Positions 1 through 64,000 of a stretch of 64,000 nucleotides of DNA are shown piece after piece. The notes under the pieces were generated by a model that worked only from the letters and a program-made list of their open reading frames with translations, was not told where the DNA came from and made no database searches. Source of the stretch: Apium graveolens (Eukaryota > Streptophyta > Magnoliopsida > Apiales > Apiaceae). The DNA is taken from the NCBI RefSeq assembly GCF_009905375.1, contig NC_133657.1, positions 3,038,001-3,102,000 on the forward strand. Direction: 5' to 3'. The translations under genes were made by a program, and so were the position numbers. Every line of letters begins with the position of its first letter. Position 1 is the first letter of the stretch.

Positions 1-341
1 ATAGTCTTATAGACGACAAGATGGAAGGCGAAAATGCATGCACGAAAGAATGTATGATTGTACCCCCTTTGTATTTTTACAACTGTAGTTATAACTTGAC
101 AAGGAAGTACAAGCACATAGATAGTATCGGGCGGGGTGCTTAAAAGTCTGTTCTAACAATTATCGATTTCAATTATTAATTATCTAATTAATTATTTTGA
201 GATATTCTACTCATTTAATATTAAAATATGATTAATTATAATTTATTTTTCTTAAAATAATATATGATGATTAATAAATCTAGATTTTTTAGATAAAATC
301 AATTTATATCCCGATTATTTACCAATTATTCGAATAATTAC
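1..341. other. AT-rich intergenic DNA
   Basis: No supported gene. The sequence is AT-rich with short homopolymer runs and no open frame of coding character. Confidence 0.6.
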
Positions 342-595
342 TACTTCATCCGTCCTTTTTTAGTTGTCATATTTGTTTATTATCGATTAAATTGATCAAT
401 TTTTGACCAAAATTAAATATTGTTCTTATATTATTTTAAAAAACTGAAGCTTAAGTATTAAAGGAGATTAAAAAGTACTTTACAGTGTGATATAATTTTT
501 TTTCATTATAAAATATTAATAAAACTCTATCAAACTTTGATCAATTTATTTGCTTTAAAATCAAATATAACAACTAAAAAATGACGAAATAAGTA
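342..595. mobile_element. Stowaway-type MITE (254 bp)
   Basis: The ends are inverted copies of each other: the left end reads TACTTCATCCGTCCTTTTTT and the reverse complement of the right end reads TACTTATTTCGTCATTTTTT, continuing with TAGTTGTYATATTT on both sides. The element begins and ends with TA, as expected for a Stowaway/Tc1-mariner MITE with a TA target. It is too short to code for a transposase, so it would depend on a mariner-like element elsewhere. Confidence 0.85.
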
Positions 596-2113
596 TAAAA
601 TATCTCTATCGACTAATTTCAATTCCCATCTTTTCGACTAGATCTAAAAAACTGAAAAGAACGAAAAAACTATAAAATATCTCTACCGCCTAATTCCGAT
701 TTCCCGTCCTTTGAATCACTGGTTTGGAGTTGGGAAAGAGACTAATATCGAAAGAGACTAATATATACTCCCACTCTCCCATTCAATTATATACATTATT
801 TTTTGACACGCTTTTCAATACTCATTTAAAACATAACTCCATAATATTTAAAAAAAAAATTAAACTTTTATTAGAAAAAACATTATGAAACTATACTTTA
901 TAAAATTCTCGAAATGTGTGTAAATAGTGAACGTATAGTACTAGAACAGAGGATAAGCCATAATGTCACATGGGGTGTCGAAGGGGGGTGGTCCTTGACA
1001 AACAAAGAGCTTAGCTAGCCAAACTGAATTATGTGCACAAGACATTGTAACTTCAACTGCCCCCAGATAGTGTATCCTGATTCCTCTTGATTATTACTCA
1101 AACAACAAGACAGAGAAGATGATGATGATGGGATGGAGATATCGAAAATGGACCACTGGCCAAAAAAGGAGCATTTGGGTAAATGGGTTATCTGTCTCGA
1201 TGTGTATAGGACTGATTAAAGTACTTAATTGACCATAACATAGACCATCACCTGTGACCCTTGACCACATGACTTGCACTGCACTTATATCCATTTAATA
1301 AATCAGAGTAGATTAATTTTCTGTGATTTGTGAAGGCTATGTTTGTGGTACGTTTTGAGGGACTTCATCCACACCCAACTACTTTTCATCATTTCAGCTC
1401 CTCTAACTTAGTTCTGATTCACTTCCCTCCTGCTCAGGCAATCTGCCAGCATAGGGAACTCGACGTAGCTGAGTAGAAACTACACTTTACACTTAGCAGA
1501 TGAGTGATCGACGCGAAAGGCTTATTTAGTATAGTTTCATGATTTATTTTTTAAATTTTTTTCTTCTGTGTTCAAATTTTTATTTCGAAAAAGAAAAGTT
1601 TCAAAATAAATTATAAAACTATGCTAGATAAAATTCTTAAGATGCATGTCAAACACTCTATTTTACTAAATGTTAAAAATCTATTTGGATGAAGAGAGTA
1701 GATAAATAGATCCTAAAATTCGGAAGTTATTTATGTTCAAATTACACATTCATTTTTCGGCTTAATAAACTTTTTAGTGAAAAGAACTGAACCGCATATG
1801 CGGTTTGATGCGGTTTGATCAAATAGTGCAACAACAACTACGGCAAGTAAATTGTCATGCAAATTATACCGCAAAAATGTGATGCGGTGTAGTTTGAAAA
1901 AATAATGAATAATTATATTCTTAAAAATTAAATTTATATTAATATTTATGATTAAAAAACATTCATATTTCAGTTTTGTTAAAAATTATACTAACAATAA
2001 CATTGACCATGAGATATATAAATAAATCACTTAAAATATTCAAAAACAAGTTTGAGATATATATTAAATTAATATTGTTGTGTCAAATCATGTACGTAAA
2101 ATAAGAATAATAT
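596..2113. other. intergenic DNA without a recognised gene
   Basis: AT-rich. Around 1785-1890 repeated GCGGTTTGATGCGGTTT-like words and their complements (ACCGCA) suggest a decayed hAT-type MITE, but no ends could be fixed. A minus-strand open frame at 1094-1294 has no recognisable features. Confidence 0.4.
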
Positions 2114-2326
2114 ATTCACTCTGTCCTTATTTATTTGTCCAATATTATCATTTTAATTTGTGCTGAAAATGTTGTCCATCTTAATAATTATGGTAAATAA
2201 AAGGTAAGTAAAAGATCAATATTATTGTACTAATTTTACTTTATGTTACTTATCATTCTTTTTATTTTAATAGAATAAAAGGTCAATTTTGATTGATGAG
2301 CAAGAAAAATGGAACAAATGAAGTAT
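2114..2326. mobile_element. degenerate Stowaway-like MITE
   Basis: The left end (TTCACTCTGTCCTTATTTAT) is loosely inverted at the right end near 2295-2326, whose reverse complement begins TACTTCATTTGTTCC. The length of about 210 bp and the CTCYGTCC-like terminal word fit a Stowaway element. The repeats are much more diverged than in the copy at 342-595, so the ends are approximate. Confidence 0.5.
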
Positions 2327-2407
2327 TATTGTTAATATAATAATTATAATTTTAAATGGGCTACTCCAATACAACCAACAAATCATATAATTTGATAATC
2401 ATATAAT

Positions 2408-2832
2408 TCAATCTTTCCTCGGCTTGGTGACTACGGCCTCTAATACTTCACGAAACACCTTCTCTTGTAGCTCGAATTTTTCTCTCTGGAGCTGTAGAAC
2501 TTTCAATCGGAGTGCATCGGCCTCCCTTCGTTTCGTCCTGGCATCTGATATGTCATAAGTATGTACTACTTGAAAAGTCAAGTACCAAGTCTCCATAATT
2601 TTTTTCCTCGATCTGCGTCATCATATGTTGGTTCGGCATCAAGAGTGTCAATCCCTTCATCACCATCATCAGTTTCCTCTAGTTCAAGTGCTTTTAACTC
2701 ATATGATATGTATTTCTTGAAGTCCAAACTTGCTACTTTAACCATTTCTAATCTCATGTTGATGCCAACACTAATCCATTTAGCTTTGGCATTTACCTCG
2801 ACGGTTTCGCCATGATGGAGTTGTTCTTCCAA
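2408..2832 (-). pseudogene. broken unidentified protein-coding fragment
   Basis: Two overlapping minus-strand frames (2832-2578 and 2596-2408) look like one coding stretch interrupted by a frameshift near 2580-2600. The upstream part is acidic (EETDDGDEG) and the downstream part is a charged likely coiled coil (RLKVLQLQREKFELQEKVF) followed by a stop. I do not recognise the family. Coiled-coil C-termini like this occur in plant Myb/SANT-like and NAM-associated proteins encoded by or derived from transposons, but that is only a suggestion. A minisatellite lies directly upstream on the same strand. Confidence 0.35.
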
Positions 2833-2943
2833 CGAGGTAATCTTTTTTCTTGAGATTTTCTTTAAAAAATAGAAACTGCATTGACATCCTACTCAAATTT
2901 GATCACATTTGCTTCAGCAAGAATAATTATCCGCCATTTTTAT

Positions 2944-3296
2944 GCATCGATGAAATAATTTTTCCATCATTTGTACGCTTTGGTGAAAAACCTTTTCGCC
3001 ATTCGAATGCTTTGATGACAACAACTTTTTCATCGATTTTATGCTTTGAATAACAACTTTTTCTCCATTCATATGCTTTGGTGACAACAATTTTTTTGCC
3101 AATTTTAATGCTTTGGCGAACAACTTTTTCGCCATTCGATGATTTGGTGACAACAACTTTTTTGCTAATGTTATGCTTCGGCGGATAACTTTTTCGCTAT
3201 TCTTTGCTTTGGCGACGACAATTTTTTCACCCACTTTAATGCTTTGGCGAACAACTTTTTCGCCATTTTATGATTTGGCAAAAAAAATATTTTAAT
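2944..3296. repeat. 33-bp minisatellite, about 10 units with dimeric order
   Basis: The word GCTTTGGTGA or a close variant starts at about 2977, 3009, 3043, 3075, 3110, 3141, 3175, 3206, 3241 and 3272. Spacing alternates between 31-32 and 34-35 bp, so the array has a dimeric unit of about 66 bp. Each unit has GCTTTGGYGA, then ACAACTTTTT, then GCCATT or a variant. One minus-strand frame stays open through most of it (2914-3234) and repeats KKLLSPKH-like residues, as expected when a unit length is near a multiple of three. Confidence 0.85.
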
Positions 3297-4028
3297 GAAA
3301 TTCCGGGAACTTGGACCTTAAGAACTTTCAAGGATGCATAACGTCGATGCGTTTTCAATAGTGGTACAAAATAAGAGTTTAATCATCTAGATCAAGCAAC
3401 GAAATTTTACTGGGTTGTCAATACAAAGGATAGTAAAATCCCAATAATAATAATATGTATATGTGCATTGGCATGAAGAGTTGTAGAGCAATAGAAATTA
3501 GGATCAACAACATCTCCTGCCGATGACAGTGAAGACAGATGGTACAAAAGAGATTGTCAAGTAATAAACAAAGCAAATGATGTTAATAACGAAAGAAGGT
3601 CAAAACACAAATTCTACAGTCATCGACATGAAGCTATATTCTATTAGTTATCTCGCTACCAAATACTTTATATCACTTGATCCACTACAATGTAATGCAT
3701 TCATGCCGAAGGATATGAAAGATGATTCTAGTGGGTCATCACCAGAAGAAGTTTGTTTTTTATTACTTTGTGTTTGCCGAATGAGTATTGAAAAACACAT
3801 AATATGATATAAGTAATTTTATTGGGTCGTCAAGAGATAAAAAAAAACCCCCAAAAAATTGAAATTTCTGATCCTAACGTATTTTATGGAATGCATCGGC
3901 ATGAGTGGTTCTAGCAGCTGAAATAAAACTACAACTATTTTGTCACTGGCACTACAGTAAAAGGTACAATAATTAGATGGTCATTATTTTTATTGTAAAA
4001 TCACACATGAGAGGAGATTAATTTTGTC
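3297..4028. other. intergenic or old LTR-like DNA with an imperfect internal repeat
   Basis: Segments near 3400-3510 and 3815-3925 resemble each other: TTTTACTGGGTTGTCAA versus TTTTATTGGGTCGTCAA, then GCATTGGCATGA versus GCATCGGCATGA, offset by about 430 bp. An open frame at 3577-3807 has no recognisable domain and I do not call it a gene. The solo LTR at 4034 is inserted at the right edge. Confidence 0.4.
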
Positions 4029-4033
4029 AACCT

Positions 4034-5340
4034 TGTTGTGCAAGACATGCATGTACAATAATAAGATTAAGTCAAATTGACAACCCTAATTAAGTTGTAT
4101 TATAATCTTAGTTTGCATTTTGTATTGTAACATTTAAAGTCTGTAAAAATGTTAAAGAACAGACTGAAGTCTTTTTCTTTAAACAGTATCAAACCTAAGA
4201 ATTCTATCTGGAAGAAGATCAAGAAGATCATGCCTCAGAAGAATTATGAAGAAGTTTGGAGTTAAATAAATATGTTTTGAGAAAAATGTTCTAAGTCAAG
4301 ATCTCTACAAGTCACAAATTTAGTGTTATGGAGAAGTCATTCGAGAACTCCAGAATGACTTATAGAGAACTCAGGAAAGCTACTAGAGAACTCAGAGATA
4401 TCGACAAACCAAATTGAAGACATAAAGATTGAAGATATCGACATGTCATTTATTCACTAAAGAACTCAGAGTTATCGACAAGTCAAATATCACGGGAGAA
4501 CTCTGAGTTATCGACAAGTCAAATATCACTAGAGAATTCTGAGTTATCGACAAGTCAATAAGTCACTAGAGAACTCAGAGATATCGATAAGCCAAAGTGA
4601 AGACATGAAGTGGAGAGATCTCGACAAGCTAAATTCTCTTATAGAGAACTCAGAGACCTCTACAAGTCAAATCAACTATGGAGTATTAGAGATCTCGATA
4701 AGCCAATATATTTATCGAGATGTCAAGTTCTCTATATGCCTAACTGGAGATCTCGAGGTAAAATCTCAAAGTACAAATTGCAGTCCAGTTCAATATCCAA
4801 GATTAACAATCAACAAACAATCCAACCAGTTGGATTGACAAGTCTACAAAAAGCAGCTTGAAGAGTGTGCAAGATCAAGGGTGAAGATTAACTGACAAAG
4901 GCAGATCAAAGTTAACACAATATGCAAAGATATGCTAAGCAAGAAATGGAAGATATACCTTTCTCAAAATGATATGATTGGTGACAGTTTACTAAAGTGA
5001 ATAGCATCTCTTATTATACACTGTGTAAACCAGTAGTTAACTATCATATAAAATTAACACTGGTCAGAAAAATCTTGTATTCTCTCAAGGAAGAAGCTAA
5101 GCTCTTTTTTAACAAAGAGCCTAGAAATTTTGTAGCAAAACATTCTTAATTTTAATATAAAATTAAGTGAGTTTTGAAAGATTTGTGTTCACTGTTATTG
5201 CTTGTTTAAATTCAATTTTAACACATCTTACTGTAAGATTTAATTTACTTTGTTCACAACCATTAAAACTTCAAAAAAGCATAAAAACACAAAAACACAT
5301 TCACCCCCTCCCCCCTTTGTGTGTAATTCATTACCTAACA
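4034..5340. mobile_element. solo LTR (1307 bp) with target duplication AACCT
   Basis: The block starts TGTTGTGCAAG and ends CATTACCTAACA, with the TGTT...AACA ends typical of plant LTRs. The 5 bp on either side are identical: AACCT at 4029-4033 and at 5341-5345. No gag or pol lies between the ends, so this is a solo LTR left by LTR-LTR recombination. A C-rich stretch (CACCCCCTCCCCCC, about 5301-5316) near the end is common in copia-type LTRs. Between about 4330 and 4750 the LTR carries degenerate tandem copies of GAGAACTCAGAGTTATCGAC. The superfamily is inferred from the ends only. Confidence 0.9.
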
Positions 5341-5345
5341 AACCT

Positions 5346-6640
5346 CAATTTTACTGAAGATTTCCGAAACTTAAAGTCTCAAAAATCTTGGGGACTTGTT
5401 GATACTATATCAAAACTTTAAATATTTAGTGCTGGATCGGCAACAACTCATATTATTGGTTCTTTAAACCTCTACAGCAAGTGTACCACTGATGACTTCA
5501 CAATAAAGGGTAAGCCAAAAAACTCATTTGCGAATATAAAGTAACAATAGAGACTATTCACTAATGATGGTCAGTATATTATTGGGACTACTTCAAATTA
5601 GCATAATGGGCTCAACGACTTTATATCAAGACATTACAGTCTAATAACGAAGGCGGGGAATGATCTAGAATTCCAATACTATTATATTGATGACTTGCCG
5701 CAAAAGTATTGTCACTTTCATAATAACGATACTTGCCGCCAAAGTATAGTAATGGGCTGGGTCTAACGCAATCATAACCGATACTGTATAGAACTACGTG
5801 GAATTGATCCCTATAAATAAGGGTACGTCGGCATCTTGATAGGGATCCAAAAGATCATTATCGATTAACCTATTCTCAAAAACAGTTCCAAATATTTCAA
5901 ACCCTAATTATGTAATTATTATTTATACATTTTTTTTATAATCTCTATCCAAAAACCCGATACAAATTTAATATTGGAGCGTAGTCTTTGGCGAAAATTG
6001 ACTTCAAACACTATTTTTTTTCACATTTTAAATTATGGTACTTTTTTATATTCAGTAGCTTAAATTACTTGTTCATGTTGTCAAGATCATGACAAATGGT
6101 ATAGAAGCTGATCATTCCCCGGACATTGCTAACACTTTTACTATTGATTTTTCTATCACTAAACATTCTTTAAATCTTGTTAAGGAGTTGTTCTTATATA
6201 TGGTAAATCCATCTTCAACTACACTTACTCCTGTTTTAGTTTTCGATAATCAGGAAAATTTGGGCAGACTTGAGAGGTTAATTGATGTTCTATGTTAATG
6301 CAATTTTTAGTGAAAGTATGATAAGGTTCAGAATTACAAGTTTCATACAGATGAGCATGGAAAGGATTGTTGGAAAAAGAGTTATAAGGAAAAGGATGAA
6401 TCAAACCGATCCTACCCGACCCTTCTAGCCGATCCAATTCGATAAAAATTAAACCGAATTTTAATTGGGGTAACTAATTACTAAAATCGAATTAAATAAG
6501 TTGGGTTAGGGTTTTTCAAATTTTAACCCAAATCAACCTGATATACTAATGCGCATGGATTACTAATGTAGGAAATGGACATTGGTTTCCACCTGATTTT
6601 GTTGGAAGTAGAGCTATTGTAAGCTCCAAATGTGAATTAT
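5346..6640. other. decayed retroelement-like leader sequence
   Basis: The stretch has features of an old LTR and leader: a TATA-like CCTATAAATAAGGG near 5812, then GGAGCGTAGTCTTTGGCGA near 5977-5995, the kind of sequence seen at the LTR/primer-site boundary of plant gypsy elements. An open frame from ATG 6089 to 6298 follows (69 codons) and could be the start of a decayed gag, but has no motif. At about 6395-6550 are hAT-MITE-like AACCGA/GGGTT words. None of this could be bounded. Confidence 0.35.
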
Positions 6641-7725
6641 TAAATCCTAATTATTTAAGATATAATAATATTGTTCATCTCCAACAATCTCCTTATTCAT
6701 GCCTCTTAAATTATTTTTTATTATTAAATGTACTTGCAAGATTTGAACAAAAAAATGTGACACTTGAACAAAATTGATAAGGTGTAATATATATTAATAA
6801 AGAATGAAGTGAGGAGAGAAGAGAGTCTTAAGTTTGAGAAGGATTTTAAGTCAAACAGTACGCTAGTAACTTCCTTATAAATATTATAAAATTTATAAAT
6901 ATTATAAAATATTAACTCTTAGCAAATTAAGACATAATTTAATGTTTCAACTCCAACAACAATCCCTAAACTCATCCCTTATTATTATTATAATAATAAA
7001 CTTGAAAAGATATGGGCAAAAAGTAGAAGAAAGAGAGAAAAAGAAATGAAAGAAAGAGTGAGGAACAATTTTTTTATTAATAAAGGTAATATAAGAGAGG
7101 GCTAGTGTTTCTTAAAAGATAAGGTATGAAAGCGATATTTTAATGATTTAAAAAAAAGTACTAAGATAATATTGGAGCATAAATTTGTGTCAAATTCCTT
7201 ATAATTGGATTTAAGAGCTTGTATAAGAAAGCTGTTAGGACTTGTTCTAAAACTCCTAAATATTTGAGAAAGACTTAGGAGACCATTGAGTGAAATTTTA
7301 ACACATCCTCCTCAATATATGACTTAAGAGTGTAGTTAGAGCAACTCCAACAATCTTCTCCAATTCTCTCTATAAATAATATAAATAAATTAGCTCTTAA
7401 CTATTTTAGGAGATAATATTACACATTTTCTCCAACAATCCTCCTTAAACTTACTCCCTATTCATTTTTTAGTAATTAAGTATATGTACACATAAACAAA
7501 ATTAATTTTATTGAACCATGAGAAAGAGAGAAATTATTATTAAACTAATTTACGAGGGAGTATCACTCATTGTTGAGGAAACATTTGAATATTTTTAAAT
7601 TTTGAGGAGTGATTAGGAGCTTGTTGGAGATGATTTTGAAGTTCATTTCTTCATAATTTGACTTAGGAGCATGATTGAAGGTAGTGTTGGAGTTGCTCTC
7701 AGGAGCTTGTTGGTAATGCTCTTAC
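6640..7725. mobile_element. cluster of related, partly nested MITEs
   Basis: The same left-end motif occurs at least four times: CTCCAACAATCTCCTTATTC (about 6678), ACTCCAACAACAATCCCTAA (about 6950), ACTCCAACAATCTTCTCC (about 7344) and CTCCAACAATCCTCCTTAAA (about 7431). It is usually followed by an AT-rich TTATTAAT-like tract. Inverted right ends (TTGTTGGAGATG, TGTTGGAGTTGCTCT) lie at about 7623-7699. This points to repeated insertion of one non-autonomous DNA transposon family into its own copies. Confidence 0.6.
7338..7699. mobile_element. MITE with AGAGCAACTCCAACA inverted ends
   Basis: The left end AGAGCAACTCCAACA at 7338-7352 is exactly inverted at 7685-7699 (TGTTGGAGTTGCTCT). The 362-bp interior is AT-rich and non-coding and contains a second copy of the CTCCAACAATC motif. 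No clear target duplication could be matched, so the superfamily is left open (hAT-like or PIF-like). Confidence 0.65.
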
Positions 7726-7734
7726 CCAGCAAAT

Positions 7735-8852
7735 CCGAATAGTAGTGGACAGCAACTTCAGCTATGCCTTGATGAGTTCTATGTTCATTTCCTGAATCAT
7801 CTAACAGAGAGAGAATTTTATTTTAATTCCATCTGCATTTACAACTTTCCAAGAAAGAAGTGTTGTTACCATCCCCTTTGTCGAGCCAGTGAACTCTGGA
7901 TTTTAGCTTCAGAAACGTTTGTTCAGCTGAAAGAGCCTTAGTAAGTACTCAGTAATTCTTCCTCGAGGAATTGACTGTACTCGGGCATGCAGGCATGTTG
8001 CTTTGGAATTGTAAGAGATTATCTCGAGCTATTTCAACAGAAGAGTGAAGATTCACAACAGATCTATCAAGGCCTTTTACATAGCGATTTTTCCAAGATT
8101 AATTTTGCTGGTAAGAATGTACAGTACAAGGGGTCGCTTCCAATGTCTGTGCTCCAGTCTTCTTCAACTTTTGCCATGAATTGAGGATGTTCCGATGAAT
8201 GCTGAAAAAAATGAAAAGGCTTTTTAACATCAATTGGCACACCCATGTCCACCATAGCAGGATTATGATCCGACAAACCACGAGGAAGAAAAATTACCAG
8301 AGATAACAAATATTTTTCCGACCAAACATCATTCACCATTACTCGAACCAACTTTCTCTGAATAGGGCTGTTGCAGCAGCTGTCACACCAGGTGTATAAA
8401 TTCCCATTGTAATGAAGATCTGCTAGTGCCGTTCCATTGATGAAGTTTCGAAAACCCAGCATCCCAGTTGTCTAATAACTCTCATCAGAATTTGTTCCAT
8501 CTGGCCCCAAGACACATTAAAATCCCCAAATAAACACCATGATGCCGTGTGAATGCCATCCCAATTAGTGAAATCATTAGAAACATATAACAAATCATCC
8601 CAGAGAGCTCTTCAGTCCATGCAAGTTCGAAACCATATATAAAAGAAGCTACAAAAGATTCATTAGTGGAATTTCGAGTGATAATACAGGTAATGTTTGA
8701 GCCGACATCAAATGTAATTCAACTTTCCAAAAAACAGGGTCCTGAACAACCCAAATACGCCCGTTAACATGGCTATCATATTTAAAATTTAAAAAGCCAG
8801 TCAAAGCAGGGGGTAAGATAATAAAAAACCACTGTTTAAATATACTTAACAT
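7735..8852 (-). pseudogene. L1-type LINE relic (endonuclease domain and linker)
   Basis: Minus-strand frames show fragments of a plant non-LTR retrotransposon. From 8852 downward: NGRIWVVQDP (near the start of LINE endonuclease), a GDFN-like stretch near 8520-8545, then in the frame 8462-8067 the residues YTWCDS, KLVRVMVNDVW and GLSDHNP. The last is the SDH motif of the exonuclease-endonuclease-phosphatase fold. Further down (about 7960-7840) a KSRVHWLDKGDGNN-like segment is the linker preceding reverse transcriptase. Several frameshifts and stops make it inactive, and no RT is seen. It is in the same orientation as the TAF1A gene and ends about 110 bp from its stop codon. Confidence 0.8.
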
Positions 8853-8878
8853 AATATAATAAAGACCACCAGAATTGT

Positions 8879-8884
8879 TTTATT
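8879..8884 (-). terminator. possible poly(A) signal AATAAA for the TAF1A gene
   Basis: On the minus strand AATAAA lies about 82 bases beyond the TAA at 8966-8968, a suitable distance for a near-upstream element. It sits just short of the LINE relic. Confidence 0.4.
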
Positions 8885-8965
8885 AGTTTAAACTTCGAAA
8901 TACTTAGCCAAAAGATGACCGACACTGGCATGCCTTTGCATTAAAAAGGGGCTAAAAAATAAATC

Positions 8966-11900
8966 TTAATTAACATTCCTTTTATAATTATGATAGAATC
9001 CAACAGAATTCTGCATGTGAACCTGCAAAAATGAGAACATATCACTATTATTTCCATCTTTCTCTAAACAATCCAGCACCTTCCTAACATACTCAAAATC
9101 TCGCCCATAAAGATGACAAGCTGAGGCTGCTTTGTAAGTTAGAAGCTGCATATCACCTGTTGACATTGTAACAGATCCATAAGTTAATATAACAAGACAG
9201 ATGAAAATGAAAGGATTAATACAAGTCAAAGCTGTTCTAGACTAAATCTTAACGTTCAATGACTTCAGTTAGCTTGTTCTTTCACACAACTTGAGGCAAA
9301 TAATAAGTTTGCAGATCTTACTTGCCAAATATTCTGTACTTAAAGATAGATGTGAAATGATACCTGCTTCTAATTCTGACACAAGTATACTTCGGCTGAA
9401 GTGACGGGTCTGCCACCATCTGCAACGCAATATCCAGTCCTTACCCATAACACTGTCAACAACTATAACTGACTTTCTATTGAAATTCCTCGATTGCTCT
9501 TCCAAGATTTCATTATTACCAGCAAAACAAGTTGATATTCTGTCTTCTTCACTCAAAGACAACTTAAGGAAGCAAGAAGCGAACTCTTTCCACATGTTGC
9601 GTTCTGCATATGTAGCATCTAAGTGCAAGGCTACCATCTCCAACAGTTTTTCAGCACTATAATCCCCTGTAATCAGGAGCACGTCAGATTTCTTTTCTTT
9701 CCAAGTAAAAATACGAGGCCGTGACAAAACAAAATCCTTGCTCGAAACCATGTATATGATAGATTGTTATACTTGGAGACTCGTTCTTTATCTTTGTAAG
9801 TTTACACACTAAAATGTAACTTGACAATACACTTAAATAAAGTTGAAAGTAATCATCTTTATTTTTGAAACCATCTATTGTTTATGTAAATAAAAATCTC
9901 AAAATTCTTGTTAAAAACAATAAATCTTTTACAACAAACAATATCACTCCAAAAGTACCCTTTGTCTTGGAGAGCTCTATATTATTTTGTGTAGGTATAA
10001 GGGAGAGGGTCCAAAAATCAAGCTAACCTAAAATAAATACAGCAGGCTAGCAACAAAGAAAACAACTAACCAGATAAACCTGTATATCACAAAGAAATGA
10101 TAAATGGACCGGTCACACTATCATATTATTAATTCAATACTCAAAAACGTTTAACAGTTGTTGGAGAATTAAAAAGTTAGATGAATCATACCCTGTCGAT
10201 GCATACATAGAAGTCTTGTCAAGGAGTGTGTACATGTTGGATCTTTCTTCAGAGCATCCTCGAAGCATGTTGAAAGATAATTGTAGTTGTTGCTATCAAA
10301 ATGCTCCAAAAGACTCGCTTTCAATCTGAAACCATCATAGAATAAGCATAAAATTATGAAACATTATCTTTCACTACAATTGGTTGCAAGTCTGTGACAA
10401 AAATGGCTACTTCTTAAAGGTTTTACAATTTTATGATAGAAATGGCTACTTTTAGAGGTATTAGAAAAACCAATTTAATTTGAAGGAGGGGCAATTGCAA
10501 TTTAAATTTAACTGTCATTTTTAAAAATGAAATATAAATTAGGGAATGAGAAATCTCTACATAAACTGTCTTAATCAGAAAACTTTATAACAAGCAAAAA
10601 CGAACAAGTATTTTTGAAACCACTAAGCCTACATAAATCACATCATCTAGCACCACCACAGACAATTTACACCATGCTTTTGTAAGAAGCAATGACAAAG
10701 CTTGTAGTGCGACACTGTTATTATGCTTATACTTGTCATCTGTTATCCACGGTTATATGCATCAAGATTCAAGAACATACTTATCATAATCTCTTGTTTA
10801 CCTCAAACATTTGGCTTTTATAAATATGAAAAGAAAAGATTCAACATAATTCAATCTGTTACACATATGAGAACTGAAATTACCTTGCATACAGTGTTGT
10901 ATCTGAACAAGTAAACTTTTCAACTTCATTCATAGCCTCCTTGACTTTATCTCCCAGAAGCAGCATCTAGATAACAAAGTTGCTTCAGAACTAAAAGTGA
11001 ACTTCAATTTTTTGAAAGAAACAAAATATGCATGCTAGGCCTAGGACATAATTCGACCCACCTAAATATTTCTTTTCTTTACCAAATTCATGCAATTAAT
11101 ATTTTAAAATATATGTATAATATCTACGACTATGAACTATTCATGGTAGAAAAAGAACTAATTTCCATACTCAAAAGGATTGTGGAAAGAACCAAGAAGC
11201 ATGGACAACATCAGAATATTAGCTCAGTTAAAGATGTTTTGCGTGTCGGAGGTCCCTAGAAAAACTACAAGCATGTATATACTCCTTCCATCTCAACTTG
11301 AAGATCCTTATGTGTTACTCTTATGCCTTCCAACAATTTCATGCGCTCCCCTACAATCTCGTTTTCTTTCAACTTTATTACATCTTTAATATAGGCAATA
11401 AAATGTGCACCGTGAATAAATCTCAACGAAGTTCTAGCTTCCACACAACTTAAGCGTATTATTAAACAATTAATTGTGTTAAACAATTAATTGTGTTAAA
11501 CAATTAATCATAATAGTAATACGATATATGAAAGAGCATTTTCACAAGGACACCCCAAAAAGGAGGACTTGGAATGAACAAAGTATCATATTCTCATGAC
11601 AACATGGTAACTAATTGTACCGATAATCACAAGCATATAACAAGATACTTCAAGTAATATAATCTCGGTACCGATCAAGCAAAATAGATAAATTAAAACT
11701 AAAGTAACAGAAATGATGTTGTGAAGGAGATAAAAATTTTGTAACAGTATGTTTTATCATTTATACAAAAAAAGGTATAGAAGAATGAATGCTTTGAACA
11801 ATTTTATAAATCACAGATATATGTTTTAGTACCTGTACCAAAGGAAACAAGGCCTCGAGCGTTGGAGGGGTTGAATCAAGTGCAGCACGTAAATACTTCA

Positions 11901-14900
11901 ATGCACCCTTGTATGACTCATTATGTACTTTTTTTTGCAAATCAAGGAATTCATCTAAGCTTTTAACCGAGTAAAGCACCCGTGAAGCGAGCAACCAGGG
12001 CTCCAGACCTATATAAAAAAGCAAAGGCAACAATTAACTTCTAGCAGAACTTTGAGCGGGTACAATAAGTTTTAAAAAAATACCCTATACATCCATAGCT
12101 TAACATGTAAAAATATATACATACAGATGAAAGAAAAGTTCCTTCGAATGATGTCATGTTATAAAAAATGTAAGCTTCCAGTTAGATTGTTGTTTACATA
12201 CACAAATAACTATTATAATTAACATTTGGGCAATAGAAAATTCAAACCGCCATGAGAATTTTTGGGAAACAAAGAGTTGTCATCTTACACCAAACACTTT
12301 AGGACCTATTCACAATAACTTTCCATTTCAACTTACTACAAGGTGCACATACCCTTTGTCCCCAACTATATTCATCTTTTCTCAAATCATGTTTTACATA
12401 AATGCGTGTGCATCAGGAACAATTATTCATTGGACATATTAAATGTATTATTTCTTTGCATAAGAATATTTTTGAGCAAAAATATTTTTGCAATGTAACT
12501 ACCTGTCTATAGTTTGTTGTAAAACCTTAAATCTTTCACTTATTAAATTTATCTTTTGTTGCAATTACCTTATAAACTCACCTTGGGCATATAAAATAGA
12601 CGCATGACCAGAAAAGGTAACTTCCTCGTGTTCATCACTTTCATCTGAATGCACATAAAAACTTTGTGGCCTATGAAAACTATGGGGAGTTTCCCTGTGA
12701 CTGACCGCGTCAATGGATACTTTTTTATGCTCATCACATTCCATTTCTTTGTCATTCCTAATAGAGGTATCTGAATAATTAACTGTGTAATTATCTTCTT
12801 GAAACTCTTCTGCGACGTGACTTCTAGGATTGTCAAATGACATTTCCAGTGCAGGTTCTGACATCTCTGATTGACTGGGTACACTAAATCCTCTTAAGTC
12901 TAATGCTGGAAACTCCTTACATAATGTATCATACCAGTCCTGACAAAACGCCAAGCCTACAACCAAGTTCGAAATGGGGTTGTCCGTGAACTCACGTTCT
13001 TGCATTAACCTGGTATAAGCAATAAAATCAATCACAATTCACAAAACAAAACTTCTTATTTGAACATTGATTTAATCAAAAAATTTAGAAATGATATTTA
13101 CTTATATAAAGATGCACAAGTCATAAATAATTGATGCAAGACATCACACGAATAATTTCTAAGAAAAAATGTTGCTGAATACCATATAACAGCCTGATTT
13201 GCATCTTCAGTCTTCCCCTGTGTTAGACAAAACAGGATGAATTCCAGTTGAATCAAAAATCTATCCTGCCACAATTAGAAAGTTCAAAACATACAAACAT
13301 GAGCTGATTAGTAAGATGTGTTCAATTACGATACATACATGCCTAGCTAGCATCCTAGATGTTTACGTCAAAGTTTAGCCAACATATCGTTCTATACCCG
13401 ATGTGCACATGCCTTTATAATAATACACAACACCTAATTATTTTTATCCTTTTCTCATTTATGCAGAAGCATTCATCTGAGGACTTCCTTGTTTAAGATG
13501 TTGAGTGTTTGAGCTTAAGATCTTGTACCCACAGAAAAAAATAAAATGGAAGTGATAGCTTCTGAACTTATAATTGTCAATCAAGCTCAATTTAATATCA
13601 AATATAGTAGTTTACTGAAATATATAAACAATAGCTTATGGTAAGCAAAATTTATATAGACACTAGCTGATGGTAAGCGATGAAAATAAATAATAAACAC
13701 TCTTAAAATGAGAGACAGGTTCAAGAAACACAACATCCATTATGCAAATGATAACATACTGTACCTTAGTCTGCCAGCCTTTGTGTATGCTAAGCTTTCT
13801 CATCCACGTTTCAAATACATGCTGGTATTTTTTTTGAACACTACTTTCACCATCAGTGTGTTTTAGAAGCTCCAAAGCAGCCTACATTGTAGTAGATAAT
13901 AAACATTAAATGTTTGTTTGACCACAAAGCATCATATCATTCATCATACACTATAGAAATTTGGAATATAAAAAAGGCTGTTTAAATTGCTTCGTTCTAA
14001 AAATACGCAGAATGATCACAGTTTCACATCCCTCCATCGGAAACTGAAACATATTTGTTTAGGCAATTACCAAATTCCGAAAAATTTACCATCTTTCACA
14101 ATTATAGAAGCATCACTACATTTGAACAGGATGTTAAATAATCTAATCTCCAGCCACTCATAAACAATGTATTACCTTAAAAACGAAACAATACAAATTG
14201 AAACACATATAAAACCAATATCCTAGTCAATCCACAAACTTTAAACAAGAACTAACCCCTTCTAAACACATATTCCAACTTAATCAAACAACTAAAGCAG
14301 CTAAATGTGTCTATAATTTGAACTATAAAAAGGTTGTTTAAATTGCTACGCTCTAAAATTATGCAGAATGATCACATTCCTCCATCAGAAAACGAAACAT
14401 ATTTGTTTAGGCAATTACCAAATTCCGAAAAATTTACCATCTTTCACAATTATAAATGCATCAAATATTCTAGTCAATCCGCAAATAAAAACGCAAACTT
14501 TAAACAAGCACTAAACCCTTCTAAACACATAATTCAACTAAATCAAACAACTAAAGCAGCTAAATAAGTTCCACATTTATATAATTACAACAAGTCGGAC
14601 CGCGTACCAAGTACTTGGTACGATTCCTGGCCGGAGACCTATCCTTACAAGTACTCTTCAAAAGCACACTCAAAACACCATAAACCTCATCCCAATTATA
14701 TCTCCCCATAAGTTTTCGCAAAAACCCACTAAGCCTATTAAGATGAAGCCACCTCAGGCTCTTCAAATCAGTACTCAAAGTTCCTAAGCCACGCTGTAAA
14801 TTATAAGAAGGCTTCGTAATAGATAATTCAATACCCTTGAGAGCCCTTTTCTTGGAATCGATTTCTTGGGCTTTTTTAGACTTTCTGGGGGTTTTTGATT

Positions 14901-14970
14901 TGGGCTGCTTTGTGGATGATATGGGTTCTGCTGCTTCTGCCTCCTCCATGGGATTTGATTCCTCTGACAT
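8966..14970 (-). CDS. TAF1A: TAF RNA polymerase I subunit A homologue (TAF1A-like), nine exons
   Basis: Exons, in gene order: 14970-14608, 13881-13765, 13265-13102, 13009-12582, 12008-11833, 10966-10884, 10325-10192, 9666-9364, 9156-8966. All introns are GT-AG and phases match throughout, giving 1959 bp and 652 residues. The product matches the plant family annotated as TAF RNA polymerase I subunit A, part of the SL1/TIF-IB-type factor that recruits Pol I to rDNA promoters in the nucleolus. Recognised segments: lysine-rich probable nuclear signal (about residues 20-43), LSITKPSYNL, STCKDRSPARNRTKYL, DRFLIQLEFILFCLTQG, NPISNLVVGLAF, GLEPWLLASRV, LSTCFEDALKKDPTC, LLEMVALHLDATYAERN, LRCRWWQTRHFSRSILVSEL and HMQNSVGFYHNY at the C-terminus. 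Residues about 245-340 are acidic and low-complexity. The start is the first ATG of the frame. The gene appears intact. The assignment rests on family recognition, not on a search. Confidence 0.88.
13951..14567. repeat. tandem duplication inside intron 1 of the TAF1A gene
   Basis: Copy A (13951-14310) and copy B (14311 to about 14567) abut. Both start CTATA and share GTTTAAATTGCT, CATATTTGTTTAGGCAATTA, CCAAATTCCGAAAAATTTAC and ACTTTAAACAAG, and both end AACAACTAAAGCAGCTAAAT. Copy B lacks roughly 100 bp of the middle. The duplication adds to intron length and does not touch the splice sites. Confidence 0.85.
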
Positions 14971-15002
14971 TTTTGGTGTTGAGAGATTTGTGGGGGGTTT
15001 CG

Positions 15003-15019
15003 TAGGGTTTTAGGGTTTT
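15003..15019 (-). promoter_or_regulatory. double telo-box upstream of the TAF1A start
   Basis: Read on the minus strand, AAAACCCTAAAACCCTA lies 33-49 bases upstream of the ATG. AAACCCTA is the telo-box, known from promoters and 5' leaders of plant genes for ribosomal proteins and the translation apparatus. A tandem pair in front of a Pol I initiation factor fits co-regulation with ribosome biogenesis. Function is inferred from sequence only. Confidence 0.65.
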
Positions 15020-15051
15020 AAGAGGGGTTTGTTTTAGCCCAAGCCTGGATG

Positions 15052-15075
15052 TTTTTTTTTTTTTTTTTTTTTTTT
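15052..15075. repeat. poly(T) tract of 24 bases
   Basis: An uninterrupted T run, poly(A) on the strand of the TAF1A gene, about 80 bases upstream of its ATG. It could be a promoter poly(dA:dT) tract or the tail of a lost retroposon. Its length is likely to vary between individuals. Confidence 0.9.
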
Positions 15076-15089
15076 ACAGAAGCCTAATT

Positions 15090-15540
15090 TGAGTTCTCTC
15101 CCAGTTCAGATTTAAAGCTCATTAGGTTCGATGACAATTTTGCGAGTTTTTTCAAAAAATACGTTTTTTTGTAAAAATACGATTTTACACGTAACCTAAC
15201 TAATGTAATCTCAAATATAAAAAAGAAAATCAGTATTTTTTCAGATAAGTTATATATTTGGTTGTTTTTATTGTAAATCGTATTTTTACAATTATTTTTA
15301 AAGAATAATAAAATTACAAATAAACTTAAAAAATATAGTGTTTATAATAATTTCTCTTAAAAAAATTTATCTGCGGGAAATCCGCAGCCGCTACCATGTG
15401 GGTGCGTACTGGGTAAACCCCACGAGTTCACGCAAATAACCTGTAAATTACGTGAATTAAGTTTATAAACTGCACTTAAACGACATGCTCCGAGGTGAAC
15501 GTTCAGGAGGCATAATTCTAATCTTTTTTAGACTTTTGAA
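15090..15540. repeat. AT-rich spacer with an inverted repeat and a GC-rich dispersed-repeat fragment
   Basis: TTTGTAAAAATACGATTTTAC near 15169-15189 is inverted as GTAAATCGTATTTTTACAA at about 15272-15290, so the segment may be a small MITE. At 15371-15452 a GC-rich block (TCCGCAGCCG, then GGGTAAACCC, then TTCACGCAA) recurs at 51967-52032, marking a dispersed repeat, possibly SINE-like. No gene is seen. Confidence 0.5.
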
Positions 15541-15845
15541 GTATGTTGGCATGTACTATAATTAATTTGCACGGAGATGGCTAAATCAATCATTGTGCCA
15601 TTTTGATGGCTAAATGCACAATTATTGAGCGTTTTGAGTGCCCCGCGTCGCTTCCGTTAGCCTATAATTAACTCCGTTAATCGATTATCATTTCAATATT
15701 AAAAGTACAAGGATATACTGGTAAATACAGTGTAAAAGTAACATATACCCCTATTCCCTCCATTTCCCCGCACCGGTTGGACTTCATTCTCACCAGAAAA
15801 GGCGATTAAACCCTAATCCATTGCTTCTGTCCGGAATCGACGAAG

Positions 15846-18510
15846 ATGGGTTGGTACAGACGGAGCCCTGAAGAACATGACTTATACAAGCCTCGTGAAT
15901 GTCCTCAATACACATGTATTATTTCGTTACCTATGTATATGATTTATATGTATGTCTATGTATGATTTTGAGATCATGGTTTGTTTGTATTAAAGTGTAT
16001 ATAGGTTTAATAATGTTAGAGAATCATGTTTATATGAGTTTTATAATGTCTAGAGTTTGATTTTGTTATTTCAGTGTTTATATACTTGAATTTTAGGGTT
16101 TTCGATTCCACTTTAGGTATAATGTTATTATTTGTCTTCGATATTAAATTAATATCTCGATATAGTGAAAGCCCCAATTTTGATGTTCAATTTATATATT
16201 ATTCTACATGTCGTAATGTTCGTTATATTTTGGCAGCCCCTGAGTATTTTACCATTAAACTTAACTATGAATGTGAAATGGAGAGTGGTCCAAACAGTTT
16301 TGTTGGTGGTAGTATTACGTATTTTGATGACTATAGTATAGATGAAATCAATATGTTAGATCTTGAACAAATAATGAATGAGTTAGGGGAATGTGGAGGT
16401 TATCATAAATATTGGTATAGTTTTCCAGGGACTGATATGGAGAGGGGTCAATTTGTCTTGGATATGATGAAGAACTGATGTTAATGTGCACAATGAATAC
16501 CCACCAATATATTCAAATGTATGTTGTTGTCATCCCACCATTAACTAGTTCCCAACCTGAATTAAACACACAAAATGTAGATATTGAGTATATTGTGGAA
16601 CCACAAAGAGAGGCAACCCCTATAGTTGAGGATGACAATCTGTTTAGCCAAGATGAGGTAAATGTTAGGGAGTTTGAATTTGCGTGTAGTACACAAGCGA
16701 AAATTAGACAGGAGGAGGAAGCTAGAGAATTATTTGAAGATGAATTTGGTGATGAATTTGCTGATGAATCAGATGGTGAGAGTGATGAAATGTACTATCC
16801 TGAATCAGAAGATAGTGATGAAGGAAGCTTTCACTCTGACAACTCCAACAAAGATGACAGTGATGATGACCTGCTTTTTGATGAAAATGTTGATGATTTA
16901 GGTGCTAGTGATAAGAGATTCCATGCTGAAAAAGGTCACCAAGGAGATCAGTTTGATAATGACCTAGATGGGGTTGATAGTGAGCATTCTAGTGTTTATG
17001 AAGGTAGTGATGATGAAAGAATGGATGGGAATACAAATGATGAAGATCAGCCTAAAGGGTACCCTGTGTACAATGATGAGGCAGATGTTAGTCCAGTTTT
17101 TGAGTTGTCCATGTGTTTCAGAGATGCAAAAATATTCAGAGAGGCAGTTAAAAAACATGCAATCATGGAAATGAGGCCTATAGTGGCATCAAGGAACTTT
17201 GGAAGGAAAGTACAATATACTTGTGAACCTCCATGCCCCTGGAAGATTTATGCTTAACCAGCTGGAAAGACTTCAACTTACCAGATAAAGATATTCAATC
17301 CAAAACATACATGCATGCCTACTTTTCACCAGAAGCAAATTAATAGTGCATGGATTGCAAAGTACTATGAGAAGGAGATCAGAATGAATCCCTCCTGGTC
17401 AGGCAATGCCTTCCATCAAAAAATTGTCAATGATCTGAAATGTCATATTAGCAAGCATGCTGTATATAGAGCAAAGACAAGGGCTCTCACGAAGATAAAT
17501 GGAACACATTCTGAGCAATATAGTCAGGTCTGGAAATATGGTCATGAATTGAAGAGAGTGCTTCATGAGACAACAGTAAATATATTAATTGAGAATCCAG
17601 AACCAGGTGCTGAAAGGGATAGGTTTATGAGAATGTATGTGTGCTTAGGCCCACTCAAGAAGGCATTTTCTGAAAGTTGCAGGAAGATAGTGGTCCTTGT
17701 TGGATGCCACCTCAAGGGACCCTATGGAGGTCAACTCCTGGCAGCTATTGGCATTGATGTAAATGAGGGAATGTATCCAGTGGCATGGGCTGTGGTGGAG
17801 GCTGAGAATATAGACTCATGGACTTGGTTTTTGCAGTTTCTTTGCCAAGATATTATGATCCTAATTGATAGGGAATGGACTTTTATTTCTGATAGGTAGA
17901 AGGTACAACTTTTGTTATTTATTTTTGGCACTATAATTTTGTTATTTATTTTTTCTTTCTCCAAATATTCCAGGATTTGATCAATGCTTTCAAAATCGTG
18001 GTTCCCCAAGCTAAACACATATTTGTGTTATGCACCTATTCCAAAATATTCACAAGGAACACAAGGGCATATCACTCAGACATTTGTTATGGAAAGCAGC
18101 TAGGGCTTCCACAATTTGGGAGTTTAATTTGCACATGAATGATATGAAGGAGGTAATATTTTAACTTGTTTGTCATCTTTATTTTAACATATTCCATATC
18201 TAAATGTATTAATATTTTTGTTAGATTTCACCTAAGTGTTATGACTGGCTAATGCAAAATCCAAGAGAACAATGGTCAAGGTCAGCTTTTAGAACAACTT
18301 TCTCCAGTAATATGTTTGTAAATAATCACCGTGAGGTGTTCAACTCAAGCATTAGGAAATTTAGGGATCTCCCCATATTAACCGTGTTCAAACAAATACA
18401 TATTGCAATCACGAGGAGGATTCGGATCAGAAGAGATAAAATGAAAGATATGGAACTTGTTAAATGCCCTGGTGCACAGAAAAAGTTGAACAAGTAAGTC
18501 TTCAACTAAC
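15846..18510 (+). pseudogene. Mutator-like (MuDR-type) transposase relic
   Basis: The segment follows the layout of plant MULE transposases. An N-terminal PB1-like part (16220-16470) has FVGGSITYFDDYSIDEI. An acidic linker (about 16650-17050) follows, then the MuDR DNA-binding part (DAKIFREAVKKHAIMEMRPI, RKVQYTCEPPCPWKIYA) and the transposase core (KIVVLVGCHLKGPYGGQLLA, YPVAWAVVEAENIDSWTWF). After two apparent introns (about 17904-17970 and 18153-18224) comes NNHREVFNSSIRKFRDLPIL. Damage: single-base shifts near 16470-16495, TAA at 17255-17257, TAG at 17897-17899 where the family has SDRQKG, and Val in VLVGCHLKG where the first catalytic Asp is expected. The zinc-finger end is missing because the sequence runs into a copia relic at about 18.5-18.6 kb. 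No TIRs were found. A short frame from ATG 15846 may be its 5' exon. Confidence 0.82.
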
Positions 18511-18975
18511 ATAAATTGTTGAATTTCTTGACTAGTCCTCACCTAACATCAACTGTCGAATTTCTGCAGGGCTGAAATCGGCTGATTCTGGAAGCGCTGA
18601 GATAGTCAGTCTCGAAGAAAAAGCACACTCAACATTTCTATTGTGTCTTGTAGATGATATATTTTCACTGAAATTGTGGAGGAGGATACCATATATGGTT
18701 TATGTTTGGAGCTTGAAAGTATCTACATGACAAAGTCCTTTACAAATAAGTTGCTTCTGAAGCAACGTTTATTCAGTTTTCGAATGCAGGAATGTATGCC
18801 TTTTCGAGATCACTTAGATCAGCTAAACACAATTTAATGAGAATTGCGTAATATTGATGTTAAAGTTGAAGATGAGAATGTTGCTTTAATTCTGTTAGTT
18901 TATTTATCATTATCAAATGAGAATTTTGTGCAATCATTTATTGTTAGTAAAGATACTATTTCTCCAGAGGAGGAT

Positions 18976-20225
18976 TGTTAGTCCCAAAGTATCGTATATG
19001 GGTGGTTTGAATATGATACATACAAATTCTTTCGATTCGTTATAGTTCTTCGTTAATGGTACGAAATCAAAACAAGGTGCACAAAACAATTCGATAATAT
19101 ATTATTTTATAATATAAACCTTGAGATTGCTACACTCTAATCAATTAAAATTAGCTACAATAAATTCAGCAGCATAACTGTACAGTTACAAGCTTTTCAA
19201 AATAAATGGCCTTGAATGAGCTCTCACAAATGTTGCAGTTGGTTGCTGAAGAATATAATTAACATAGTTAATCCTTCTGCTCCTTTTGTGTAGACTTTTC
19301 ATAAACTGAATTATTTGGCTTCATTACAACCAAGTTATTTTTTTGTGATGTTGTAACAATGAATTAATCCTAAGGCAGGTACTGGCGCTAATAGTGTATT
19401 GAATCATTTCTACTCGCGCCTAGAGTGGAAGTAGTATTACTTAGAATCAATACTTCCACTAGCTCCTAGAGTGGAAATATGAACATTTAGAATTATGTCT
19501 CCTTCTGGCGCCTGGAGGGAACTATTCTTGCCTTGGAGAATTTCTCTTCTGGCGCCTAGAGGGGATAACAAAAGTTTACTCAGCATCTTTCCTTCTTCTG
19601 GAGCCTAGAGGGACAATAGTCGTTACTTAGAACAATTTACTCTACCGGAACCTACAGGGGGTGTTTTATAACTTAAAAAGTTTTTCCTCTGCTTGCTCCT
19701 TGAGGGTAAATTTTATGACTTAGAAACTTTTCCGATTCTTTTCAATACAACACAATTTTTTTCTAGTCTTTGGCCCACTCTATATTGTACTTCATTTCTA
19801 CTACATGACTAAGTTAATCATTTTCTGATGTGCTGACGCTTAGTGCACTGGTCTGGTTCACAAACGACTAACACTGAATTGGATTCACTCAATCTCTTTA
19901 CAGTTTTGAATTGATATTGCATGATGGTCATTCATTGCTTCATTCACTGAAACCCTTTGATCTTCAATACTCAGACCACTATATTTCCTTGCCACTTGAA
20001 GTTCTTTGACATTTTATTCTTCACGGAGGCTTAAACATATTAATAAACTTCTTTCCGTGAACTTGTTGCGGACTTGGAGCTTTAATTCCATATTTTGATT
20101 ATTTGTATTTATCCAACCTTCATTATCTGGGTTCATGTGCTTCACAGTTAATATTATTTATTTATTTATGTTTCATTTTGAGTTATATTTTTTCGGTTAC
20201 ATATTACGTTACATTATACTTTACA
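18976..20225. mobile_element. probable solo LTR inserted in the copia gag
   Basis: The foreign block begins TGTTAGTCCCAAAG, a common start for plant copia LTRs, and ends CTTTACA before gag resumes. It holds no coding domain. The flanking bases (AGGAT and ATATT) do not form a convincing target duplication, so either the insertion is old or the ends are off by a few bases. It carries a 47-bp minisatellite. Confidence 0.6.
19405..19740. repeat. 47-bp minisatellite, about 7 units
   Basis: Units are marked by GGCGCCTAGAGGG or variants at about 19416, 19461, 19506, 19551, 19600, 19647 and 19694, separated by AT-richer text containing TTACTTAGAA. The GC-rich core stands out from the AT-rich surroundings. 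Confidence 0.8.
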
Positions 20226-20454
20226 ATATTAGATCTTCTCTTCATTCTAGAGAGCTGCAACATAAGGCGGCTGGTATAGGTACAAATAATCAGGTTGTTG
20301 GGTTGGTAGCCGGCGGGAGTATCGAACATGGAATATTCGGGAAGTATAAATCAAAAAAACCAACTCCTAAGGGTTCAAAATCTGATGATGTCTGCAATTA
20401 CTATAAAGAAAATGAACACTGGAAATCTGACTATACTAAGAAAAGGAATTAACA

Positions 20455-20784
20455 GGATAAATTGGCGGGTACTGCTGTAGGTACTGCTACAGGTACTGCT
20501 TATGTAGTTGGTGATAATCCTGAAAAAGATATTGCTCTAGTTACAACCAATCACACGCATCATTCTGATGTGTGGATTCTTACTCAGAAGTGTCTTACCA
20601 TATATGTCCGCGCATAGAGTGGTTCAAAATTTACGAGCAAGTAGACAGTGGTAAAATCTCTATGGCTAATAATTTTATTTGTGAGACGGATCGAATAGGA
20701 TCGGTTTAACTTCTGACACATGATGGTAATTTCTGCACATTGAATGATGTTAGGAATGTCCCACTTATGACGAAAAATATGATA
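20455..20784 (+). pseudogene. copia protease / pre-integrase region, first part
   Basis: Across several frames this segment shows HHSDVWILTQKC (protease start, where copia elements usually have W-I-L-D-S-G), then MANNF and a DGNFCTLNDVRNVPLMTKN-like stretch. The active-site Asp is not visible. The frame breaks where the hAT-like MITE is inserted. Confidence 0.6.
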
Positions 20785-20792
20785 TCTATGAG

Positions 20793-21537
20793 TAGGGTTG
20801 AGCAAGAATTCTCCAAACCGACCGAAACCGCCTAATCCAAACTGTCCAAACCGATGTTTTTCATTTTATTAACGGTTTGGTTCGGAAACGGTTTGGAATT
20901 TTAAAAAATGAATATTTTCGGTTCGATTTTTATTTTTACCTCCAAATCGACTGAAATAACTGAACTGAACCAAACATATACATTAAAATATTAATATATA
21001 TATGTATGAGTAGTATATAATAAAAATTGTAATAATAATATTTTATAATTTACAATGTAAGTAGAACATTAAACATATAAAAGTATCAACATATATGTTT
21101 ATTTGAAAAAGATTGAGATTTTAATTTTAATGCATATATTATGTATTTATTCTTTTCATTTTTATTCATAAAAAGTACAATAAACGCATTTTTATGATCT
21201 TATTCACTCTCTTTTTATTTGTCAAGTTCTTATAATTTTTTACATCCTATTTAAAATATGATTAAAAGTTAAATTATAAATTCATAATATGATTCAAACT
21301 TTCGACTCTTATTTTTCAAGCTCAAGTTTAAGTTTAATTTTGTGGTAGAATTTTAATATTGATATAAAACAGTTTAAACTGTAACCAAACCGAACTAAAC
21401 TGTTTTAAACGGATCAGACCGGTTTAGTTTTTTTACTTATTGGTTTGGTTCGGTTTAAAATTTTAGGAAACCAATATATTCGGTTTGGTTCGGTTTGGAG
21501 CCTTGGAACCGCCCAAACCGCTCGATGCTCACCCTTA
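20793..21537. mobile_element. hAT-like MITE (745 bp) with 8-bp target duplication
   Basis: The left end TAGGGTTGAGCA is inverted at the right end (TGCTCACCCTTA; reverse complement TAAGGGTGAGCA). The flanks TCTATGAG (20785-20792) and TCTTTGAG (21538-21545) are an 8-bp duplication with one mismatch, as expected for hAT. The copia reading resumes on the far side. Just inside the ends are many CGGTTTGGTTCGGTTT words in inverted arrangement. No transposase frame is present. Confidence 0.88.
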
Positions 21538-21545
21538 TCTTTGAG

Positions 21546-22495
21546 TATGTTAGACAACAAGGGTTTCAGTTTTAAAGGTGAAGGTGGAGTTCTACATGTC
21601 TATAAGGGTTTTGATGTGGTTCTGAAAGATATTAAACATGGTACATTGTATTTTCTTTAAGGTTCTATGTTAACAGGTTCTCTTGATGTTGCGTCCTCTA
21701 AGATTGAAAAGGAAAACATGACCAGTTTGTGGTACATGAGGCTCGATCACATGAATGAAAGGGGAATGTAAATTATGTCAAAAAGTTATTCTTCTTTGTG
21801 GTCATAAGGTCACATATCTTGAGTTTATGAACATTGTGTTTTTGGAAAGTTACATCGCAACAAATTTCCTAAAGCAACACACATAACAAAAGACACACTT
21901 GATTACATTTATTCTGATTGTTGGGGTCCTTCCCGGGTGGAGTCTTTTGGGGGTCACAGATATTTTATATTAACGACTGATGATTTATTAAGAATGACTT
22001 GGGTGTTCATCATAAAGCATAAAATTGAAGCCTTTAAGATTTTCAAGCAATGGAAGGCGCTAGTGAAGAATCAAATATGGAAGAAGATTAAGAGGCTGCG
22101 AACTGATAATGGCCTGGAATTTTGCTCGCCTGAGTTTAATAATTCTGCAAGAGTGAGGGGATTTATAGGGATCACAAAATCAGGGATACACCACATCAGA
22201 ATAGTGTAGCAAAACGAATGAATCAGACACTTCGGAGAGAGCTAGATGCATGCTCTTTAATGCATAACTAATTAAAAGATTCTGGGCAGAAGTGGTTAGT
22301 ACAATGTGTAATATGATAAATCGTGGACCTCACACATGTATTCATCTCAAAACTCCTATTGAGAAATGGTATGGTAAGCCTGCTAATTACTCCAATTTAA
22401 GAGTTTTTGGTTTACAGTTAATTATCATATAAATAAGGGTAAATTGGAGCAACGAGCTAAAAAGGGAATATTTGTAGGCTATGAGGATGGGGTTA
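21546..22495 (+). pseudogene. copia GAG-pre-integrase and integrase
   Basis: After the MITE the sequence reads MLDNKGFSFKGEGGVLHVYKG and SLWYMRLDHMNERGM (GAG-pre-integrase). The integrase core follows with YSDCWGPS near 21910, ESFGGHRYFILTTDD, RLRTDNGLEFCSPEFN near 22095-22140 and HTPHQNSVAKRMNQT-like text, then a C-terminal GIFVGYEDGVKGYRIW near 22465-22512. The Asp residues of the DDE core are recognisable. At least three frameshifts or stops interrupt it. After GYRIW, sequence is missing before RT. Confidence 0.82.
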
Positions 22496-22509
22496 AAGGT
22501 TATCGAATA

Positions 22510-23037
22510 TGGTCTACAAAATGGTTTGCTGCAATGGAAGATGAAATGGAGTCACTTCAGAAGAATAAGACTTGGGAATTAGTCAAGCGGCCTCGAGACA
22601 GAAAGATTGTCACTTGTGAGTGGATTTACAAGAAGAAGGAAGGAGAAACATCTGTTGAGGGTATCAAGTATAAAGCTCGGTTAGTAGTTCGAACGTTCGC
22701 TCAAAAAAAGGGAGTAGACTACAATGAGATTTTTTCACCAGTGGTCAGGCACACTTCATCAGGTTGCTACTAGAAATATTTGTACATCAAAATTTGGAGC
22801 TTGAACAACTCGACGTGAAGACAACTTTTCTGTATGAAGAGTTGGAAGAGATGATATACATGACTCAGCCAGATGGTTTTCAGGTTCCTCGTAAAGAAGA
22901 CTATATTTGCAAGTTTTGTTGAAGTCCTTGTATGGATTAAAGCAGTCTCTGAGGCAGTGGTACAAGAAATTCGACAACTATATAATATATATTGGCTACA
23001 CCAGGAGTTCGTATAATTGTTGTGTTTAGTATAGTAA
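22510..23037 (+). pseudogene. copia reverse transcriptase, N-terminal part
   Basis: The open part (to 22773) reads WFAAMEDEMESLQKNKTWEL, EWIYKKK, YKARLVVRTFAQKKGVDYNE and FSPVV, a standard copia RT start. It continues in another frame with LDVKTTFLYEELEEMIYMTQ and GFQVP, and ends near QSLRQWYKKFDN. The YVDD catalytic box is absent because the next repeat replaces it. Confidence 0.85.
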
Positions 23038-24035
23038 GTAAGGCTGTAAACAAACTGAGCTGTTAGTTAAGCTCGCTCGAGTATGAGTTCGATAAGTTTG
23101 GTTCGACAGTCTAACGAACTTGAATTTGGACTAATTTATTTGTTCATTAAGCTTAACGAACGGACACGTGACTAGAGTTCGACTCGAGTTCGTTCGAGAA
23201 AAAGTGAAAAAATTCATAATTCATAAATTATACTTATCAATTTAAAACCTAAATAGTAAACACTGCAACTGAAAGAAGTACACCAGTACAGGATAAATTA
23301 ATTTTATCCATTATCAGGAATGTTATTACAAAACCCAAAATTAAATGTACCAAACTAAAGAAACCAGCTTGCATATAATATCAACAGATTTATTATTAGT
23401 CTTTGTAACAACAAAACGTTATATGCACTAACGCACATCTCTAATTACTATACCAACAAATAAAAAGTTTCATGCACGAAAATTATAAGAATCTTAAGCA
23501 TAAAAAATTTAAAAATAGTTCCAATAGATATAATATAACCCAACAATCAAAGTGTTTTGAAATTTAAAAATTCAAAGAAGAAGAAGAAGAACTTCAACTC
23601 TTAGCCTAAAATCCTAAAACTTAAGGAGTTTATAATTTAGATTCAATTATAATTAAAGAGGAATAATGTAGGAAATGATCTTCAGCCTCTTACTCTCTCG
23701 AGTCTGGATCTTGTCGGATTGAGTATCTCTCGATCTTGAAGTTTGATTGTTTGAGTGTCGTATTCATCGATCTTGATTCTTGAAAGTCTGAATATTTTAT
23801 TGAACCCTTTTAGTTTTAATCTTTCATGTCTCGGTGTTTTGTATATTTAATTATTAATTTCGATTTATCCAACACATGATATAGAATCAAAAGAGTGTTT
23901 ATATTACCTATGTGGATTGGGCTTAAAAAATAAAGGCCCAAAATACATATATATCAATCTTTGTAACGAGCTGTCCGAATAGTGTTCGGGTTTGAGTTCA
24001 CTTCGATTAGGTTCGCGAACAACTCTTGTTCGGGT
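23038..24035. mobile_element. non-coding repeat replacing the copia RT core
   Basis: The block opens AAGGCTGTAAACAAACTGAG followed by AGCTCGCTCGAG and TTCGTTCGAG words, and closes with mirrored CGAGCTGTCCGAATAG, GTTCGGG and TTCGCGAACAACTC words. This resembles a hAT-type non-autonomous element whose right terminus is lost. The catalytic part of RT and the start of RNase H are missing, so the insertion came with a deletion. Confidence 0.5.
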
Positions 24036-24303
24036 TGAAAGGTTTGGTCGGTGATTTGGGTCTACATCATGATCAAGCGACAGTGTATTGTGACAGTCTC
24101 AGTGCAATATGTTTAGCTAAGGATCAAGTCCATTATGAGCAGGCTAAGTACATAGATGTAAGATATCATTTTCTAAGAAGTGAGAAGAGAATCAAGGTAA
24201 GTAAAGTGGGTAATGTTGATAACCCAGCTGATATGCTCACCAAACCGGTTCCACATAGCAAGTTTCAACATTGTTTGAACTTGCTAAATGTTTGGAGTTG
24301 TTG
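24036..24303 (+). pseudogene. copia RNase H, C-terminal part
   Basis: The frame reads YCDSLSAICLAKDQVHYEQA, KYIDVRYHFLR, NPADMLTKPVPHSKFQHCL and ends at a natural-looking stop (24302-24304). CDS.SAI..A and ADMLTKP are diagnostic of copia RNase H. The upstream half is missing. Confidence 0.9.
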
Positions 24304-24404
24304 ATTGCCCTTTTAGGGAAAAATCTTAGATAACAGAGTTTTTCTGGTACATCGACATTATTACGGTGTACTTGGTACATCTACTTTTTTTGTGAGAGGG
24401 TTCA

Positions 24405-24594
24405 AGTCAAGGGGGACATTTGTTAGAATATGTCTTGAATCGGTAAATGCTTCAAAAGCTGAAATTTTGGGGGTCTCGTTGCCTAGAGAGTATTATATAA
24501 ACTCTCTCGGGCATAATCTAAACGTATGTTATAATCTGTAAAATAATGATAAATAAAACTTTTCTCTTCAGTTTTTTTGTGTTCTTTCTTTACA
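24405..24594 (+). mobile_element. polypurine tract and short 3' LTR of the copia relic
   Basis: AAGTCAAGGGGGAC at about 24404-24417 is a polypurine tract. The LTR starts at 24421 with TGTTAGAATATGTC. It has a TATA-like TATTATATAAAC (about 24490) and AATAAA-like words (about 24551), and probably ends at CTTTACA (24594), about 174 bp. The right end is inferred from the CA rule only. Confidence 0.7.
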
Positions 24595-25170
24595 TTTAGT
24601 GTAACCTTTATTGCTTTCATTATAATGTATGATTGTTCATGATGCTACCATCGAGGTTATGATGCAGGTCGAGTACCCCTAAGGTTATGACTAGAGTCCA
24701 GAGCACTACAAGAGATGACAGATCACAAACAACAACATGGCCGCTGCTAAAACAGATGAAGAAAGAAATATTATTGTGGGCTTATATTCTAATCTATTAA
24801 CTTTGGAACGGATTTTAAATTTTGTATCATAATTTTTTCGGAATATACATACATCATACCTGGTTTTAGTTTTTATCTGCAGAAACATGCCTCAAGCTCC
24901 TGCTGGTCTTCGTATAATTGCAACAACATACTGACAATGACTCAGATAAATATTTTGTTATTTGCCTTTTATTAATGTTAAATGCATATTTGTCTAACAC
25001 ATTTTTCCATCTCGGCCTTTGTTTGCAAAAGCACTGGGTTCACTAAACCTTCAGTTCAGTTAACACCTGTTGTTACTCGGTACGGGGCAACACTCTTATT
25101 TTTATCGATCGGTTTGGTTTTTTCGGTTGCATAATGGTAAGTACGAACTTGTTGATTGGCCATTAAAATA
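24595..25170. other. intergenic spacer between copia relic and gypsy element
   Basis: No gene or clear repeat is recognised. A minus-strand open frame at 24706-24888 has no coding features. The gypsy insertion begins at 25176 next to GTAGT. Confidence 0.4.
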
Positions 25171-25175
25171 GTAGT

Positions 25176-26089
25176 TGTTGTGAGAGGAATTTGATACAAC
25201 ATTCAGGGAGGTTGCTGCTGGAATAATGGAAGAATCACCGAGATTTGGGCCGAAAATCGGGCGTATTGTGAAAAGTTGTACACGCCTGATCTGCCGGAAG
25301 TGGGAGGTGTTTGTGGCTGCGTTTGGACTGAATTTGCAAGGATTCCGAGCGTGGTGGCAGAGTATTTCCCACTCAACCGTGGGGGGTGCCCAGAATTGGT
25401 CTCGTGAGAGCTCCACGGTGTGTTTTGGTAGAGAAACCGAGTGTCTAACCCTTGTAAATGGCCTACATATCCTATATTTATAGGAATCAGGTCCATATGT
25501 AGTTTTATAGCTTTAAGACTCCTTCAAATAGGGATTTCCATGTTTTTACTAAGCCCATAATAGCTTCCAAGCCTTATCCAACTAGGTTTAGGCTTAATCC
25601 AAGGAGTCCTACTTCTAATACACCACTAATCCTTATTTATACATGCAATTATTGTGTTTGTCCATCAAATATATGTACATTCCATACATGTATCGTATAA
25701 ATCCGTTTATAAGTAGTTGTAGATTACTAGGAATCGTATTCTTCTTCCTGACCCGCTATAGAGTCTGTTTCCAACTAAAACTCTACTTACACAAGCCTTT
25801 CACTGTTATCATAATAGCCTGACTAAGTACCATTTCCTGAATACCCCGGTGTCTTAGCATATTATGGGGATCATGGGGTATTAGCCAGTCACTAAATGGC
25901 CCTCCTTATTGCCCCTTATTAATACCCCTCTTAACAGGCCTTAACCAACACCTATATACCCTCACCAAACTAGTCCATTCGGGTCCAATACCCCTACTTT
26001 TTCATCCAGAAAGCCCAATACATTATGTCAATCCATATAATCCCTCTATGGGCCATAAATCCGGGTTAAGGATGATTTTAGGCACAACA
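25176..26089 (-). repeat. left LTR of the gypsy element (3' LTR in element orientation), 914 bp
   Basis: Starts TGTTGTGAGAGG and ends GGCACAACA on the plus strand. It aligns over its length with 46267-47160, sharing for example CCGAGATTTGGGCCGAAAAT, GGATTCCGAGCGTGGTGGC and AATGGCCTACATATCCTATA. One indel (about 25293-25315) is missing from the other copy. Visible divergence implies an old insertion. Confidence 0.92.
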
Positions 26090-26101
26090 ACTACCCCCCG
26101 G
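26090..26101 (-). other. polypurine tract of the gypsy element
   Basis: On the minus strand CCGGGGGGTAGT ends directly at the LTR start TGTTGTGCC, the place where plus-strand DNA synthesis is primed. Confidence 0.7.
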
Positions 26102-26784
26102 TTCCTCGCAACATAGTTTAATCCTTATTTACCCTTTTCAAAGAAATACATAGCTTCCACATTTGGATTCCAAGCTTACATGAGCTAAATCGGCGTAAGA
26201 AACAAGAAACACAATGCCTCGACATATGTACCTCAATCTGAATCCTTAAATGAAATTATTCAATACACTTCAAATCACGTATTCCCCATGCCAGTTCCAA
26301 TCTAGGACTTCATGTCCTTTTTAGCTGTATCATATGGCTTCCAGCCATTTCCCCAAAAGCCATCCATTAACCTTCCAAGATATCATTTTTCATTGTGAAG
26401 TCGATCTTTAGGTTATAATCCTTTATGAATGAATCCCATAAACTCCCGTTGTTTCAAATAGGCATCATATATCCATAATCCTGGGCTGCCAAGATAACTT
26501 AAAAAGAGTGATTAGTAGCATGAGCTAAACAGCTCTTATACATAATGCATGAAACCCATGCATATTAAATGCAAGTATGAACAAGCAAGTAAGAAGATGA
26601 AAGTGTGAATAATTTTGTATAAATATAGATATCCATATCTATTGATGCCTCATCAATCATATTGAACCTTGGCGAACACACTTTTCAAGACAAAGTCACA
26701 ATTTTCAGAGGCTTCCATGGTTCCTTCACCTGGCCTCTTAATATATTGTTTAGTTTTCCATTGATGCCTAGCGTTTGTGGGACT

Positions 26785-26850
26785 TAAATCCTGCCCATGT
26801 AATATGGGACTTTAAAATCCTACCCATGTAAAATGGGAGTTTTAAATCCT
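26785..26850. repeat. 30-bp minisatellite split by the CACTA insertion
   Basis: Units of CTGCCCATGTAATATGGGAC followed by TTTAAAATC occur twice here and resume after the CACTA element at 39608-39665 (CTGTCCATCCGATATGGGAC and CTGCCCATGTTCTATGGGGC). The array was therefore present before CACTA landed in it. Confidence 0.8.
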
Positions 26851-26865
26851 CACTACAAGAAAAAT

Positions 26866-27300
26866 GTCTATCTGCGACCAAGTTTATCGGCGACCGCAAA
26901 ATCAGTAGCTATTATTTTAGATCAGCGACGGGTTTCAGCGACCGCGACCAACTTCATCGCTAACGAGACTTTAGCGACGACTTGAGGTCGCTAATCGGTC
27001 CAAAATATTTAATATTTCTATAAAAAACCGTGAAAAATTGGCGGTAATTTAGTAGCTACCGATTTTTATTTGCTACCGACGTTGGTTGCAGAAAGTGCCA
27101 CATCAGCAACAAAATCAGTGATTGTAATCAGTAGCTAAATCGGAGACCGAATAAAGGCGGAGACCCGTGGCTTTCTGCGACCGAAGTTCATCGCAGGTAA
27201 TTTTTTTATTTTATAATTTGTTTTAAATTTTGGCGCGCTATTTTAATTAGCAACCAAAGCGCATCTGCGACCGAATACAGTCACAAATACCAAATAATTA
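26866..27300. repeat. 5' subterminal repeats of the CACTA element
   Basis: Many copies of GCGACC, GTAGCTA and their complements in both orientations within about 430 bp of the left end. Such subterminal arrays bind the TNPA-type protein in En/Spm. Confidence 0.8.
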
Positions 27301-28020
27301 AAAATATAATTTTTTTAACTATAAATAGTATTTTATTTATATATATATTTTTAAAACAATTTGTTATTAAAAATATATCATAAATTTGTTTTTAATAAGA
27401 AAGAATTAAAATATATATTTTGAAAATTCAGAAAAAAAAATTGACGTAATTTTTTTAGAGACCGGGATACATTTAAAATTGAGTATGCGATTACAGATTT
27501 AAAGTATTTAAAATATTACTTTTATTTAACTATAAATAGTAGGTTATTTATATGTGACATTTTAAATTTAATTAAAATTAAAATTTTAAATAAAATTAAA
27601 AATTTATCTTAAAATTTGTTTTTTTTTAAAAAATTAAAGTTCATTTATTTTAAACTTGGAAAAAAAATTGGCATACTTTTGTTAGCGACACTGAGAAATC
27701 GCGACCGAATATAGTCACATATATCAAATATTAAAAATATTATTATTTAACTATAAATATTATTTATTTTAAAAGGTAAAAATAAAATTGTTTTTAAAAT
27801 TATATCTCAAAAAAAATTATTAAAAATATATTTTTTTTAATTTGGATAAAAAGTTGGCATCTTTTTTTAACGACCCAACAACATCTACGACCGATTAATA
27901 AAAATTTTAACCTTTTGACAATATAAATAGTATTTTATTTTTTTTAATTAAATTATTAATTAAAATATATATCTTAAAATAATTTTTTAATAAAAAATGA
28001 AAATGAGAAAAATGGCGTGA
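27230..28020. repeat. degenerate tandem repeat of about 200 bp, 4 units
   Basis: GCGACCGAATAYAGTCAC or a degraded form followed by TTTAACTATAAATAGTATTT recurs near 27265, 27487, 27700 and 27885. Each unit ends in a GAAAAAAATTGGCATAC-like phrase. The units seem to be an expansion of the subterminal region. Confidence 0.65.
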
Positions 28021-30303
28021 GGGTGTCTCCCGCAAATTTTTACCTGACATTAAGTCATTTTGCCCTATAATATTTTAATGAAAAATCTGTAAATATAAAC
28101 AACTTCAACTTTATTGTGAATAACAATATATCTATATTATTATTTTAAATATATATATATATATATACACATTATGAATTTTAAAAAAATAAAGAGAAGT
28201 ATAAAATATAAATTTAAAATAATTATAGAACAAATTTTTTAATTTGCCAATAACTACTAAAAATTTACCTTTTACAGGACAACTGCTCTCCCAATTGCAA
28301 ATCCACGCAGCACAGGTCTCCAAACCCTCACTTTGATCATTCCATCGGCATACCTCCATGTGCTTACCCATGTAACAGATTTTTCAGTTGTGTATTCTAT
28401 TAGTTAACTCCTCATCTCTCTCTGTATAACTGCTATCGATATTTATGTGTAATCAACATGTACATGTGTCGATTACAACCGATTTGATTACCAAATACAA
28501 TCTCTCCGTGTGTAATCTTTGTCTATCTTGTGTTATACTTGATAATACTTGTAATATGCTTCTGTCAATTTCAAAATATATATGTTATACTTGTGTATAC
28601 TTGTGTGTTTAATCTTTTATATTTGTGGGCTTAAAGTTTGGTACTTTTTTTTATCAAAGTATAGGTTAAAATATCAAAAGAGAATAGTTTGATACTTAGT
28701 ACATTTTTTGTTTGATGTATATGTAACTATGCTAATTTGGAGGAAGTTGCTCACGTGTTTGTTTTTGTAAATTTAATGGGGTTGTGCAATTGTACACTGA
28801 GAGAGGAAGAACAATTGGTCACATATAATGTCATAGGATTGAATACAACAATAACTCCACATTCAACAAGACCTTAACTTCCTTATACATATTAGTATTA
28901 GTAGATGAGAAATTTTCCCCAAGCAAAATTTGTGTCTCCGCCTTTTACAGGTCCGAGAAGAAGATTCTCAATACTCATACGAGTGAACGTCTTGTGAAAC
29001 TATGAATGTCCCTTGTGGCACTATTGGTTCTAATTAGATAAAGAATATCTTGGGAGACACCTTAATGAGAGGACTAAGGAGTGTGATTAATTTTAAGAGC
29101 TGGGATAGGGGAAAAAATAGCCCAGCGTAAATGAAAACCTATTTTACCTAGCTCAGATTTTTGTTTAAACAGCCATATAAAATAACTCACATTCAAAAGA
29201 GAAATTTACATATGCTACCATGAAGCCAGCTTAGCAAGACAAGTTTGGACAGCAATAAAGACCATAATGGATATTTTAGTTCAAAAGGTCTCTTTAGAGT
29301 TAAAGTTTTCCAGTTGCTAATTAATTTAATAGTATTTCTAATCTTACCTCAGGATTTTGTGCAGCCGTACTAGGAACTGGACATGGAAAATTCCAAAACG
29401 CTCTTTAATGACAATAACAAGATTAAATATGATTAAATATGGTGGTGTAACTAGATTTAAGATAGCCGAGAAGATGGTAAAATATGATAATTTTAATGAT
29501 ATTAAATATAGTCTGCCAGTAGTACTACTTTTAATGGGATTGAATTCTTGCACTAATAAGTCATTATATAGTATATTTAAATCTGAATAACCTATTTAAA
29601 ACAGAGAGTTTCTATTTATCTATCTAAAAACACCCGATGTGAAATGCAGCAGCCATTGGATCTCGTTCATAATTGTATCATATTAGCCAACTAATAGTTA
29701 TCAATAGCTGAGAAATAACATATGTTCAGTTAGGTTTCCAAGTCCCTGAGGATTAGCTCAAGTTAAGTGTGTTGAAATCTATACCTGTAATTTAGTGTGA
29801 AGTTGAGAGAATCTAAAGCTGAATCGTTCAGAAAATCATTTAAATCTTCTAGCCTGATTGCTAATTAACACCTTATCAAAATATGTTGTGGTAGTATCAA
29901 ACTATATCTTTGTTTGAGGTACTTAATTCTTCACAAGACTGAAAATTGGATCAAGTGCATAAGATAATATCATACTAGGCATCATTGACCAGAGGACATT
30001 ATGTGCTGACCATTAAAAATAAAGTTACGGATGAAAGATACAATTAACCAAGGTTCAAAATACAACATTACACTATAGATTCCTTTTTTTTTTTGAAAAA
30101 AAAAGAAGAAGTTGCAAACACTTTATTATGTGGGTGTCAAATCATTTTATATGTTAAACATCTCTTTCTCTATCAATATTAGTGGCATTAACATCTCGAA
30201 CAATATCGCGAAAGTTTTTAAATGTCCTATATATGGAACTTGTTTTTTAAGTATGTTAGTTGCAATACAAATGCACCTGTATCTATATAGGTATTGTGAT
30301 ATC
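28021..30303. other. CACTA promoter / leader region, no gene seen
   Basis: AT-rich with (TA)n near 28150-28166. Several open frames (28132-28371 minus, 29344-29590 on both strands) have no domain. The TNP2 gene starts at 30304, so this stretch probably holds its promoter and possibly an untranslated leader. Confidence 0.4.
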
Positions 30304-33300
30304 ATGGAATTTTTCTCGGACCGTACTTGGATGTCACGACGGAAGTCAAATACTCAGATAGGTGCTACGACTGAATTTAGAGCCGGCTGTGAAGTGTTTC
30401 TCGATTATGCGTACAGTCACCCAAAAATTGTGAATGAAAGGAATCAGATTCGATATCCATGTTGGAAATGTAAAAACAATAATTATCTAGACAGAGATGT
30501 GGTAAACTACCATTTACTTGTTGATGGGTTCATGAGAAATTACGAAGAATGTTGGGGGGCACATGGGCAGAAAAGAGATGGTGGCTTCACATCTAATTAT
30601 TCGGGCAGTAGTACTACTTATCATATGGATGAAATGGTTCATGATATTGCAGGGCAAGATTTTGATTGGGAACAAGTTAGAGAACAACCTATGAATTCTG
30701 ATGCCAAGGCCTTCACAAAGTTGTTAGAAGATGTGAGGGAGCCGTTGTGGCATGGTTGCACCAAACACACTAAATTATCTGCAGTGGCGACACTACTGAA
30801 CATCAAGGCTGATCACAACATGAGCCATGAGTGTTTTGAGTCCCTCCTGAAGGCTATTAAGAGTATGTTGCCCGATAATGAAAAATTACCAGATAATTAT
30901 TATTATTGCAAGAAGATGGTGAAGAAGTTGGGTCTTGGATACCAGAAGATTGATGCATGTTTCAATGATTGCATGCTATTTTATAAGGAAAATGAAAAGA
31001 TTACAAAATGCACGGTTTGTGGTCATGATCGGTTTAAGCCAAATAAAGAGGGAGTGATTTCAAAAAAATCATCTATACCGTACAAAATTCTAAGGTATTT
31101 TCCAATAACTTACCGGCTTAAAAGATTGTACATGTCCTCAAGAACAGCTGAACATATGAGTTGGCATGCGAAATCTTCGTCTAAAGATGGAGAACTAAAT
31201 CATCCAGCAGATGGGCAGGCTTGGAAAGATTTTAACAAAACACATCCTCAATTTGCATTGGAACCAAGAAATGTAAGACTTGGTTTGTCCACCGATGGTT
31301 TTAACCCCTTTGGCCACTCAGCTGTTCCGTACTCATGTTGGCCCGTTATTGTTACTCCTTATAATCTACCTTCCTGGATGTGTATGAAACAACCATACTT
31401 ATTTCTCTCTCTCATGATTCCTGGTCCTACAAGCCCCGGAAAGAACTTAGATGTTTACTTGAGGCATCTAATAGATGAGTTGAAAGTACTGTGGAAAGAT
31501 GGAGTACAAACATGGGATGTTTCAATGCAAACAAATTTCAACCTTAGGGCAGCGCTTATATGGACTATAAACAACTTCCCAGCCTATGGTATGTTATCTG
31601 GATAGAGCACACATGGGAAGTTGGCTTGTCCGTATTGTATGGAGCATACAAAGTCTTTCACTCTACAAAAAGGTAGAAAACCTTGCTGGTTTGATTGCCA
31701 TCGTCGGTTCTTGCCTGCAGATCACCCATTTTGAAAAAATAGAGAAAACTTTAGGAAAGGTAAAGTGGAAAATGATAAGCCTTTACCATGACTGTCAGGA
31801 ACGGAGACACGATCTCCTGTGATGAGACTTCCGATCGTCCTATTTGGTAAGAATGATAAGAAAATTAGCGGATTTGGTGAATCACATAATTGGGTTCGGA
31901 CAAGTATCTTCTGGGAATTGCCTTATTGGTCTACAAATTTGATTCGTCATAATCTAGATGTAATGCATGTCGAGAAGAATGTGTTCGATAATGTGTTTAA
32001 AACCGTGATAAATGTTACAGGAAAGACAAAAGATAATGATAAGGCGCGTTTGGACTTGAAAGATATTTGTAAGCGTCCTGCATTAGAGCTTCGGTAGTCC
32101 TCTAATGGTAAGACTGTCAAACCGCATGCAAGGTACACTTTATCCAAAAAGCAAGTTGAAGATGTGTGCACGTGGATTAAGTCCCTGAAACTTTCAGATG
32201 GATATGCGTCAAACATTGCAAGGTGTGTGACGGATAAGACACCGCATGGGAAACTGAAAGGGATGAAGAGTCATGACTGTCATGTGTTCTTGGAAAGACT
32301 CTTGCCTATAGCATTTCGAGATCAGCTTTATAAACCAATATGAGATGCTTTGACGGAACTTAGTCGTTTCTTTAATGACTTATGTTCAAAAACATTAAAT
32401 GAGAAGGACATGTCCATACTTGAAACAAATATCATAGAGATCATATGTAAACTGGAAAAAATATTTCCACCTGTTTTTTTTGACTCTATGGAGCATTTGA
32501 CAATACATCTTCCCTACGAAGCTCGTGTTGGGGGTCCGGTTCAATATAGGTGGATGTACCCTTTCGAGAGGTTGATGGTAATGCTTAAGAGGGCAGTCAA
32601 GAATAGAGCTTGTGTTGAGGGTTCGATATGTGAGGCATACAGTTTTAGTGAGGTATCTATGTTTGTCTCAGACTATTTCCCGGACGAACTCTTGACAAAG
32701 GCCAACCGCGTCTCAAGAAATGATGATGGGGGAAATGTTGAACTAAATGGTAGGCTTTCTATATTTGGTCTATCAGGTCATGCTTATGGAAAAGAAAAAC
32801 GTATTTTCCTATCTGAGACAGATTTACATGCTGCACACACATATATTCTTCTCAATTGTGAGGAGATTGACGAATTTGTGAGGTACACATCACATAAACT
32901 CTTAAATTTATAACCAAATCAGCCTTTCAATGACATGTGATTTATATTTTAATATTTTAATATCTAGATTATATGATGACGAGTTAAAAGTGAAGTGTCC
33001 TGGAATAAATGATAAAGATATTCAAATCAACCGTTATAAAGAATTTTCACGTTGGATAAAGGACAAAGTAAGTTCAATTTAATTAAGCACAATACGAACA
33101 ATTTTTATTAACTATTTACTTAAATTAATTTAATAATATGATAAATTTGTAGGCTTTGACTGAGGGGTCTACACTTCCAGCTAATGTACAAAGCTTAGCT
33201 ATGGGACCAGACATGGACCAAGTAAGTCGTAATGGTTACAAAGTAAATGGTTATGAATTTCATACCAAGGCGTATGGGCATGGTAAAAGGACTATAAACA

Positions 33301-33889
33301 CGGGCTTGTGTTTTTAGGAGATTGTTACAATGAGCTTAGTCATGCCTTTTACGGGGAGTTGGAGGAAATTATAGAGTTGTCATACAAGGGTACATACGGG
33401 GGTTATATTAACTTGTTCAAGTGCCGGTGGTTCGACTCGGAAAAAGAGATATGTGTTGATAGACATGGAATTGTTGATATTGACGTCCACAAGTCTGCTT
33501 ACTCCAACGAGCCATTTGTTTTACCAACTCAAACAAAACAAGTATACTACACTCCTAGTCCTGGTAAAAGGAGGGATAGGCCGCCTTCAGATTGGCAAAC
33601 TATAATTCATACTCCCGCACGCAGATGTGAAGAAGTAGTTAATGGGGAATTTTACCAAGAGGAGATGCTTCGTAGGTCGGATGTAATAAATGTGGACGAT
33701 AATGAAGTAATTCAGTTAGATGGTGGAGATGAACCACATGAAATAGATCCCGAGTTAATATTGGTGCTAGATGATATTGATACAGAAGAAGAAGAATTAT
33801 TGATCGACACTGACTCCGAGTCTGAGTCTGAAGGAGAAGATGGTTATGAATCTAAGCAAGATGATTCTGATTCTGAAACTGAGACTTGA
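30304..33889 (+). pseudogene. CACTA TNP2-type (TNPD) transposase, near-intact but with stops
   Basis: Exons are 30304-32882, 32968-33067 and 33153-33889, with GT-AG introns in matching phase. The start MEFFSDRTWMSRRK and IRYPCWKCKNNNYLDRDVV are the N-terminal zinc-binding part. CTVCGHDRFKP, RLGLSTDGFNPFG and CMKQPYLFLSLMIPGPTSPG belong to the tnp2 transposase core. LPYWSTNLIRHNLDVMHVEK follows, then YRWMYPFERLMVMLKRAVKN and EAYSFSEVSMF (DUF4218), YGELEEIIELSY and NLFKCRWFD (DUF4216), and an acidic tail. In the long first exon one frame holds throughout, broken only by five stops: 31603 (TAG), 31732 (TGA), 31789 (TGA), 32095 (TAG) and 32341 (TGA), each one transition from TGG, CGA or CAG. A one-base deletion near 33310 shifts the last exon. 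Confidence 0.92.
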
Positions 33890-34290
33890 CATTTAATTTT
33901 AAACATTTTAATATAATGGTATAACTTGTTCAAATATTTTAGTCTCCATCAGCTCATTGTTTACTCTAATTTATATTCTTATATAAGACACAATTAACAA
34001 GCAACAGGGAAAACCTTATTGGCCTGATCCTACAATGCTTTTTTGAGGTACTAAGATTAAAAGTTGAATATTAATGCGTCTTTGACCTTTTTTGTTTATT
34101 TCTTGTGCTCATAAGTGTAGCTGAATATAGTAGTGACTTTTTTAATTAAGGTAAATAGTTCTTTTGAGTTGTGCTTCTCTTCAGGTAAAAAATTGTATAC
34201 TAGTTTTCTGAAAACTCATAAATGCCTAATACTTTTATTATTTTATCTCTTTTTCTCTGAATTAGTTTATGTTTAAATATATTTATGCAG

Positions 34291-37200
34291 ATGGCTTGAC
34301 AAGCAACAACAAAGAGAAAGCGTGGTATGGGTAGGGGGCCCAACCATGTCCCAAAAGCACCTACAAACCCAGAAGATCAGACTTTCATTCATATTCGTCC
34401 ACCACCAAATAGCATGTACGTAACTACTCTTATAACTACTGTGTATGCATATTACAGATCACTTTTTTATAAAATAACTTATGGGGTTGAAACTAAATTT
34501 AACATGTTCTGCACTCTAACAATATTGTTTTATTTCTCGTGCCTGTGATATAATAATGTTAGAGTAAAAATATGCCTAGTCTTAAAAAATAATTAATGTT
34601 AACAGACCCTGCCAAATAAGAGTTAATTTCAAATAATTAAAGTTTAAATGATTGTAAATCAAATGAAGTAATTTTATACATATTGCGTTATCACAACTCA
34701 TAATGATGGATGGTTGGAGTCCAGGGTTTTGTCATGAAGGTGTTTTTTAGAAGTTGGGATGCTAGTTGTGCTTTATGTTGGTGGGATTGAGGCTTCTTTT
34801 GTTGTGTTTTTGGTTTCAGGAAAGCCCTGGGAGTAGGTGCTGCTTTTTTCCTGTCAAAAGCTGTGGCCTGGTGTATGTGTGTGTGGTGTGTGTGGTGTGT
34901 GTGAGTGTGGTGTGAGTAAGTGTGTTTGTGTTTGTGAGTTTGGGCAGGGTCTGTTGGTTCTCGGTAGGTATTTCGAGTCTGGGTCTTTTTAAGGGGGAGG
35001 TCTGGGGGGTTTTATTTCGGGTTTTTGGGAGGGAGTTTGGCTGGTGGGCTGGAGCTGTCGAGGGTGTAGTAAGGTCTGGGTTTTTAGGGGGGTATTTCGG
35101 AATGTTCTTGTTTTCTGGATTTTTAGTTTAGATTTTCGGAATGTTCTTGTTTCTGGGTTTCAAACAACGTTTGTAAAGACTGAAGTCTGTCATTTCCGTA
35201 GTCAAGTACAACTTAGCAAATTATGTTGTACAAATCAAAACCCTAAATACTTTTTGTATCGAGACCAGATCCTTATTCTGATACTAACATACCTCAGTAT
35301 AATCACGTATTCACCTCTTCTTACCATAAAAACGTATATACTGGGAAAAGGGTATTCATTAGACTACAAGATCAGGGATAAGCTGAAAGTATCTACTTTT
35401 ATTATAGCAATGATATAAATAATTATGTAAAGCCAAGATTTAAGTAAATCATAATTTGTTGTTCAGGCTTAACTATAGGTGATTTTATGGAGGGCGGAAG
35501 CAGGTTAAAACAGATACGCGTAATAAACTAGATAATCATTTGCAACTAATAAAACTGTTATAAATAAAAAACATTAGAAACTAGTACAGTAACTCGTGTA
35601 TGAGCCATATATACATATAAGAATTAAAAATCTGAATTCATCAAAAACACAATAATATTTTATTCACTTCACGCTTATGCAGCAATGAAACCGGAGCATT
35701 AATATTTTTTTTGGTATTTTCAGTAATAAATTATATAGGTACAAATGAATACATACCTATCAGTTCATTTTAGCTCTCTCATATTTTTCTATCTAAAGGA
35801 CCACATTCAATAATCTACCTTTCACAAAAAATAATACTAATTCTGACTCATAACGCAACTCAGGAGTCACCCATATCTATGATCCAATCTTTCTATATGG
35901 ACATATAGTATATACCACAATAATCATAGAATTCTCAGTGAAACTACTTTTTAGTTACTGATCATCCCAAGTTATCGTGATGGGGAAGGGGGACTAATTA
36001 CTGATAATGTGGCATCATTCAAAATAGCTAACTTTGTTATAAAAAAAACAGAAACAACTGCATACAAGGATATTGAAGGAAGCCCTTTATCAAATTTTGA
36101 AGAACTTTTAGACAGTACATCTAGGTCTGCGGAAACAATAAGCACCCTTTGTGTAGTTAGTATTCCTGCACAAATCCCCTTAGAGTTTCTTGCCCCTGAA
36201 TCTGAAAGCAGATTAATAGTATATTAAGTAAACTAATTTTTAGAATTATCTAAAATGAAAAAAATGGAGATTTAAATTATTCCCCAGTAGTCTAAAACAA
36301 GCATTTGTTGGTAATTCTGTAGGTTGAACTTTCAGATACTACTCTAAGTAGATAGTATGTAGAATAATCCACGAACCTTTTTTCCCACACTCACAAATTA
36401 AAGATTTGGCAGATTAATAGTATATTAAGTACAATCTCGTTTGTTTTCGACTTAATTGACTTCTTGCCTTCCGCTCTTATAGATGAAAATTGGTCCTCTG
36501 CTTCCCCCTTCCCAATTTTTCAACGTTCTCTGTGTTTGTATGGATCTAAAAATTTACCAGTCCTTAAAATATATATTTGAGTACATAGAATTAGGCAATT
36601 AACCCTGCATTGTTGCACGAAATACGACTCTGTACTTCTGCAAAGCTCATCAGGTCTTTTGCGGCTTGTAACTGACAATGACCTGTACTTGGTCATTAAA
36701 ATAATGTAAAGAACTCGTACACAATAATTGAGCATTCCAGAGAATTTCTATAAATGAACTTACTCGAAGAACATGTCAAATAATTCCAGAACTCATAAGT
36801 GAGTTCTAATCAGATTTATTAATGACTATATCAGATTTATTAATGATCAGATTGCTTTTTTCATAAATTTTCCTTTATTTTGACATGTATTGAAATATTT
36901 GTTTTGTAGTACACAATTAATCTTATAGTCAATATTGTATATTACAGTTATTTTGCGGATCACAAAATCGTGAAGTGTATCTCTCAGCTGTGCCTTCAGA
37001 ATTGGCATACTCCTGCGATAACATGGGCCAGCACACCTCTCGCCCACAAGAATGCAGTTTGGGCTGAATTTCAGGTATAAAATCTGTTGTAAATATGTCA
37101 TCATTTGATGCAATCAGCTGTCATATTTCTTTGTATATGGTAAACTTAACTATATCCCTTGGTAAAATTATTTGCAGAAACGTTACAGGTGGGAGGACGA

Positions 37201-38685
37201 GCAGGGGGATGTTATATCTACTCTTTTTTGGCGTAAATGTGCCGCTTGGACGAAAGACATGATTGCCAAAGATCGTGGGAAAGCCCTGTACAATGCTGGA
37301 ATAGACTATGAAGACGAGGATGCAATGGAACACATGCACAAGAACAGCCCCCGGTGGTGCACCGCTGATATATGGGAGGCAATGTGTAATCAGTGGAGAG
37401 ATGAAAAATGGCTGAAGAAAGGAAAGATTGCTTCAAGTAATAGAGCTGCAGGCGGCGAGAAGGCCAAAGGTACCTACAAGGGCGGCAGTATCTCCCAGTT
37501 GCAACATATTGCTGTCAGGGTATGAATGAATAGTTTAAATATGTTACAATCATAAATTCTAGAATTTCACATATTTATTACATTGTAATGTTGGAAACAT
37601 ATCTTGTATATGAGTCTGAGTCTCAAGGTCCTGTCAATTGGGTGGATGTGTACGTGAAAACTCGTGATGGAATTCCTGAAGCAGTTACAATAGCGGTAAT
37701 AAGCTTTAATTAATTTAATTTTATTGTATCCAAATTGAATTATTTTTTTCAATAGTATTATAAATTGGTATGGTTTAGACTAAAACTAAAAGCCTGAAAT
37801 CAAATTAGGTAACTTAAATATAATTCTAACTTGGGATGTTACCTTTTCACTTTTCCTTGCTAAGAATTAAATTTTGACATATAGACTATCTTAGCAACTA
37901 GGAAACCATGATCTTAGGAAGCATTGTAGGTTATTTTTTAATTGTATTTGCACACGAATATATAAAAACACAAGAACCTTACCAACTAAAGAAAAATCTT
38001 AGTAATTTTTTTTTTCATTCTAGGTCGAAAAATATTAATTTCTTCGAACTGAATATTTTTAACTACTCATTACAGTATCAATGCATTAATTAGTTTATAT
38101 TTTTATAGTATAGAAATATTAGCATCGTTCATATTTAATTTGGGAATAATTTAGTTTTTTGTTTAATTGGTAAAATGATGACATGGTGATTATCGACGTT
38201 TATTTGATGAGCGCTATCCTGAGGGCACTGAGTGTCCATATTTTGATCAAGAGTTGTGGGACAAGGCAGCTAAAGTGAAAAGGAATTATGTCAAAGGTCA
38301 AGGACAACGATGACGCCCATCCATCTATGGCTCCTCATTTAGCACACAGTCATCGAGCCAGCCATCTATTCATACTCCGGCTGACTGTGTGAGGGCTATA
38401 TGTCGAGATCCGGGGCTTCTTCGTATACTGGGAGGCCATCTGGAAGCTCTAGATCCTGAGGAGCTAGCTCGTGCAGTGGGGGAGGTGAATGCATCACAAC
38501 AGAGGGATGACTCCGAGGTATTTTTATTCAGTGATGCTTCCTGCATTTCAGTGTTTTTATATGTTTTTGAATGACGTAATTAGCTCGTTATACATAGTGG
38601 ATATCATTTAATTCCTTTATTGCTTATTTAATTACAGGGAGCACATCGTGATGATCATGATGACGAGTTTGGTGGATCTTCTTAG
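34291..38685 (+). pseudogene. CACTA second gene (TNP1/TNPA-like, plant transposase Ptta/En/Spm type)
   Basis: Coding pieces in order: a start at 34291 (ATGGCTTGA: Met-Ala then a stop where an Arg codon CGA would fit) leading into KRKRGMGRGPNHVPKAP; 36958-37074 (YFADHKIVKCISQLCLQNW); 37178-37519 (KRYRWEDEQGDVISTLFWRK, WCTADIWEAMCNQW); about 37589-37695 (GPVNWVDVYVKTRDGIPEAV); about 38189-38518 (RRLFDERYPEG, RAICRDPGLLRILGGHLEAL); and 38639-38685 (DDHDDEFGGSS, stop). GT-AG signals flank most pieces. A TGA at about 38311 again fits a CGA-to-TGA change. The family supplies the DNA-binding protein that recognises subterminal repeats. One or more exons between 34413 and 36957 were not resolved. Confidence 0.72.
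34414..36957. other. large intron region of the second CACTA gene, with GT-rich tract
   Basis: At 34868-34935 there is a (GT)n microsatellite (GTGTGTGTGGTGTGTGTGG), followed to about 35160 by G/T-rich text that keeps frames open on the plus strand (34922-35131) only because it lacks A and C. A frame at 36009-36227 could contain an exon but shows no domain. Confidence 0.5.
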
Positions 38686-38939
38686 TGCGCCTGTGTCGTA
38701 TTTATGTTTTTTTGTGCTTAAACTTTGTTGTATTTGTGATTTCGTGATGAACTTTCGTATTTCGCTGGCACTTGAACCTCCGTTTGGTTTTATCAGTTTT
38801 TGGATGGTATGAAGTATTTGAACTTTTATATTAAGGCAATTTGGATTTGAGCAAATGTTTTGTTGCATGTGTTGGGAAAACATGTATTAAATATTAGGAA
38901 ATGTGCTCAAACAGGAATATATTTAAATTCTTGAAATTA

Positions 38940-39595
38940 TTTTTAGCGACTGAATTCAGTAGCTAAATTTTGCCATTAATAATTTAATTAGCGACTAAAA
39001 GTGGTAGCTAATGCATTTTAGAGGAATTAGCTACCAAATTCTGTAGCTAAAAGATGTCGCGGAAAATTCTACAATTAGCGACCAAAAATTAGTAGCCGAA
39101 AGTAGTCGCCAATATTAGCGACCGTTCTCGATGGCCAAAAGTGGTAGCAAACTTTAGCGACAAAAAATTGTAGCAAAAACTGTTGCTGAATTAGCGACAG
39201 ATAGAGGTAGCTAACATTGGTCGCAAGAATTAGCTACAGTAATTAGTAGCTAATTTTGGTTGCTATTGTTGGCGACCAAAACTGGTAGCCAAAATCTGTC
39301 GCCGAATGTAGTGACGATATTCCGTCGCTAAAATTGGTCGCCAATTTTTTGCAATAATTTTCAGTCGCGAACTGTGTCGCCCCCGCGTCAGCTTTTGCCA
39401 AACTGATGCTGACTCAGATTAGCGACAGCGTTGGTCGCTAATATCCGACGCTAAATATGCGGTCGCCAAAAGTCATCTCGGACGAGCACATTAGCGACCT
39501 GTTTATATGCGACGGATAGTAGCGGCGTAGTACGGTCGTTATTGTGTTATTGCTACCGAACGCGGTCGCTGATACGCAGTCACTGATAGACCTGT
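38940..39595. repeat. 3' subterminal repeats of the CACTA element
   Basis: Dense short words TAGCGAC, GTAGCTA, GGTCGC and GGTAGC in both orientations through to the right TIR, the counterpart of the left array. Confidence 0.85.
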
Positions 39596-41159
39596 TTCTT
39601 GTAGTGCCTGTCCATCCGATATGGGACTTTTCTGACCTGCCCATGTTCTATGGGGCTATTTGAGTTTATCACAAGAAAGACCAAGGGAAGGCCATGGAGA
39701 ATCCCATCAATTGTTGCTATATCCTTCCAAGTTGTTACATTATGGGGCATATAGTGTGCCTAGGTATCTGCTTGAAAACTTTGGCTAACAAGTTTGAAAA
39801 TATTTTGAAATCTCTTGCATAATGTAAGGAAATATATAAAATTGCAATATCCACACACATGTAAACCTATGTAAGTTTTATTCCTTGAGAACATACGATA
39901 TGCATAATTAGAGAAACACGTCCGCATGTAGGCCAAAATAAGAGATATGGGGTATAATCAATTTCCATATATATACATAAAGCATGCTTGATAATGAACA
40001 TGTAAAAGCATGGGAGTAGGGCTTATCTCATTTCAATGCAGACCAGGGTTTATCCATGAAAACCCATATAGTTGGAGCCTCTTCAGGGGTGTTTGGTAAA
40101 AGCACATTTTACATCATATTATCCTTTCCGTGGTGGGATATTGAAGAGTTGATATACCCCCCGAGTCGACAGTTTTCCTTCCCCCATATGACATCTTTCT
40201 CCGGTCTAAACCTTAAACCTATTAAGAAACCTGCTTTCTATGGATATTGTGAATGTCTCCATAACTTATTAGCTAGCTCAGAGTATAGCATGTTCCATGA
40301 CAAGACCATATTACATATTCACATATATATACGTAAATCATTAAATTCATGCCACACATTCACATGTATACACATCTTAAGCGTATCAGCCATTGTATCC
40401 AAAGATATGCCAATCGGCGTTCATGTATATATTCCAACTTAGCAAATATTGTCATATTGTTAATCACAGAAGACGTGCTACTTGCTAGTTCTCAAACCAC
40501 GTTATAGCACAAGCTAGATAATCAGGCATACACATATAAGAATCCATATTATATTAACAACTAGGCAATCAGGCATGCACACATAATCCATGCTCATACC
40601 CTAGGGTCCAACTATCCGTCCCTATATGCATATTCGCCTTTCAAAATAGTTAGCCTGAACAAAAAATTAGATACATATTATATCCTACTACATGTTCTTC
40701 CTAGGTAAGGCAATTTTTAGGTTACGCGTAAACATCTCCCATATCGTACCCTCTAAATGCCTTAAAGTCCTAAATCCTTTTTTTATCACAGTTTAATATC
40801 CCGGGACATTCGTACCATGAAGCACTAGTATCCCCCTAAATGAAGAACACAAGTAAATCACATAAAGCATGATGTATAGAATATCAAATATCCAGCCACA
40901 TAATCAACCATAATCATGCAATGTATATCCAACATATAAAATTATAAGATATCATAATATTAGACTTACATTTTTATACAAAGTTGTTGTGAGGGGTGAA
41001 TTCAAGAATTGAAAGACATACCTCCAACTTTGCCTTTTGAGGAATCCACACTTGTTTATTTACCAATAGCCATAAGTGAATTACAGTGCGTACCCATCCA
41101 ATTATAGGTAAAATACCAATGAATCTATAACCAAGAAGTGAATACCAAAGAACCTGCAT

Positions 41160-41315
41160 CTAACAGGTATATGCTAAACCGTCCCATAGCCTACGGGTGA
41201 ATTTCAAGAAACCCACATCCAACAGGTAACTTCCAAGAAACCCATAGTCAACAGGTAATTCCAAAGAACTCACAACCATCAGGTAAATGCCAAGAAACCC
41301 ATAGCCATCCACTGA
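41160..41315. repeat. 29-bp minisatellite, about 5 units
   Basis: Units marked by CAGGTAA or a variant followed by TTCCAAGAAACCCATAG start near 41163, 41190, 41222, 41251 and 41280. Upstream (41040-41160) there are more diverged versions. Confidence 0.75.
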
Positions 41316-43294
41316 ATACAAAGTACGAGGACTTGTTCAGTGGGGAAGATGATGATATTGATACCCCTTATCCGTAACTCCAATATTATAGACCTATGCT
41401 TTATAGATTTCCCAAGAGTAACTAGTCGGGCTATCCCAAAAGAGGGGTTTACGAATAATGGCTAAACCTTCATTTGGATCTGGCTCTCGTCCCTTAAGGC
41501 AGCTGAAGCCCGATTCCCAAAGTTCTGGATATCTCTTCCTCCAAGATGTAGTTGAAAGGGTCAAATAGTTAAAGGCTAATGTGAAATATAAAAGTGATAG
41601 GGTCATCTCTATACTCGTTGATTATCTTTCTTAACTTGTATTCATTTCCAATTCCAAGGTTCACACTGGAACCTGAACTTACATCATCCTTCTGAGTTCC
41701 TTTTCCCTATGCAAGGTCCTTGCACTCCAATTTCACCCATATTTATGCAAGACTTCACAGGATCTACACTAGCTCAGTTTCCCTGAGATCGACATGCACC
41801 TATGGAAAGGGTAACTACCCTATCCAGAGATTCATATTTTCATATGAATATATTCAATGAGGTTCACATACCTACATGAACCTAAACCAGGAGTTATGTA
41901 TCCATACAAACTCATCCATAATATATATATATTATCTTATATAAGTTAAACCTTACCACCCAAAAGGAATCACGTAGGTTAAATAATTGGGATCCTTCTC
42001 AAATTCATGTATAATCCATACATTTCCAATATCCTTTTTAAGTGTAATCCGCAGTTGTTCTCAGCCTCGGTTATCCATATACCTAGCTTCCCTAGGGTCT
42101 TTGAAATAACCACATACCCTTAGGCTTTCCACCTATTATTTTGGGCCCTTTTGGTTCGGAGGATTGAAGTAAATCGACTTCATCCCGGGTTTTATACATT
42201 TTCGGCTTTCCCAAACCTTATGTAAACCCTAGCCAAGTTAAAAATCCATACAGCCCTAGTATCCCTAGGGATTTCCAAATCTATTCTAATATAATCAATA
42301 TATTATCTATTCAAGTTCATTTATAAACCATATATGTTCTGATCCATGTCGTGAAATCCAATCCATGAAAGCCAAATCCAATTTGTGGCGTGTAAGCCGA
42401 TTCCAAGAAATTCATGAAAGTCAATTTCATCAATGAAAGCATATATAGAGAAATCTATAAAAGCAAAATCCAATCTGTACATAATCCCTGACCAAGATTC
42501 CTTGAATGCCTTAAAAAACAATTTTCATTAGGGGTTCACCCCATACAATCAGCCCACATTAGGGGTTTTTATTAAAATCCCATTACCCTAATCAATTCAT
42601 TGCTTGAAAATTTCAATTTGCTTAAAAATTTATCAATTTCAAGACACCGTCATTAGTACCATACCATCCACTACCCCTCGGTTCCTTGTAGACATTTAAA
42701 TGCAAAATGAACCTTAGATATTCCACAAACAAGCTCGACCAACTTTCACCTCGAACCCCTAAGCTTGCGTGAGCATGCTCATTGTAAGAAACAAGAGGTA
42801 TCATAGGAGAAGCGTCTACTACTTCTAATTCACCTTCCCATAAAACCATACAACCTTTCCTTGATGATTCCATAAATATTATTGTATTTCTTCTGGAAGT
42901 CAATGTTAGAAACCTATGAGGCCTCTTGTTGAGGGGAAAACTAGATATATTGAACCCCTTTCCCTGATGTATGTAGGCCTCAATGGTTTTATCAATCCAT
43001 ATATACTTTTATTAAAATTTTCTAATATAAGATTTTGGGCCTGCCATAGGGGTTTCGCGAAATCGGACTACCCCCAAGTAGCGTGGTATCCACTACCCCC
43101 CGATTTTTTGAGATAGTTTCTCCATGGATGAAAGTTGAACCTTGTAAGGCTTCTCATTCTCGTTGAGGAGAAGCATAAATAGGTATTCATGAGGTTGTCC
43201 ATCACAAGACTCAGGGTAGCCTCAACAAGCTCATACAACAAGGTAAATAGCTTTTACTAATATCCTGAAATAGACCTTCTATCGGGGATCTTAT

Positions 43295-43480
43295 ACTTCT
43301 TCCATCCCCAACCGAGATATTTCATATTTCTTCCCCCTACAGGGGGTATTCCAGATTTCTTTCATCCCCTACCAGGGTAGTTTATATTTCATCCATCCCC
43401 TACAGGGGGTATTCCAGATTTCTTCCATCCCCTACCAGGATATTTTAGATTTCTTCCATCCCCTACGGGGGTATTCCATT
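43295..43480. repeat. 31-bp minisatellite, about 6 units
   Basis: Units TTCTTCCATCCCCTAC followed by AGGGGGTATTCCAGAT recur with CATCCC anchors at about 43313, 43363, 43394, 43426 and 43457, a spacing of 31-32 bp. One unit near 43334 lacks the anchor. Confidence 0.85.
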
Positions 43481-44686
43481 GTCCAGCTCATATTTATGGG
43501 CTCTTACAACTCTAGGTTCCGGCCTATGATGTTGAAGTGAAATGTAGCAGAAGAACACCCCGTGTTGGAGACATGGTATTTGGCAACAACATCATTCTCA
43601 TGAGCATAATAATGATCAGCATTATTCATGATAAAAGCTCTAATTAATTGAGATAGTTTTCTTTCAGGGGATTCTTCTATAAGCCAACCTTAGAGGTTGT
43701 CATGCCCTTTTGGGCCAGGTGAAGATATTCATATACCCTTTATATGAACCTGTTCCAGGGGTTTTTCATGCCTTCAGCCTCTTTTGACATGGGCAACCTT
43801 CAGAGCCATCTCATAAACTCTAGGATGATATTTCTATCATCTTCATCGTAAGGGATTTCATGGTTGTTAGGATTTACCAAACAATGTAATAGCCCCGATA
43901 TACGCCTTATATGCCTTCATTTTCATATTAATCCAGCTTCAGTACTCCCTTGAGTCGGGGTTTTTGATTATATTCAAAATCATAGCTCATCCTCTTAGGG
44001 AAAGAGATTTAGGAGTATATGACCCTTATTTCATCTCCCATAATAGGGCCTCTCATATTTAGTTAGAGCCTCTTCTTAGGATTCTTTGAAACCTCTACCC
44101 AGGGGTTTTCCTGGTTACACCCCTCCATCATGAGAAGCTTCTAAAACTTATCCTCCGGGAGCATGCCATCACGGAACCTCTATTTGGGTTCCTTGTATGG
44201 GTAAACCACTTTTCAATAGAAGCCTAGTTTTTGGGCTTATTAATATTAGAGAATTGGCCACCAATCAGGGGGCTTGCAGTCTCTTTTGCATCGGATTTTC
44301 CTGCATCTCATATATAATATGTTCACATCTCTTTTGTTGTTTAGGCTTGCCTAATTACTCCGCTTATAGGCTGAAGTACGGGGTAAATTTGGGGTTTTCC
44401 AGTTTTTACAATGCCCCTGACTTGTTGAACCCCTGGTATACTGAATGCCAAGTCCAGTTGAATGTGTAGCCCATGTAAATACATACTCCAATAGAAACCC
44501 CGGGCTTATTGAAGGGGACTTTGGTAGGCCTTAACCTCTGCATGGTTAAACCCTTATTCGGTTAAACCCCTTATTCGGGTGAAGATGGACTTTGATAGGC
44601 TTTACCCCTAAGAGATAAAACCTCCAGATTGAGATTCTCCATTTTTCACTATAAGAGCCTCTTTACCAAATGCATAAATGTAATAT

Positions 44687-46261
44687 TTAGGGGTATTTCA
44701 AATTTGGGCCTTCCCCGGACTGTGGTTTCCCTTGAATTTGCTCATGTTTTGCTAAACCAAGAAATTTACTTCCCCAATGTCTGATGACTGCTCTTTTATT
44801 TAGATGTCTACCATTAAATTTTGTAGTGGTTGGAGCGTTGCAATAACATGAAACCACGTCATAAATAACCTTTCTATCTGCCCACATGGGGATATAGATT
44901 TTATGGGGAACTTTTCAAACCATTGATATGCCTTCTCAACGAGGACTGTAGCCAACAACTTACACCTCACATTTATTTCCACCTGACGCACCCCCATTTC
45001 CATACTAAAGTGATAGAAATATTCAGCTGGATTAGAGATACCATAATATTTGGGGGGTAAAGCCTATTTTATAGTTGGGAAATGTAGATTCATTTATAAC
45101 CCTGGAAAAAGGGTATATGGGAATCCTCTATAACCCTGGAAATGGGGAATATGAGATTCCTCTATAACCCTGGAAAATGGGGATACGATAGTCCATTATG
45201 GCTGTAACTTTGCCCCTGATTCCTTCATATTCCAAGGTTTCTCTAATTTTTAGATTATAAGGTGGCCCGACATTCTATGAAAAAGGCACATACCTTTCGT
45301 CAATATTTATCAAAGTCATTTTCTAGCCAATATTCATTTTGGGGTTTCACCGCATCTGTGAGAACCCGTATCGAGGTTTGCCATGTCCATAATTTCTATA
45401 CATTCCCCAATGTGATCCATCATGATGATTTCATGGGCCTTCTACCTGGACAGAATATCCCGGCCTATTCCCGTCTTCTGAGATAGGGTTCTTATTCTTG
45501 CCAATTTCGAGGTTGTAAACATCAATTATGGGGTAAACTAGATTACAGTCTGCCCCACAATTTCATTTATTAACATTCAACTCGGGAACTGCCATAGACC
45601 ATGGCTTTTAGTATAGAGGGGAAACACCTAATCGGGCTTTCACCATTTCTCTCATTGGCCCATTTGACTGTAACCTCTCCATATGGCCTTTACTTTTTTC
45701 ATTTAGGCCGAATTTCTCCCAAGCACTATAAATCATCCATATCTTGAAGTTATTTCTCCCATTCTTCATTTCTCAAGTCAATTATCAGAATGCACATTTC
45801 TTGGAGGATTCTCTCCAGCCCTTTCTTCCTCATATCCAGGGCTATGAGCAATTTCCTATTTTCCCTGCCAGCCACCGGTTGGGCCTTATTTCCAATCCTC
45901 TTCGAATAGAATCAACACCTGAAGGCCATATTTCGGCCATAATGTCCATGACCTTTTCCATCAAGGCTAAAACACTTGCATACCGGAGCCATAAAATATG
46001 TGGTTGAGGCTATTTGCCTTTCACCTATTCCCCGATAAACCATGCTTTTAACCGCCATTTTTCATATTTCTTTTTCAAATTTATTTTCACGGGAGATCGA
46101 CTCTCCTGCATATCCACGTGATATCATCTATATTATCTTCATTAATGGCCTTCTTGGGCTCTATTTCAAGGCCGCCTTTATTGTTCGCCGGTGTACGTTC
46201 ATCGTCAGAGCTTTTCCTCATCTTTCCCCTCAAAAGATCACCAACCCCTCCTTCTAGCGCT
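44687..46261 (-). pseudogene. gypsy gag remnant
   Basis: Directly after the primer site a minus-strand frame reads FLALEGGVGDLLRGKMRKSS and continues charged to 46087. The frame 45003-44800 reads RCKLLATVLVEKAYQWFEKF followed by PIKSIS, matching the retrotransposon gag core (A...WF..LP..SI). The next frame (44887-44687) continues with shifts. No zinc knuckle, protease or RT follows. The region is too broken for a full gag protein. Confidence 0.7.
45085..45190. repeat. 34-bp tandem repeat, 3 units
   Basis: TATAACCCTGGAAAAGGGG-type units are anchored by TAACCCTGG at about 45097, 45131 and 45165. Confidence 0.8.
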
Positions 46262-46264
46262 AAA
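46244..46264 (-). other. primer-binding-site region of the gypsy element
   Basis: Read on the minus strand, the LTR end is followed within a few bases by TTTAGCGCTAGAAGGAGGGG. A closely similar GGCGCTAGAAGGAGGGG-type sequence is typical at this place in plant Tat-lineage elements. The matching tRNA is not identified here. Confidence 0.55.
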
Positions 46265-46266
46265 AA

Positions 46267-47160
46267 TATTGTGAGAGGAATTTGGCACAACATTCGGGGA
46301 GGTTGTTGCAGTAATAGCAGAAAAATCGCCGAGATTTGGGCCGAAAATCGAGCGTATTGTGAAAAGCTGTATACGCCTTATCTGTGTTTGGACTGAATTT
46401 GTAAGGATTCCGAGCGTGGTGGCGGAGTATTTCCTACTCATCCGTGGGGGGTGCCCGGAATTGGTCTCGTGAGAGCTCCACCATGTGTTTTGGTAGAAAA
46501 AACGAGTGTCTAACCTCTGCAAATGGCCTACATATCCTATATTTATAGGAATCAAGTCCATATGTAGTTCTATAGCTTCAGGACTCCTTCAAATAGGGAT
46601 GACCACGTTTTTACTAAGCCCATAATAGCTTCCAATCCTTATCCAACTAGATTTAGGCTTAACCAGAAGAGTCCCACTTCTAATACACCACTAATCCTTA
46701 TTTATACATGCAATTATTGTGTTTATCCATCAAATATATGTATATTCCATACACGTTTCATATAAATCTGTTTATAAGTAGTTGTAGATTACTAGGAATC
46801 GTATTTTTCTTCCTGACCCGCTATAGAGTCCGTCTCCAACTAAAATTCTACTTACACAGGCCTCTCACTGTTATCATAATACCCCGACTAAGCACCATTT
46901 TCTGAATACCCCGATGTCTTAGCATATTACGAGGATCCTGGGATATTAGTCAGTCATTAAACCTCCTTATGGCCCCTTATTGCCTCTTATTAATATCCCT
47001 CTCAACAGGCTTAACTAACACCTATATACTCTCACCAAATTAGTCCATTTGGGTCCAATATCCCTACTTTGCCATCCAAAAAGCCCAATCCATTATGTCA
47101 ATCCATCTAATTCCTCCATGGAACATAAATCCGGCTCAAGACTAATTTTAGGCACTAACA
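46267..47160 (-). repeat. right LTR of the gypsy element (5' LTR in element orientation), 894 bp
   Basis: Starts TATTGTGAGAGG (the terminal TG has become TA) and ends GGCACTAACA. Element transcription would start here on the minus strand. It lacks about 20 bp present in the left copy near 25300. Confidence 0.92.
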
Positions 47161-47165
47161 GTAGA

Positions 47166-48114
47166 ATTAACTTGCCCTAGTAAATGCAGTCAAAATGTGC
47201 TGCGGCAACTGCTGGTAATGATTTGGGCACCTACCTTATCAAAGGAGCCTGGGAGCTGGTTTCACACAAGAACAACTTGTTAAGCAGGACTTTACGTAAA
47301 AGGTTTACGTGGTGTGGGAGAATTCCAGATCATTTTGCCATGAACATATCTTACCTAACTTGTGTTACAATGGTTGGTTGGTACATTTGAACCTCAATAA
47401 ATAAATATTAGTGAAATTCAAATATTTTATTTATTATTAAAATTATTCATTTATCAAAGTGATATATTATTTTTATAATATTTGGACCGAAAATATATTT
47501 ATTAAACGAAATTATTTATTTATAGAATATTTATTTATCGCTCAAAAAATAAATACTCTTGAAATCCAAATATTTTATTCATTATCGAGATTGTTCACTT
47601 ATCAAGATTAAAGATATATTAATTTTATAATATTAGGACTGAAAAAAATAACAAAATTATTTATTTATCGAATAATCACCGCATTTTCTTTCGAAAAAAA
47701 ATAATAACAATGCACTCAAACGGACCGATAAAACCGCGTCAATGGGATTTTATTTTATTAAATATAATAAAAATAGAAAAAAAATAAAAATAGTGGGGGA
47801 CCTGATAGGCCACCAATCACGTGCAGCCAATAATTGCACTAATTTTATTTTGGAGGGGGGTTACACAAGTCCTTTACATGTGTACTTTGGTACTCATATA
47901 GAATTTTTGGGGATCACAAAAATTCAGAGTAAAAAAAGGAAACTGAGAAAAACAAATAAATTTCCTAATGCATAACAGTAAGATAATGGTTGTTTGGTGT
48001 GAAGCTTGTGGTGAATCAGTGAGAGTTGTGAATAGAATATAGAAACTGCACATGCAAATGCCAACCAAAACAAAACGCATCTTTTCATCATCGTCATCCT
48101 CCACCTTCAAAAAC
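47166..48114. repeat. AT-rich spacer with a 160-bp tandem duplication
   Basis: Copy A (about 47395-47555) and copy B (about 47556-47700) share AATAAATA, GAAATYCAAATATTTTATT, ATATATTA, TTTTATAATATT, GGACYGAAAA and AAATTATTTATTTAT in the same order. The rest holds no gene. 47700-47800 is nearly pure A/T. Confidence 0.65.
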
Positions 48115-48117
48115 TTA

Positions 48118-48359
48118 GTGCTTTCTCCCGAGTTTTTTAATGGGAAGGAAGGAAGTGTTTAGAAGTTAAAGTACTTTCATCACATTTTTGGAGTGAAAGT
48201 TTTGGAGCGAAAGATTGTTAAATTTACATTCATAAACACTTGTTTTCGCTCCTTTTTAAAACTCGAGAGCATGATTATGAAGGGAAGTAAAACTAATTTA
48301 CTTACCTTTACTTCCCTTGCACTTGCTTTCGTTCTCTTTTAAAACTCGGGAGCAAGGGG
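48118..48359. mobile_element. PIF/Harbinger-like MITE with TTA target
   Basis: Left end GTGCTTTCTCCCGAGTTTTT and the reverse complement of the right end CCCCTTGCTCCCGAGTTTTA share CTCCCGAGTTTT. The flanks are TTA (48115-48117) and TTA (48360-48362). Length 242 bp, non-coding. Confidence 0.75.
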
Positions 48360-48362
48360 TTA

Positions 48363-49384
48363 AATCTGGCTCGAGACAACCATACATTCTGCACAAGATC
48401 ATTTCTATAAGTGTCGGTTCTGTTCTAAGCAATATGGTAAAAGAAAAAATATATATATATATGGGAGAAAAATATATTAAAAAAAATTATAATATGAGTT
48501 GGGCGGCTCGCGGGATCATTAACTCGAATTCGTTTAATTGCATTCCACTTGGATCATGTAAGACGAGTCATGTTTTTGTAGAGGTTCTGGCTCTTTTGAA
48601 CGAGACTGCTCGACTCGATTCGTGAAATTAAACTAGTAGAGTTTGGGTAGGGATTTGACTCGATTATATACAAACTTAAACGAGTCAACTCGTCTGATTT
48701 GTTAATACATGCTCATTTAGCTAAATGAGTCAGCTTAACTCAACTCGTAAAATTAAATCAGTTGTGTTTGTATAAAAATATAAATTACTCAACTCGATTA
48801 TTTTCAGATTAAATCATGCGTAACTCAAAATTTGACTCGCACAACTCGAATTACGTGGCTAGACATAATTTTAAATGTGAGACATTGTGAGTGCTTGGTG
48901 TGGGTTAGAGGGTCCTCTTATCCATCCGCAATGGCATGTGCCCAAAAGTTGTGGAACTAAGCATATTGTAATTGTATTAATCTGGTTTTAAAAAACTTGC
49001 TCCACTAAATAATGTTATTGATGTTATCTTGGGTTAGCCTAAAGAATTCCTGATTTAAAGTTAGAACAAGATTTCTTCATTAAAATGGAGTAACACATTA
49101 AAAGCCGATGGGTGGTACATAGAGTAATAATGATGATTATAATTTGGTGGCAATTGGTGCTAAACTGCTAATGCTATCTACCCAGAACATTGTAGCGTGA
49201 TTGTTCATATCACACATTTATTTGATTCTTTATATGGTCTGGTTTGGGGATATCATTTTATACTATAACAATAAAAAACGATATCTGACGATATTTCTCT
49301 CGTTTTCTTTGCAGAAGGTCACGATTTCGAGTATCGCCTAACACAATTTGTGTGCATGTTCATTTTAATAAGAAAATGAAATTG
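48363..49384. other. repeat-like intergenic DNA
   Basis: 48490-48860 is rich in ACTCGA, GACTCG and CGAGTC words in both orientations, typical of a hAT-type non-autonomous element, but its ends are not clear. 48870-49384 holds no recognised feature. Confidence 0.4.
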
Positions 49385-49607
49385 TACTTCCTCCGTTTTT
49401 TAATATATAACGTTTTATTTTATGATATATATGCTTAGGAGGTTTTATCAAATAGTTAAAAAAAATTCAAAAAGTTCATTTTGTGAATAAAAATTTTGAT
49501 CTAGTACATTTATTCAAAAAAATTTAAATATAATAATTCTAGCAATGCAGTCAACCTTGCTAAACATATATGTCAGAAAGTCAGTAATTCATTTAGAAAC
49601 AGGAGTA
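49385..49607. mobile_element. Stowaway-like MITE (223 bp)
   Basis: Left end TACTTCCTCCGTTTTTTAAT, and the reverse complement of the right end TACTCCTGTTTCTAAATGAA, show the Stowaway terminal motif CTYCCTCCGT in degraded form. TA is at both ends. Confidence 0.6.
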
Positions 49608-49611
49608 TATG

Positions 49612-50014
49612 GGCCTGTTTGGATATTGACTTATAAGGGGTTTATTCCTTATAAGTTCGTATCAGCTTATTAATGACTGTTTGTCGACTTCGTTTATAGA
49701 TTGAATTTACAATTTATAAGCTTATAAGTTTAATGTTAGTCACGACGTACTTTTTATCAACTTATTTTAATATTTTATTTTTTTATTAATTTCAGTTTTA
49801 AAATATACGTTTTTAAATCTTAATCTAATTTAAAATTCATGAATAAAGATAATTATTTTAAAAAATGATTCATTTTATTTCATTTAAGGAAAATAAATTC
49901 TGATTTTTATCCAAACACTTATATAATTTATAAGCATTAATCTATTTATTATTTATAAGCCACTTATTTATTTTAAGTCGTAAGTTACTTATTTTAAGAT
50001 TTCCCAAACGGGTA
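49612..50014. mobile_element. hAT-like MITE with GGCCTGTTTGG ends
   Basis: GGCCTGTTTGGATA at the left is mirrored by TTCCCAAACGGGTACC at the right. Both ends continue into TTATAAG/CTTATAA-rich sequence. No exact target duplication was matched. Confidence 0.6.
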
Positions 50015-50176
50015 CCGTATCTTGATAAAAATGGTGATGGAGTAAAGTGGCTTTACAAATATAAAATGGATAGATGAGCAAAGGAATCAAACAATCATGC
50101 TCTAAGATGGAGGACAGGCATGATTTACCGACTAATTTAAAAGCAGACACATGCAGAGAGGAAGGAAGGGATTAAG

Positions 50177-50617
50177 TAAGCATCTGCATGTTAGATGAGT
50201 AGGTTTTGTGACTAATCATTATTAGTGGGTTGAAGGACAAATTTAGCCTATTTTTACACAAAATTGATAAAAATAACCAATTTCTGAAAAGTTGGCCAAC
50301 TTTGGCCAATGGGATACCCAACTGTCAGTGGAGTATCCAATTTATATAAGATACCCAACTGGCAGTGGAATATCTCATATATGAAATACCCAACTACCAG
50401 TGGAGTATCTTATACAAATTGGGATACCCAACTGACAGTGGAGTATTCAATCGGCCAAAATTGGCCACCTTTTCAGAATGACTATTTTTGTTAAATTTTT
50501 TCAAAAATCGGATATTTTTGTCATTTTTTCTTATTAGTGTCCTTCCTAAGTAATAAGCATCTGCATGTTAGATGAGTAGGTTTTGTGACTAATCATTATT
50601 AGTGTCCTTCTTAGGTA
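50177..50617. repeat. 64-bp tandem duplication, first copy interrupted by a MITE
   Basis: A 51-bp stretch beginning TAAGCATCTGCATGTTAGAT is identical at 50177-50227 and 50554-50604. TTATTAGTGTCCTTC follows the MITE in the first copy (50531) and ends the second (50595). So a unit of about 64 bp was duplicated and the MITE entered the first copy. Confidence 0.85.
50228..50530. mobile_element. MULE-type MITE, near-palindromic, 9-bp target duplication
   Basis: Long inverted arms start GGTTGAAGGACAAATTTAGC on the left; the reverse complement of the right starts GAAAAAATGACAAAAATATC. They continue through TTTCTGAAAAGTTGGCC and ATTCTGAAAAGGTGGCC. TTATTAGTG flanks both sides (50219-50227, 50531-50539), the 9-bp target size of Mutator-like elements. 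The centre holds four 37-bp repeats, each with GATACCCAACTG and its near-complement CAGTGGAGTATC, starting at about 50313, 50350, 50386 and 50423. Confidence 0.85.
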
Positions 50618-50903
50618 CTTGGATTAAAAGACATGGATGAGAGAAGTGATGGATTGGAGAGCACACAGAATAAAAACTTACAAGTCAAGAGAGAGAGGCG
50701 GTGGGGAGGGACATATGCCCTCCATGTGAGACTGATTTGGGGACAAAGCAAAGCCCAAGGTGGGGGCTTATTAGCACTTCACATGGGGGAGGAAGACATG
50801 CATATGATTCTATCACTCTCTCGATCCCCCCTTCCCTTTCTTCACAGCTCATCAACCCCCCCTTCCCTCCTTTGCCTAATTACACCCCTCTAAATCCATC
50901 CAT
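50605..50903. other. intergenic DNA with C-rich stretch
   Basis: Two overlapping open frames (50633-50893 and 50701-51015) lack domains, and their Pro/Ser-rich ends come from a C-rich tract at 50825-50890. I do not call a gene. Confidence 0.4.
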
Positions 50904-50966
50904 TGCTGGAATATGCCTTAAATCGATAAATGTCAAAAATGTCGAGATTTTGGGGTCTCGCTTATG
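50904..50966 (+). mobile_element. truncated LTR fragment related to the copia LTR at 24421
   Basis: TGCTGGAATATGCCTTAAAT, then CGATAAATG and ATTTTGGGGTCTCG, match the first 60 bases of the 3' LTR at 24421 (TGTTAGAATATGTCTTGAAT, CGGTAAATG, ATTTTGGGGGTCTCG). Only the start is present; it then runs into a MITE-like sequence. Confidence 0.65.
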
Positions 50967-51205
50967 TTATACTTCCTCCATTTTATTAAATTATATATAT
51001 ATATTTTATATTTGACACGTATTTTAAAATTATTATAAAATATAATTTTATAACTTATTTTTAGAATTTTTTTTACTGTATAAAAATTTATAGATTATAT
51101 TTTTGTTTAAAAGAAAAAAATATTTAAAATTATTTAGGTAACCATATTTTACAGGAGGCTTATAATGCGTGCCGATCCCCGAGACGAAACAAGTAATATA
51201 TATAT

Positions 51206-51605
51206 GAGTAAAGTTCTATGGAGTCCACTTTTAATGGGAGTCCTCGGAGTCCATATATGTTCTGCAAGTAAAATATAGCTTAAAATATTGCAAAACATAT
51301 TATTTTTCGACAAACATCACTATTCTATTAAAAATCTTGTAGATTGCATACATTTTACAAGCAGAACATTACAAAAATATATTATTCTACAAAACATGTT
51401 TAGTTTGCAGAACATAAATGTTCATGTTGCAGAACATATTGCAGAATATACATATTGTACTGTAAATATATGAGATTTGCATGATTTTGTTAAAGTTATG
51501 CTATTTGTGTGACATATTTTGCAAAATAACACGTTTTGCAAGATATTTTATTGCAGAACGTAAATGGACTCCGACAAAAATGTGGACTCCATAGAACTCA
51601 ACCCT
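51206..51605. mobile_element. MITE with AGTTCTATGGAGTCCAC inverted ends (400 bp)
   Basis: AGTTCTATGGAGTCCAC (51212-51228) is inverted at about 51582-51598 (GTGGACTCCATAGAACT), and the arms continue to GGAGTCCAT / ATGGACTCC. The interior is rich in TTGCAGAACAT and TTGCAAAAC words in both orientations. (TA)n on both sides obscures the target duplication. Confidence 0.75.
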
Positions 51606-52721
51606 ATATATATATATATATATATATATCTTCATCTTCCATGATTAATAAAAACATAAATTCATCAGCAATTTCGGCCTGCTATTATGTACTTTGAATG
51701 ATTTGAAGTTTTTATTCAGCCATGTCAGTGTAAACACATTAAACTGCATGCAAGTTGCTAGCTAGTTTGAAAACATGAAAATGCATGCAAATTTCAAATA
51801 ACATTACTCTTCGATGGACTACGGAACTGAAGTATGTGCATGTTAGTATGTTACAGTGTAATGTTGATGCTAAGAGTTAGGGTTGAAAACTGTTCCGGTT
51901 TTATCCCATTCGATTTTAATTCTCAAATTAAATTAACTAGTTAAAAATTTTTAGTTTTTTTTGTAGTTAATCCGCAGCCGTCACCCTTCTGCACCGGGTA
52001 AACCCTACGGACTCACGCAATAGCCTGCAAATCATATATATTTCTAGTTTTCGACTTTGAGAAATGATCCGATGACTATATCATACCCCCAACGATCTAT
52101 CATATACCGAAAATTAAAATTATCAAAATTATGGATCAAGAACTGTACCACTCATTTCATATTTTAGAACCGGGTCAGAATGAAAAAAATTGGATTGATA
52201 TCTGACCACACCCGTGTAAACCGGTTTAATCAATATTTATATAAAATTTTGTTTTTTATGTTATAATTTTGTTTTTCTTTCAAATTTAAATACATAAATT
52301 TTTTTGTAACTTCAGAAATAAAAAATTAAAAATAAGTATATATTTTATATTTTTAAAGTAAATACTAATTTTTAAATGTATGTATATCATTTCTTTATTA
52401 CATGACATACGAAACTTAGTAATTTAGAGTTTAGTATCGATCTATTTTATTACATTCATTTATTACCTATAAATTTTGGTCATTAAAATATTATAGGTGT
52501 ATACGCGGGATTATAAACAATTCTTTCAGAATTATATTAGGTAATTAAAATTTGTATCAAAATAGTTATAAAATGATATGACACGACAAGTGTCAAATTT
52601 AATTTATGTACGCATATAAATACATGCGGAGTTTTATATTATTACGAGAAAAGTTGTTGTTATTAATATTATTATTATTATTATTATATTTTAGAAAAAT
52701 TATAAAAAATTTCGAGATTTA
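51606..52721. other. intergenic DNA with dispersed-repeat fragment and microsatellites
   Basis: (TA)n at 51603-51630. The block 51967-52032 (TCCGCAGCCG, GGGTAAACCC, ACTCACGCAATAGCCTGCAA) is the second copy of the GC-rich repeat seen at 15371. An (ATT)n microsatellite lies at 52664-52688. No gene is seen. Confidence 0.5.
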
Positions 52722-52998
52722 TACTCCCTCCGTCCTTTTGATTTCTTATCAAAAGGATTGGACACGGAATTTAATAAATATGTATAAAGTAGTGAAAAAG
52801 AGAAACAAAAGTGTGTGAAGTGGTGGGACCTATTGATTTTTAATGTATAAAAGGGAGATAGTGGAGTAAAAGTAGTGTGAAAATGGAGGAAAAGTGGGAA
52901 AATGACATTGACTATTTTTTGTAAGTTTTGAAATGTAAAGAAATGAATGAAATATTCAAAAATAAAAACGTAAAGAAATGGAAAGAACGGAGGGAGTA
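52722..52998. mobile_element. Stowaway MITE (277 bp)
   Basis: Starts TACTCCCTCCGTCCTTTTGA and ends GGAAAGAACGGAGGGAGTA: the canonical CTCCCTCCGT terminal motif with TA target bases at both ends. It is the best preserved Stowaway copy in the window. Confidence 0.92.
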
Positions 52999-54116
52999 AC
53001 ATTTTTCATTCTTTGAATGAACCGTGAAAGAAAAGGAAGAGGGTATAGGAAAATAGGGCCACAAAGGCACGTGGGGGGCTGATTCCACCAGTAAAATCAA
53101 CGCTAAGCCAAAACCTAACCCCCTCTTCGCTCCCTCCTTTTTGTGAAACCGTTAGGTCCTTTCCTCCTACAGCCTGTTGCTAGCTGTCCTAATCCTCCCC
53201 CCATGTGACCCCACCTTCCCTCCCTAATTTAGAAACTTTCACTAAATATTCTTTACAAAATTTCAACTTCCTAAATTTCTTGATTAACTTGATAACGGAC
53301 TGACCATATTCTTTGTAAGAGTCAGCCGCTTTTAACTCGGGATGAGCCGAGTCCAACATTGTCAAGCTTTTCGTGGATTCAATTAAAAAAATTCGGATGG
53401 AAGTTAAATATTTGACACATTTTAATTCATTTGCGTATATATTTTCATACAAATTTCATCTTATTATTAGAAAGGTTAACATTTATGCACATTACATCTA
53501 CAAATTTGAAAATTATTTTAGGGACCGATTCGGATTACCTAGCATTTTCTCTTTTTTTCCAAGTACTAACATATCGTATTCTAAAATTTTCGATCATTTG
53601 TCTTAAATAATTCTTAAAAAAATATTTGATTGAGTTAATTTCAAGAAAATGATTAATTTTAATTAATTATTTTTGAGTGATAATTTCTATAAATAAGAAT
53701 AATATATTAAATATTATAATTGTTTTTAATTATATCCGAAATTTATTCTAAATTTGTAGATTAATCATTAATCGGTACCATAACTGATTAGTTCATTCTA
53801 ACAACTATGCTAATTTTTGATATATCTTATATAATATTTAATAATACTAGAGAGAAACACAAGGGTAATAATAATTAATAAGTTCCAACTGCAAGCTGCT
53901 ACTAGGTTTACTTTATTAATGTTAATAATATGTTCCATGTTCCAATTTGATATATATAGACACCCTCCCCTCTGAATCTCAACATTTGCTAAACATTTCT
54001 AGTTTTGTTTTTCAGTTACAAGCCACATACTAAATTTAGTTGGTCGTTACAAAAATCTCTCCTCTCTATATCTTCTGAAAACATAATCCAAATCTCAGTT
54101 GTGTGGGTTTTTATGC
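52999..54116. other. upstream region of the bZIP gene
   Basis: No other gene is supported. 53080-53200 is rich in CCTCC-type words. A minus-strand frame at 53189-53452 has no domain. The last 200 bases probably hold the core promoter and 5' leader. Confidence 0.5.
53951..53960 (+). promoter_or_regulatory. candidate TATA box of the bZIP gene
   Basis: TATATATAGA lies about 160 bases upstream of the ATG at 54117 and is followed by pyrimidine-rich sequence (CACCCTCCCCTCT) suitable for a start site near 53985. Confidence 0.5.
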
Positions 54117-55705
54117 ATGGCGCAATTACCGCCCAAAGCGCCCACCATGACCCATCACAATTGGCCCAACACATTCCCTAATTACCACCACATGATGCCG
54201 CCCTCCTCCGCCGCACAACCACCTTATTGGGTCGACGAGTTCCTTGATTTCTCGTCGTCAAGGCGGAATTCACATCGTCGTTCGGTCAGCGATCCTATTG
54301 CATTTGCCGAAGTTCAATTCGGAGAAGATTGCAATAATAATAATAATAATATTGGATTTGATCGTTTGGATGATGAGCAGCTTTGTAACATGTTTGCGGA
54401 TGAAGTTCCGCCCACGGTGACATCAACCTCTAATCCGTCAACATCTTCGGAACGTAACAGCGAAAATGAGCAGGAGAAGACAATGCTGATTCCTCAGATG
54501 CCCAAGAAAGAGCCTGGTGAGGTGGATAGCGAATGCGAGCTGGAGATCAAACCAGGACATACCTTTTCTGCCGGTAAAGATGACGGTGATACAATCATTG
54601 TTGATCCGAAGAGAGTCAAACGGTACGCAATTCTTCAATTTAGATAAAATTATAATTCATGCATAATATGCATGAGGAGTTGCTTTACTTACAATCAATT
54701 GCAGATTTCACTACTATACCGATATCAATATAATCAACAAATATTTAAATTAAATAAATGGGGAGGGTGGACTCGGACCCGAGTCTGTCCCTAAATCGAG
54801 CTTTGATACCATATGTTAAATAACCATTTTATCTAAAACTCAAGATGGCAGAGGAATGCCCGACATGATCTTTTACTGTTCAACAAATCTATTTTAATAA
54901 GAATCAATTAACATAATTATATAATTATATTGTTTGTAACAGAATTCTAGCAAATCGGCAATCAGCACAGAGATCTCGAGTAAGGAAGCTGCAGTATATA
55001 TCAGAGCTGGAACGGAGCGTCACCTCATTACAGGTACATTATGTTCTTATACATCACAGTTACAATCAATTTAATATTTTGGCATGTAACTGAAATGAAT
55101 AATAAAACTGCAGACAGAGGTATCTGCATTGTCACCAAGAGTTGCATTTTTAGACCATCAAAGATTGATTCTCAACGTGGACAACAGCGCTCTTAAACAA
55201 CGCATTGCAGTTCTGGCTCAAGACAAACTCTTCAAAGATGGTAAGAATTCCTAGTTTGCATGCATGTGTCAGAGTCCATAACGTTGAATAACCGGTTTCT
55301 CCAAAATCTTAAGATGTACCAGGATGTCGTTACTTAATATGATATCAGATCTTAATTTTTGAAGGGGTTTTAAAAGTTTAGTCTCATACATTCATTTATT
55401 AATAACTCAATATATTTGGTTTTTCTGAAATATTTTATAGCCAATTTTGTGCATGAAGCTTTTCCATTAATAATTGGGGCACAGTGTTTTAATACGAAGA
55501 TTTGGCATATATGCATATTAAATTCGAGTAGCTGATGGTTTAAATATAAAATGCAGCCCATCAAGAGGCATTAAAGAAAGAGATAGAGAGATTAAGGAGA
55601 GTGTATCAAGATCAGAGTCTGAAGAAGATGGACCACAACGCCACCGTCGAACCCCCACCGGAAGCGGCGGCAGCTGTCACCGACGAGCATGAACAACAAC
55701 AGTAA
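54117..55705 (+). CDS. group E bZIP transcription factor, bZIP34/bZIP61-like, four exons
   Basis: Exons 54117-54622, 54943-55033, 55114-55240 and 55557-55705 join in phase into 290 codons, all introns GT-AG. The N-terminus MAQLPPKAPTMTHHNWPN and SSRRNSHRRSVSDPIAFAE match Arabidopsis bZIP34/bZIP61. The bZIP lies at residues about 165-235: basic region N173-x7-R181 (NRQSAQRSR), then heptad leucines 191, 198, 205, 212, 219, 226 and 233. Pro207 sits in the third heptad (ALSPRVAFL); in group E factors this proline is known to block homodimers and favour partners from other bZIP groups. A run of asparagines (about residues 73-78) comes from an AAT microsatellite. Nuclear transcriptional regulator; the Arabidopsis homologue bZIP34 acts in pollen development. 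The start is the ATG matching the family; an overlapping ATG lies 4 bases upstream. Confidence 0.92.
54760..54880 (-). repeat. tRNA-like / retroelement-derived repeat in bZIP intron 1
   Basis: On the minus strand ATGGTATCAAAGCTCGATTT recalls the Met-tRNA primer-site phrase TGGTATCAGAGC, and GGGTCCGAGTCC is close to a Pol III B box. The flank GTTAAATAACCATTTTATCT resembles GTTGAATAACCGGTTTCTCC in intron 3 (about 55283), so two copies of the same dispersed repeat may sit in this gene. SINE or copia leader are both possible. Confidence 0.4.
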
Positions 55706-56731
55706 TTAGTACGGATGGACAAGATGAGATGTGAATGTATCAATGTGTGTGATTGAAGTTGTGGTACACTTTGTATTGCTTAACCTGCGCACTCACGTGA
55801 TGTGTTCTTTCGTTCTCATCTATGGTGTGAGTCAAGTGGACCCCACCATCTGACAAGTTCCTGCAGACTTGAGTGTGATGACAGTGACGCGTGGACTGTT
55901 GGAAGGGGATAGGTGATTAAACATAATTTAACATTTATTTAAATGTATCTTATTCCTAAATATTTGTTAGATATTTGATATTTCTTGGGGGCAATTGGGT
56001 TAATTGGTTTATTTGCATTTATTTAAGTTTTACTACTAGTAGTAGTACGACTCTCCATCTAATTAAAATTTTTATTTTTTATTTGGGGGTTATTAAGAAT
56101 TAAGATCTTGATTGCAGATTTTAGAAATTGAAACTATTCGGTTAAGATGTCGATTTGTGATTTATCGGACGATTTTTAATAAATCGAATGATTTGACAAC
56201 GATTTATCGACAATTTCTGAAAAATCCACCCATTTCTCTAGGAGAAGTTAAGATTGATTAACTTAATTGAATTAGGATTGGTGGGGTATTTTATTCATGT
56301 GGGAGTGTGGGCTTGTTGTTTCTTTGTAATGCATGTAAAATTCTAAACATGTATGGGTAGGGTAAAGATAATGCTAACGTTTGATGCCATTCCTCATTTT
56401 ACTTTGCTTTTGCGTGTTGGGGGTCACTGTTGAATGAGTTGTATGACTTTATTTATTTTTTCTTGCTTTCGCAATTGTAAAAATGAAAATCAAGTTGAAT
56501 TCCAAGTTGTATTTTGATTTCTTTTTGTGTTATTAAAAAGTTCATACTTCAGCGGTAAGAAACGTAAAGCAGTTATATGTTGTGCGGATATTGATGGCAA
56601 CCCATATGATATTCTTCCAACTTGCTTAGCCTTCCCCCATTGTCTATCCATTAAAGTAGTTATTGTTGTGAAATGTGGGTAGTAGTTTTACATTTTCAAG
56701 TCAATTTGATCCAAAATTTAAGTAGACCAAT
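55706..56731. other. downstream region of the bZIP gene
   Basis: Contains the 3' UTR (no clear AATAAA near the stop) and AT-rich intergenic DNA with (TAG)n at about 56035-56046. No gene is seen. Confidence 0.5.
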
Positions 56732-57313
56732 GTTGTAAGCGCACAACGAATGTGTTCCCTTTCGAGAGAGTTTTTCGAGACACTTTGAATCACTCAAAAT
56801 GATTAAGAGATGGATGATATATGATCATCCAAATTCCAAAATGAGCCTCTTAGTAGTGAAAAATTGTGGGAAAATAGAAAGTTCCACGTTGATTTTGCAA
56901 ATGAGCATACATGGTTTTATATAGCCAAACACTTATGTAGTGTTCAAATGTGTTACTTATGTATTGTTGCAACACCTACGTGCGTGCGCAGAGGTACAAA
57001 TCTGGGGCTTTCGAGGGACAATCTGAGGCTTGCGAAACCTTCGAACTTGCCCGCGTGTGCGACGTGCAGAACAAAAATGTAGCAGAAAATTGGTCCGAAT
57101 AATTACAGACTAGTTTTGCTAAGTTTAATTTCCACTGGGCTTGGGCTTTTAAAAGTTTAATTCGTTTTGACTACGGATTATAATTACTGATTTGATGTGA
57201 TAATAATCAGATTCAATTACGGATTTGATTTATTAACCGACTGATTAATTAACGCGTTTTAATTAATTACACATGGAGTAGCGCACACGTTTCCTCGAGC
57301 CTATATAATAACG
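56732..57313 (+). mobile_element. probable U3 part of the LTR heading the tandem copia array
   Basis: TGTTGTAAGCGC at 56732 is a plausible LTR start. The segment runs into CTATATAATA, a TATA box at 57301, and then directly into unit 1. It is not repeated between the later units, so only the first unit keeps a full promoter. The left limit is inferred. Confidence 0.45.
57301..57310 (+). promoter_or_regulatory. TATA box of the copia LTR before unit 1
   Basis: CTATATAATA lies 4 bases before the point where the 2022-bp repeat unit begins. Transcription would start near 57330, inside the repeated part. Confidence 0.6.
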
Positions 57314-57700
57314 TATTAGGCTTAGGGTTATTTATTCGTTCGATATGCAACACACAGCCGCCTCTTATACAAAAGCCCTACTCTCTCTATTCTGGTGATA
57401 GTTTCTTACTCCGTTCTAATTCGCCGAAGGTGCTGTTCACGTAACATCGTCGTCTTCTCATTTTATCCCGGGAGGCTAACGTCTCACACATACGGTGAGG
57501 GTCGTAATAGCTTTAAGGAGACAGTTATACGACTGGACTCGAGAACTTCTCCTTCATATCCTTTTTGTTGATTTACATTATTCGCACACATGTACATTAT
57601 ATGTATTAATCGCAGATTGTAACTACAATCTTAAAGCTATTATTATTTATTATTTGTGACTAATACATCTGTCTTTGCCTGTTTGTTGAGTAACAAATCT

Positions 57701-58876
57701 ATGGAGAATAAAACCGTGAATAATAAGATGAACACGACGGCTGATCCCAACGCACAGATCTTTGGATATGATGGGGTTCACCAGCAGGCGCCTAAGCCTA
57801 ACGCACAGATCGTAGTATCAGATGGAGGTCAGACACTTGTTGGACATGTTCCTTCGGGACATGTGCATGTGGGACACACTGTTATTGGACAGTTTGGTGT
57901 TCCTTTTGGATAGACGTCACCAGGATTCGTTCCTTCGATTGTACATGCAATGCCTACTGGTGTATATACATTTGTAGTATAGACGCACGTACCGACTGTC
58001 ACACCTGCGGTGCCTGTTGCACCTACTATGCCAATTGTGACTGCTGCACACGCTGATAAACCCGAGAAATTCAACAAAATGAACTTCAAATATTGGCAGT
58101 AAAAGATGCTTTTTTATCTGACCACGTTGCATCTGGACCACTTTCCGAAGGAAAAGATGCCATTGCTCACCGGTGAGAGCAACACGCTGACTCTGTATGC
58201 TGTGGATGCTTGGAAGCACCCGGACTACATATATCGGAATTATGTACTGAACTGCTTGGCTGACTCGTTGTATAACGTGTATAGCTCGAAGACAACACCT
58301 AAGGCCTTATGGGAGTCACTTGACCATAAGTATAAAACCGAGGATGCTGGGGCAAAGAAGTGGATTGTTGTCCGCTTTCTTGACTATAAGATGGGAGATT
58401 CTAAGACTGTTATTAGTAAGATGCAAGGACTACAAGTGATCATTCATGAAATTCATGATGAGGGAATGATCATTAGTGAATCTTTCCAAGTTGCTGCTAT
58501 AATTGAAAAGCTGCCACCGGTATGGAAAATGTTCAAGAACTACCTTAAGCACAAGTGAAAGTAGATGACCATGGAGGATCTGATTCTCAAACTTCGTATT
58601 GAAGAAGACAATAAAGGATCTGAGAAGCAAGTGAATGTTGCTATTGAGAAGGCAAACATGGTGGAACATGGTGAAAGCTCTAAGGCCAAGAAGACCAGTT
58701 CTGGTAAAGGGGCAAAACTGGCACCCAAGGGAAGGATTTCGAAGTCGAAATTTCAAGGAAAGTGCTACAACTGTGATAAAGTGGGTTATAGGTCTTCTGA
58801 CTGCAAGAAACCCAAAAAGGCCAATAAGAAGAAAGAGGCAAAATATGGTCGATCATATCTCCAGGGAGATGGGTGA
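57701..58876 (+). pseudogene. copia gag of unit 1
   Basis: One frame from ATG 57701 carries a Gly/His/Val-rich leader (VGHVPSGHVHVGHTVIGQFG), then the copia gag core: FNKMNFKYWQ, LYAVDAWKHPDYIYRNYVLN, SKTTPKALWESLDHKYKTED, KMQGLQVIIHEIHDEGM and EKLPPVWKMFKNYLKHK. The zinc knuckle CYNCDKVGYRSSDC has the right spacing but Tyr instead of His. In-frame stops: TAG 57911, TAG 57980, TAA 58100, TGA 58556 and TAG 58562. Each is one C-to-T change from CAG, CAA or CGA. An extra A near 58845 shifts the frame before the protease. Confidence 0.9.
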
Positions 58877-59335
58877 CATAGACCTCTGTGCTACGGTCTC
58901 TGAAGTGAACCTGGTTGGCTCTAATCCGCGTGAAAGGTGGATTGATACTGGCGCTACTAGGCATATTTGCTCATACAAGGCGATTTTCTCTAGCCTCAAA
59001 GCTTTCGATGCTGGTTAGAAGCTTTATATGGGGAATTCAGCGACTTCTATTATTAAAGGTGAAGGCACGGTGATTCTGAAGATGACCTCTGGGAAGAATC
59101 TGACTTTGAAGAATGTACTGTATGTCCCTGATATTTGAAAGAACCTTGTGTCTGGTTCTTTGTTGTATAAGAACGGATTTCGTATTATAATTGAGTCAAA
59201 TAAAGTTATTTTCTCTAAGAGTGGTATGTTTGTAGGCAAGGGCTATGTAACCGATGGGATTTTTAAGCTCAATGTTATGTCCATTAAGGACGATAATGAA
59301 ATGAAGAATTCTTCTGCTTACTTGCTTGAGTCTCC
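58840..59335 (+). pseudogene. copia protease and GAG-pre-integrase stub of unit 1
   Basis: In the frame offset from gag: ERWIDTGATRHICSYKA, whose DTGA is the aspartic protease active site, then [25 protein letters not shown] and LVSGSLLYKNGFRIII. Stops at 59016 (TAG) and 59136 (TGA) again fit CAG and CGA. The frame ends within the GAG-pre-integrase (YLLESP), where the next unit's LTR sequence begins. Confidence 0.88.
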
Positions 59336-61357
59336 TATTAGGCTTAGGGTTATTTATTCGTTCGATATGCAACACACAGCCGCCTCCTATACAAAAGCCC
59401 TACTCTCTCTGTTCTGGTGATAGTTTCTTATTCCATTCTAATTTGTCGAAGGTGCTGTTCACGTAACATCGTCGTCTTCTCATTTTATCCTGGGAGGCTA
59501 ACGTCTCACACATACGGTGAGGGCCGTAATAGCTTTAAGGAGACAGTTATACGACTGGACTCGAGAACTTCTCCTTCATATCATTTTTATTGATTTCTAT
59601 TATTCGCAGACACGTACATTATATATATTAATCGCAGATTCTAACTACAATCTTAAAGCTATTATTATTTATTATTTGTGACTAATACATCTGTCTTTGC
59701 CTGTTTGTTGAGTAACAAATCTATGGAGAATAAAATCGTGAACAATAAGATGAACACGACGGCTGATCCTAACGCACAGATCTTTGGATCTGATGGGGTT
59801 CACCAGCAGGCGCCTAACCCTAACGCACAGATCATAGTATCTGATGGAGGTCAGACACTTGTTGGACATGTGCCTTCGGGACATGTGCATGTGGGACACA
59901 CTGTTATTGGACAGTTTGGTATTCCTTTGGGATAGACGTCACCAGGATTCGTTCCTTCGATTGTACATGCGGTGCCTACTGGTGTACATATATCTGTAGT
60001 ATAGACGCACGTACCGACTGTCACACCTGCGGTGCTTGTTGCACCTGCTATGCCAACTGTGACTGCTGCACACGCTGATAAACCCGAGAAATTCAACAAA
60101 ATGAACTTCAAATATTGGCAGCAAAAGATGCTTTTTTATTTGACCACGTTGCATCTGGACAGCTTTCCGAAGGAAGAGATTCCATTGCTCACTGGTGAGA
60201 GCAACACATTGACTCTGTATGCTGTGGATGCTTGGAAGCACCCGGACTACATATATCGGAATTATGTATTGAACTGCTTGGCTGACTCGTTGTATAACGT
60301 GTATAGCTCGAAGACAACACCTAAGGCCTTATGGGAGTCACTTGACCATAAGTATAAAACTGAGGATGATGGGGCAAAGAAGTGGATTGTTGTCCGCTTT
60401 CTTGACTATAAGATGGGAGATTCTAAGACTGTGATTAGTAAGATGCAAGGACTGCAAGTGATCATTCATGAAATTCATGATGAGGGAATGATCATTAGTG
60501 AATCTTTCCAAGTTGCTGCTATAATTGAAAAGCTGCCACCAGTATGGAAAATGTTCAAGAACTACCTTAAGCACAAGTGAAAGTAGATGACCATGGAGGA
60601 TCTGATTCTCAAACTTCGTATTGAAGAAGATAATAAAGGATCTGAGAAACAAGTGAATGTTGCTATTGAGAAGGCAAACATGGTGGAACATGTTGAAAGC
60701 TCCAAGGCCAAGAAGACCAGTTCTGGTAAAGGGGCAAAACTGGCACCCAAGGGAGGGATTTCGAAGTCAAAATTTCAAGGAAAGTGCTACAACTGTGATA
60801 AAGTGGGTTATAGGTCTTCTGACTGCAAGAAACCCAAAAAGGCCAATAAGAAGAAAGAGGCAAAATATGGTCGATCATATCTCCAGGGAGATGGGTGACA
60901 TAGACCTCTGTGCTACGGTCTCTGAAGTGAACCTGGTTGGCTCTAATCCGCGTGAAAGGTGGATTGATACTGGCGCTACTAGGCATATTTGCTCATACAA
61001 GGCGATTTTCTCTAGCCTCAAAGCTTTCGATGCTAGTTAGAAGCTTTATATGGGGAATTCAGCGACTTCTATTATTAAAGGTGAAGGCACGATGATTCTG
61101 AAGATGACCTCTGGGAAGAATCTGACTTTGAAGAATGTACTGTATGTCCCTGATATTTGAAAGAACCTTGTGTCTGGTTCTTTGTTGTATAAGAATGGAT
61201 TTCGTATTATAATTGAGTCAGATAAAGTTATTTTCTCTAAGAGTGGTATGTTTGTAGGCAAGGGCTATGTAACTGATGGGATTTTTAAGCTCAATGTTAT
61301 GTCCATTAAGGACGATAATGAAATGAAGAATTCTTCTGCTTACTTGCTTGAGTCTCC
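59336..61357 (+). mobile_element. array unit 2 (2022 bp)
   Basis: Same layout as unit 1, with gag from ATG 59723 and protease DTGA near 60969. It keeps CAA at 60122-60124, so the long gag frame 60032-60580 is open. The shared stops, the Tyr in the zinc knuckle and the frameshift before the protease are all present. Confidence 0.93.
60032..60580 (+). pseudogene. open gag core of unit 2
   Basis: A 182-codon open stretch covers the gag core from MPTVTAAHADKPEKFNKMNF to FKNYLKHK. It ends at the TGA shared by all units (60578-60580). Confidence 0.85.
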
Positions 61358-63379
61358 TATTAGGCTTAGGGTTATTTATTCGTTCGATATGCAACACACA
61401 GCCGCCTCCTATACAAAAGCCCTACTCTCTCTGTTCTGGTGATAGTTTCTTATTCCGTTCTAATTTGTCGAAGGCGCTGTTCACGTAACATCGCCGTCTT
61501 CTCATTTTATCCCGGGAGGCTAACGTCTCACACATACGGTGAGGGCCGTAATAGCTTTAAGGAGACAGTTATACGACTGAACTCGAGAACTTCTCCTTCA
61601 TATCATTTTTGTTGATTTCTATTATTCGCAGACACGTACATTATATGTATTAATCGCAGATTCTAACTACAATCTTAAAGCTATTATTATTTATTATTTG
61701 TGACTAATACATCTATCTTTGCCTGTTTGTTGAGTAACAAATCTATGGAGAATAAAATCGTAAATAATAAGATGAACACGACGGCTGATCCTAACGCACA
61801 GATCTTTGGATCTGATGGGGTTCACCAGCAGGCGCCTAACCCTAACGCACAGATCATAGTATCTGATGGAGGTCAGACACTTGTTGGACATGTGCCTTCG
61901 GGACATGTGCATGTGGGACACATTGTTATTGGACAGTTTGGTATTCCTTTGGGATAGACGTCACCAGGATTCGTTCCTTCGATTGTACATGCGGTGCCTA
62001 CTGGTGTACATATATCTGTAGTATAGACGCACGTACCGACTGTCACACCTGCGGTGCCTGTTGCACCTGCTATGCCAACTGTGACTGCTGCACATGCAGA
62101 TAAACACAAGAAATTCAACAAAATGAACTTCAAATATTGGCAGCAAAAGATGCTTTTTTATCTAACCACATTACATCTGGACCGCTTTCCGAAGGAAGAG
62201 ATGCCATTGCTCACTGGTGAGAGCAACACATTGACTCTGTATGCTGTGGATGCTTGGAAGCACCCGGACTACATATATTGGAATCATGTATTGAACTGCT
62301 TGGCTAACTCGTTGTATAACGTGTATAGCTCGAAGACAACACCTAAGGCCTTATGGGAGTCACTTGACCATAAGTATAAAACTGAGGATGATGGGGCAAA
62401 GAAGTGGATTGTTGTCCGCTTTCTTGACTATAAGATGGGAGATTCTAAGACTGTGATTAGTAAGATGCAAGGACTGCAAGTGATCTTTCATGAAATTCAT
62501 GATGAGGGAATGATCATTAGTGAATCTTTCCAAGTTGCTGCTATAATTGAAAAGCTGCCACCAGTATGGAAAATGTTCAAGAACTACCTTAAGCACAAGT
62601 GAAAGTAGATGACCATGGAGGATCTGATTCTCAAACTTCGTATTGAAGAAGACAATAAAGGATCTGAGAAGCAAGTGAATGTTGCTATTGAGAAGGCAAA
62701 CATGGTGGAACATGTTGAAAGCTCCAAGGCCAAGAAGACCAGTTCTGGTAAAGGGGCAAAACTGGCACCCAAGGGAGGGATTTCGAAGTCGAAATTTTAA
62801 GGAATGTGCTACAACTGTGATAAAGTGGGTTATAGGTCTTCTGACTGCAAGAAACCCAAAAAGGCCAATAAGAAGAAAGAGGCAAAATATGGTCGATCAT
62901 ATCTCCAGGGAGATGGGTGACATAGACCTCTGTGCTACGGTCTCTGAAGTGAACCTGGTTGGCTCTAATCCGCGTGAAAGGTGGATTGATACTGGCGCTA
63001 CTAGGCATATTTGCTCATACAAGGCGATTTTCTCTAGCCTCAAAGCTTTCGATGCTGGTTAGAAGCTTTATATGGGGAATTCAGCAACTTCTATTATTAA
63101 AGGTGAAGACACGGTGATTCTGAAGATGACCTCTGGGAAGAATCTGACTTTGAAGAATGTACTGTATGTCCCTGATATTTGAAAGAACCTTGTGTCTGGT
63201 TCTTTGTTGTATAAGAACGGATTTCGTATTATAATTGAGTCAGATAAAGTTATTTTCTCTAAGAGTGGTATGTTTGTAGGCAAGGGCTATGTAACTGATG
63301 GGATTTTTAAGCTCAATGTTATGTCCATTAAGGACGATAATGAAATGAAGAATTCTTCTGCTTACTTGCTTGAGTCTCC
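61358..63379 (+). mobile_element. array unit 3 (2022 bp)
   Basis: Same layout. Private changes include TAA at about 62798-62800 in KSKFQGK (CAA in the other units), which ends the gag frame 62609-62800 before the zinc knuckle, and RNYV changed to WNHV near 62277-62288. Confidence 0.93.
62054..62602 (+). pseudogene. open gag core of unit 3
   Basis: A 182-codon open stretch equivalent to that of unit 2, differing at a few residues (for example HKKFNKMNF and LQVIFHEIHD). It ends at the shared TGA. Confidence 0.85.
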
Positions 63380-64000
63380 TATTAGGCTTAGGGTTATTTA
63401 TTCGTTCGATATGCAACACACAGCCGCCTCCTATACAAAAGCCCTACTCTCTCTATTCTGGTGATAGTTTCTTATTCCATTCTAATTTGTCGAAGGTGCT
63501 GTTCACGTAACATCGTCGTCTTCTCATTTTATCCCGGGAGGCTAACGTCTCACACATACGGTGAGGGCCGTAATAGCTTTAAGGAGACAGTTATACGACT
63601 GGACTCGAGAACTTCTCCTTCATATCATTTTTGTTGATTTCTATTATTCGCAGACACGTACATTATATGTATTAATCGCAGATTCTAACTACAATCTTAA
63701 AGCTATTATTATTTATTATTTGTGACTAATACATCTGTCTTTGCCTGTTTGTTGAGTAACAAATCTATGGAGAATAAAATCGTGAATAATAAGATGAACA
63801 CGACGGCTGATTCTAACGCACAGATCTTTGGATCTGATGGGGTTCACCAGCAGGCGCCTAACCCTAACGCACAGATCATAGTATCTGATGGAGGTCAGAC
63901 ACTTGTTGGACATGTGCCTTCGGGACATGTGCATGTGGGACACACTGTTATTGGACAGTTTGGTATTCCTTTGGGATAGACGTCACCAGGATTCGTTCCT
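63380..64000 (+). mobile_element. array unit 4, cut by the window edge
   Basis: Carries the LTR end, leader and first part of the gag frame (from ATG 63767) up to the shared TAG at 63977, and continues beyond 64000. Confidence 0.93.

Follow-up and report, generated by a model that had tools for sequence, protein, structure and literature searches.

Tandem repeats derived from retrotransposons are a known kind of sequence, and several such cases have been described. The closest are CRM1TR and CRM4TR of maize, which derive from the LTR-UTR of centromeric Ty3/gypsy elements, comprise 187 and 39 full-length monomers and are (peri)centromeric (PMC3648361). The array of celery (Apium graveolens) described here resembles them in several respects. 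The monomer consists wholly of one parental element, starts inside the LTR and runs on into the element, the junction is illegitimate, few loci are involved, and both homogenisation and recombinant monomers are found. The celery array differs in stemming from a Copia element, in spanning LTR, gag and protease, and in counting six units. It is also still embedded in its parent, with integrase and reverse transcriptase following unit 6, whereas the described arrays are, on our reading, separated from the remainder of theirs. The Sobo satellite of Solanum bulbocastanum likewise has a kilobase monomer with LTR-retrotransposon sequence, but this is a 4.7-kb composite monomer repeated over about 360 kb (PMC3648361, PMC8091179, PMC9659126), against six copies of one fragment in celery. 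The E3900 repeat of rye (printed as E900 in the text) contains gag-like LTR-retrotransposon sequence as the celery unit does, and is listed as an established satellite DNA (PMC9659126), whereas the celery units form a run of six within a single element. In Lathyrus sativus, Ogre-derived satellites likewise have short arrays in an LTR element as the precursor of longer ones (PMC7004042). Those subrepeats are short, lie in the 3' UTR beyond gag-pol and recur in many element copies; in celery, a 5' fragment of 2 kb is repeated in a single dead copy. Tandem arrays of the TRIM elements Cassandra (PMC7215508) and Wukong (PMC4528315) are also head-to-tail retroelements for which unequal crossing-over is invoked. 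In Cassandra, the repeat is an LTR plus interior and neighbours share LTRs, whereas the celery repeat joins protease to mid-LTR. The first steps of the described cases were inferred from relatives of the parent. In celery, the founding junction and the order of steps are readable because the parent copy still surrounds the array, and one crossover is legible as well. The record is unusually clean, and a CRM-type deletion-first model can be compared with a duplication-first model.

The window analysed here is a stretch of 64,000 nucleotides (C11:3038001-3102000 of a 3.33-Gb assembly). Its celery origin is supported by the gene next to the array, which is 99% Apium graveolens. Self-alignment of positions 57314-64000 gave gapless matches at offsets of 2022, 4044 and 6066 bp with 97.7, 97.3 and 96.5% identity, corroborating the exact 2022-bp head-to-tail period claimed in a preliminary description of this sequence. 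The 3.31 copies inside the window are 97-98% alike. The left edge of the array does lie inside the window, as had also been claimed, and is exact to the base at 57314; the 110 bp upstream have no likeness to the unit end. Each unit comprises the 3' third of a Copia LTR, the leader, gag and the protease region (Table 1). A Pfam gag match, polyprotein identity and LTR alignment bore out the earlier reading of the unit as a copia-derived fragment with LTR end, leader, gag and protease.

Table 1. Features of the array and its host element; positions refer to the window unless prefixed with C11.
Feature	Position	Strand	Remark
GTTAT, candidate target-site duplication	56659-56663		before 5' LTR
5' LTR of host Copia element	56664..57627	+	964 bp, TGTTGTG...TACA; aligns to LTR ends of dispersed copies
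TATA-like box TATATAA	57302..57308	+	first base 12 bp before first repeated base
Unit 1	57314..59335	+	5' half more diverged, 3' half resembles units 2-4
Leader, unit 1	57628..57700	+	LTR end to gag ATG; gag ATG at offset 388 in units 1-4
gag, unit 1	57701..58876	+	interrupted by stops; Pfam gag match made on unit 2
Protease-coding part, unit 1	58877..59335	+	frame differs from gag frame
Protease-to-LTR unit junction	59316..59355	+	further copies at 61338, 63360 and twice past the window
Unit 2	59336..61357	+	chimeric core unit
Unit 3	61358..63379	+	chimeric core unit
Unit 4, first 621 bp	63380..64000	+	remainder C11:3102001-3103401
Unit 5	C11:3103402-3105423
Unit 6	C11:3105424-3106893		split by insertion, resumes to 3116832

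Following the sequence beyond the window gave six units at one locus of this assembly, the array ending past the window edge. Units 1-5 measure 2022 bp each, and unit 6 measures 2020 bp without its insertion, a younger LTR-retrotransposon of 9.4 kb. With 3.31 of six units, the window contains more than half of the array rather than just its left edge, as previously supposed. The end of unit 6 continues directly into the integrase and then into the first half of the reverse transcriptase, in the order gag_pre-integrs, rve, SH3_retrovirus and RVT_2 (profile positions 1-131 of 244). The reported lack of integrase and reverse transcriptase holds for the units, but the element itself has the integrase and half of the reverse transcriptase. 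The Copia-type gag and an integrase placed before the reverse transcriptase in profile searches agree with Ty1/Copia order. On the left side, homology to dispersed copies starts at window positions 56660-56665 in six of ten matching loci. The LTR of locus L037 (on the 3' side of the copy in L006) can be aligned from 56662 onward; its end reads GACA, where the window has TACA. With a 5' LTR on the left and colinear integrase and reverse transcriptase on the right, the six units are all contained in a single Copia element that is truncated at its 3' side and retains its 5' LTR. The 3' LTR or 3' end of this element was not found up to C11:3162000.

The reading frame of the element is dead in all units. 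Unit 2 matches the Pfam domain Retrotran_gag_2 (3.5e-17). A zinc-knuckle-like stretch of gag is visible by eye; it gave no Pfam match. At the protease end, Pol_BBD matched below threshold (7.7e-4; score 20.2 bits, cut-off 27 bits). The protease region is secured by the last 66 residues of the unit, for which the seven nearest Copia polyproteins among the matches show 83-89% identity. LLESP forms the end of the unit and corresponds roughly to position 24 in the 67 positions of the gag_pre-integrs profile. Two stops and one frameshift are common to all six units, so the duplication probably followed the death of the element. Four further stops are each present in three to five of the six units. 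Among 30 dispersed copies, 28 and 29 have an open frame at the two shared stop sites, and two and one have a stop there as well, hence these stops are not unique to the array. The shared frameshift is absent from all 30 dispersed copies. Variable sites in gag are distributed over codon positions 1/2/3 as 39/32/39 in the units and 82/64/106 in the dispersed copies.

Pairwise, the units differ by 26-110 bases (1.3-5.5%). Differences amount to 1.3-1.8% among the core units 2-4, to 2.7-3.3% between unit 1 and the core, to 3.3-3.7% for unit 5 and to 4.7-5.5% for unit 6. The core units are chimeric, with a 5' half of the unit 5 lineage and a 3' half of the unit 1 lineage, and they switch within a 65-bp interval between unit nucleotides 1034 and 1099. 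All 12 derived sites shared by exactly units 2-5 lie to the left of the 12 shared by exactly units 1-4, an ordering of 24 sites expected once in 2.7 million for one given order. Trees of the unit halves recover two conflicting groups with FastTree local support of 0.997 and 0.996. Six dispersed copies served as outgroups and three were placed in the trees, with 30 loci used for junction and frame comparisons. The 176 polarised sites divide into 128 single-unit changes, 24 with the two main shared patterns and 24 with other patterns. Eight of the latter fit the scheme (five shared by units 1-5, three by units 2-4); the remaining 16 either group core units together or would have to be explained by back mutation, recurrent mutation, misassigned polarity or additional exchange. 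A polarity-free count of the 5' half placed 15 of 18 sites with unit 5 and three with unit 1 (88 sites were listed and 55 dropped, as the core agreed with unit 6). Chimeras joining the 5' part of one neighbour to the 3' part of the other, flanked by older edges, are the pattern looked for in unequal crossing-over, and this array shows it. We propose one such crossover because a single 5'/3' switch in units 2-4 is what it leaves behind.

A tandem duplication within the element, followed by unequal crossover and copying of the chimera, is probably the best explanation of the array. A Copia element would have landed some 960 bp beyond the 3' side of a bZIP gene and then decayed. One illegitimate tandem duplication might have joined the end of the protease region to a point in the element's own 5' LTR through a 2-bp microhomology (TA), creating two 2022-bp units in place. 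The resulting 2 kb of direct homology could have allowed unequal homologous recombination to add units. One crossover in the switch interval would have created a chimera whose 5' half stems from one unit and whose 3' half stems from the unit to the left of it, and copies of this chimera would constitute units 2-4. The LTR-retrotransposon in unit 6 would have inserted later. A longer microhomology of 7 bp (TATTAGG), suggested by the left edge alone, was dropped, as the overlap with the natural downstream sequence is the 2 bp TA. Template switching during reverse transcription is an unlikely origin, since only 12 bp separate the start of the unit from the first base of the TATA-like box, a putative TATA box judging by its sequence, which probably places that start upstream of the RNA start.

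The same dimer would result if the protease had been joined to the 3' LTR by deletion, with subsequent LTR recombination with an intact allele. CRM1TR and CRM4TR are proposed to have started with such a deletion to the downstream LTR (PMC3648361), and by our own extension the LTR crossover would leave one unit on the left and, next to it, one that continues into the integrase, as in celery. This route is quite unlikely for celery, as it calls for two events and for two alleles at the same site, while a single duplication would do. In addition, no standalone copy with the protease joined to the LTR by deletion came to light; the junction search matched this array only. Very unlikely is the recombination into the parent element of a 2022-bp extrachromosomal circle amplified by rolling circle. 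Circles are named as a possible route to tandem repeats in the same source and would also keep period and junction exact, yet they predict a burst of units of one age. In celery, divergence falls step by step from the edges towards the core, and the core units combine parts of the neighbours on either side, in the correct linear order. Gene conversion, in which the core would have overwritten the 3' half of unit 1 and the 5' half of unit 5, overlaps with these alternatives, which concern the first step. For CRM arrays close to centromeres, conversion is the explanation that the authors prefer (PMC3648361), and it would equally give a homogenised core. Two separate tracts would then have to end inside one and the same 65-bp stretch of a unit 2022 bp long, a coincidence that one crossover does not need, and simple conversion by itself adds no units; this reading is unlikely. 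A single unit or a wrong unit number produced by the assembly is highly improbable. Assemblies from PacBio reads averaging 9.1 kb (N50 15 kb) can go wrong at 2-kb repeats, but the units differ by far more than the reported heterozygosity of 0.20% (both from PMC8051603), and both flanks and the nested insertion are colinear.

The array is not a satellite in this assembly. Its monomers are homogenised, head-to-tail and of constant length, as in a satellite; many units or many loci were not found. The unit junction occurs in five copies, each identical in 40 of 40 letters. A search of the 3.33-Gb assembly allowing up to three mismatches found it at five places, all at this locus, and a reversed-pattern control gave 0 matches. 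These counts are to be read as lower bounds. A satellite absent from the assembly would escape detection. The junction was found in none of the 30 dispersed loci (best match 27 of 40 letters). With 39 of 1883 first-look candidates scored, there are at least as many dispersed copies as counted, and the family may have further arrays that arose independently with different junctions. A plasmid collection gave no match, and no account of this locus was found among the literature searched, which is no proof of absence. A true satellite with many arrays or loci is hardly credible despite the head-to-tail order, exact period and homogenised core. The preliminary description had seen a tandem repeat being born, taking many units in a row as support for satellite formation and three to five at one locus as a local tandem duplication. 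Six units at one locus fall on the duplication side of that rule, and the junction search revealed no second locus. Birth in progress cannot be shown; under an assumed rate, the age is estimated at about 0.5-2 My.

The celery array is a local stutter at a single genomic site, most likely produced by ordinary recombination errors, rather than spreading satellite DNA, and its effect on the genome is probably neutral. It is a tentative and rather doubtful idea that the array is a proto-satellite with its whole early history preserved, from a microhomology duplication in a dead Copia through one chimera-founding crossover to copying of the chimera. Should this be true, the number of units is expected to vary among celery accessions, and the locus could provide a measure of how often satellite seeds grow or shrink near genes. 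The array lies about 1 kb from a gene, the bZIP gene whose downstream side is occupied by the host element at a distance of about 960 bp.

Self-alignment confirmed the exact 2022-bp head-to-tail repeat that the preliminary description had reported from 57314 to the window's end. Units 1-4 abut without a gap as far as the window reaches, self-identity is 97.7% at one period, 97.3% at two and 96.5% at three, and the left edge is sharp. In unit 2, which was tested against Pfam, gag matches Retrotran_gag_2 (3.5e-17) and the protease region is matched only below threshold. Over its last 66 residues, unit 2 shares 85-89% identity with the Copia polyproteins P0242-P0244, P0247 and P0248, and 83% with P0245 and P0246; these are the seven closest among 27 proteins found. 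These seven continue with ESP-NLW(H/Y)ARLGH, the pre-integrase segment, whereas the units return into the LTR after ESP.

The 60 kb to the right of the window, which spans C11:3038001-3102000 in the assembly, were fetched. Unit 4 is completed past the window edge and is followed by unit 5, each of 2022 bp. A 9.38-kb insertion interrupts unit 6 at about position 1470, and the unit resumes to the right of the insertion. Past unit 6, the sequence does not return to the LTR and continues as in dispersed elements of the family (GAGTCTCC-TAATTTATGGCATGC, ESP-NLWHA). All 30 dispersed loci match this continuation at 86-93% identity. The match extends for about 1.5 kb in 27 of them (the limit of the fetched loci), for 529 bp in loci L001 and L002, and for 236 bp in L003. 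It covers most of gag_pre-integrs, the integrase core, an SH3-like domain and RVT_2 positions 1-131 of 244. Integrase, SH3 and RT sit in three different frames, hence the continuation is broken too. Homology stops inside RT at about C11:3118372, and the search up to C11:3162000 showed neither a 3' LTR nor the remainder of RT-RNaseH. Upstream of the array, the window has matches in 10 of the 30 dispersed loci, and in six of these the match starts at 56660-56665. These matches, together with the LTR in locus L037, which lies 3' of the L006 copy, delimit the host 5' LTR, so the repeat starts within the element's own 5' LTR. The locus is a single Copia element in the order 5' LTR, six times LTR part-leader-gag-protease, integrase and half of RT. 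The repeated fragment is still joined to the remainder of its element, as integrase and half of RT directly follow unit 6.

Features of the locus and its surroundings (window positions unless prefixed C11:)
Feature	Coordinates	Strand	Detail
TAF RNA polymerase I subunit A homologue, piece	9272-9766	-	
MULE transposase fragment	17258-17896		
CACTA-type transposon remains	30097-33886		Transposase_21, Transpos_assoc, DUF4218, DUF4216
Short tandem arrays, two	2932-3278 and 43297-43478		66/131-bp units and 63-bp units
bZIP61-like gene	54117-55705		open, spliced from four exons
Host 5' LTR	56664-57627		
Array	57314 to C11:3116832		unit: 314 bp LTR, 73-bp leader, gag, protease region
Insertion in unit 6	C11:3106894-3116277		

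The reading of the array as a satellite was not supported in this assembly. With up to three mismatches allowed, the junction 27-mer occurs at five places in the assembly (3,332,948,439 bases searched), all exact and all in the array, and none was found outside it; these counts are lower bounds for repeats, and the reversed control gave 0. All five places carry the same 40-base junction, whose best match in the 30 dispersed loci is 27 of 40 letters, as expected for half a junction. The family itself is dispersed, with at least 39 copies at 83-88% identity to unit 2 (39 scored out of 1883 candidates). The accessible part of the genome report gives 3.33 Gb, a scaffold N50 of 289.78 Mb, PacBio 78x with a read N50 of 15,066 bp, and heterozygosity of 0.20% (PMC8051603).

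Pairwise differences are 1.3-1.8% within the core (units 2-4), 2.7-3.3% between unit 1 and the core, 3.3-3.7% between unit 5 and the core, 4.5% between units 1 and 5, and 4.7-5.5% between unit 6 and all others; six dispersed copies differ from the units by 11.7-15.0%. With these six, 176 sites were polarised. Derived states confined to units 2-5 occupy 12 sites, all at alignment columns 119-1052, and those confined to units 1-4 another 12, all at columns 1117-1878; the chance of a separation this clean in one specified order is 1 in 2,704,156. A polarity-free count used 33 sites at which the core is identical to one neighbour but not to unit 6. Up to nt 1034, 15 of 18 of these sites side with unit 5; from nt 1099, 15 of 15 side with unit 1. 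Half-unit trees support the u2-u5 group at 0.997 and the u1-u4 group at 0.996. A misaligned crossover of a right-hand unit with its left neighbour would yield precisely this kind of chimera, with the parents remaining on either side, [1][5][6] becoming [1][5'/1'][5][6], and copying of the chimera would give units 2-4. Among the remaining sites, 128 are single-unit changes and 24 show other patterns, of which this scheme leaves 16 unexplained. Conversion could have made the chimeric pattern instead, but needs two tracts ending within the same 65 bp.

Two stops and one frameshift are present in all six units. At the two stop positions, 28 and 29 of 30 dispersed copies keep an open frame, and none of the 30 has the frameshift. 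Variable sites among units spread about evenly over codon positions 1/2/3 (gag 39/32/39, protease 12/17/11), and those among dispersed copies favour the third (82/64/106 and 26/17/37). The shared lesions and even spread indicate that the copy was probably dead before its multiplication and that the units were not maintained for coding. Spread of the stops by later homogenisation is less simple, as unit 6, the least homogenised, also carries them. The founding junction CC-TA-TTAGG joins CCTA-ATTTATGG (protease side, after unit 6) to ACG-TATTAGG (LTR side, before unit 1) with a 2-bp overlap, which would fit end-joining or template switching at replication. Maize CRM1TR and CRM4TR likewise start in the LTR and have illegitimate junctions; in the accessible text, the proposed origin is a deletion between the UTR and the downstream LTR, followed by amplification mainly through conversion (PMC3648361). 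Because integrase follows the last unit, plain duplication is the simpler first step in celery; recombination between a deletion copy and an intact allele would be the less likely route.

The available source excerpts also list gag-containing satellites for rye, Ogre-derived satellites for Lathyrus and tandem Cassandra elements for various plants. Given these and the maize precedents, the celery array belongs to a known kind, and its interest lies in its legible history, not in strangeness.

Applied to celery, for a subset of unit pairs, a rice LTR rate of 1.3e-8 substitutions per site and year would place the split of unit 6 at about 1.9-2.0 My ago and the copying of the core at 0.5-0.7 My; a rate of 7e-9 would shift the two estimates to 3.5-3.7 and 0.9-1.3 My.

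The insertion in unit 6 is flanked by AGTGG on both sides, starts with TGTTGG and ends with TTTCA. Two of its LTRs share 98.26% identity across 1667 aligned positions, 22 of which are mismatches, a divergence about equal to that of the core units, and a third, partial LTR lies at the right end. The whole consists of an LTR, an interior, a second LTR, a shortened interior and the partial LTR, enclosed by a single AGTGG target duplication.

The post-LTR sequence (ATCTTAAAGC..) is common to window units (57628-57645) and the dispersed copy L006 (1805-1830). It does not resemble the usual plant initiator-Met primer site, so the family may use another primer. L001 (C11:195576590-195581607) and L002 (C11:195433423-195438440) lie 143 kb apart. 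Their identical flank alignment figures suggest that the segment was duplicated, either in the genome or in the assembly; they differ at at least one stop position. The bZIP gene matches Apium graveolens AgCh_037836 at 99% identity over 97%, a Heracleum protein at 93% and a carrot protein at 88%, and the Copia LTR starts about 960 bp past its stop.
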